In this document: in pieces, positions 1 through 39,751 of the stretch
How positions within the stretch are numbered: the first letter of the stretch is position 1
How the letters are laid out: the number at the start of each line of letters is the position of its first letter
Source of the DNA: a bacterium ADurb.Bin236
Lineage (GTDB): Bacteria > UBP15 > UBA6099
Assembly: GCA_002069885.1 (NCBI GenBank)
Contig: MWCD01000037.1
Location: 1 to 39,751 of the forward strand
Reading direction: 5' to 3'
DNA length: 39,751 nucleotides
Notes under the pieces: generated by a model
The model's database searches: none
Told to the model about the DNA's origin: nothing
What the model saw: only the letters and a program-made list of their open reading frames with translations
Program-made: the position numbers and the translations under genes

Positions 1-1098
1 CCCGCCGCTCCCATAAACGCTGTGACAGTTTCCACTTCCTGCGGATTTGTTGACGCTTCTCAACCTACCGGCTACACCTGCAAACAGCAGAAGACCATAG
101 GGACGCCAACCTACAATCTGGTTGAATACCCGCGAACCGCGACTGATGACTACGAATATCAGATTGTCGCCGACGGGCACACCAGAGGGGTGATAAAACT
201 TCTCGTGGTTGACCAGTACGGCAACGCAATCGCCGGAGAGGACGTCAATTTCGTTGTTTCCGGCCTAACGGGCGCGGTCGTTTCTCCGGCGTCCGCCACT
301 ACGGACGCGGACGGAAAAATTACCGCGGAGATAACTTCTACAGCAGTCGGCTCGGCTCTCGTCAGGGTTGACCTCGCCGATTACGCGTATGACTACGGCG
401 TGTCGTTCGCCGCGACCTTCAAAGCCGACGACAGGACTCCGCCCACCATCGCGCGGTTCGACAGCAAGACGCTTGTGGACGGCGACTATGTGGACGCTCT
501 CGGTCCTATCGTAATCAGCGTCGTTCTAGACGACCCCGGGGACAATGCGGTGGGAATCAACTTGGCGGACGCGGGCGCAATAACAGTCGCCGTGAAAGCC
601 GTCGGCGGCGGAACGGTGAACGGCGTGACGAACAAGACCGGGTGCGACTCCGAATTGGACTTGTCCGACTGCGTGGTGAGCTGGGAGCCGTTTGTCAGCA
701 TGACTGCCGGCTCTTACGAAGTGACTCTGACCGTCAAAGACAGGAATGGGAATGAACAGACGCAGGCGTGGACGGTGGTTGTGGAGGGGAGCGCGGCGCT
801 CAAGGACGTGTTGGCAGGCCCCGGCGTGTTCGATCCCCGGAGCGGACAGCCCATGACGATTTCGTTCCAGTCTTCCGAGGCGGGCGCGGTCGTGACTCTG
901 GAAATCTATAACAGGTCTGGCCAACTGATACACCGGGATGTGCTGGTGGCCGACGCCGGATACAACTATTTCGAGTGGGCGGGACGCACGCTCTATGGCA
1001 ATTTGCCCGGCAACGGTATTTACATTTTCAGGCTGACGGCCAATATGGCGGGGCAAGTGACTTCTCAGACGGGTAAATTGGCGGTGTTTAAACCGTAA
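1..1098 (+). CDS. Secreted Ig-like protein with FlgD-type C-terminal domain (5' partial)
   Basis: The reading frame is open from the first base, so the gene begins before the window and the in-frame GTG at 22 is probably internal. About residues 55-135 look like a bacterial Ig-like (Big_1/invasin-type) domain, with VVDQYGNAIAGEDV followed by a TTDADGK turn. A second Ig-like module follows, with VTLTVKDRNGNEQ. The last ~90 residues resemble the FlgD Ig-like domain found at the C-termini of many secreted proteins (FDPRSGQPMTISF, EIYNRSGQLI, LPGNGIYIFRLTA). The protein is likely extracellular or cell-surface; the export signal would be in the missing N-terminus. It lies 61 bp upstream of a PorV-like outer-membrane gene. 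Specific function is unknown. Domain calls are by eye. Confidence 0.8.
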   Translation, partial: PAAPINAVTVSTSCGFVDASQPTGYTCKQQKTIGTPTYNLVEYPRTATDDYEYQIVADGHTRGVIKLLVVDQYGNAIAGEDVNFVVSGLTGAVVSPASATTDADGKITAEITSTAVGSALVRVDLADYAYDYGVSFAATFKADDRTPPTIARFDSKTLVDGDYVDALGPIVISVVLDDPGDNAVGINLADAGAITVAVKAVGGGTVNGVTNKTGCDSELDLSDCVVSWEPFVSMTAGSYEVTLTVKDRNGNEQTQAWTVVVEGSAALKDVLAGPGVFDPRSGQPMTISFQSSEAGAVVTLEIYNRSGQLIHRDVLVADAGYNYFEWAGRTLYGNLPGNGIYIFRLTANMAGQVTSQTGKLAVFKP

Positions 1099-1159
1099 AC
1101 GGCAGCGCGCGAACGCGGCTTCCGGTCAACCAACTATACAGGGAACAGGTGCGACGACT

Positions 1160-2608
1160 TTGAAACTGACACTGATATCGAGAATGGCAATAGCCGCTCT
1201 GGCGGTCACGATTGCGGCGGCGGCGGGCGCGCGCGCTCAGGACGCCACCGCTCAGACCGACTTCTTCCGCGAAGGCTCCACCGCCCGCTCCTTCGGCATG
1301 GGCAATGCATTCGTCGCTGTCGCGGACGACATAGGAGCCGCTTATTGGAACCCCGCCGGGCTGGCCCTGCTTTCCGGCTCCACTTTCTCCACCACGAGGT
1401 CGACTCTCGACATCTTTGACCTTAACACCCAGACGCTTTCCTTCGCGGCTCCCGCCTACGGAGGCGTCGCCGCCCTCAACTTGGTTTACTCCTCCATCAG
1501 CGGCGGAATAGAGACCGAGTTCGATCCTATAACCGGCAGGCTCGTTCCGATCGGAACCTTCGAAGAAACCGATACCGCCTTCTCTATTTCCTACGGCAAG
1601 GAATATAAAGAGAATTTGTATCTCGGCGGAACGATCAAACACGCAATGCAGAAGGTGTCGCGGTTCAGCGCCTCCGGCTTTGGCCTAGACCTCGCCGCGC
1701 TTTATCAATATAACGACTACATTCGCGCCGGGCTTGTTCTTCAGAATGTCGGCGACATGGATATCGGCTCCGACACTATTCCGTTCAACGTCCGCGTTGG
1801 CGCTTCCATCGTCGTGCCTCAGGAGCCCAAACTCCTTATCGCCGTGTCTTACGAAACCGAATATTTAAACGAATCCGTGGCGTCAATTGGGGCAGAATAT
1901 CGCTTCGCTGAAAATCTGACCGCCCGCTTGGGCGGCAACGAAGACGGCCTTTCCGCCGGACTTGGCGTCCGCTACGACAAGTTCCATCTCGACTATTCTT
2001 TCAATAGAAACGACGATTCGGGGGACGAAAACAGATTGACGGTCGGCTACTACGTAGAGTCTCGAAAGAAGGCTCCGGAAAAGAAGGGGCAGGAGGCTCA
2101 AGCGACCGCGACTACGGAGTCCGAGCAGCCGAGGACGACTCCGTCAAGACCTGAAAGAGCAAAGAAAACAGAAGACGCAGCCCCCGCGCCGGAGAGCGCT
2201 TCCGCGCCCGCCGAAGACGAACCGCCCAAACGCGGTCGCGGCAAAAAAGACGACGAAGAAAAACCGGCGGCGACGGAACCCGCTCCGGCGGCGGAAGAGA
2301 CAGCCACAACGAGCGTCCCGAAACGAGGGACGATTTCCACGCCTGAACTGGTGGCTCAGCCGGAAAAGAAACAGGAAGCCGCAGTCGCGCTTCCTTCTCT
2401 GCCTTCCAAACCTGAAGTTCCAGCCGCTTCCGAAAGCGACATGAAACTTCAGCCTGTCGGCGGGGGAGATGGCCGCCGCGTCGAGCTTCCGGGGCTGGAC
2501 GACCTGTTGGGCGAACCCGAACCTCCGGAAGCGAGGATGTACCGCGAGGAGCAGTCGAGAAGAGATGGCCGCATCGGCGAAGGCTCATTCAAACTCGAAC
2601 CCAGATGA
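1160..2608 (+). CDS. PorV/UPF0164-family outer-membrane protein with long disordered tail
   Basis: 482 residues from a TTG start. The N-terminus is a signal peptide (KLTLISR, then an Ala/Val-rich core, likely cleaved after GARA near residue 26). The mature N-terminus has the PorV/PorQ/UPF0164 hallmark: SFGMGNAFVAVADDIGAAYW followed by NPAGLALL. Alternating beta-strand-like segments continue to about residue 305, consistent with a FadL/PorV-type barrel. Residues ~305-482 are low-complexity, rich in Ala, Pro, Glu and Lys, and not typical of the family. No type IX secretion genes are seen here, so a PorV role in that system cannot be assumed. An internal ATG at 1184 would shorten the signal peptide's basic head, so TTG is preferred. 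Confidence 0.75.
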   Translation: MKLTLISRMAIAALAVTIAAAAGARAQDATAQTDFFREGSTARSFGMGNAFVAVADDIGAAYWNPAGLALLSGSTFSTTRSTLDIFDLNTQTLSFAAPAYGGVAALNLVYSSISGGIETEFDPITGRLVPIGTFEETDTAFSISYGKEYKENLYLGGTIKHAMQKVSRFSASGFGLDLAALYQYNDYIRAGLVLQNVGDMDIGSDTIPFNVRVGASIVVPQEPKLLIAVSYETEYLNESVASIGAEYRFAENLTARLGGNEDGLSAGLGVRYDKFHLDYSFNRNDDSGDENRLTVGYYVESRKKAPEKKGQEAQATATTESEQPRTTPSRPERAKKTEDAAPAPESASAPAEDEPPKRGRGKKDDEEKPAATEPAPAAEETATTSVPKRGTISTPELVAQPEKKQEAAVALPSLPSKPEVPAASESDMKLQPVGGGDGRRVELPGLDDLLGEPEPPEARMYREEQSRRDGRIGEGSFKLEPR

Positions 2609-2638
2609 CGCCGGCGCGAACCGCCCGGAGGAGGTTTT

Positions 2639-3118
2639 GTGGCTGACGCAAAAAAAACGGGTTCCGCAAACAGCCTAGTGTGGTATTTATGCGTCATTCT
2701 CACATTGGCCTCTGCCGCCGTAGTCGCGGCGTTCGGCTTTTTTTATGCGGCAAATCAAAACAACATAGGCAGAAGGGTGGTTCTCATTATGGGCGCGGAA
2801 CCGCCTTCGGCTGATGCTAAGCTGAACGACGTCAGGCTGTGGCTGGACTCGTACTCGGATGCGCTTCCCGGCTGTCTCTGCGCGGTCGGCAGGCCCGCTC
2901 AGGAAGAGCCTATGCAGTCTATCCTGCTTTGCGTGGGTTTCAAAGAGGGCGAAAACGCCTGCGCTGCGCTCCCGGAAAAAATGCCCGGCGGGGTCACAGC
3001 GGCCGTGTCCTCGTTCTCCGATGCGGACACTTTAACTAGAGTTTTCTTCCTTCTTTCCCGTTTGGTTCCCGGCGACTGGATAAGTCCCCGGACGGACGCC
3101 CTGCTTCAAAAACCATAG
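2639..3118 (+). CDS. Hypothetical single-TM protein
   Basis: 159 residues from a GTG preceded by a strong GGAGGAGG ribosome site 4 nt upstream. There is one hydrophobic helix at about residues 13-38 (LVWYLCVILTLASAAVVAAF), then a soluble domain of about 120 residues containing four Cys. I do not recognise the family. It starts 30 bp after the PorV-like gene and is probably cotranscribed with it, so it may be an inner-membrane or periplasmic accessory of that surface locus. That role is inferred from position only. Confidence 0.6.
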   Translation: MADAKKTGSANSLVWYLCVILTLASAAVVAAFGFFYAANQNNIGRRVVLIMGAEPPSADAKLNDVRLWLDSYSDALPGCLCAVGRPAQEEPMQSILLCVGFKEGENACAALPEKMPGGVTAAVSSFSDADTLTRVFFLLSRLVPGDWISPRTDALLQKP

Positions 3119-3346
3119 ACTTATGCAACTTTGAATATGCAAGCCGTATAGAGCAAGGCATTGTTGAAATTTGCCGACAGAATACATTTTTCATAATCAA
3201 ACAAAGCCGATTTTGAATTGAACGAAGATCAACAAAATCGGCGTCCAAGAGTTTTTTGGGAAGAGGTGCGGGGAAACCTATTTTTGCAAAAAATGGTTTC
3301 CCCTCAAACTTCCTAACAAATTCAGTTGAGCATTGGTTTAAAATGC
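3119..3346 (+). other. Structured 3' region with two strong inverted repeats
   Basis: No credible gene lies in these 228 bases. There are two perfect-stem inverted repeats. The first is GCCGATTTTG at 3206-3215 pairing with CAAAATCGGC at 3233-3242 (17-nt loop). The second is GGGGAAACC at 3270-3278 pairing with GGTTTCCCC at 3295-3303, with further A/T pairing inside. Neither is followed at once by a T run. The region reads as a long structured 3' UTR ending in the terminator at 3347-3374, or as a small RNA. No known RNA family was recognised. Confidence 0.45.
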
Positions 3347-3374
3347 AAAACCGGGCCTGCGGCCCGGTTTTTTT
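3347..3374. terminator. Bidirectional rho-independent terminator
   Basis: The stem CCGGGCC / GGCCCGG has a TGC loop and is flanked by AAAA on the left and TTTTTTT on the right. On plus it ends transcripts from the PorV-like operon. On minus it also ends in TTTT, 30 bp past the stop of the 59-residue minus-strand gene. It sits exactly between the two convergent units. Confidence 0.9.
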
Positions 3375-3403
3375 AATATGATATTATGGCGTTCGGATGA
3401 CCG

Positions 3404-3583
3404 TTACGCCTTTATATCAATGCCGGTTTCGCTCACATCCGCAATGTTAGCCAGAGGCTCGGCCTGTGCGCGCACCGCTTTATTGAATGCCGAAAGCAAC
3501 TGGATTAGCGCCTCGCCTTGGCTTGAAAAAGACTTGTTCAACACCATGTTCAGACTGGTCATTCCCGCCGGTTCAACCGACAT
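3404..3583 (-). CDS. Small putative motility protein (YjfB-like), sigma-28 controlled
   Basis: 59 residues on the minus strand, ATG complementary to 3581-3583 and TAA at 3404-3406. It begins MSVEPAGMTSLNMVLNKSF and ends VSETGIDIKA. The product is a short, mostly helical, soluble protein. Length, helical body and the terminal G-I-D-I-K-A-like end resemble the YjfB 'putative motility protein' family, whose Bacillus member belongs to the sigma-D regulon. That similarity is from memory and modest. Support for a real gene: a GAAGG ribosome site 9 nt upstream, a near-consensus sigma-28 promoter at 3658-3685 and a terminator 30 bp downstream. It is the only minus-strand gene in the window. Confidence 0.7.
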   Translation of the reverse strand: MSVEPAGMTSLNMVLNKSFSSQGEALIQLLSAFNKAVRAQAEPLANIADVSETGIDIKA

Positions 3584-3657
3584 TGTAATCGCCTTCTTTC
3601 TTTTGCGCCGGATTTTTACGGTTTTCCCGGCGAATTAACTCTTCTCTGTTATGTGTT

Positions 3658-3685
3658 TTATCGGCAGTTTTTCGATGAAACTTTA
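3658..3685 (-). promoter_or_regulatory. Sigma-28 (FliA/SigD) promoter
   Basis: Read on the minus strand, TAAAGTTT (3685-3678), 12 nt, then GCCGATAA (3665-3658). Both halves match the sigma-28 consensus exactly. The spacing from TAAA to GCCGATAA is 16 nt; 15 is the enteric norm and 14-16 is accepted for SigD. The predicted start is near 3651, giving a leader of about 68 nt to the small minus-strand gene. Confidence 0.85.
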
Positions 3686-3704
3686 GCCCGGCGCGAAAAA
3701 TAGT

Positions 3705-3710
3705 TAGAAT
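3705..3710 (+). promoter_or_regulatory. Possible -10 element of mnmA promoter
   Basis: TAGAAT lies 37 nt before the mnmA ATG. A weak -35 (TTTAGC at 3682-3687) is 17 nt upstream and overlaps the outer edge of the divergent sigma-28 promoter, so the two could interfere. This is a weak call because of the poor -35. Confidence 0.35.
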
Positions 3711-3747
3711 CATGTTATGTCGCGCTGCGCGCGGGAGAGGCGTTTTT

Positions 3748-4863
3748 ATGAACGGAAAGGGCAATAAAGTCGCTGTGGCGATGAGCGGGGGAGTGGACAG
3801 CTCCGTTGCGGCTTTGCTGTTGAAAGAGCAGGGCTTTGAGGTGGCCGGGTTCCACATGAGTTTGTTCGACGCGGCGGAAGGCGGCGGCGCGGCTCCCGGC
3901 GCGTGTTGTTCAGAGGAATCTTCTTTGGCCGCACGCGCGGTGTGCGACATCATCGGAGCCGATTTCTTCTGTCTTGACTTAAAAGAAGCGTTCAGAAACT
4001 CGGTTATCGTCCCATTCGTCGAATCATACCTCGCGGGCCGCACCCCGAACCCGTGCGTCGAGTGCAACAGAGCAGTAAAGTTCGACGCGCTGCTCAAGGA
4101 CATTAAAGGACTCGGATTCGATTTCCTTGCGACCGGGCATTACGCGCGGCGTGAACGCGACGGCGACAGGTGGCGGTTGCGGAGGGGCGCGGACAGCCTC
4201 AAGGATCAGTCTTATTTCCTTTACATACTGGATTCGGCCGCGCTCGAATCAATCCTTTTTCCTCTCGGAGAACTGAAAAAAGAGGAAGTGCGCCGGATCG
4301 CCGTCCGGGCGGGCCTCCCATCCGCCGAAAGAGAGGAAAGCCAAGATATTTGTTTCGCCGGGGAAGAGGCGTATGAACAGGTGATAGAGCGCGCGCGGCC
4401 CGGGGGATTTGCTCCCGGCCCGATTTTCGATGTTTCCGGAAAAGAAATCGGCCGACACTCAGGAATAGTCAACTACACGGTGGGACAGAGGCGCGGAATG
4501 GGCGTGAGCGCCGCCGAACCATTGTACGTGCTTAAAATTCTGGGGTCTGAAAACGCGATAATTGCAGGGCCGAGAAGCGAGCTTGCGGCGTCGGGGCTGG
4601 CTTTCGCCGAAGCCGTTTTTCAGTTTGGCGAGCCTCGCCTAGGCGCCTTTTACGACGCGGTGGTCAGGCATAAGTCAAAACCTGTGAAAGCAGAATATAA
4701 GGGGATATATCGCTGTGGCCAAGCAGAAGCGGCGGGACGACGCTTGCATTCCATAATATTCGAAAATTCCGTCGACGGAATAGCCCCCGGACAGAGCGTG
4801 GTTCTTTACGACGGGGACATGGTGGCGGGCGGCGGAATAATCGAAAAAGCGATTGAAAAATAA
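3748..4863 (+). CDS. mnmA: tRNA-specific 2-thiouridylase MnmA
   Basis: 371 residues. The enzyme activates U34 of Glu, Gln and Lys tRNAs with ATP and transfers sulfur to form 2-thiouridine in the cytoplasm. The P-loop is AMSGGVDSSVAALLL at residues 11-25. NPCVECNR holds Cys103 and Cys106, and SQDICFAG holds Cys202. TGHYAR and DQSYFL are further family motifs. The Cys103/Cys202 pair corresponds to the catalytic and persulfide cysteines of E. coli; Cys106 makes a CxxC. ATG 3748 is chosen over the in-frame ATG at 3712 because GGGAG sits just upstream of it and MNGKGNKVAVAMSGG matches the usual N-terminus. The next gene starts 15 bp downstream. Confidence 0.95.
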   Translation: MNGKGNKVAVAMSGGVDSSVAALLLKEQGFEVAGFHMSLFDAAEGGGAAPGACCSEESSLAARAVCDIIGADFFCLDLKEAFRNSVIVPFVESYLAGRTPNPCVECNRAVKFDALLKDIKGLGFDFLATGHYARRERDGDRWRLRRGADSLKDQSYFLYILDSAALESILFPLGELKKEEVRRIAVRAGLPSAEREESQDICFAGEEAYEQVIERARPGGFAPGPIFDVSGKEIGRHSGIVNYTVGQRRGMGVSAAEPLYVLKILGSENAIIAGPRSELAASGLAFAEAVFQFGEPRLGAFYDAVVRHKSKPVKAEYKGIYRCGQAEAAGRRLHSIIFENSVDGIAPGQSVVLYDGDMVAGGGIIEKAIEK

Positions 4864-4878
4864 GGCGGAGACCTAGAC

Positions 4879-5604
4879 TTGAGCAACATGGCGGCGCTGA
4901 TACTGTCGATACTGCTTGCGGCGTTGCCGTCGGGTCGCGAGGCCGCGCGGCGCGTTGAGTCCGAACTTGCGCGAGACGTGAGCGCGGAAAAAATCTCAGT
5001 GGCAATCAAAGGGGAAGCGGTGTCAGGAGCGTTGTGGAGCGCGGAAAGCGTAACGGTCGCGTTGTCCGGGTGGGAAACGGATTCCGGACGCGCGACGAGC
5101 GCAAAGATTGTCTTCAAGTCGCCTCGCGCAAGGATGGAAAAAGGCGCATGGAAGCTTTACGGTTGCGAAAAGACAACTGTAGAAATCAGATTCAGCGAAG
5201 AGGACATTTGGACGGCCGCGGCGTTGAGGGCAAGCGGAGCGCAGATTGCTTCGCTGGAGTTCCTCGGCGGAGCGAAGATATTAATAAAAGGAATATATCA
5301 GATGTATATGGGGATACCCGTTCCGTTCGCGGTCGCGGGGGAGCCGGCGGTCAGGGGCGGCTCGGAAATAATTCTCGCCGCTCCGCTTGAGACAACGGTG
5401 GCGGGCGTCAGGCTAAGCCGCCGCGCGGACGTTTATGTGTTGCGTATCGTCAATCCTCTGGCGAATTTCGACGATTGGGACGTGTCATCCGCGCTGCTTG
5501 GCGACGGGGCGTTCGGCCCCGGTTGCTGGATGTCGATGTCGCTCAAATCTGCAAAAATCAGGAATGGATTTCTTGAGGTTTCCGGGCAACTGAAGGGGCG
5601 GTAG
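4879..5604 (+). CDS. DUF2993/LmeA-like lipid-binding protein
   Basis: 241 residues from TTG, with GGCGGAG 8 nt upstream. The N-terminus is a short signal-like hydrophobic stretch (MAALILSILLAALPSG). EAARRVESELAR and a following amphipathic beta pattern resemble the DUF2993 (LmeA-type) family of secreted phospholipid-binding proteins. Repeated beta segments continue to the C-terminus (MSMSLKSAKIRNGFLEVSGQ). It is probably periplasmic or membrane-associated and cotranscribed with mnmA. Family assignment is by pattern only; the physiological substrate is unknown. Confidence 0.55.
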   Translation: MSNMAALILSILLAALPSGREAARRVESELARDVSAEKISVAIKGEAVSGALWSAESVTVALSGWETDSGRATSAKIVFKSPRARMEKGAWKLYGCEKTTVEIRFSEEDIWTAAALRASGAQIASLEFLGGAKILIKGIYQMYMGIPVPFAVAGEPAVRGGSEIILAAPLETTVAGVRLSRRADVYVLRIVNPLANFDDWDVSSALLGDGAFGPGCWMSMSLKSAKIRNGFLEVSGQLKGR

Positions 5605-5981
5605 CGGCCCTCTTTTAGAAGGCTGCGACAGAGGAGTTTTTGGACGTTTCAGTCTGTGCCTTTTCGAGTTTCATAGCGAAATATAGCTCATCCGTTACAA
5701 CAACAAAAAGTGGCGAAAAAGGCGCGGAACCGACGCCTCTATGTTTTTTGCGGAAAACTTGTCAAGCCTTGTGTCAAGGTCATATGAATCAGAGCTGGGA
5801 GGGTACTTGTGAAGGAATCGAAAACCGAAACAAGAGATGGCAGAGGTTGACATAATGAGGCGGCAAATGTTGTCTAAAGAGGCGAAAGCTAACCAATGTG
5901 CGCAAAAGCGGTAAAAGGCGATAATTGATAATCATAGTAATCCATGGTTTGCAAAAGCGCTGAAAAATTTTTAATATGGGG
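5605..5981 (+). other. Intergenic region without a convincing gene
   Basis: No ORF here has a ribosome site and family resemblance. A 71-codon TTG frame at 5640-5855 is judged spurious. The notable contents are a weak hairpin at 5720-5738 and, at its right edge, the promoter of the H1-like gene. Confidence 0.5.
5720..5749 (+). terminator. Possible weak terminator after the mnmA operon
   Basis: An imperfect stem GGCGCG/CG-A-CGCC (5721-5737) has a GAAC loop, extended by an A-T pair. It is followed 5 nt later by TTTTTT at 5744-5749. It lies 115 bp past the preceding stop. The distance between stem and T run weakens the call. Confidence 0.3.
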
Positions 5982-6009
5982 TTGACATTACGGATATGAG
6001 AAGTAATAT
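5982..6009 (+). promoter_or_regulatory. Sigma-70-type promoter for the H1-like gene
   Basis: TTGACA at 5982-5987, a 16-nt spacer, then TAATAT at 6004-6009. The predicted start is near 6016, 37 nt before the ATG. The sequence around it is AT-rich compared with its neighbours. Confidence 0.75.
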
Positions 6010-6052
6010 ATGTAACTATAGTCAGTATTTTCTATACGAAGGGAGGTGCAAA

Positions 6053-6244
6053 ATGGCGAAGAAGGTAGCGAAAAAGGCAGCCCCGAAGAAAGTTGTAAAA
6101 AAGGCGGCTCCGAAGAAAAAAGCCGCGAAGAAGGTCGTGAAGAAAGCGGCCCCGAAGAAAGTCGTGAAAAAGGCGGCCCCGAAGAAAGTCGTGAAAAAGG
6201 CGGCCCCGAAGAAAGTCGCGAAAAAAGTAGCGAAAAAGAAATAA
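6053..6244 (+). CDS. Lysine/alanine-rich histone H1-like protein
   Basis: 63 residues made almost wholly of Lys, Ala, Val and Pro. It begins MAKKVAKKAAPKK and repeats a KKVVKKAAP unit about four times, like the tail of eukaryotic histone H1 and bacterial Hc1/Hc2- or BpH1-type proteins. It is expected to bind DNA (or RNA) non-specifically through charge. The ATG at 6053 is chosen because GGGAGGTG lies 5 nt before it; an upstream in-frame ATG at 5996 falls inside the promoter. The gene is monocistronic, with promoter at 5982-6009 and terminator at 6278-6306. Repeats at DNA level make copy-number change by slippage likely. Confidence 0.85.
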   Translation: MAKKVAKKAAPKKVVKKAAPKKKAAKKVVKKAAPKKVVKKAAPKKVVKKAAPKKVAKKVAKKK

Positions 6245-6277
6245 CGCATTCCCGAAGCAATTTGAATCGCATTATCG

Positions 6278-6306
6278 AAAAAGGGGAACAACAGTTCCCC
6301 TTTTTT
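6278..6306 (+). terminator. Rho-independent terminator of the H1-like gene
   Basis: The stem AAGGGGAAC (6281-6289) pairs with GTTCCCCTT (6294-6302) around a 4-nt loop. It is preceded by an A run and followed by T to 6306, 34 bp after the stop codon. Confidence 0.9.
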
Positions 6307-6382
6307 GATGTCTTAAAAAATGCGACCCGGCGTTGTCCGACGACGGAAGAAACGACCCCCGGCAGGGAATAAGGCTATCGTG

Positions 6383-6411
6383 TTGAAGCGCGGCGGCGCG
6401 GATGGTACAAT
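6383..6411 (+). promoter_or_regulatory. Promoter of the PIN-TRAM/ispF/rlmB operon
   Basis: TTGAAG at 6383-6388, a 17-nt spacer, then TACAAT at 6406-6411. A TG one base upstream makes an extended -10 (TGGTACAAT). The predicted start is near 6418, about 34 nt before the ATG at 6452. Confidence 0.7.
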
Positions 6412-6451
6412 TGAGCAAAACGGCCGGGCGGCTCCGAAAGGGAGATTCCGC

Positions 6452-7540
6452 ATGTTTTCTTTTATTGTGAAAGCGATTTGTTTAGGCGCCGGCATGAGCG
6501 TTTTCTATGCCCTTGCGATGTTGTTTAACAAGGCGTTCAACCCGGAAGGCCCGCTGTGGACGTACAACATGTTCGGGTTTCTTTTTGCCGGGTTGCTGTT
6601 TGGCATATTGATGTCTCCGTACGCGGAGAAATGGCTATTGAACTTTCACAGGCAGGTGCTGAGGTCGATGCAGAGGGTGTCGCCGCACGCTATGGCGTCG
6701 GGTTTCGCCGGCCTGATGATGGGTTTCTTCTTCGCGATGCTGTTGACGGCTCCGTTTTGGTATTTTTTGAAGATGCCGGCGGCGGCGGGAGTGGCCGTGT
6801 TTTTGGTTCTTTGCGTGGTTCTTGGGTATCTCGGCGTGCTGATATTCAGCAGGGTTTCGCTGTGGGGAGGCAACGTGGTAGGTCCGATGGCGTTCAGGGC
6901 GGACGCCGCGCTGCCGAAAGTGCTGGACACCAGCGTGCTGATAGACGGAAGAATTCTCGAGTTGTACATGGCCGGTTTTCTGGAGGGAAAGCTGTTTGTT
7001 CCCGATATGGTGATTGCGGAGTTGCAGGGGATAGCGGACGATTCTGACTCAGGCAGGAGGAAGCGGGGCAGGCGGGGGCTGGACGTGTTGACGAAGATGA
7101 AGGAGAAAGAGGACGGAGAGGTGGAGATAGTGGATCTGCCGTCGCCGCGGGCTGGAGAGCCGACGGCGGTGGACGCGCGTCTGGTCAACTACGCTAAATC
7201 CATCGGCGGCGCGCTGGTCACGAACGATTTCAACCTGACTAAAGTGGCGAAGCTGCGCGGGGTGCGCTGCATCAACCTGAACGTGTTGTCGAATTCTATG
7301 AGGAAGACTTTGCTGCCCGGAGAGAGAGTGGACGTGAGCGTTGTGAAGACAGGCAAGGAGCACGGGCAGGGAATAGCATATCTGGACGACGGGACGATGA
7401 TAGTGGTTGAGAGCGGGGACAGGTTCATAGGAGATTCAGTGACGGTGGAGATAAGCAGCATAATGCAGACTGTAGCCGGAAGGCTGATATTCGCGCGAGC
7501 CACCGAAGGCCGGGATGACGACGAGGACGACGCGCGATGA
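6452..7540 (+). CDS. Membrane-anchored PIN-TRAM domain protein (YacL-like)
   Basis: 362 residues. Four hydrophobic helices cover about residues 3-25, 36-55, 82-106 and 111-133. A PIN nuclease-like domain follows (about 155-280), with acidic positions at D159 (LDTSVLIDGR), E190, D241 (VDARL) and D259 (TNDFN) that would bind metal. A TRAM RNA-binding domain lies at about 286-350. This is the YacL/PIN-TRAM architecture common in Gram-positives and several other phyla; activity is likely on RNA, but the substrate is unknown. ATG 6452 follows GGGAG; the longer in-frame start at 6320 lies upstream of the promoter. The stop overlaps the ispF ATG by one ATGA. Confidence 0.85.
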   Translation: MFSFIVKAICLGAGMSVFYALAMLFNKAFNPEGPLWTYNMFGFLFAGLLFGILMSPYAEKWLLNFHRQVLRSMQRVSPHAMASGFAGLMMGFFFAMLLTAPFWYFLKMPAAAGVAVFLVLCVVLGYLGVLIFSRVSLWGGNVVGPMAFRADAALPKVLDTSVLIDGRILELYMAGFLEGKLFVPDMVIAELQGIADDSDSGRRKRGRRGLDVLTKMKEKEDGEVEIVDLPSPRAGEPTAVDARLVNYAKSIGGALVTNDFNLTKVAKLRGVRCINLNVLSNSMRKTLLPGERVDVSVVKTGKEHGQGIAYLDDGTMIVVESGDRFIGDSVTVEISSIMQTVAGRLIFARATEGRDDDEDDAR

Positions 7541-8031
7541 GTTACAGGGTCGGATGCGGATGGGACGCGCACGCGTTCGGAGAGGACGGCCCGCTGAAGC
7601 TCGGCGGAGTGGAGATTCCCGGAGCGCGCGGGCTTTCGGGTCATTCGGACGCCGACGTTCTGGCGCACGCGGTATGCGACGCGATTCTCGGAGCTGCGGG
7701 GTTGCCCGACATAGGAGCGCATTTCCCTGACGACGATCCGCGATACGAGGGGGCCGACAGCGTCGGGCTGCTCAGGATGGCCGCGGGTTATGTTGCTGAA
7801 AAAAAATACAGAGCGGTCAACGTGGACGCCGTGATAATAGCGCAGGAGCCGAGGCTTGCCCCATTTTTTTTGCGTATGAGGGAAAACATAGCGGCGGCGG
7901 TGGGCCTTTCCCCGGAGGACGTGTCGGTGAAGGCGGCAAGCCCGGAGGGGCTTGGCGCGGTCGGCAGGGGCGAGGGGATAGCGGCTCAAGCTGTCGCTCT
8001 CTTAAAAAAGACATCCCGGAGCGGTTCATAA
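7537..8031 (+). CDS. ispF: 2-C-methyl-D-erythritol 2,4-cyclodiphosphate synthase
   Basis: 164 residues, the usual size for IspF. It catalyses ring closure to MEcPP with loss of CMP in the MEP isoprenoid pathway. Metal-site residues are in WDAHAF and LSGHSDADVLAHAVCDAI; GRGEGIAAQAV is the C-terminal signature. The usual threonine-rich KATTxExLG loop reads KAASPEGLG, with Ser in place of the conserved Thr. It is translationally coupled to the PIN-TRAM gene (ATGA overlap) and followed after 2 bp by the methyltransferase. ispD, often adjacent, is not next to it. Confidence 0.95.
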   Translation: MSYRVGCGWDAHAFGEDGPLKLGGVEIPGARGLSGHSDADVLAHAVCDAILGAAGLPDIGAHFPDDDPRYEGADSVGLLRMAAGYVAEKKYRAVNVDAVIIAQEPRLAPFFLRMRENIAAAVGLSPEDVSVKAASPEGLGAVGRGEGIAAQAVALLKKTSRSGS

Positions 8032-8033
8032 CG

Positions 8034-8762
8034 ATGATGAGGCTTACGGATAAAAACGCGATAGTGGAGGCTCTCAAGGCTGGGCGCGTGGTTTCGTTGC
8101 ATGTGGGCGCGGCCGCAAGATCGGACGAGAGGGCGGCGCGGATCGCGGCGCTCGCGCGCGAAGCCGGCATCCCCGTGCGGGACATGCCGGTCAAGGGGCG
8201 AAGCCCTATAGAGGCCGTCTGCAATGATTTTGAATACGCGACGCTTGAAAGTTTGATGGACGCGCGGGAGGAGAGCGGCGGGCTGATAGTGGCGCTTGAC
8301 CATGTGCAGGACCCGATGAACCTCGGGGCGATATTGCGGACTGCGGCGGCGGCGGGGGCCATAGGAGCGGTGATCGAGCGGAAGCGCTCGTGCGAAGTGA
8401 CGCCTGTGGTCTACGAGACGTCGTGCGGCGGGGCCGAGAGGTTGCTGATTGTCAAGGTGGCTAATCTCAGGCAGGCGCTCTCTACGATGAAGGAGAGGGG
8501 CTGCTGGGTGGCCGGAACGGACGAACGCGCGAAGGATGTCTGCCACGACGCGGACATGTCCGGAGTGTCCGTCTTGGTTATGGGCGGCGAAGGCGAGGGT
8601 ATGTCGCGAATAACGCGCGAGGAGTGCGACTATCTAGTGCGCGTGCCGACGGTCGAGGAGTTCCCGTCGCTCAATGTGTCTGTGGCGGCGGGCGTTCTGA
8701 TATTCGAGACCATGAGACAGAAGAGAGCTCTAGGAGATAAGAAACGTGGCGGGCGCGCGTGA
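8034..8762 (+). CDS. rlmB: SpoU/TrmH-family rRNA 2'-O-methyltransferase (RlmB-like)
   Basis: 242 residues. An N-terminal substrate-binding domain covers about residues 1-75, followed by a SPOUT knot domain. The three SpoU motifs are ALDHVQDPMNLGAILRTA (motif 1, with the catalytic Arg), VMGGEGEGMSRI (motif 2) and PSLNVSVAAGVLIFE (motif 3). The size and two-domain layout fit RlmB, which methylates G2251 in the 23S rRNA peptidyl-transferase loop, but a tRNA target (TrmH-like) cannot be excluded by eye. It starts 2 bp after ispF; a second ATG follows immediately at 8037. Confidence 0.88.
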   Translation: MMRLTDKNAIVEALKAGRVVSLHVGAAARSDERAARIAALAREAGIPVRDMPVKGRSPIEAVCNDFEYATLESLMDAREESGGLIVALDHVQDPMNLGAILRTAAAAGAIGAVIERKRSCEVTPVVYETSCGGAERLLIVKVANLRQALSTMKERGCWVAGTDERAKDVCHDADMSGVSVLVMGGEGEGMSRITREECDYLVRVPTVEEFPSLNVSVAAGVLIFETMRQKRALGDKKRGGRA

Positions 8763-8806
8763 ACCGGATTTGACTCCGGCGCAGTATCGGGCGAAAAGAG
8801 TTCCTA

Positions 8807-10222
8807 ATGAAAATATTATTGATAAATCCCTACACCGGCTCTGAGGAGACGGCGGGGAGATACAGGCGCTTTCTCGCGCCTATGCCGCCTATAAGTCTGG
8901 CGTATGTCGCGGCGGCGCTGGATAGGGCGGGCCTGCCGGTGTCGGTGTACGACGATTACACCGAGGGCGGTTCGAGGGAGGCTCTGGTAAAGCATATCCG
9001 CGTCGCGGATCCGGACATGATTGGGCTTTCGTGCGTCACGCCGACAGCGAAGAGGACGAATGAAATCGCGGCGCTTGTGAAAAGGGAGTTCCCGCGCGCG
9101 AAGCTGGTTCAAGGCAACCTGCATTCGAGCGTATTTTTCGAAAAGACGCTGAACGAGGGGCTGGCGGACGCGGTGGTGATAGGGGAGGGAGAGGAGACGG
9201 TGGTGGAGCTGGCGATGGCGTTCGAGAGCGGAGCGCCTCTGGCCAGCGTGGCCGGAATCGCGCACAAAGAAAACGGAAAGCCGGAGATTACGGAGCCGAG
9301 GGGATTCATAGAAGACTTGGACTCGCTGCCGTTCCCGGCGTGGCATCTGTTTCCGATAGAAAGATACAGGCTGTTCAACTTCGCGCGGGTGAGGGAGCCG
9401 GGAACGCTTGTGCTGGGTTCGCGCGGCTGCCCTTATGGATGCAACTATTGTTCGCTGAAGATTATGGGCCGCCGCAGGAGGAGAAGGTCGGCGGTCAACA
9501 TAGCCGACGAGTTCGAGTGGCTGCACGATAAGTTCGGATACGCGCAGCCGTCATTTGTCGACCCGATATTTCCGTTGACGGAGAAAGAGGCGATTGAGTT
9601 CAGCGACGAGGTGGTCCGCAGAGGCTTGAACAGGAAGCTGACGTGGATAACGGAGACAAGGGTGGACTGCGTGAACGAGCGCATGTTGAAGGCGATGGCA
9701 GCCGCCGGGCTGTCGAGGATAATGTACGGGTTCGAGGCCGGGGCGGACGGGGTGTTGGAATCGATCAGCAAAAACACTACGGTGGACAGCGCGCGCAAGG
9801 CGGTGGAGATGACTCGCAGGGCAGGGATTCAGATAATAGGTTTCTTTATGATCGGCTCCCCCGGCGACACCGTGCGGACTGTTGAGCGGACGATAGCTTT
9901 CTCGAAGAGCCTCGATATAGATTTCGCCAAGTTCACAGTGTTCTCGCCGTTTCCGGGGACGGGTATATATGACGAGTTCGTAAAGGACGGAAAAGTGGCG
10001 GCGGACGCGCCGAGTTCGAGCTTCACGAACTACCCGACTAGGGAAAACCCGGCGGTGTACGCGCCGGAGGGCATGACTAACGATGATCTTGTGAGGTTGC
10101 AAAAGAAGGCGTTCATGAGTTTCTATCTGAGGCCGAAGATGATTCTGAGACATTTGTTAAAGATAAGGACGCTGAGGGCGGCGGACGCGCTCGTCGGGAT
10201 GATGACGCTGATAAGAAAGTGA
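8807..10222 (+). CDS. B12-binding-domain radical SAM protein
   Basis: 471 residues. The N-terminal ~140 residues form a cobalamin-binding-like Rossmann domain (KILLINPYTG, MIGLSCVTPT, VVIGEGEETV). It lacks the classic DxHxxG signature; the equivalent stretch is QGNLHSS. The radical SAM core has the 4Fe-4S motif RGCPYGCNYCS (Cys208, Cys212, Cys215), followed by an unusual run of six arginines. YGFEAG and FFMIGSPGDT are typical of the BchE/oxygen-independent cyclase and methylthiotransferase-like superfamily. The substrate is unknown; such proteins often act on lipids, hopanoids or cell-envelope compounds. It is 44 bp after rlmB, possibly in the same transcript. Confidence 0.85.
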   Translation: MKILLINPYTGSEETAGRYRRFLAPMPPISLAYVAAALDRAGLPVSVYDDYTEGGSREALVKHIRVADPDMIGLSCVTPTAKRTNEIAALVKREFPRAKLVQGNLHSSVFFEKTLNEGLADAVVIGEGEETVVELAMAFESGAPLASVAGIAHKENGKPEITEPRGFIEDLDSLPFPAWHLFPIERYRLFNFARVREPGTLVLGSRGCPYGCNYCSLKIMGRRRRRRSAVNIADEFEWLHDKFGYAQPSFVDPIFPLTEKEAIEFSDEVVRRGLNRKLTWITETRVDCVNERMLKAMAAAGLSRIMYGFEAGADGVLESISKNTTVDSARKAVEMTRRAGIQIIGFFMIGSPGDTVRTVERTIAFSKSLDIDFAKFTVFSPFPGTGIYDEFVKDGKVAADAPSSSFTNYPTRENPAVYAPEGMTNDDLVRLQKKAFMSFYLRPKMILRHLLKIRTLRAADALVGMMTLIRK

Positions 10223-10256
10223 GAAAGCGGCGGAGCGACTCATTTTTTCGAATTTA

Positions 10257-10285
10257 TTGACTTGAGGCCACAACGTCATTAGTAT
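10257..10285 (+). promoter_or_regulatory. Promoter of the tRNA-tuf operon
   Basis: TTGACT at 10257-10262, a 17-nt spacer, then TAGTAT at 10280-10285. The predicted start is near 10292, about 23 nt before the first tRNA. It would drive four tRNAs and the first tuf. Confidence 0.8.
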
Positions 10286-10314
10286 TTATGTTTGGTTTGT
10301 GCGGGGTTCGCTCT

Positions 10315-10386
10315 GCCGGCGTGGCTCAGGGGTAGAGCAGCTGATTTGTAATCAGCAGGTCGTCAGTTCGAATCTGACCGCCGGCT
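10315..10386 (+). tRNA. tRNA-Thr (anticodon TGT)
   Basis: 72 nt. The acceptor GCCGGCG pairs with CGCCGGC and the discriminator is T. The anticodon stem is GCTGA/TCAGC with loop TTTGTAA, anticodon TGT. The T-loop TTCGAAT is present. No CCA is encoded. Confidence 0.95.
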
Positions 10387-10412
10387 CTGAAATTTGAAAT
10401 AGAGAAACGCCC

Positions 10413-10495
10413 GGAGGGGTGCCCGAGTGGCTAAAGGGGGCAGACTGTAAATCTGCTGGCGAACGCCTACATTGGTTCGAATCCAATCCCCTCCA
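10413..10495 (+). tRNA. tRNA-Tyr (anticodon GTA)
   Basis: 83 nt with a long variable arm, as expected for bacterial tRNA-Tyr. The acceptor GGAGGGG pairs with CCCCTCC, discriminator A. The anticodon stem GCAGA/TCTGC has loop CTGTAAA, anticodon GTA. No CCA is encoded. Confidence 0.95.
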
Positions 10496-10502
10496 TAAAT
10501 AA

Positions 10503-10518
10503 AACGGCGAAAGCCGTT
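10503..10518 (+). other. GAAA-tetraloop hairpin between tRNAs
   Basis: AACGGC-GAAA-GCCGTT forms a perfect 6-bp stem capped by a GNRA tetraloop, 7 nt after tRNA-Tyr and 7 nt before tRNA-Gly. It may help folding or processing of the polycistronic tRNA precursor; that role is inferred. Confidence 0.6.
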
Positions 10519-10525
10519 GTCAAAA

Positions 10526-10599
10526 GCGGGAGTAGCTCAGCTGGCTAGAGCGCCAGCCTTCCAAGCTGGGGGTCGCGGGTTCGAACCCCGTCTCCCGCT
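10526..10599 (+). tRNA. tRNA-Gly (anticodon TCC)
   Basis: 74 nt. The acceptor GCGGGAG pairs with CTCCCGC, discriminator T. The anticodon stem CCAGC/GCTGG has loop CTTCCAA, anticodon TCC. The T-loop is TTCGAAC. No CCA is encoded. Confidence 0.95.
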
Positions 10600-10609
10600 C
10601 TGTCCGGAG

Positions 10610-10683
10610 GCCAACGTAGCTCAGTAGGTTAGAGCGCATCCTTGGTAAGGATGAGGTCACCGGTTCGACTCCGGTCGTTGGCT
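10610..10683 (+). tRNA. tRNA-Thr (anticodon GGT)
   Basis: 74 nt. The acceptor GCCAACG pairs with CGTTGGC, discriminator T. The anticodon stem CATCC/GGATG has loop TTGGTAA, anticodon GGT. With the TGT isoacceptor 5' of it, this completes the Thr-Tyr-Gly-Thr set. tuf follows after 42 bp. Confidence 0.95.
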
Positions 10684-10713
10684 CTATTTATTTAAAGGAA
10701 TAAGAAATTATTT

Positions 10714-11927
10714 CTGGAGGAAGAAATGGGAAAAGAAAAATTTGATCGAAAGAAGCCGCACGTGAACGTGGGAACGATCGGGCACGTGGATCATGGCAAG
10801 ACGACATTGACGAGCGCGTTGACGAGGGTATTGGCGAACGCGGGGTTGGCAAAGCACATGGCGTTTGACGTGATAGACAAGGCGCCTGAAGAGAAAGCCA
10901 GAGGGATAACGATAGCGACGGCGCACGTGGAATACGAGACGATGCAAAGGCACTACGCGCACGTGGACTGTCCGGGGCACGCGGATTATATCAAGAACAT
11001 GATAACGGGCGCGGCGCAGATGGACGGAGCGGTGCTGGTGGTGGGATCGGACGACGGGCCGATGCCGCAGACGAGGGAGCACATACTGCTGGCCAGACAG
11101 GTTGGAGTGCCGCACATAGTGGTGTTCATGAACAAAGTGGACATGGTGGACGACCCGGAGTTGCTGGACTTGGTTGAGATGGAGTTGAGGGATCTGCTGA
11201 GCAAGTACGATTTTCCGGGAGACGAGATACCGATCGTGCGAGGAAGCGCGCTGAAGGCGATGGAGAGCGCGGAGTGGGAGAGAGGGAAAGACAAGTACAT
11301 AGACGCGATATACGAATTGTTGGACGCGATGGACTCATACATACCGATGCCGGTGAGAGACACGGACAAGCCGTTCCTGATGCCGGTGGAAGACGTGTTC
11401 AGCATAACGGGGAGAGGGACGGTGGCGACGGGAAGGATCGAGCGCGGAGTGATCAAGGTGCAGGAAGAAGTGGAACTGGTGGGATTGAAGGACACGCGCA
11501 AGACGGTGGTGACGGGAGTGGAGATGTTCCGCAAGCTGCTGGATCAGGGGCAGGCCGGGGACAACGTGGGGCTGCTGCTGAGAGGGATAGGGAAAGACGA
11601 GATAGAGCGAGGGATGGTGTTGGCGAAGACGGGATCGACGAAGCCGCACACGAAGTTTCGAGGAAGGGTGTACATACTGCAAAAAGAGGAAGGCGGCAGA
11701 CACAAGCCGTTCTTCAAAGGATACAGGCCGCAGTTTTACTTCAGGACGACGGACGTGACGGGAGACATCGACCTGCCGGCGGGAGTGGACATGGTGATGC
11801 CGGGAGACGAGATAGACATAGCGGTGTCGCTGATCACGCCGATAGCGATGGAGCAGGGACTGAGGTTCGCGATCCGCGAGGGCGGACGCACGGTGGGCGC
11901 GGGCGTCATCACCGAAATAATTGAATA
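10714..11927 (+). repeat. Exact repeat, tuf copy 1
   Basis: About 1,214 bp shared without visible difference with 26940-28153. The identity starts 12 nt before the ATG, covering the ribosome site, and stops inside the stop codon (TAG here, TAA in the other copy). The flanks are unrelated. The pattern is that of gene conversion between duplicate tuf genes. Confidence 0.9.
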
Positions 11928-11928
11928 G
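10726..11928 (+). CDS. tuf: Elongation factor Tu, copy 1
   Basis: 400 residues. EF-Tu carries aminoacyl-tRNA to the ribosomal A site as a GTP complex. The G motifs are GHVDHGKT (G1), RGITI (G2), DCPGH (G3), NKVD (G4) and GSAL (G5). Domains 2 and 3 follow, with [13 protein letters not shown] and a C-terminal domain ending VITEIIE. GGAGG lies 5 nt before the ATG. It is cotranscribed with four upstream tRNAs, as E. coli tufB is. The protein is identical to the copy at 26952. Isoleucine is mostly encoded by AUA (18 of 28 by hand count), unusual for so highly expressed a gene. Confidence 0.98.
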
Positions 11929-11945
11929 TTGATTGAGATTTTTAC

Positions 11946-11974
11946 TTGACAGGAAAAATCTGTCGGATTATATT
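11946..11974 (+). promoter_or_regulatory. Consensus promoter of the rpmG-secE-nusG-rplK-rpoB operon
   Basis: A perfect TTGACA at 11946-11951, exactly 17 nt, then TATATT at 11969-11974. The predicted start is near 11981, about 23 nt before the rpmG TTG. It is the strongest sigma-70-like promoter in the window and sits right after tuf copy 1 with no terminator between. Confidence 0.88.
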
Positions 11975-12003
11975 GTAATTTTGCATGCGAGGGAGCGAGC
12001 AAA

Positions 12004-12153
12004 TTGAGACAGGAAGCGATACTAGCTTGCGCGGAGTGCAAGAACCGGAATTACAACACCGCGAAGAACAAGACGAACACGACGGGCAAGCTCGAAATGA
12101 AGAAGTACTGCAAGAAGTGCAAAAAGCACACGACGCACAAAGAAATAAAGTAG
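12004..12153 (+). CDS. rpmG: 50S ribosomal protein L33 (zinc type)
   Basis: 49 residues from a TTG start, with GGGAG 8 nt upstream. The translation begins [18 protein letters not shown] and ends [10 protein letters not shown]. Cys pairs CAEC and CKKC make a zinc ribbon, so this is the zinc-binding form. Placing rpmG and tRNA-Trp between tuf and secE is a common bacterial order. The gene is short and lies outside any long ORF. Confidence 0.93.
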
Positions 12154-12179
12154 CGTCCGCGCTTTTGATATCGGAATGA

Positions 12180-12253
12180 AGGCCCGTAGCTCCAATTGGT
12201 AGAGCACTGGACTCCAAATCCGGGGGTTGTCGGTTCGAATCCGGCCGGGCCTG
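12180..12253 (+). tRNA. tRNA-Trp (anticodon CCA)
   Basis: 74 nt. The acceptor AGGCCCG pairs with CGGGCCT, discriminator G. The anticodon stem CTGGA/TCCGG has loop CTCCAAA, anticodon CCA. The T-loop is TTCGAAT. No 3' CCA is encoded. It sits between rpmG and secE. Confidence 0.95.
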
Positions 12254-12292
12254 TGAAGCGGCCGAAAATAGCGGGCCGAAAAGAGAGAAGAG

Positions 12293-12523
12293 ATGGCGCA
12301 GGAAAAAGAGAAACAGAACCTTGTAAAGGGCGCGCGGGAGTTTTTCGGCGAGGTGTACGCCGAATCGAAAAAGGTCGCGTGGCCGAACAGGGAAACGCTG
12401 ATAAATTCGACATTGCTGGTGTTCGTGGTGATAGTGGTATTGTCGACGCTGATGGCGTTGGCGGACGGCGGGCTGAACGCGTTGTTCGAATACGGATTCG
12501 ACAGCCTGAAAAAATATTTTTAA
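12293..12523 (+). CDS. secE: Preprotein translocase subunit SecE
   Basis: 76 residues, the short single-TM form of SecE. It clamps SecY in the SecYEG channel of the inner membrane. A conserved amphipathic stretch FFGEVYAESKKVAWPNRET precedes one TM helix (LLVFVVIVVLSTLMAL). It is followed by nusG after 15 bp, the near-universal secE-nusG pair. Confidence 0.96.
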   Translation: MAQEKEKQNLVKGAREFFGEVYAESKKVAWPNRETLINSTLLVFVVIVVLSTLMALADGGLNALFEYGFDSLKKYF

Positions 12524-12538
12524 GGACAGTGGATTTTT

Positions 12539-13063
12539 ATGGCTAGCAGATGGTACGTCGTGCATACATACTCGGGGCATGAGAACAAGGTGAAAGCCAG
12601 CCTCGAAAAGCAGATCGCCGCCCGGACGATGGACAACATGATCGAGCAGATACTTGTTCCGACCGAGGAGCAGGTGCAGATAAAGGGCAGCCAGAGGAAA
12701 GTCGTACAAAAGAAGATATTTAAAGGATATATATTCGTAAGGATGGAATTGACGGACGAGACGTGGTACATAGTGCGGAACACGCCGGGCGTCACCGGAT
12801 TCATAGGAGACGGGAGCAGGCCGACGCCGCTTTCTGAAAGCGAAGTTAATTTCATCCTCAAGAGAATGGGACTAGAGGCGCCCAGAGTCGCTGTGAATTT
12901 CGACAAGGACGAGGGAGTAAGGGTCCTGTTTGGTCCGTTCGCGGACTATTCGGGAGTGGTGAAGGAAGTCGATATGAACAGGGAAAAAGTGGTGGTTCTG
13001 CTATCGCTATTCGGGCGCGACACTCCTGTAGAGTTGGAATTCGACCAAGTAGAAAGAATCTGA
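12539..13063 (+). CDS. nusG: Transcription termination/antitermination factor NusG
   Basis: 174 residues, normal length. The NGN domain (about 1-115) begins RWYVVHTYSGHENKVKASLE and includes GYIFVRMEL and NTPGVTGFIGDG. The C-terminal KOW domain (about 122-174) carries FGPFADYSGVVKEVD. NusG binds the RNA polymerase clamp and couples it to Rho or to ribosomal S10. A 96-bp gap precedes rplK. Confidence 0.97.
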   Translation: MASRWYVVHTYSGHENKVKASLEKQIAARTMDNMIEQILVPTEEQVQIKGSQRKVVQKKIFKGYIFVRMELTDETWYIVRNTPGVTGFIGDGSRPTPLSESEVNFILKRMGLEAPRVAVNFDKDEGVRVLFGPFADYSGVVKEVDMNREKVVVLLSLFGRDTPVELEFDQVERI

Positions 13064-13159
13064 ACCGAAGGCGGCGTCCGGGCGGGTCGGGCGACACGGA
13101 TGATTGTGTTTGTCGGCGCGCGGGCCGGAAACGCCTGACGACTTTGAGAGGAAAGCAAC

Positions 13160-13585
13160 ATGGCAAAGAGAGTGGTAGGGCTGATCAAACTGCAGTTGCC
13201 GGCCGGAGAAGCGAACCCGGCGCCCCCCGTGGGCCCCGCGCTAGGCCAGCACGGCGTCAACATCATGGAGTTCTGCAAGGCTTACAATGAGAGGACGAAG
13301 GAGCAGAAAGGGACAGTCATCCCCGTCGAAATCACCGTCTTCCATGACAAGTCGATAAAGTTCATCCTGAAGACGCCGCCCGCCGCGGAACTGATAAAGA
13401 AGGAAATGAAGATTGACAAAGGCTCGAGCGCGCCGGGGAAGGAATCCAAGGGCGTGTTGAGCAAGGCGTCGGTCCGGAGCATAGCGCAGACGAAGATGCC
13501 CGACCTCAACGCGGTGACGGTTGAGGGCGCGATGAGAATAATCGAGGGAACCGCCAGAAGCATGGGCGTGAAGTTGGAAGACTGA
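13160..13585 (+). CDS. rplK: 50S ribosomal protein L11
   Basis: 141 residues, standard length. It binds the 23S GTPase-associated centre. The N-terminal domain has [20 protein letters not shown] (with the thiostrepton-site prolines) and the C-terminal domain ends near [23 protein letters not shown] ribosome site precedes ATG. The 96-bp leader after nusG could hold an L1 operator, but I could not identify one. Confidence 0.97.
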
Positions 13586-13620
13586 ATCTGGGTTCCCGAA
13601 CAACAGCGAGGAGCAGGACG

Positions 13621-14325
13621 ATGGCTGTAGCGACGAAAGCGATGAAGGCAAGAAAGGCCCTCATACCCGAGAAGGAGTCCTTCGCGGCGGAAGAGGCGTT
13701 CGAGATCCTCAAGAAGATCAGCGTCGAGGTTCCGAGGAAGTTCGACGAAACGGTCGAGGCCAGTTTCAGGCTGGGGATAGACCCAAAGAAGGCCGAGCAG
13801 CAGATAAGAAGCACTATAGTGCTGCCTAACGGCACGGGCAAGGTTCCGCGGATAGTGGTGTTTGCCGCAGGGGACAAGCACATGGAGGCCGAGAAGGCCG
13901 GCGTCGAAGCTGTCGGCGGTGACGACTTGGCGGACAGGATACTTGGCGGCTGGCTGGACTTCGACGTGGCGATATCCACTCCGGACATGATGAGGGTTGT
14001 CGGAAAGCTCGGAAAGGTGCTCGGCCCCAGAGGTTTGATGCCGAACCCCAAGAGCGGAACGGTGACGTTCAACATCAGAGAGACGGTGGACGAATTCAAA
14101 AAGGGAAAAGTGGAATACAGGAACGACAAGTTCGGCATCGTGTCGGTTCCGCTCGGAAGGACGTCGTTCGAGCCGAAGATGCTGCTTGAGAATTTCGAGG
14201 CGTTGCACGGGGCGATAGTGAAGGCGCGCCCGTCGGCGGCGAAGGGACAATACATCAGAAGCGCGTACGTGTCGACGACAATGGGGCCGGGGCTGAAGAT
14301 TGATTTGGCCTCGCTCATAAAATAA
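13621..14325 (+). CDS. rplA: 50S ribosomal protein L1
   Basis: 234 residues, normal length. L1 forms the mobile stalk at the ribosomal E site and usually represses its own operon by binding mRNA. The signature GKVLGPRGLMPNPKSGTVT is intact, as is RIVVFAAGDKH near the domain boundary. A GAGGAG site precedes ATG and 35 bp separate it from rplK. Confidence 0.97.
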   Translation: MAVATKAMKARKALIPEKESFAAEEAFEILKKISVEVPRKFDETVEASFRLGIDPKKAEQQIRSTIVLPNGTGKVPRIVVFAAGDKHMEAEKAGVEAVGGDDLADRILGGWLDFDVAISTPDMMRVVGKLGKVLGPRGLMPNPKSGTVTFNIRETVDEFKKGKVEYRNDKFGIVSVPLGRTSFEPKMLLENFEALHGAIVKARPSAAKGQYIRSAYVSTTMGPGLKIDLASLIK

Positions 14326-14348
14326 TCGAGAAGGAAGAGGGTAATCCG

Positions 14349-14885
14349 ATGGCTCTGGCGCTGGCGGACAAGAAACTGCACGTAGACGAGATATCAAAGA
14401 GGCTCGAAGCCAACAAGTTCTGCATGCTTGTGGACACTCAAACGCTGACGGTGCATCAGGTTGAAGACCTGCGCGCGAAGCTGGGAGAAAAGAACATAAA
14501 ACTCAAAGTCTACAAGAACAGGCTGATCAAGCGGGCGATAGACGAACAGGGTTCGGATTCGCAGTTGGCGAAGTTGACCGAGCATCTTACAGGCCCGACG
14601 GCGATGGCGTTCACCGATGGCGACCCGATAGTGGCGGCGAAGGTGTTCGCCGACTATGCGGCGGAGAACAAGAACCTCGGTCTGAAAGCGGTCGTGTACG
14701 AAGACCAGTACTGGACCGAGGCGGACATAAAGGAAATGGTGAAGCTCGGCTCGATGGCGGCGATATACGGGCGGCTGATCAACGGAATGAAGACGCCGAT
14801 GAGGAAGCTGACGAACTCGCTGAAATGGCCGGGGACGAAACTGACGCTGACGCTGAAGGCGGCGGCGGAAAAAGCAGGGCAATGA
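14349..14885 (+). CDS. rplJ: 50S ribosomal protein L10
   Basis: 178 residues. L10 is the stalk base that anchors L7/L12 dimers through its C-terminal helix. The N-terminal part has KLHVDEISKRLEANKFCMLV and KVYKNRLIKRAI; the C-terminal helix includes KLTLTLKAAAEKAG. Only 23 bp separate it from rplA, so the long L10-binding leader known from E. coli is absent at this position. Confidence 0.95.
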   Translation: MALALADKKLHVDEISKRLEANKFCMLVDTQTLTVHQVEDLRAKLGEKNIKLKVYKNRLIKRAIDEQGSDSQLAKLTEHLTGPTAMAFTDGDPIVAAKVFADYAAENKNLGLKAVVYEDQYWTEADIKEMVKLGSMAAIYGRLINGMKTPMRKLTNSLKWPGTKLTLTLKAAAEKAGQ

Positions 14886-15009
14886 CGCCGAGCGCCCGGC
14901 GGCACAACCGGGCGGCGAGGCGCGACGATAAAGGGCGGCCGGCGCAGACCGCCTAAAGTTGCTGAATTGCAAAACAGAAAATCAGGAACGAGATTCAAGG
15001 AGGCAGAAA
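14886..15009 (+). other. rplJ-rplL intergenic region with two hairpins
   Basis: 124 bp, much longer than most gaps in this cluster. Hairpin 1 is CGCCCGG (14893-14899) with CCGGGCG (14908-14914). Hairpin 2 is GGCGG (14934-14938) with CCGCC (14949-14953), extended by a G-T pair. Neither has a T run. They may raise rplL expression or mark mRNA processing, since L7/L12 is needed in excess. Confidence 0.5.
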
Positions 15010-15378
15010 ATGAACGTGCAGGAAGTGTTTGAGGCCGTAAAGGGCGCGACAATGGCGGAGATCAACGAGCTGGCAGGGTTGCTCGAAGAGGAATTCGGGG
15101 TGGCCCCGATGATGGCGGCTCCCATGGCGGCGGCAGCGGGACCGGCCGCGGCGGCTGAAGAGGAAAAGACCGAGTTCAACGTGGTCATCACCTCGGTCGG
15201 CGACAAGAAAATCCCGATCATCAAGGCGGTCAGAGAGTTGACCAGCCTCGGACTGAAAGAAGCCAAGGACCTCGTGGAAGCCACTCCGGCGACCGTGAAG
15301 GAAGGCGTCACGAAAGAAGAAGCCGAGAAGTTCAAAGCCAAGCTTGAAGAAGCTGGCGCGACCGTGGAACTTAAGTAA
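15010..15378 (+). CDS. rplL: 50S ribosomal protein L7/L12
   Basis: 122 residues. The N-terminal dimerisation domain ([20 protein letters not shown]) is joined by an Ala/Met/Pro hinge (residues ~35-53) to the C-terminal factor-binding domain ([32 protein letters not shown]). ATG 15010 is chosen because AGGAGG lies 5 nt upstream and it gives the standard N-terminus; the in-frame upstream ATG at 14959 would add 17 unrelated residues. Confidence 0.97.
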
Positions 15379-15394
15379 CAAGGCTGAAAAGAAG

Positions 15395-15434
15395 ATGAGG
15401 AGAACCAGACGGGAACGCCGGTTCTCCTCATTTT
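15395..15434 (+). terminator. rplL-rpoB attenuator hairpin
   Basis: A perfect 12-bp stem, ATGAGGAGAACC (15395-15406) with GGTTCTCCTCAT (15420-15431), has a 13-nt loop and only four T after it. It lies 16 bp past rplL, in the same place as the partial terminator that lowers rpoBC transcription relative to rplJL in E. coli. The short T run suggests partial termination. Confidence 0.7.
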
Positions 15435-15520
15435 GTCGCTTATGAAGAAGTTGCTTTAAGCGGCTGGCCGCATCAAAGTGTCATCCTCGCGGCGGACACA
15501 CTCTGAACAGGGGTGTTAAA

Positions 15521-18500
15521 ATGGCAAATCCGAACAAGTTGTCGAAAAAAGATTGGAAAACGCATAATTTTTCCGAGTTGACGGCGGCGCTGAACGTGCC
15601 GAGGCTGATCGACATCCAGACTCAGTCTTTCTCGTGGCTCAGGGACGATGGCCTGCTGGGGCTTTTCAAGAGCATATCCCCGATAGAGTCTGTGGCTTCG
15701 ACCACGGACGAGGGCCTTGTGCTTGAATTCCTCGACCTGACGTTCGAGGACCCCAAGTACGACCCGGAGGAATGCAAGCGCCGGGAGAAAACATACGAAG
15801 CCGGCCTCAAGGTCAAGGCGAGGCTGATTAACCGCAAAACGGGCGAGATCAAGGAGCAGGAAGTCTACCTCTGCGAATGCCCGATCATGACCGACTACGG
15901 CACGTTTGTGTTTAACGGAGCCGAGCGAGTCGTGCTGAGCCAGTTGATCAGGTCTCCCGGCGTGTATTTCCAAGCGCCCAAGGCTTTGAGCGGCATAAAC
16001 TTCTTCACCGGAAAGATCATCCCCAACCGGGGAGCGTGGGTAGAGTTCGAGTTCGACATCAAGGGGCAGGCACACATCAGGATCGACAAAACGAGAAAAA
16101 TACCCATCACCACCTTCCTGCGCGCCATAGGCTTCGGCTTCGACCGCAAGGACAGGAAGGTGTTCCTCGAAGACAATTTCAAGGTGTCCGACCCGACGCC
16201 CGAGAAGCTGATCGGCTTCGTGGTCGCCGACGACATAGAGGACAAGGAAACCGGGAAGAAGATCAAAAAAGGAACGGTCATAACGAAAGACGTCTGCGAC
16301 AAGATTCTGGCCATGGGGCTGAAGTCCCTGATGCTGACGGAGAACTGCCGGGACTTCTACATGGAGGACTCGATACTCAACGCGTTGGAAAAGGAAACGG
16401 TTCTGACGCGCGAGCAGGCGTTGCTGGACATATACAAAAAGCTGAGGCCCGGAGACATCCCGACGCTCGAGCACGCGGAGAGGCTGCTTGACAGCAGGTT
16501 CTTCCTGCCGGGCAAGTACGACCTGTCCGAAGTGGGCCGATACAAAATCAACGAAAAACTGATGCTTGACGTGCATCCCAACAGGCTGGCTCTGACGAGG
16601 CAGGACTTCATCGAGAGCATCAGGTACATGTTGGCTCTGAGGTTGAAGGGCAAGAGGGACATCGCGCGGGAAAGATACTTCGAAGAAGTGCTCAGCGAGG
16701 GCGAACAGAAGTTCTTCGACCAGTTCATTGAATACTACAAGTGCGAGCCGAACGCCGACGACATCGACCATCTGGGAAACAGAAGGGTCAGGTGCGTAGG
16801 GGAGTTGCTGCTTAACAGGCTGCGCGGCGCGCTCGGCATGATGGAAAAGACGATTCGCGACCGGATGATACAGTACGACTCGATGATAGCGACGCCGCAG
16901 TCGCTGATCAATCCGAGGCCGCTGATAGCGGCGATAAACGAGTTTTTCGGGAGCAGCCCGCTGTCGCAGTTCATGGATCAGACGAACCCGCTGTCGGCTC
17001 TGACGCACAAGAGGAAGTTGAGCGCGCTGGGGCCGGGCGGACTGACGAGAGAGCGCGCGGGCTTCGAGGTGAGGGACGTCCACTTCTCGCACTACGGAAG
17101 GATATGCCCCATCGAGTCTCCGGAAGGCCCGAACATCGGACTCATCGGCTCTCTGGCGACGTACTCGAAGCTGGATAAGTTCGGCTTCCTGCTGGCGCCA
17201 TACGTTAAGGTGGACAAAGGCAAGATCACCAAGAGCGTGGAGTACCTGAGCGCGGCGGTGGAGGACAGATATCCGATAGCGCAGGCGAACGCGCCGATAG
17301 ACAAGAAGGGCGGGTTCAGCGAACAGCTCGTGGCCGTGCGCTCGCGGGACAAGATCGAAAGAATACCTCCCAAAGACGTGGTGTATATGGACGTCAGCCC
17401 GAAGCAGCTCGTTTCGGTGACGACGGCGCTGATCCCGTTCCTTGAACACGACGACGCGAACAGGGCTTTGATGGGATCGAACATGCAGAGGCAGGCGGTT
17501 CCACTCATCAGATCGGACGCGCCTTACGTGGGCACTGGCATGGAACATAAAGTGGCCACAGACGCCGACGCGCTGGTGTACGCGAAACGCGCGGGCAAAA
17601 TCACATACGTCGACAGCAAGGTTATCAAGGTTAAAGTCGACGGCAAGAACGAGGAAGACGTATACAACCTGATAAAGTTCGGCAGGTCCAACCAGAGCAC
17701 GTGCATAAACTTCAAGCCCGTGGTGTCCCTCGGCGAAAAAGTGGAAGAGGGAACGACGCTGGCGGACGGGCCGAGTTGCGAGAACGGAAGGCTGGCGCTG
17801 GGACGCAACCTGCTGGTCGCGTTCATGCCGTGGGAAGGGTACAACTACGAAGACGCGGTGATATGCTCCGAGCGGTTGCTGATGGAGGATTCATTTACTT
17901 CGATATTCATAGAGAAATACGAGTGCGAGGCGAGAGAGACGAAGTTGGGTCCGGAGGAAATCACGCGGGACATCCCGAACGTGAACGAGGAAGTGCTCGA
18001 AAATCTGGACGAGAACGCGATAATCAAGGTCGGCACGCACGTGAAAGCCGGAGATATCCTGATAGGCAAGGTCATCCCGAAAGGGGAGACGGAGCCGACG
18101 GCTGAAGAGCGGTTGCTGAGGGCGATATTCGGAGAAAAGGCGAGAGACGTAAGGAACACCTCGCTGAAAGTGCCGCACGGCGGCAAGGGGATAGTCATAG
18201 GCGTGACGGACTTCAGCCGGGAGGCGGGAGACGATTTCGCGCCGGGCAAGAACCGAAGCGTAAGGGTGTTCGTCGCTCAGCGCAGACACCTTATGGTCGG
18301 CGATAAGCTGGCCGGAAGGCACGGCAACAAAGGCGTCATCTCGCGCATAGTTCCGATAGAGGACATGCCGTATCTGGAAGACGGCACGCCGATAGACGTG
18401 ATATTGAACCCGCTGGGCGTGCCTTCCCGAATGAACCTCGGACAGGTGCTCGAGACGCACCTCGGATGGGTGGCGCACCACATGAACACATACTTCGAGA

Positions 18501-19069
18501 CGCCGATATTCGAGGGCGTTTCAGAAGAGGAGTTGTTCTCCCTGTTGGACAAGGCCGGGCTTCCGCAAGACGGCAAAGTGAAGCTGTTCAACGGCAAGAC
18601 CGGGGAGCAGTTCGACGAGAAAGTGATGGTAGGGTACATATATCTTCTGAAGCTCAACCACATGATTGAAGACAAGATGCACGCGCGCTCGACAGGGTCG
18701 TACGCGCTTGTGACGCAGCAACCGCTGGGCGGCAAGGCTCAGTTCGGCGGCCAGAGGTTCGGAGAGATGGAAGTGTGGGCTCTTGAGGCGTACGGCGCGG
18801 CCGTGACTCTGCAGGAGCTTCTCACCATCAAGTCCGACGACATCACCGGAAGAGTGAAGACGTACGAGGCGATAGTGAAGCACGAGAACATACAGAAGCC
18901 GGGCATACCGGAATCGTTCAACGTGCTGGTCAAGGAGTTGCAGGCTCTGGCGCTGGACGTCCAGTTGCTGACAGGCTCCGGGCGAAAGATAATGCAGACG
19001 ACCGAGGACGATTCGGTCGGCTCGATACTGCTTGACGACTTGGGGATACAAAGCCCGTCGTACAAGTGA
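15521..19069 (+). CDS. rpoB: DNA-directed RNA polymerase subunit beta
   Basis: 1182 residues, a compact beta subunit shorter than the 1342 of E. coli. It starts [20 protein letters not shown]. The rifampicin pocket (about 16945-17040) reads [20 protein letters not shown] followed by [10 protein letters not shown]. The key Asp516, His526 and Ser531 equivalents are wild type, while Arg529 is Lys and Gln510 is Pro in E. coli numbering. Further landmarks are [56 protein letters not shown] and, near the C-terminus, [20 protein letters not shown]. rpoC follows after 97 bp. Confidence 0.98.
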
Positions 19070-19093
19070 CGTTCCCGGCTGGGCCGGGGAAAA

Positions 19094-19134
19094 GGCGGCG
19101 GGCCGGAAGAGGCGTTTCCGGAGCATCCGCCGCC
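19094..19134 (+). other. rpoB-rpoC intergenic stem-loop
   Basis: The outer stem GGCGGCGG (19094-19101) pairs with CCGCCGCC (19127-19134). An inner stem CCGGAA (19103-19108) pairs with TTCCGG (19116-19121) around a 7-nt loop. There is no T run, so it is unlikely to terminate. It may be an mRNA processing or stabilising element between the two polymerase genes. The rpoC ribosome site TAAGGAGGT lies 17 nt beyond. Confidence 0.6.
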
Positions 19135-19166
19135 GCCGCGGCATCCGACCTTAAGGAGGTTAATCC

Positions 19167-22100
19167 GTGAGCAAGACGACACTGGAAAAAATCCGAATAA
19201 GCCTCGCGTCGCCGGACACCATTCGCAAGTGGTCGTACGGCGAGGTGAAGAAGCCTGAAACCATAAACTACAGGACTCTCAAACCGGAGAAGGACGGCCT
19301 GTTTTGCGAGAAGATTTTCGGGCCTGTGAAAGACTGGGAATGCCACTGCGGCAAGTACAAGAGAATCCGGTTCAAGAACATAAAGTGCGAAGCCTGCGGA
19401 GTCGAAGTCACGCAGACGAAGGTGCGGCGCGAGAGGATGGGCCACATCGTGCTCGCCGCTCCAGTAAGCCACATCTGGTACTTCAAGGGAACTCCCAGCA
19501 GGATGAGCTATCTGCTCGGCATCTCCGTCAAAGAGCTTGAGCGCGTCCTGTACTACGGCGATTTCATGGTGACGAAAGTCAACAAGGACGCTATCGACGA
19601 TCTGGTGAAGAAGATAAAGTCGGAAAAGCCGCAGTTCAGCATCGCCAGACTGATTCCGGCGTTTGCGGAAAACACCGCGCGGCTTGAAATGCTCGAAGAA
19701 GAGGGAACGGGCAAGAAGTTCCCCATCATCGGCAACATAAAAGTCTGCGACACCGATTTCTCCAGAGCGGAACGCGAGGAGATACAGAACACGCTAAAGA
19801 AGCTTCAGGGCAGGTTCGGCGAAGACAGCGGCGTGACTCTCAGGCTGGAAAAAGTCTCCGGGCACGAGTCCGTCAGGGTATGCCGCAAGGTGGGAGACGA
19901 GGAAAAGATTCTCGGATACCTTCCGATGCTTTACTCCAAAGTCCTGTCAACGTACATCAAGGACGGGTCGGTGGAATATGAAGCGACGGTAGAGAGGATA
20001 ACCAAGGGGATAATGTACAGGAGGCGGCTGGGCATCCGGCTGGCGCTCCGGTTTAAAGATAAAGCCATATCGCAACAGATAATGAGGATGCTGAGAACGA
20101 AGTTTCAGGAGTGCGAGGACGTTTACACGGCGATATACCTCGACGAGGGCCTGAGCCTTCTACAGTCGTTGCAGCCGAAGCAGACGCTGCAGACCGGGAT
20201 GGTCGGAAGCGTGTATAAGTTCGCCGACGGCCGCGTATTCAAGCCGGAAGACAAAGTGTTCGAGGAGATATACGACCTCGATTTCTACGTGCCGCGGCCT
20301 TACGATCAGGCGATGAACCTGATGAAATATTTGTCGGACTGTTTCAACGACACTTCGATCAACAACCTGTTCTCGGTGGGAATGGGGGCGCAGGCGGTCA
20401 AAGACGTTCTGAAGGATCTCGACCTCGACGCCCTTTCGACGGAACTGACGGCCGAGATAGAAGAGGCGAAGAAGCAGAAACGCCTGAAGCTCATAAAGCG
20501 GCTTACGGTGGTCGAAGCGTTCAGGAAGTCCAAGAGCAAACCGGAATGGATGATATTGGACATGCTGCCCGTGTTGCCGCCCGACCTGAGGCCGATGGTG
20601 CAGCTCGAAGGCGGAAGGTTCGCGTCGTCCGACCTCAACGACCTGTATCGCAGGGTTATAAACAGGAACAACAGGCTGAAAAAGCTAATTGAGATAAAGG
20701 CCCCTGAGAGCATCATCAGGAACGAGAAAAGGATGCTGCAGGAGGCTGTGGACGCGCTGATAGACAACGGCAGGAGAGGACGCGTGTTCACCGGCTCGCA
20801 CAAGAGGCCGCTGAAGTCCCTCAGCGAGTTGCTTAAAGGAAAACAGGGAAGGTTCCGGCAGAATCTGCTGGGCAAGCGCGTGGACTACTCCGGGCGCTCG
20901 GTCATCGTGGTCGGCCCGGAACTTAAGCTGCACCAGTGCGGGCTTCCCAAGGACATGGCGCTGGAACTGTTCAAGCCGTTCGTCATGCACGAGCTTGTGA
21001 ACAGAAACATAGTGCCTAACATCAAGACGGCGAAGAAGTTCGTGGAGCGCTCCGAGAGCGAGGTTTGGGACGTGCTCGAAGAGATAGTGCGCGACCACCC
21101 GGTCATGCTGAACAGAGCTCCCACGCTTCACAGGCTGGGCATACAGGCGTTCCAGCCCGTCCTCGTCGAGGGCAAGGCCATACAGATTCACCCGTTGGTG
21201 TGCGCAGCGTTCAACGCGGACTTCGACGGAGACCAGATGGCGGTTCATCTGCCGCTTTCGATGGAGGCGCAGGCCGAAGCGAGGCTGATAATGCTCTCGA
21301 CCAACAACCTGTTGCTGCCGGCGAACGGCAGGCCGGTGGTGGCGCCTTCGCAGGACATCGTTATCGGCGTGTACTACCTGACGCAGGAGAAAAAGGGAGC
21401 CAAGGGAGAAGGGAAGATATTCAGGGACGTCAACGAGGTGCGGATGGCCCACGAACTGGGGCACGTATCGCTGCACGCCGCCATAAAGATAAGACACAAA
21501 GGAAAAGTCATCGACACGACAGTCGGGCGCTCGATATTCAACAGCATACTGCCCGAGGGGCTTCCCTATGAGAACGGGGTCATAAGCAAGAAACAGTTGA
21601 GCCGAATCATCGGGCAGTGTCTGAGGCGGCGCGGGCAGAAGAGAACGGTTCAGCTTCTGGACGCCGTCAAGCAGATGGGCTACCAGTACGCGACGCAGGC
21701 CGGACTGACGATTTCCATCGTTGATGTCGTGATCCCCGAAGAGAGGCGCAAGCTGCTCAAAGAGGCGGAGGCGTTGGAGCGCAACATCGACGTGTTCTTT
21801 GACCGCGGGCTTCTTACCGAGGACGAGAAATATCAGAAACGCATCGAGCTATGGATGGAGCGGCAGGAAAAGATCAAACAGATGTTCGAGCGAACCATCA
21901 AGGAAGACAAGTTCAATTCGCTGTTCATGATGGCCGAATCGGGAGCGCGAGGAACGGTGCAGCAGATAAGGCAGCTCGGCGGCCTCCGCGGTCTCATGAG
22001 CGACCCAACAGGACGCACAATCGACTTCCCGATAAAAACGAACTTCAGAGAAGGCCTCTCCGTTCTCGAATACTTCATATCCACCCACGGCGCGCGCAAA

Positions 22101-23762
22101 GGCCTCGCGGACACCGCGCTGAGGACAGCCGACTCCGGGTACCTAACGCGCAGGCTTGTGGATGTCGCGCAGGATGTCATCATTCAGGAGCTTGACTGCG
22201 GCACGAATAGGTTCCTCACGGTGGAGACTATTTACGTAAACGGGCGCAGCGTCCCGATTGTTCAGGACGTTCTGATGAAGAGCCTCAAGCTGACTAAGAA
22301 GAAACCCGTAGAAATCATTGAGGAAAAGGCGTACAAGTTTGACGGCCTCGAAGACGTCAAGGCCACCATCAAGCTGAAAGGCAAGCAGAAGAAAATCTGC
22401 CTTAAGAAAATATATCCGATTCGGGACGAGACCGGGGAGGTCATAGGCGCCAAGAAGGACGGAAAGGCGATCTATCTGGACTTTCAGGGGATAGACCTGA
22501 GGGAGTCCAATCCCGATATCACCGACCACATGAAGACGCTGTTGAGAGAAAAACTCATCGGCAGGGTGGCTGGAAAAGACATCTTCAGCCTGACCACGGG
22601 CGAAGTTTTCGTTAAGAAGGGCGAGGAGATAACCGAAGAGGATTTCGACAACATGTCGAAAACGGTGTTGGCGGCTCCTCTGCAGATACGCTCGGCGTTG
22701 GAGTGCCAGACAAGGTACGGCGTGTGCGCTATGTGCTATGGGCGCAACTTCGCCACCGGCAAGATAGCGCAGATAGGCGACGCGACCGGCATCATAGCCG
22801 CGCAGAGCATAGGCGAGCCTGGAACTCAGTTGACGATGCGCACCTTCCACACTGGCGGCGTGTCGGGCGAGGACATTTCGGACATCACGCAGGGTCTGCC
22901 CCGCGTCGAAGAACTTTTCGAGGCCAGAAAGCCTAAGTCTCAGGCTCTTATGAGCGAGGTGGACGGCAAGGCTGAGATAGTCTCCACCGAGACCGGGCGA
23001 GAGATTGTCATCGCGCCGACCCATGACAAGGAAGCCAAGAAAGAAAGAATGAGAGTGCCCGACGACTCGATGATTCTCGTGAAGAACGGGGACAGGGTTG
23101 CGATGGGGCAGGCGCTCACGGATGGGCACTTAAGCCCGCACGAGGTTCTGCGCGTGCTCGGTCTGGCCAAAGCTCAGGAATACATAGTCAACGAAGTCAT
23201 CGCGGTCTATAAAAGCCAAGGCGTGGACACGAATGAGAAACACGTCGAAGTCATCGTCCGCGAGATGCTCAGGAAGATTAAAATCGAAACCCCCGGAGAC
23301 ACGGACTTCCTTCCGCAGTCGCTGGTGGACAGGTTCGAGTTCGACCGCAAGAACAGGGAGATGAAGCTGCAGGGCAAGAAGGCCGCTACCGGGAAATCCG
23401 TTCTGCTCGGCATAACGAAATGCTCGCTCTCAACGCACAGCTTCCTGTCCGCCGCGTCTTTCCAAGAGACCACGAGGGTGCTCACAGACGCGGCGACGAA
23501 AGGCAAGGTCGACCCGCTGATGGGACTGAAGGAAAACGTCATAATCGGGAACCTCGTGCCCGCCGGAACAGGGTTGCCGTCGTACAGAGACGTCAAGCTC
23601 GCGTTCAACGCTCCCGAAGAGGCCGCGATGGAACAGCCGGGCTCGCTTTTCGACGAGCCTGAGGCCGAGGAAGCCAAGCCGCTGACCCGCGATTCCATCG
23701 ACAGCGATTTCGACGAAGAGGAATTCGAGGAGGCAGAGGGAAAAGTTTCAGTCGATGATTGA
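19167..23762 (+). CDS. rpoC: DNA-directed RNA polymerase subunit beta'
   Basis: 1531 residues from GTG with an excellent TAAGGAGGT site. The N-terminal zinc ribbon is [20 protein letters not shown]. The active-site loop NADFDGDQM near 21217-21243 holds the three Asp that bind catalytic Mg. The bridge/trigger region is [20 protein letters not shown] with no SI3 insert in the trigger loop. A second zinc site is [13 protein letters not shown]. Between QELDCGT and LIGRVAGKD there are 118 residues, much more than I recall for Thermus (about 40), so an extra segment is present at about 22205-22558. The C-terminus is an acidic tail ([10 protein letters not shown]). rpsL begins 99 bp on. Confidence 0.98.
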
Positions 23763-23861
23763 CACGGTTCCCGCGTTTTGCTATTCTTTTCATTTGTGTT
23801 TGAACGAGGTTAAAAAAATTTGACAGGCGTTTGGAAATACTGAGACGGGAAACGAAACACT

Positions 23862-24245
23862 ATGCCGACAGTGAACCAGTTAGTGCGGAACAAGAGAAAA
23901 CCGCAGAGAAGCAAATCGAAATCGATGGCGTTGCAGAAAAACCCGCAGAAGAGGGGCGTTTGCACCCGCGTGTGGACTGTGACGCCGAAGAAGCCCAACT
24001 CGGCGCTGCGCAAGGTGGCCAGAGTCCGTTTGTCCAACGGAATCGAAGTCGCGGCGTACATCCCCGGAGTGGGCCACAACCTGCAGGAGCACTCGATAGT
24101 GCTGATAAGAGGCGGCAGGGTGAAAGACCTTCCCGGCGTCAGATATCACATCGTGCGCGGAGTGCTTGACACCGCCGGCACGGAGAACAGAAAGCAGAGC
24201 AGGTCGAAGTACGGAACGAGAAGGCCGAAAAAGGCGGCGAAATAA
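23862..24245 (+). CDS. rpsL: 30S ribosomal protein S12
   Basis: 127 residues. S12 lies at the decoding centre. [20 protein letters not shown] has the wild-type Lys of the streptomycin site, and [18 protein letters not shown] is the second conserved block. It is the first gene of the str block and starts 99 bp after rpoC. The ribosome site is weak (GACGGGAAACG). Confidence 0.98.
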
Positions 24246-24290
24246 TGCGCAAGGGGCGCTCGCCGCGCCCCGAGCGGGGGATAATAGATT

Positions 24291-24761
24291 ATGCCGAGAC
24301 GCAAATACTCAAAAACGCAGAGAAACCCGGTTGATCCCGTCTACAATGACCCGGTCATCGGCTCGACCATCAACAAAATCCTCAAAAGAGGAAAGAAAAG
24401 CGTGGCCGAGAGGATAATGTACGAGGCGTTGGAAACCGTCGAAAAGAAGACGGGAAAGCCCGCTAGGGACGTTTACATCCTTGCCATCAGGAATGTCGCC
24501 CCCACCGTACAGGTCAAGTCGAAGAGAGTCGGCGGCGCCACGTATCAGGTGCCGATAGAAATAGAAGAAGACAGAAGACAGGCGCTTGCAATCACATGGC
24601 TGATGCAATTCGCCGAAGCTCGCAAGGGAGCGGGGTTTGCGCAAAAGTTCGCGGAAGAAATCATAGAGGCCTCGGAGAACAGAGGGGGCGCGATCAAAAA
24701 GAAGATCGACACCCACAAAATGGCCGAGGCCAACAAAGCTTTCTCGCACTACAGATTCTAA
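24291..24761 (+). CDS. rpsG: 30S ribosomal protein S7
   Basis: 156 residues, standard. S7 nucleates assembly of the 30S head. It starts [20 protein letters not shown]; the mid region [20 protein letters not shown] and the end [14 protein letters not shown] match the family. It follows rpsL after 45 bp. Confidence 0.98.
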
Positions 24762-24779
24762 CGGTCGCAAGCAATCAAG

Positions 24780-24811
24780 CCCGCACCGTCTGGACATCAG
24801 GTGCGGGTTTT
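24780..24811 (+). terminator. Weak terminator/attenuator between rpsG and fusA
   Basis: A perfect 8-bp stem CCCGCACC / GGTGCGGG has a 12-nt loop and is followed by only four T. It ends 21 bp before fusA. Partial termination or RNA processing is possible; complete termination is unlikely inside the str block. Confidence 0.45.
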
Positions 24812-24832
24812 CGTGTCAGGATAAAGGCTGAA

Positions 24833-26905
24833 ATGAACGAACAGAAGTTGAAAAACACAAGAGTCATGGGGATCGCCGCTCACATCGACGCGGGCAAGAC
24901 CACCACGACCGAGCGCATCCTGTTCTACTCAGGACGGGTGCACCGCATCGGCGAGGTGGACGAGGGGACCGCGACGATGGATTGGATGATTCAGGAGCAG
25001 GAGCGCGGCATCACCATAACATCGGCCGCCACATACTGCCAGTGGGGCGAGCATACAATCAACATCCTTGACACTCCCGGCCATGTGGATTTTACAGTAG
25101 AAGTCGAACGCTCGATGAGAGTGCTCGACGGACTCGTCGTGGTGTTCTGCGCCGTGGGCGGCGTGCAACCCCAGAGCGAGACCGTCTGGCGGCAGGCGGA
25201 CAGGTACAAAGTGCCCCGCATCGTGTTCATCAATAAGATGGACAGGACAGGAGCCGATTTCTACAGAGTCGTCAGCAGAATAGAAGAACAACTGGGAGCA
25301 ACAGTGGTTCCGGTCGCGCTACCCATAGGCGCGGAAGACAGCTTCGAGGGTTGTGTCGACCTGATAGCTATGGAGTCCGTCACTCACGAGGACGAGCTTG
25401 GCGCGGTGGTCAAGAGAGGCCCGATCCCCGGCGACATGATGGGAGCGGCGACGGAATGGCGGCGCGCGCTCGTCGAGAAACTCGCCGACCATGACGACTC
25501 CCTTGCCGAGAAATATCTCGCCGAAGAAGAAATATCCGAGCAGCTAATAATCGAGGCGCTGCGGAGAGCGACGATAGCCGGGAAGATTTCCCCCGCGCTC
25601 TGCGGAAGCTCATTGAAGAACAAAGGCATACAGCCGCTGATAGGCGCGATAGTGAACTACCTGCCGTGCCCGCTGGACGTTCCGGCGGCGGCGGGAATCA
25701 ACCCGAAGACGGACGAGACAGAGACGCGCGGGCACGACGACAACGAGCCTCTCGCCGCTCTCGCCTTCAAAATCGCAAACGACACGTTCCTCGGAACATT
25801 GACATACGTGCGAGTGTATTCCGGACGCATAAAAAAAGGCGCCACGGTGTACAACGTCAACAAAAGATCCAGAGAGCGGGCGGGCAGGCTTCTGAGGATG
25901 CACGCCAACCATCGCGAGGACCTCGAAGAACTGACGGCGGGCGAAATAGGAGCGATAGGCGGCCTGAAGAACACTTCTACCGGAGACACCCTATCCGCCG
26001 AACACAGGCAGATACTCCTTGAGAACATAAGGTTCCCGGAACCGGTTATCTCGGTGGCCATCGAGCCTCGCAGCCAAGCCGAATACCAGAAGATGGTGGA
26101 TTCGCTAAAAAAACTCGCGAACGAAGACCCGACATTCAAGGCCCGGTTCGACGAGGAGATGGGACAGACAATCATATCCGGGATGGGAGAGCTTCATCTC
26201 GACATCATAGTGGACAGACTCGAACGCGAGCACAAAGTGCGCGGCAAGGTCGGCAAGCCGATGGTCGCGTACAAGGAAACGATTACGGAAACAGTGACTG
26301 CGGAAGACAAATACATACATCAGACCGGCGGCAAGGGTCAGTATGGACACGTGATATTGAGACTGTCGCAGATGAGCGAAGGCGGCGGGTTCGAGTTCGA
26401 GAACGAAGTCAGCCCGAACGACGTGCCGAGAGAGTTCATGCCGGACATCAAGGAAGGCGTCGAATCGGCGTTGACGAGCGGCCCGCTCGGCGGCTACCCG
26501 GTCATCGACATCAAAGTGACGGCGGTAGGCGGCTCCAGCCATGAGACGGACTCGACCAACATCGCGTTCAAGATCGCAGCGGCCCGAGCGTGCAGAGACG
26601 GCCTTGAGAGGGCCAAGCCGGTTCTAAAAGAGCCGGTGATGAAAGTGGAAATATTCACGCCCGAAAGCCACATGGGCGACGTGATAAACGACATCAACGC
26701 AAGAAGGGGCAAGCTGATGAGCATCGAGCCTGCTCCGGGCAATTCACAACAGGTCAAAGCGCTGGTTCCGCTATCTGAGATGTTCGGCTACGCCACGGAA
26801 CTGCGCAACAGGTCGCAAGGCCGCGCGACATACACGATGGAATTTCACTGTTACAGGGAAGTCCCGTCCGAATTGACAAGGGAAATGCTCGGCATGAGCG
26901 CCTGA
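24833..26905 (+). CDS. fusA: Elongation factor G
   Basis: 690 residues, normal size. EF-G drives ribosomal translocation with GTP. The G motifs are AHIDAGKT (residues 16-23), [13 protein letters not shown] and NKMD. Domain II carries [20 protein letters not shown], domain [19 protein letters not shown], and domain IV/V contain [10 protein letters not shown] and [19 protein letters not shown] 24833 gives the standard N-terminus ([17 protein letters not shown]); the longer in-frame start at 24596 lies inside rpsG and is rejected. tuf copy 2 follows after 46 bp. Confidence 0.98.
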
Positions 26906-26939
26906 ACGACGACCGCGGCGCGGGCCGCGGACGAACAGA

Positions 26940-28153
26940 CTGGAGGAAGAAATGGGAAAAGAAAAATTTGATCGAAAGAAGCCGCACGTGAACGTGGGAA
27001 CGATCGGGCACGTGGATCATGGCAAGACGACATTGACGAGCGCGTTGACGAGGGTATTGGCGAACGCGGGGTTGGCAAAGCACATGGCGTTTGACGTGAT
27101 AGACAAGGCGCCTGAAGAGAAAGCCAGAGGGATAACGATAGCGACGGCGCACGTGGAATACGAGACGATGCAAAGGCACTACGCGCACGTGGACTGTCCG
27201 GGGCACGCGGATTATATCAAGAACATGATAACGGGCGCGGCGCAGATGGACGGAGCGGTGCTGGTGGTGGGATCGGACGACGGGCCGATGCCGCAGACGA
27301 GGGAGCACATACTGCTGGCCAGACAGGTTGGAGTGCCGCACATAGTGGTGTTCATGAACAAAGTGGACATGGTGGACGACCCGGAGTTGCTGGACTTGGT
27401 TGAGATGGAGTTGAGGGATCTGCTGAGCAAGTACGATTTTCCGGGAGACGAGATACCGATCGTGCGAGGAAGCGCGCTGAAGGCGATGGAGAGCGCGGAG
27501 TGGGAGAGAGGGAAAGACAAGTACATAGACGCGATATACGAATTGTTGGACGCGATGGACTCATACATACCGATGCCGGTGAGAGACACGGACAAGCCGT
27601 TCCTGATGCCGGTGGAAGACGTGTTCAGCATAACGGGGAGAGGGACGGTGGCGACGGGAAGGATCGAGCGCGGAGTGATCAAGGTGCAGGAAGAAGTGGA
27701 ACTGGTGGGATTGAAGGACACGCGCAAGACGGTGGTGACGGGAGTGGAGATGTTCCGCAAGCTGCTGGATCAGGGGCAGGCCGGGGACAACGTGGGGCTG
27801 CTGCTGAGAGGGATAGGGAAAGACGAGATAGAGCGAGGGATGGTGTTGGCGAAGACGGGATCGACGAAGCCGCACACGAAGTTTCGAGGAAGGGTGTACA
27901 TACTGCAAAAAGAGGAAGGCGGCAGACACAAGCCGTTCTTCAAAGGATACAGGCCGCAGTTTTACTTCAGGACGACGGACGTGACGGGAGACATCGACCT
28001 GCCGGCGGGAGTGGACATGGTGATGCCGGGAGACGAGATAGACATAGCGGTGTCGCTGATCACGCCGATAGCGATGGAGCAGGGACTGAGGTTCGCGATC
28101 CGCGAGGGCGGACGCACGGTGGGCGCGGGCGTCATCACCGAAATAATTGAATA
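26940..28153 (+). repeat. Exact repeat, tuf copy 2
   Basis: Second copy of the 1,214-bp unit described at 10714-11927. The left boundary is just after a CCGCGG-6 nt-CCGCGG palindromic hairpin at 26913-26930, and the right boundary falls within the stop codon. Confidence 0.9.
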
Positions 28154-28154
28154 A
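26952..28154 (+). CDS. tuf: Elongation factor Tu, copy 2
   Basis: 400 residues, identical in protein and apparently in DNA to the copy at 10726, except that it ends in TAA rather than TAG. This copy is in the str position (rpsL-rpsG-fusA-tuf), equivalent to E. coli tufA, and rpsJ follows after only 11 bp, joining the str and S10 blocks into one unit. The shared ribosome site GGAGG is part of the conserved repeat. Confidence 0.98.
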
Positions 28155-28165
28155 GGGAATGTCAA

Positions 28166-28474
28166 ATGGCAACGAAGTTCAGAATAAGAATAAAGCTTAA
28201 ATCGTTCGACCACAACAGCCTCGACGCGGCGGCGGTGAAGATTGTGGACACCGTGAAAGGGAGCGGAGCCGTTGCCCTCGGGCCGGTGCCGCTGCCTGTG
28301 AACATCGAGAGATTCTGCGTCTTGCGGTCTCCCCACGTTGATAAGAAATCGAGGGAGCATTTCGAGATACGCACACATAAGAGGCTGATAGACATCGACA
28401 GCCCCACTCCGGCGACTATCGAGGCTCTCAAGCAGCTCGAACTTCCGTCGGGCGTGGACATCGAGATTAAATAA
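28166..28474 (+). CDS. rpsJ: 30S ribosomal protein S10 (NusE)
   Basis: 102 residues. S10 sits in the 30S head and also joins NusB/NusG in antitermination. It has [53 protein letters not shown] and ends [10 protein letters not shown]. No long L4-responsive S10 leader is present because tuf ends 11 bp upstream. The ribosome site is AAGGGA. Confidence 0.97.
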
Positions 28475-28485
28475 GGGACACGCCA

Positions 28486-29157
28486 ATGATACCGGGAATG
28501 ATAGGAAAGAAAATCGGGATGGCCCGAATGTTCGACGAGAAGGGCAATGTGGTGCCGGTCACGCTGATCGAGATGGGGCCTTGCACCGTCGTCGGCGTGA
28601 AGACATCGGACGGCAAAGACAAGTACGACGCCGTGCAGGTAGGATACTCGAGCGTCAAGATGGACAAGCTCACCAAGCCGATGCAGGGCGTTTACAAGAA
28701 ATCCGGACTCAAGAGCGGATTCAAAGTTCTCAAGGAGTTCCGCGTTGACAAGACGGACGGCATCGGAGTCGGCGACGAGATAGGCGCGGACGCGGTGTTC
28801 AGCGAAAACATGACCGTCAAGATAATCGGAACGAGCATAGGACGCGGATTCGCCGGAGCGATGAAAAGGCACGGGTTCGGCGGTTCTGAAAACAGCCACG
28901 GGCAGGAGAAAGTGCACCGCAGGCCGATGAGCGGGGGCGCAACAGACGCCCAAAGAGTTTTTAGAGGGAAAAGAGGCCCCGGACACATGGGCAACGCGCA
29001 AGTGACGGTCGCCAACCTCAAACTTGTGAAGATGAAGCCGATGTATGAAACCGGACAGACTGAAGCCGAATCGGCAGGCAAGACCCCATACATCATAGCG
29101 GTCCGCGGAGCGGTGCCGGGCAAACAGAACTCGTTGGTTATAGTCGAAAAAATGTGA
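28486..29157 (+). CDS. rplC: 50S ribosomal protein L3
   Basis: 223 residues. L3 reaches the peptidyl-transferase centre. Signatures are GMIGKKIGMARMFDEKGNVV at the N-terminus, GRGFAGAMKRHGFGG and KRGPGHMGNAQVTV in the long loop. ATG 28486 follows AAGGGA; a second in-frame ATG at 28498 would remove four residues. Confidence 0.96.
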   Translation: MIPGMIGKKIGMARMFDEKGNVVPVTLIEMGPCTVVGVKTSDGKDKYDAVQVGYSSVKMDKLTKPMQGVYKKSGLKSGFKVLKEFRVDKTDGIGVGDEIGADAVFSENMTVKIIGTSIGRGFAGAMKRHGFGGSENSHGQEKVHRRPMSGGATDAQRVFRGKRGPGHMGNAQVTVANLKLVKMKPMYETGQTEAESAGKTPYIIAVRGAVPGKQNSLVIVEKM

Positions 29158-29174
29158 TCGGATAGAATACGGCT

Positions 29175-29744
29175 ATGTCAGAAGAAAAAAGCAAAGCGAA
29201 GATGAACAGGCGGCTCATCGCCGAAGCCCTGAGAATAGAGCAGGGGAACGCGCGAAGCGACACGAAGTCGATGAAGACGCGCGGAGAGGTGAGCGGGGGC
29301 GGAAAGAAACCGTTCCGGCAAAAGGGCGGCGGGCGCGCCAGACAGGGCAGCATCAGGGCTGTGCAGTGGGTCGGCGGCGGCAGGGCCTTCGGCTCCTCGG
29401 CGGCCAACCATGACAGGAAGATAAACAAGAAGGCGCGGCGGGCCGCTCTTCAAAGCGTGATCGAGTGGAAGCTGGCCGAAGGCCGCGTGGCCGTGGACGA
29501 GTTGAAGTTCGACGCCCCGTCCACAAAGAAGTTCGTCGAATTGCTTAAAAGCAAGGGAATCGAAGGAAAGGTCCTCTTCATTTACGAAAGCGGAGAGGCG
29601 ATGGAAAACGCGGTGAAGTCGGCGCGCAATCTGCCGAAGACGACCTGCCTGAATTCCGCGGTAATAAACCTGAAAGACCTGCTCGACTGCGAGTGGGTTC
29701 TGATGGCGCCGGAAACGGCCGCGCGCCTGAAAATTCAAGGCTGA
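29175..29744 (+). CDS. rplD: 50S ribosomal protein L4 with short, divergent N-terminus
   Basis: 189 residues, about 15-20 shorter than usual. The core is clear: KTRGEVSGGGKKPFRQKGGG, RARQGSIRAVQWVGGGRAFG (the extended exit-tunnel loop), then KINKKARRAAL. The N-terminus (MSEEKSKAKMNRRLIAEAL) is charged and helical-looking, and lacks the beta-strand pair that normally opens L4. An in-frame TAG at 29163 rules out a longer start. There is almost no ribosome site, so translation is probably coupled to rplC 17 bp upstream. Confidence 0.93.
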   Translation: MSEEKSKAKMNRRLIAEALRIEQGNARSDTKSMKTRGEVSGGGKKPFRQKGGGRARQGSIRAVQWVGGGRAFGSSAANHDRKINKKARRAALQSVIEWKLAEGRVAVDELKFDAPSTKKFVELLKSKGIEGKVLFIYESGEAMENAVKSARNLPKTTCLNSAVINLKDLLDCEWVLMAPETAARLKIQG

Positions 29745-29758
29745 TTGGACACAAGACC

Positions 29759-30049
29759 ATGAAAGACGCACGAGACGTAATAATATCGCCGATTATCTCG
29801 GAGAAGAGCCACATCGACTTGCAGTCGAACAAATATTATTTCAAAGTGGCGAAGACGGCCACGAAGACGGACGTCGAGAACGCGGTGAAGAAGCTGTTCG
29901 ACGTCGAAGTCGAGAGCGTGAACATACTCAACAAAAGAGCCGAAAAGAAAAACTACGGCAGATTCAAGGGATTCAGCGCGGCTTGGAAAAAAGCCATCGT
30001 GACGGTCCGAAAAGACCAGAAGATCGCCGGATTCTTTGAAGGAATGTAA
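29759..30049 (+). CDS. rplW: 50S ribosomal protein L23
   Basis: 96 residues. L23 borders the exit tunnel and docks trigger factor and SRP. ATG 29759 gives the normal N-terminus ([20 protein letters not shown]); the in-frame start at 29693 lies inside rpl[21 protein letters not shown] and the basic loop [14 protein letters not shown] are typical. There is no clear ribosome site, so it is probably coupled to rplD. Confidence 0.95.
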
Positions 30050-30063
30050 GGGCGGAAAAGACA

Positions 30064-30903
30064 ATGGCCATACAAAAATCAAAACCGACGACTCCCGGCA
30101 GAAGGTTCCATTCGAGAGTGTCCGGCGCGGACATCACCAAGCAGGAGCCTGAGAAGTCGCTTACGGTGATCAAGAAGAAGAACTCGGGCCGAAACAACAT
30201 GGGCCGGGTGACTGTTAGACATCAGGGCGGCGGGCACAAGAGGCGGTTGCGGATCGTCGATTTCAAACGGACCACCGACGGAATGGCCGGCAAAGTCGCC
30301 GCCATCGAGTACGACCCGAATCGCTCGTGCAGGCTGGCCCTCATCCACTACGAAAACGGCGTGAAGGCATACATTCTTGCGACGAAGAACATGAAAGTCG
30401 GAGACAAAGTGTTGTCCGGCGAAAAGATAGACGTGGCCGAAGGGAACGCGCTTCCCCTGTCGGGCATACCGCTGGGAGCGCTGATACACAACATCGAGTT
30501 CAGGCCGGGAGGCGGGGGCCGAGCGGCAAGGTCCGCCGGCAACTACGCCACTCTCATCGCCAAGGAAGGCGAGAGAGCGCACGTCAGGATGCCTTCGGGA
30601 GAGGTCAGGCTGTTCAATCTCAAATGCCGGGCGACCATCGGTCAGGTCGGCAACGAGGAGCACAACTTGGCGTCCGACGGCAAGGCCGGAAGGAACAGAT
30701 GGAAAGGGCGCAGACCCACCGTTCGCGGAACGGTCATGAACCCGTGCGATCACCCGCACGGCGGCGGAGAAGGCAAGAGCAAATGCGCCGGAAGGCCGCC
30801 CTGCTCGCCGTGGGGCGTTCCCGCCAAGGGCGGCAAGACAAGGTCCAAGAGAAAGAGCAACAAAATGATAGTGACACATCGCAACAAGAAGAAAAGGAAA
30901 TAA
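30064..30903 (+). CDS. rplB: 50S ribosomal protein L2
   Basis: 279 residues, near-standard. L2 supports the peptidyl-transferase centre. [37 protein letters not shown] and the DHPHGGGEG block near residues 229-237 are conserved. The stretch after it carries Cys228, Cys241 and Cys247 around His230/His232, where I would expect [13 protein letters not shown] and KTPWG; this is unusual. The C-terminus is basic ([15 protein letters not shown]). Confidence 0.97.
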
Positions 30904-30932
30904 GCGCGGGGATTTGCCGCGGGAGGTTTCAA

Positions 30933-31214
30933 GTGCCGAGATCGTTGAAAAAAGGGCCGTTTGTGGAAGAGAAGCTGCTTAAGAAAGTGAAAGCGGCGCA
31001 GAAGGCTAAAGGCGGAGGAATAATCCGCACGTGGTCCAGAGCGTCGATGGTGGTTCCCGAAATGGTGGGACTGACGCTGGCGGTTCACAACGGGAAGAAG
31101 CACATCCCGGTGTACATAACGGAAAACATGGTGGGCCACAAACTGGGCGAGTTCGCGCCGACGCGGCTGTTTCGCGGGCACGGCGGCTCGGAGAAGAAAA
31201 CCGGAACGAGATGA
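30933..31214 (+). CDS. rpsS: 30S ribosomal protein S19
   Basis: 93 residues from GTG with GGGAGG just upstream. It starts [18 protein letters not shown], includes [18 protein letters not shown] and [20 protein letters not shown], and ends [11 protein letters not shown] longer frame running through rplB in the same phase is an overlap artefact. The TGA stop overlaps the ATG of a 21-codon basic ORF. Confidence 0.97.
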
Positions 31215-31276
31215 CCAAGGAACGCGCGGGCGGCGGACAAGGCCGCGCGCGCCAAAAAAGCAAGGACAGGCGCTGA
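31211..31276 (+). CDS. Possible 21-residue basic microprotein between S19 and L22
   Basis: ATG overlaps the rpsS stop as ATGA, and TGA lies 3 bp before the rplV ATG, so the frame neatly fills the 65-bp gap. The product begins [16 protein letters not shown] and ends SKDRR, strongly basic like a ribosomal tail. It could be a coupling ORF, a microprotein or the trace of a frameshifted S19 extension. No homologue is recognised. Confidence 0.35.
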
Positions 31277-31279
31277 ACG

Positions 31280-31633
31280 ATGGAACAACAATTTGCCAGA
31301 GCGGAAGTAAAACACGTGAGAGTGTCGGCCCGAAAAGCGGGAAGATACGCGGCGGCCATAAAAGGTATGAAATACCAGCAGGCGTACTCCACGCTGGAAT
31401 TCATGACCTCTCCGACGGCCAAGACGGTGCAGAAGGTTCTGGCGTCGGCCGGAGCCAACGCCGAAGAGAACCATGACATGACTCGCGATCAGTTGTACGT
31501 GTACGAGGCGGTGGCGAATCAGGGGCCGACATTCAGGCGGTTTAGGCCTGCGATGCGCGGCATGGCCACGAGGATACGGAAACGCACCAGCCACATAATA
31601 ATCGTGCTCTCGGACAAACCGAGGAAGTCGTAA
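31280..31633 (+). CDS. rplV: 50S ribosomal protein L22
   Basis: 117 residues. L22 lines the exit tunnel with a long beta-hairpin. EVKHVRVSARKAGRYAAAIK at the start and PTFRRFRPAMRGMATRIRKR in the hairpin are typical, as is TSHIIIVLSD. The usual RG.....A pattern near residue 20 is present in modified form. The ribosome site is poor, fitting coupling to the upstream frame. Confidence 0.96.
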   Translation: MEQQFARAEVKHVRVSARKAGRYAAAIKGMKYQQAYSTLEFMTSPTAKTVQKVLASAGANAEENHDMTRDQLYVYEAVANQGPTFRRFRPAMRGMATRIRKRTSHIIIVLSDKPRKS

Positions 31634-31644
31634 GGAGGCGGGCA

Positions 31645-32373
31645 TTGGGACAGAAAGTTAACCCTAAAGGGCTTAGGCTCGGGATCGTAGAGACTTGGGA
31701 CAGCAGATGGTTCGCGGACAAGGATTACGCGGACGTGCTGCACGAGGACTTCATGATCCGGGACATCGTGAAAAAATGGAATTACAAGGGCGACGGAAGG
31801 CCGTTGACGGGCAAGGCGCTCAAGAGGCTCCAGAGGGACAACCTCAGGTTCAGCGGAATCTCCAAAGTCGAGATCGAGCGGAAGGCCAAGAACGTGCTGG
31901 TCAGGATCAGCGCGGCAAAGCCCGGAATAGTCATCGGAAAGAACGGCGAGACTATCGAAGCTCTCACAAAGCAACTGAGAAACAAGACCGGAAAAGCGGT
32001 TGACATAAAGATAAAGACGATAGAACAGCCGGACCTAGACGCATGGTTGTTGGGCGAAGGCGTGGCGATGATGATAGAGCGCAGGTTCGCAGTGCGGCGC
32101 GCCATCAAGCAGTCGATGGAAAAGGCGTTGCGCGCGGGAGCGCAGGGAGTGAAAATTATGTGCGCCGGGCGGCTGGGCGGCGCGGAAATAGCCAGAACAG
32201 AATGGAGCAGGCGCGGAAGAGTCCCGCTTCACACGCTTCGCGCGGAGATCGACTACGCGCACACCGAGGCGTTCACCACCTATGGGAAAATAGGCATCAA
32301 AGTGTGGATATACAAGGGAGACAAAGACCCGAGGAAATTCAAAAACGAGCTCCTGCTGCATGGTCAGGACTGA
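31645..32373 (+). CDS. rpsC: 30S ribosomal protein S3
   Basis: 242 residues from TTG with an excellent TAAGGAGG site. S3 lies at the mRNA entry. GQKVNPKGLRLGIVETWDS is the standard start; the KH domain carries KPGIVIGKNGETIEALTKQL; the C-terminal domain has GAQGVKIMCAGRLGGAEIAR and VPLHTLRAEIDYAHTEAFTT. Confidence 0.97.
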   Translation: MGQKVNPKGLRLGIVETWDSRWFADKDYADVLHEDFMIRDIVKKWNYKGDGRPLTGKALKRLQRDNLRFSGISKVEIERKAKNVLVRISAAKPGIVIGKNGETIEALTKQLRNKTGKAVDIKIKTIEQPDLDAWLLGEGVAMMIERRFAVRRAIKQSMEKALRAGAQGVKIMCAGRLGGAEIARTEWSRRGRVPLHTLRAEIDYAHTEAFTTYGKIGIKVWIYKGDKDPRKFKNELLLHGQD

Positions 32374-32391
32374 CCGGAGAGGCTGAAGGCG

Positions 32392-32796
32392 ATGTTACAA
32401 CCTAAAAAAGTAAAATACCGGAAAATGCACCGGGGCCGGATGAAAGGCACTCCGGTCAAAGGCTCAACAGTGGCGTTCGGCGAGTACGGGCTGCAGGCGA
32501 TGGAGCCTGCGTGGATAACCGCCAGACAGATAGAGGCGTCGCGCGTGGCCGTCACAAGGTGCATCAAGCGAGGCGGCAAAGTGTGGATACGGATATTCCC
32601 GCACAAGAGCGCCACTAAGAAACCCGCCGAAACCAGAATGGGAAAAGGCAAAGGCAGCCCGGAATTTTGGGTGGCGGTGGTTAAGCCGGGAACGATGATA
32701 CTCGAACTGGCGGGCGCGCCCGAAGATCTTTCTAAAGAAGCTCTGACGCTGGCCGCATACAAGTTGCCGATTAAGTGCAGAATCGTCAAAAGATAA
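32392..32796 (+). CDS. rplP: 50S ribosomal protein L16
   Basis: 134 residues. L16 helps form the A-site tRNA channel. [59 protein letters not shown] and [19 protein letters not shown] are all conserved. The GGAGAGG site lies upstream and the gap to rpsC is 18 bp. Confidence 0.97.
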
Positions 32797-32809
32797 CGGG
32801 AGTTAGGAC

Positions 32810-33013
32810 ATGAAGACGCGGGAAATGAGAGAATTGAGCGACGGCGAACTGAAGGACAAGCTCGACGGTTTTAAACAAGAGCTTTTTAACCTGAGGTGGC
32901 AGACGGCGTCTCACCAGAACCAAAATCCCAAAAGGATAAGGGATGTCAAGAGAATCATAGCGAGAGCGTTGACCATCCTGAACGAACGCGATCGGAAGGA
33001 AGCGGCGAAATGA
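32810..33013 (+). CDS. rpmC: 50S ribosomal protein L29
   Basis: 67 residues, two helices. It begins MKTREMRELSDGELKDKLDG and includes KQELFNLRWQTAS and RIRDVKRIIARALTILNERD. L29 is near the tunnel exit next to L23. Its TGA overlaps the rpsQ ATG (AATGAG), so the two are translationally coupled. Confidence 0.96.
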   Translation: MKTREMRELSDGELKDKLDGFKQELFNLRWQTASHQNQNPKRIRDVKRIIARALTILNERDRKEAAK

Positions 33014-33378
33014 GGGAAACTAGCAGACAGTCGATAGTCGGAAAAGTCATCAGCGACAAGATGGATAAGACTGTTGTCGTGCAGGTCGAAAGCCTGAAAC
33101 AGCACCCGAAGTACAAGAAGTTCATGCGCACGCGCAAGAACTACAAGGCTCACGACGGGGCGAACGAGTGTTCGCTCGGGGACATAGTCAGGTGCGACGA
33201 GACGCGCCCGCTGAGCAGGGACAAAAGATGGCGCGTGGTAGAGATATTAAAGAAGCGCTTCGTGTCCACGCTCGAGGTGGAAGACCCCGACGAGATGGTG
33301 ATGAAGAAGCAGAAACCGGCTGAGACGGCGGGCGAAGAGACGGCTGCGGAAGTCGAGCAGACGTCAGACGAAGAGTAG
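33010..33378 (+). CDS. rpsQ: 30S ribosomal protein S17 with acidic C-terminal tail
   Basis: 122 residues, against about 85 normally. The OB-fold core is normal: QSIVGKVISDKMDKTVVVQV, KYKKFMRTRKNYKAHD, LGDIVRCDETRPLSRDKRW. From about residue 88 there is an extra Glu/Ala/Thr-rich tail (KQKPAETAGEETAAEVEQ) not seen in typical S17. ATG 33010 gives the standard start and overlaps rpmC; the longer in-frame start at 32896 lies inside rpmC. Confidence 0.95.
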   Translation: MRETSRQSIVGKVISDKMDKTVVVQVESLKQHPKYKKFMRTRKNYKAHDGANECSLGDIVRCDETRPLSRDKRWRVVEILKKRFVSTLEVEDPDEMVMKKQKPAETAGEETAAEVEQTSDEE

Positions 33379-33437
33379 AATACGAGAGCGGGAGCGGGCC
33401 GACGGCCCCCCATGCGACTACGGGAGCGTGAACTGAA

Positions 33438-33812
33438 ATGATACAGAAGGAATCGCGGCTGAAAGTGGCGGACAATTCGGGAGCCAAGGAAATTCTTTGC
33501 ATAGGCATACCCGGTTCGAGCGTCATCAGATACGCGGGAATCGGAGACATAATCACGGCGGCAGTCAAGCAGTCGATACCGTCCGCCGGAGCGGGAGCAA
33601 AAAAAGGGAAGGTCATCAAGGCCGTAATAGTCAGGACGAAACAGCCGGTGGCGCGCCCGGACGGCTCGGTCATCAGGTTCGACGACAACGCGGCTGTGAT
33701 AATCGACAAGGACAACAACCCGGTGGGCACGCGCGTGTTCGGACCGGTCGGACGGGAACTGAGAGACAGGAACTTCCTAAAGATAGTGTCTCTGGCCCCC
33801 GAAGTGCTTTGA
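33438..33812 (+). CDS. rplN: 50S ribosomal protein L14
   Basis: 124 residues. [35 protein letters not shown] and the C-terminal [20 protein letters not shown] with APEVL are canonical. L14 sits at the subunit interface. GGGAG precedes ATG. A 59-bp gap from rpsQ holds only a small GGGCC-GAC-GGCCC hairpin. Confidence 0.97.
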
Positions 33813-33837
33813 GGCAAATAAACGGCGGAGAAACGAA

Positions 33838-34179
33838 ATGGAACGCGCAAGAGCGATGAAAATGAATATCAGGAAGGGAGACACCGTAAAGGTGATCTCC
33901 GGCAGAGACAAAGGCAAACAGGGCGAAGCCTTGAGCGTGTCGCCGACATCCGGCAAAGTCGTGGTGCATCAGGTGAACATGGCGCGCAAGGCCGTCAAGC
34001 CCGACCCGAAAAAGAACCCACAGGGCGGGATCATAGAGATGCCCGCTCCTATACAGGCGTCGAACCTCAAGCTGGTGTGCCCGAGGTGCGAGAAACCGAC
34101 CAAGGTCAAACGCAGCAAAGACGCCGAAGGAAAATCAAGCAGAAAATGCGGGAAATGCGGTGAATTGATCGATGGCTGA
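33838..34179 (+). CDS. rplX: 50S ribosomal protein L24
   Basis: 113 residues. The KOW domain has [20 protein letters not shown] and [19 protein letters not shown]. The C-terminal part is a zinc-ribbon-like block with CPRCEKPT and CGKCGELID. The GGCGGAG site fits ATG 33838; in-frame ATGs at 33856 and 33862 would give the more usual MNIRKGD start. Its last codons overlap rplE by 8 bp. Confidence 0.95.
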
Positions 34180-34726
34180 GACAACTAGATACGCTGAGCT
34201 TTACAAAAACGAGATCGTCCCGAAACTGATGCAGGAGTTCGGCTACACGACGGTCATGCAGACGCCGCGTCTGGTGAAGATAGTGCTCAACATGGGCGTG
34301 GGCGAAGCGAGAGAAGAGCCGAAGTCGCTGGAGAACGCGGTGGCGGATCTGACGACGATAACCGGCCAGAAACCGGTGATCACCCGCGCAAGAAAGTCCA
34401 TCTCCAACTTCAAGATCAGGGAAGGATGGAGCATCGGCACGAAAGTGACGTTGCGCGGCGCGAAGATGTACGACTTCCTCGACAGGATGATAAATCTAGC
34501 GATACCGCGAGTCAGAGACTTCCGCGGGTATTCGTCGAAATCATTCGACGGGCGCGGCAACTATTCGATGGGCATCCGAGAGCAGTTGATGTTCCCGGAG
34601 ATTGAATATGACAAGATCGACAAGGTTCGCGGAATGAACATAACTATCGCGACCACGGCAAAGACGGACCAAGAGGGGCTGGCGCTGCTGAAGGCGTTCG
34701 GATTCCCGTTCGCGCAGCAGAAGTGA
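34172..34726 (+). CDS. rplE: 50S ribosomal protein L5
   Basis: 184 residues. L5 binds 5S rRNA and the P-site tRNA elbow. [40 protein letters not shown] and [19 protein letters not shown] are conserved, and the end [16 protein letters not shown] is typical. It overlaps rplX by 8 bp, so coupled translation is likely. Confidence 0.97.
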
Positions 34727-34760
34727 CGGCGCGGAAGAATAATAAGGAAGAGGTGCAACA

Positions 34761-34946
34761 GTGTCGACGAAAGCGCACTACCTGAAATCGCAGAAACAGC
34801 CGAAGTTTTCGACGCGCGCTAAGAACAGATGCAAGATATGCGGAAGGCCGCGCGGCTATCTGAGAAAATTCGGAATATGCAGAATATGCTTCCGCACGCT
34901 TGCCAACGAAGGGCAGATACCGGGCGTCGTAAAGGCGAGCTGGTAA
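34761..34946 (+). CDS. rpsZ: 30S ribosomal protein S14, zinc type
   Basis: 61 residues from GTG with AAGGAAGAGG upstream. It is the short zinc form: [20 protein letters not shown] holds two CxxC pairs. The ending is the usual [18 protein letters not shown]33 in this window also keeps its zinc ligands, so the organism relies on zinc-type copies at least here. Confidence 0.97.
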
Positions 34947-34972
34947 ACAATCAGGAGTAGAGGGCCAAAGAC

Positions 34973-35371
34973 ATGGGTATGACAGATCCTATAGCGGATA
35001 TGCTGACAAGAATAAGGAACGCTCAGCGCCAGAACTTCGAGTCTGTGGAACTGCCGGCCTCGAAGATGAAACTTGAGATGCTGAAGATAATGAAAGCCGA
35101 GGGCTTCATCAAGAATTACGCCGTGCGGAAGCGCAAATCGCACAACGTGATCAAGGTGTTCCTCAAGTACGGGCCTGACGGCGAGCCGGCGATAGAAAGG
35201 CTTGCAAGAGTCAGCAAGCCCAGCCGAAGAACGTATATCGACAAGAGGAGCATACCTCTCGTGGCCGGCGGAATGGGGATGGCGATAATCTCCACGTCGG
35301 GCGGGCTGATGACGTCGCAGGAGGCGCGCAAGAAAGGCGTCGGCGGCGAACTGATATGCACTATGTGGTGA
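34973..35371 (+). CDS. rpsH: 30S ribosomal protein S8
   Basis: 132 residues. MTDPIADMLTRIRNAQ near the start and ISTSGGLMTSQEARKKGVGG with ELICTMW at the end are canonical. S8 binds helix 21 of 16S rRNA and regulates the spc operon in E. coli; no such site was identified here. AGGAG lies upstream. A GTG-free 53-bp gap follows. Confidence 0.97.
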   Translation: MGMTDPIADMLTRIRNAQRQNFESVELPASKMKLEMLKIMKAEGFIKNYAVRKRKSHNVIKVFLKYGPDGEPAIERLARVSKPSRRTYIDKRSIPLVAGGMGMAIISTSGGLMTSQEARKKGVGGELICTMW

Positions 35372-35424
35372 CGGAGGGGCGCTGCCGCCGCCGTCCGCAA
35401 TCAAAAACCGGGAAGTGAAGCGAG

Positions 35425-35961
35425 ATGTCAAGAATAGGAAAACTGAAAATTGATCTGCCGAAGGGCGCGACTGTTGACATAAAAGACGGAAGCGTGAAAA
35501 TGAAAGGCGGACTCGGAGAAATGAGTTGGCAGTTGCCTCCGGGGATCACTGTCGAACAGGACGGCTCCGAACTGCGCGTCATCCGCGCCAAGGAAGACAA
35601 GAAAACGCGCGCGTTGCACGGTCTTTCCCGCGCGTTGATAGCGAATATGGCAAAAGGCGTGACCGAGGGCTTCAGCAAAACGCTTGAGATTCAGGGCGTA
35701 GGGTACAAAGCCGAAATGAAGAAAGACAAACTTGCGCTTTTCGTCGGCTATTCGCATCCCGTAGAGTTCGAGGCCCCCGAAGGCATAACATTGAAAACAG
35801 AGAACCCGACGACGATAGTAGTGTCCGGAATAGACAAAGGAAGGGTAGGACAGGTTTCAGCTGACATAAGAAAATTCAGGCCACCGGACGCTTACAAAGG
35901 CAAGGGAATAAGATACAAGAACGAGAAGATCAAGCTGAAACCGGGCAAGAGTGGCGCATAA
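35425..35961 (+). CDS. rplF: 50S ribosomal protein L6
   Basis: 178 residues, two tandem L6 folds. [52 protein letters not shown] and the C-terminal signature [20 protein letters not shown] are all present. It overlaps the GTG of rplR by 11 bp. Confidence 0.97.
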
Positions 35962-36319
35962 CAGGACAAGACAGGAAGCAAGGATTTTAAGGGCGGACAG
36001 AATCCGCAAGAAAATCAGCGGGACAGCCGAACGGCCCCGCTTGTGCGTGTTCATCAGCAACAAGCAGGTGTACGCGCAGGTGATAGACGACGTGGCCGGC
36101 AGCACGCTGGCGGCGGCGTCCACCCAATCGCCCTCCATCAAAGAAGAGGCGAAGGGCAAAAACATGACGGAAATGGCCAAACTGGTTGGCAAGAGCGTGG
36201 CGCAGGCCGCAATGGAAAAAGGCGTGACCACGGTGGTGTTCGACAAGTCGGGCTATAAGTACGGCAAGAGACTCGGAGCGCTGGCTGACGCCGCGCGCGA
36301 GGCGGGGCTGCAATTCTAA
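35951..36319 (+). CDS. rplR: 50S ribosomal protein L18
   Basis: 122 residues from GTG inside the end of rpl[32 protein letters not shown] and the end [20 protein letters not shown] match L18, which binds 5S rRNA with L5. Coupled to rplF by overlap. Confidence 0.96.
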
Positions 36320-36358
36320 TCGCCCGACATTAGAAGAGGATTAGCTGGGAGCTGACAA

Positions 36359-36994
36359 ATGGGAAAATACAGACAGGCAAGCGCTGAACCGGAAAGCAAA
36401 TTCATCGAAAAGGTGATAAACATCAACCGCGTGGCCAAGGTGGTCAAGGGCGGACGCCGGTTCAGCTTCAGCGCGCTCGTGGTCGTCGGAGACGGAGAGG
36501 GCAATGTCGGACTCGGTTTCGGCAAAGCCAACGAAGTCGCGGAAGCGATACGAAAAGGCGTGGAAGACGGCAAGAAAAACATGTTCAAAGTGCCGATGAA
36601 GGGCACGACGATACCTTACCAGCTCACGGCGGAATGGGGCGCGGCGAAAGTCATGCTCAAACCCGCCTCTCCCGGCACTGGAATCATCGCCGGCGGAGCG
36701 GTGCGCGCTATCGTCGAGGCCTCCGGAATAAAAGACATCCTCACGAAGAACCTCGGCTCCAAGAACCATATCAACACCGCGCGGGCCACCATAGTGGGGC
36801 TGAAAAGCGTCAAGACCGAAGATCAGTTCAAACGGTTGCGTTCACAGGCGGATGACAAGGATTCCGCCAAGCAGCAGGACGAAGAACAAAAGGCTCCGGC
36901 GGCTCAAGCGCCGGCAAAAACGGAAGAGCGGCCCGCCGCGCCCGCCCCTGCGGCGGAAATCCCGGCTGAGACCGTTGAAAACAGGGAAGGCTGA
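36359..36994 (+). CDS. rpsE: 30S ribosomal protein S5 with Ala/Pro/Glu-rich tail
   Basis: 211 residues, against about 165 usually. The double-stranded RNA-binding and C-terminal domains are intact ([76 protein letters not shown]). About 46 extra residues follow ([20 protein letters not shown], ending ETVENREG). rplO begins 2 bp after the stop, so rpmD is absent from its usual place. Confidence 0.96.
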
Positions 36995-36996
36995 TT

Positions 36997-37437
36997 ATGA
37001 AACTGCACGAATTGCCGAAACAGAAAACCGCCACGCCCAAGAAAAGAATAGGACGCGGGCATGGTTCCGGATATGTAAAAACCTCCGGCAAAGGTTCAAA
37101 AGGCCAGAAAGCAAGGGCCGGCGGAGGACTCCCGTTCTACTTTCAGGGCGGCGGCATCTCCATGTTCAGGCGCGTCCCCAAACTCGGCGGGTTCACACCC
37201 GTTGGCAGAGTGGAATACGCGCCGGTTAACGTGGAAGACCTCAATGAGTTCGAAGACGGAACCGAAGTGACGCTCGAGAAACTGGTCGAGGCCGGGATTA
37301 TCAGAAAGACTGAAAAGACGATAAAGATACTGGGTCGCGGCGAACTGAAGAAAAAACTAAAAGTTCACGCACACGCGTGGTCGCAGACCGCGGAGAAAAA
37401 AATCGGGGAGTCCGGCTCGGAACTCATCAAAATCTGA
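36997..37437 (+). CDS. rplO: 50S ribosomal protein L15
   Basis: 146 residues. KKRIGRGHGSGYVKTSGKGS, KGQKARAGGGLPFYFQGGGI and KLGGFTPVGRVEYAPVNVED are the L15 signature. The GGGAAGG site lies within the end of rpsE. secY follows after 1 bp. Confidence 0.96.
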   Translation: MKLHELPKQKTATPKKRIGRGHGSGYVKTSGKGSKGQKARAGGGLPFYFQGGGISMFRRVPKLGGFTPVGRVEYAPVNVEDLNEFEDGTEVTLEKLVEAGIIRKTEKTIKILGRGELKKKLKVHAHAWSQTAEKKIGESGSELIKI

Positions 37438-37438
37438 T

Positions 37439-38698
37439 ATGTTTACAATACTCGCCAACGCATTCAAAGTTCCGGACATACGACGCAAGATGCTGTTCGT
37501 GCTTTACGCTATGGCGTTGTATGCCGCCGGAGCGCACATACCGGTTCCCGGAATAAACAACGACGCTTTGGAAAATCTGATAGGGCAGGGCACGCTGTTC
37601 GGGATGATGGACCTGTTCGTCGGCGGCTCGCTCAGAAGGTTCTCGCTGTTCGCCCTCGGAGTGAACCCGTACATCAACGCGTCCATCATTATGCAGCTTC
37701 TAGCGGTCGTGCTTCCGAAGATAAAAGAGCTTCAGAAGGAAGGCGAAACCGGACGCAAAGTAATCCAGCAGTGGACCAGATACCTGACTGTGGGACTGGC
37801 TTTCTTCCAAGCAATAGGAATGTACACCATGCTCCACGGCAGCGGCGGGATCCTACAGCACGACACGTGGCCTTTCAGAGTTCTGGTCATCTGTTCGCTG
37901 GTGGGCGGCACGCTCTTCCTGATGTGGCTGGGCGAGGAAATCACCAAGAAGGGCGTAGGCAACGGAGTGTCGCTGATAATCTTCTTCGGGATAATAGGCT
38001 CGCTCCCCACTCAGGCTTACCAGACCTTCAAACTGGCCACTTGGAACGACAATAAGGCCGGATTGGTGGCCCTGTTCCTTATCTCGGTTGCAACCATCGC
38101 ATTTATCATCTTCGTGCACCTCGGGCAAAGAAAGATTCCGGTGCAGTATCCCAAGAGGATAGTCGGACGAAAATACTACAGCGGTCAAACCACGTACCTG
38201 CCGCTAAAGGTGAACACCGCCGGCGTCATACCGATCATCTTCGCAATATCAATGCTCATGTTTCCCGCGACGATAGCCACATACGTGCCTTACGACGCGG
38301 TGAAGAAGGCGTTTGCCAATTTTACAAATGATCAGTCCATACTGTACAATGTCATGTATTTTGTTCTCGTATTCCTGTTCACGTTCTTCTACACGGCCGT
38401 TGTGTTCGATCCGAAGGAAGTGGCCGAACAGATGAAAAAACGCGGCGGGTTTATACTCGGATACAGACCGGGAGATCCGACGAGAAGATATCTCGAGCGA
38501 ATCATGGTGCGCATAACATTCATGGGCGCGATGTTCCTCGGATTAATTGCGGTTCTCCCGTCGTTAGTCGTGTATATAACAAAGCTTTCCAGCTTTGGGC
38601 TGGGAGGCACGTCGATACTGATTGTGGTAGGCGTGGCGCTGGACACGGTAAATCAGATAGAAGCGCAGCTGCTGATGAGACACTACGAAGGATTCTAA
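37439..38698 (+). CDS. secY: Preprotein translocase subunit SecY
   Basis: 419 residues with about ten TM helices. SecY is the pore of the Sec channel. The N-terminus FKVPDIRRKMLFVLYAMALY, the plug region GIMDL-like FGMMDLFVGGSLRRFSLFA with LGVNPYINASIIMQLL, and cytosolic loops VGRKYYSGQTTYLPLKVNTA and KRGGFILGYRPGDPTRRYLE are conserved. The ATG is 1 bp after the rplO stop, so it is translationally coupled. Confidence 0.97.
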   Translation: MFTILANAFKVPDIRRKMLFVLYAMALYAAGAHIPVPGINNDALENLIGQGTLFGMMDLFVGGSLRRFSLFALGVNPYINASIIMQLLAVVLPKIKELQKEGETGRKVIQQWTRYLTVGLAFFQAIGMYTMLHGSGGILQHDTWPFRVLVICSLVGGTLFLMWLGEEITKKGVGNGVSLIIFFGIIGSLPTQAYQTFKLATWNDNKAGLVALFLISVATIAFIIFVHLGQRKIPVQYPKRIVGRKYYSGQTTYLPLKVNTAGVIPIIFAISMLMFPATIATYVPYDAVKKAFANFTNDQSILYNVMYFVLVFLFTFFYTAVVFDPKEVAEQMKKRGGFILGYRPGDPTRRYLERIMVRITFMGAMFLGLIAVLPSLVVYITKLSSFGLGGTSILIVVGVALDTVNQIEAQLLMRHYEGF

Positions 38699-38752
38699 GG
38701 GTGAGGCTACGGAGCGGCGCGCCGAAGCGGGCCGCGGGGAGAAGGTGCTGAA

Positions 38753-39400
38753 ATGGCGTTGAATCTGGTAATCTTCGGGCCTCCGGGCGCGGGAAAAGGC
38801 ACTCAGAGCGAGGCGCTCAGGGACAAATACAACCTTGAACATCTCTCGACTGGCGACATGCTTCGGGAAGCCGTGAAAAACGGCACCGAAACAGGGCTTC
38901 TCGCAAAACAGTATATGGAAGGCGGAAAGCTCGTTCCGGACGAAGTCGTCATCAAGATAATCAGCGACAAGGTCGCCACCATAGCGGCGGACAGAGGGAC
39001 TCTGTTCGACGGGTTCCCCAGAACGCTGGATCAGGCGGCCGCGCTTGACAAAGCCCTTGAAGGCAATGGCAGAAAGATTGACGCAGTGGTATTCCTGAAC
39101 GTGCCGGACGAGGAAGTCGTCACAAGGCTTTGCGGGCGCAGAATGTGCCCGGCCTGCAACGCGATATACCATGTGACCGGCAAGCCCCCGAAAAAGGAAG
39201 GCGTATGCGACAACGAAGGCGCGGCGCTCATCCAGAGGGCGGACGACAATGAGACAGTCATCAGGCAGAGGCTCGACACTTATCACAGCCAGACACAGCC
39301 TGTCATCGATTACTATGGGAAGAAGAACCTTCTCAAGGAGGTAGGACTCACCGGCTCACCTCAAGAGACGAGCCGCAAGATATTCGAATATCTCGACTAG
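38753..39400 (+). CDS. adk: Adenylate kinase, zinc-LID type
   Basis: 215 residues, the long-LID form. It interconverts ATP + AMP and 2 ADP. The P-loop is FGPPGAGKGTQSEAL near residues 7-21, the AMP site LSTGDMLREAVKNGT, and LFDGFPRTLDQA. The LID carries CPAC, 16 residues, then CDNE: three Cys ligands with Glu at the position where Gram-positive enzymes often have Asp or Cys. A GGAGAAGG site precedes ATG. The secY-adk-map order is the common bacterial one. Confidence 0.97.
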   Translation: MALNLVIFGPPGAGKGTQSEALRDKYNLEHLSTGDMLREAVKNGTETGLLAKQYMEGGKLVPDEVVIKIISDKVATIAADRGTLFDGFPRTLDQAAALDKALEGNGRKIDAVVFLNVPDEEVVTRLCGRRMCPACNAIYHVTGKPPKKEGVCDNEGAALIQRADDNETVIRQRLDTYHSQTQPVIDYYGKKNLLKEVGLTGSPQETSRKIFEYLD

Positions 39401-39410
39401 GACGCGAAAG

Positions 39411-39751
39411 GTGACCGACGGATACCGGACAAAAACCTCTGAAGAGATCGAGCTGATGCGCCGCTCGGGCAGGTTGCTGGCGGCGACGCACGAGCTTATC
39501 GCAGGGATGATGAAACCGGGAGTTTCGTCGGCGGAACTGGACAGGGCGGCTGAAGAGTTCATCCGGGACGGCGGCGGAAAACCGGCGTTCAAGGGCTACA
39601 GAGGATATCCGGCCACGCTCTGTGTGTCGTTCAACGAACAGGTGGTTCACGGAATACCGGGGCCGAGAAGATTCGTCGAGGGAGACCTTGTGGGAGTAGA
39701 CTGCGGGGCGATCCTCGAAGGCTACTACTCGGACATGGCGGTAACCCACTA
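39411..39751 (+). CDS. map: Type I methionine aminopeptidase (3' partial)
   Basis: 113 codons are visible before the window ends. GTG 39411 is 10 bp after adk. TSEEIELMRRSGRLLAATHE is the usual N-terminus; GYPATLCVSFNEQVVHGIPG contains the conserved substrate-pocket His, and VGVDCGAILEGYYSDMAVTH brings the first metal-binding Asp. The remaining metal ligands lie beyond the window. It removes N-terminal Met from new proteins. Confidence 0.95.
   Translation, partial: MTDGYRTKTSEEIELMRRSGRLLAATHELIAGMMKPGVSSAELDRAAEEFIRDGGGKPAFKGYRGYPATLCVSFNEQVVHGIPGPRRFVEGDLVGVDCGAILEGYYSDMAVTH

Follow-up and report, generated by a model that had tools for sequence, protein, structure and literature searches.

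Background

Small proteins of the YjfB type (PF14070) accompany flagella in many phyla. In the flagellar superoperons of other bacteria, YjfB is found together with sigma-28 and FapA as "an uncharacterized small protein" (PMC11607428), and the literature searched yielded no functional study of it, B. subtilis included. The gene described here resembles those of YjfB-type proteins in its product of ~60 residues, the mostly helical character of that product, its hydrophobic-D-hydrophobic (hDhxA) C-terminal tail, the type of its promoter and its presence in a genome with sigma-28 and FapA; it differs from them in the N-terminus of the protein and in a monocistronic locus beside mnmA. As far as sequence can tell, it probably encodes a sigma-28-controlled, YjfB-like flagellar micro-protein, best read as a divergent variant of a type of protein that is already known. 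A divergent branch of this kind, in which conservation is limited to part of the helix and the hDhxA tail, points to the residues that matter. The DNA analysed, hereafter the window, is a stretch of 39,751 nucleotides of contig MWCD01000037.1 from bacterium ADurb.Bin236 (assembly GCA_002069885.1).

A conserved micro-gene behind a consensus sigma-28 promoter

A preliminary description of the window had reported a 59-codon ORF on the minus strand, preceded by exact sigma-28 promoter halves 12 nt apart and by a ribosome site, and followed by a terminator some 30 bp past the stop. All of these elements were recovered (Table 1), the ribosome site being a modest one and the stem of the bidirectional terminator starting ~33 bp beyond the stop codon. 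The accompanying statement that this is the only minus-strand gene is plausible rather than proven gene by gene, since the long ORFs found on that strand in other parts of the window are for the most part shadows of plus-strand genes.

Table 1. Coordinates of the micro-gene, its signals and its divergent neighbour in the window.
Feature	Position	Strand	Basis
59-aa YjfB-like micro-protein gene	3404..3583 (stop codon included)	-	ATG start; conserved, phylum-wide family, purifying selection
Sigma-28 promoter, -35 box TAAAGTTT	3678..3685	-	Exact consensus; identical in 4/4 genus genomes
Sigma-28 promoter, -10 box GCCGATAA	3658..3665	-	Exact consensus; 12-nt spacer; identical in 4/4 genus genomes
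Predicted 5' leader	3584..3651	-	Inferred from promoter position; kept in genus
Leader stem-loop CGCCGG...CCGGCG (predicted stem)	3606..3632	-	Arms kept in 4/4 genus genomes
Shine-Dalgarno-like GAAGG	3592..3596	-	8 nt before ATG; sequence
Bidirectional intrinsic terminator serving the micro-gene	3347..3371	.	Hairpin and T-rich tail kept in genus
Divergent neighbour mnmA (tRNA 2-thiouridylase)	3748..4863	+	PF03054, E 2.9e-70; context only

The promoter was the sole match to TAAAGTTT-N12-GCCGATAA in the window even when three mismatches were allowed, with 0.17 matches expected from shuffled sequences, and a version of the motif with an 11-nt spacer matched nowhere in the window. Across the 3.87-Mb genome, a looser form of the motif returned six sites against none for the reversed control; the five sites other than that of the micro-gene look mostly like chance matches inside coding sequence. 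While both boxes were letter-perfect in the four genus genomes, several spacer positions had changed in the most distant of these (catcgaaaaact versus cgagaaaaatat), the pattern to be expected of a working promoter and not of a chance one. Transcription of the micro-gene would start ~7 nt past the -10 box, at about window position 3651 on the minus strand.

The 59-residue protein is encoded in all four genus genomes with 93-97% identity, and mnmA also adjoins the micro-gene in the genus copy L002. Synonymous and nonsynonymous changes between the window copy and its three orthologues stood at 9:0, 14:2 and 9:1 over 51 codons; judged by these substitutions, the ORF is under purifying selection. 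That a real protein gene of the sigma-28 type lies here is, on these comparisons, almost certain. A role of the transcript as an RNA, with an incidental ORF, is suggested by sister loci in which a sigma-28-driven candidate sRNA is found directly behind the gene; that element is absent from the window locus, the synonymous excess is strong and the protein is conserved across the phylum, making this reading scarcely credible. The leader fold as a whole did not beat shuffled sequences (z -1.09), and an Rfam scan of the window matched tRNAs alone.

The flagellar regulon of the genome

A FliA/WhiG sigma factor is encoded in the same genome, scoring 256 bits against an NCBIfam curated cut-off of 189.6. 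Its gene adjoins that of FapA on contig C82, whereas the micro-gene is located on contig C37. Upstream of fliA are genes which, read by eye, we take to be flhA, flhF and flhG; FlgN and a rod-binding protein were also identified in the genome. The flagellin_N domain gave eleven matches, many for one genome. Several flagellin-type genes carry promoters of the same form as that of the micro-gene (TAAAGTTA-N11-GCCGATAA, TAAAGGCT-N11-GTCGATAT and TAAAGAAA-N12-GCCGATGA), the last of which indicates that the N12 spacer is not confined to the micro-gene in this genome.

The preliminary description had assigned the micro-gene to the motility regulon, to be abandoned if the ORF or its promoter were not conserved in related genomes or if the genome lacked a sigma-28 gene, and to be strengthened by a promoter common to flagellin or chemotaxis genes. 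Neither ground for rejection was found, the flagellin promoters agreed with the expectation, and the assignment is thus supported by a consensus promoter conserved in relatives, by a matching sigma factor encoded in the same genome and by flagellin genes under promoters of the same form. Sigma-28 control would make the micro-gene a late (class III) flagellar gene, here monocistronic, expressed together with flagellin.

The usual place of the FlgM gene is between the gene for the rod-binding protein and flgN. In this genome that interval spans 133 bp (L108:10017-10150), too small for FlgM, and no match to FlgM (PF04316) was obtained genome-wide at E up to 1. The micro-protein might thus stand in for FlgM as a sigma-28-controlled, helical inhibitor of sigma-28 that is relieved by export, both proteins being small helical products of sigma-28-controlled genes. 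The window protein, however, is shorter than FlgM, bears no sequence similarity to it and has no Pfam match to PF04316, while FlgM is divergent and readily missed by searches. Moreover, B. subtilis, in our search controls, has both a PF14070 protein and FlgM, so that in this species the YjfB-type protein is distinct from FlgM. We regard a FlgM stand-in as very improbable and retain the reading of a YjfB-like late flagellar protein.

Two further observations concern the flagellar genes of this genome. In the flagellin leaders L024-L033, the Shine-Dalgarno site is preceded by short stem-loops that carry GGA within the loop or close to it (e.g. GTCGATCACGGATGATCGAC), an arrangement that would be expected of CsrA sites. 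Between the FlhG-like gene and fliA (L111:4710-5018) is a gene for a 103-aa protein with two membrane spans and no Pfam match, having the position and the look of FlgV (PMC11607428).

A protein family present throughout the phylum

A profile built from the first seven sequences found members of the family in all seven genomes of the phylum, and a ten-member profile had no match among the remaining 379 genomes searched. Residues Q22, L26, L29, P43 and D56 are invariant in the family, and Q40, L44, N46 and A59 nearly so. AlphaFold2 modelled the protein as a single long helix (residues 6-51) with loose ends, at a mean pLDDT of 72 and a pTM of 0.41 from a shallow alignment. A sigma-28-like site is located 102-145 nt upstream of the start codon in each of the ten members, matching the promoter at 16 of 16 positions in the four orthologues, at 14 in L034, at 13 in L037, L038 and L039, and at 12 in L035 and L036. 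The sites of the last two could be due to chance; the promoter is strong in the remaining eight.

Relation to YjfB

Resemblance to YjfB had been suggested at the outset, together with a search of the 59 residues against PF14070. The PF14070 HMM did not match the window protein at E up to 10, the gathering score being 27 bits, nor did it match five sister proteins; in the window genome it gave nothing at E 0.001, and its one match above that E-value (13.9 bits, E 0.23) lay in an unrelated place. Scans of the 59 residues against the whole of Pfam, NCBIfam and PHROGs returned no match, and BLAST detected no similarity between the window protein and a bona fide PF14070 protein from this phylum. 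We therefore keep the window protein out of PF14070, the HMM test that defines membership having given no match.

Profile-profile comparison, in contrast, gave evidence of remote similarity. Aligned with hhalign to a PF14070-type profile, the family scored 23.8 (E 1.1e-4, probability 57%), both alignments being shallow (10 and 14 sequences). The highest scores from shuffled profiles were 13.3 when columns were permuted (n=100), 18.8 with local shuffling (n=200) and 21.5 with the tail kept in place (n=200), so that none of the 500 shuffles scored as high as the real comparison; the reversed profile scored 10.4. The body of the family without its tail still outscored all 200 local shuffles. The window protein is matched in length by PF14070-type proteins of other bacteria and of one genome of the phylum (L048), which also show a similar LL-x-LL helix pattern and the same hDhxA tail and often have a sigma-28-type promoter in front. 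The window protein conforms to the PF14070 layout of about 55-70 residues ending in a hydrophobic-D-hydrophobic tail. Adjoining sigma-28 and FapA genes, in contrast, are missing from its surroundings, the micro-gene lying outside the flagellar superoperon. The window family has a conserved aQ-x2-PLaN stretch ahead of the tail that was not seen in the PF14070 set.

The same data may be explained by convergence, an unrelated micro-protein of the sigma-28 regulon having come to look like YjfB by virtue of a short helix and an acidic tail. Short helical profiles match easily, as the 21.5 reached by shuffles with the tail in place illustrates; HMM and BLAST searches drew no link to PF14070; and one genome of the phylum (G005) encodes a true PF14070 protein alongside a member of the family. 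Against this, the real score tops all controls with contributions from both body and tail, and length, promoter type and C-terminus are all the same as in PF14070 proteins. Convergence is on these grounds unlikely, if a good deal less so than a FlgM stand-in, and there is a good chance, roughly three in four in our estimation of the profiles, that the window protein is remote kin of YjfB. This kinship is likely, short of proof. Of the original proposals, then, the YjfB likeness holds as remote profile similarity and not as PF14070 membership, and the N-terminus, noted as distinct, does differ from that of YjfB and other PF14070 proteins. The "new flagellar or chemotaxis micro-protein" is in our data most likely a new, phylum-limited branch of the YjfB kind, and we found nothing that points to chemotaxis.

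With a single predicted helix and loose ends, the simplest model of the YjfB-like protein is that of a helical adaptor binding a partner of late assembly. A small, soluble helical protein, it would bind through the Q-x3-L-x2-L face of its helix and its C-terminal hDhxA tail to a factor involved in export, in the filament or in the basal body, and this binding would tune the building of the filament. Such a role in tuning flagellar assembly is put forward tentatively, as a somewhat doubtful proposal.

Just after FapA, on contig C82 of the window genome (L111:8783-9118), is a 111-aa ORF with a charged, Q-rich middle that ends in GIIDIRI, a C-terminal tail resembling those of YjfB and of the window protein (GIDIKA). 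Such a tail may be a docking motif common to sigma-28-linked small proteins.

A candidate sRNA beside sister genes

Four sister genes (L034, L035, L037 and L038) have behind them a second sigma-28-like promoter, followed by GACATGGTTGCTGCTAGCCACAGCAACTCCTCCT and a terminator. This ~65-nt element has its own sigma-28-like promoter and comprises an invariant hairpin, an anti-Shine-Dalgarno UCCUCCU and a terminator; it looks by its sequence like an undescribed sigma-28-driven sRNA candidate with an anti-Shine-Dalgarno segment. Its 28-nt core occurs in 11 copies (L070-L080) over all seven genomes of the phylum, one or two in each, and the reversed control yielded none. The other copies are free-standing with promoters of their own (e.g. 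TAAAGTTTAACGCAGGATGGCCGATAA); the single copy of the window genome is at L073:1491-1573 (contig C46:3896-3977). From TGACATGG through UCCUCCU, every position is invariant bar two in the hairpin loop, and two copies were predicted to fold as a hairpin, a free UCCUCCU and a terminator, with z about -3. The covariance models of Rfam 15 did not match the element in L034, L035, L037 or L038 at E up to 1, and outside the phylum matches to the covariance model of the sRNA share just a terminator-like hairpin with it. The sequence being near-invariant, no two-sided changes were found as covariation. A short reading frame within the element (MVAASHSNSS...) is unlikely to be translated, as its ends vary among copies, it has no Shine-Dalgarno site and third positions are conserved too.

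E. coli has the sigma-28-dependent sRNAs MotR, FliX, UhpU and FlgO. These likewise constitute an RNA branch of the sigma-28 regulon (PMC10578931) but are UTR-derived, whereas the candidate is mostly found as free-standing units with their own promoter. Closer in plan are CjNC1 and CjNC4 of Campylobacter (PMC4626219), which share with the candidate one or two copies per genome, a sigma-28 promoter, a conserved stretch that can pair with ribosome-binding sites and a variable terminator; the candidate differs from them in the invariant 5' hairpin ahead of UCCUCCU, in its length of about 65 nt and in the phylum to which it belongs.

It is conceivable, at somewhat less than even chances, that the phylum has a late flagellar module with two sigma-28 outputs, the YjfB-like micro-protein and a ~65-nt sRNA silencing flagellar mRNAs. 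In such a module, the sRNA would sit directly behind sister copies of the gene and elsewhere in every genome of the phylum, and its free UCCUCCU would serve as a feedback brake by keeping flagellar mRNAs from being translated. Duplex energies predicted for the sRNA ranged from -5.6 to -15.2 kcal/mol with flagellin leaders versus -6.4 to -16.1 kcal/mol with ordinary window genes, an overlap that allows no target to be named. If real, the candidate sRNA would add an RNA component to the sigma-28 regulon of bacteria other than Proteobacteria and Campylobacterota, one nearly invariant over a whole small, uncultured phylum, and would widen the idea of anti-Shine-Dalgarno RNAs in late flagellar regulons.

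Other features of the window

Two 400-aa ORFs at 10726-11928 and 26952-28154 share their start context, each contains an inner ORF of 216 aa, and the pair gives the appearance of a duplicated tuf. At 5996-6244, the window encodes a small Lys/Ala-rich, histone-H1-like protein built of AAPKKVVKK repeats.
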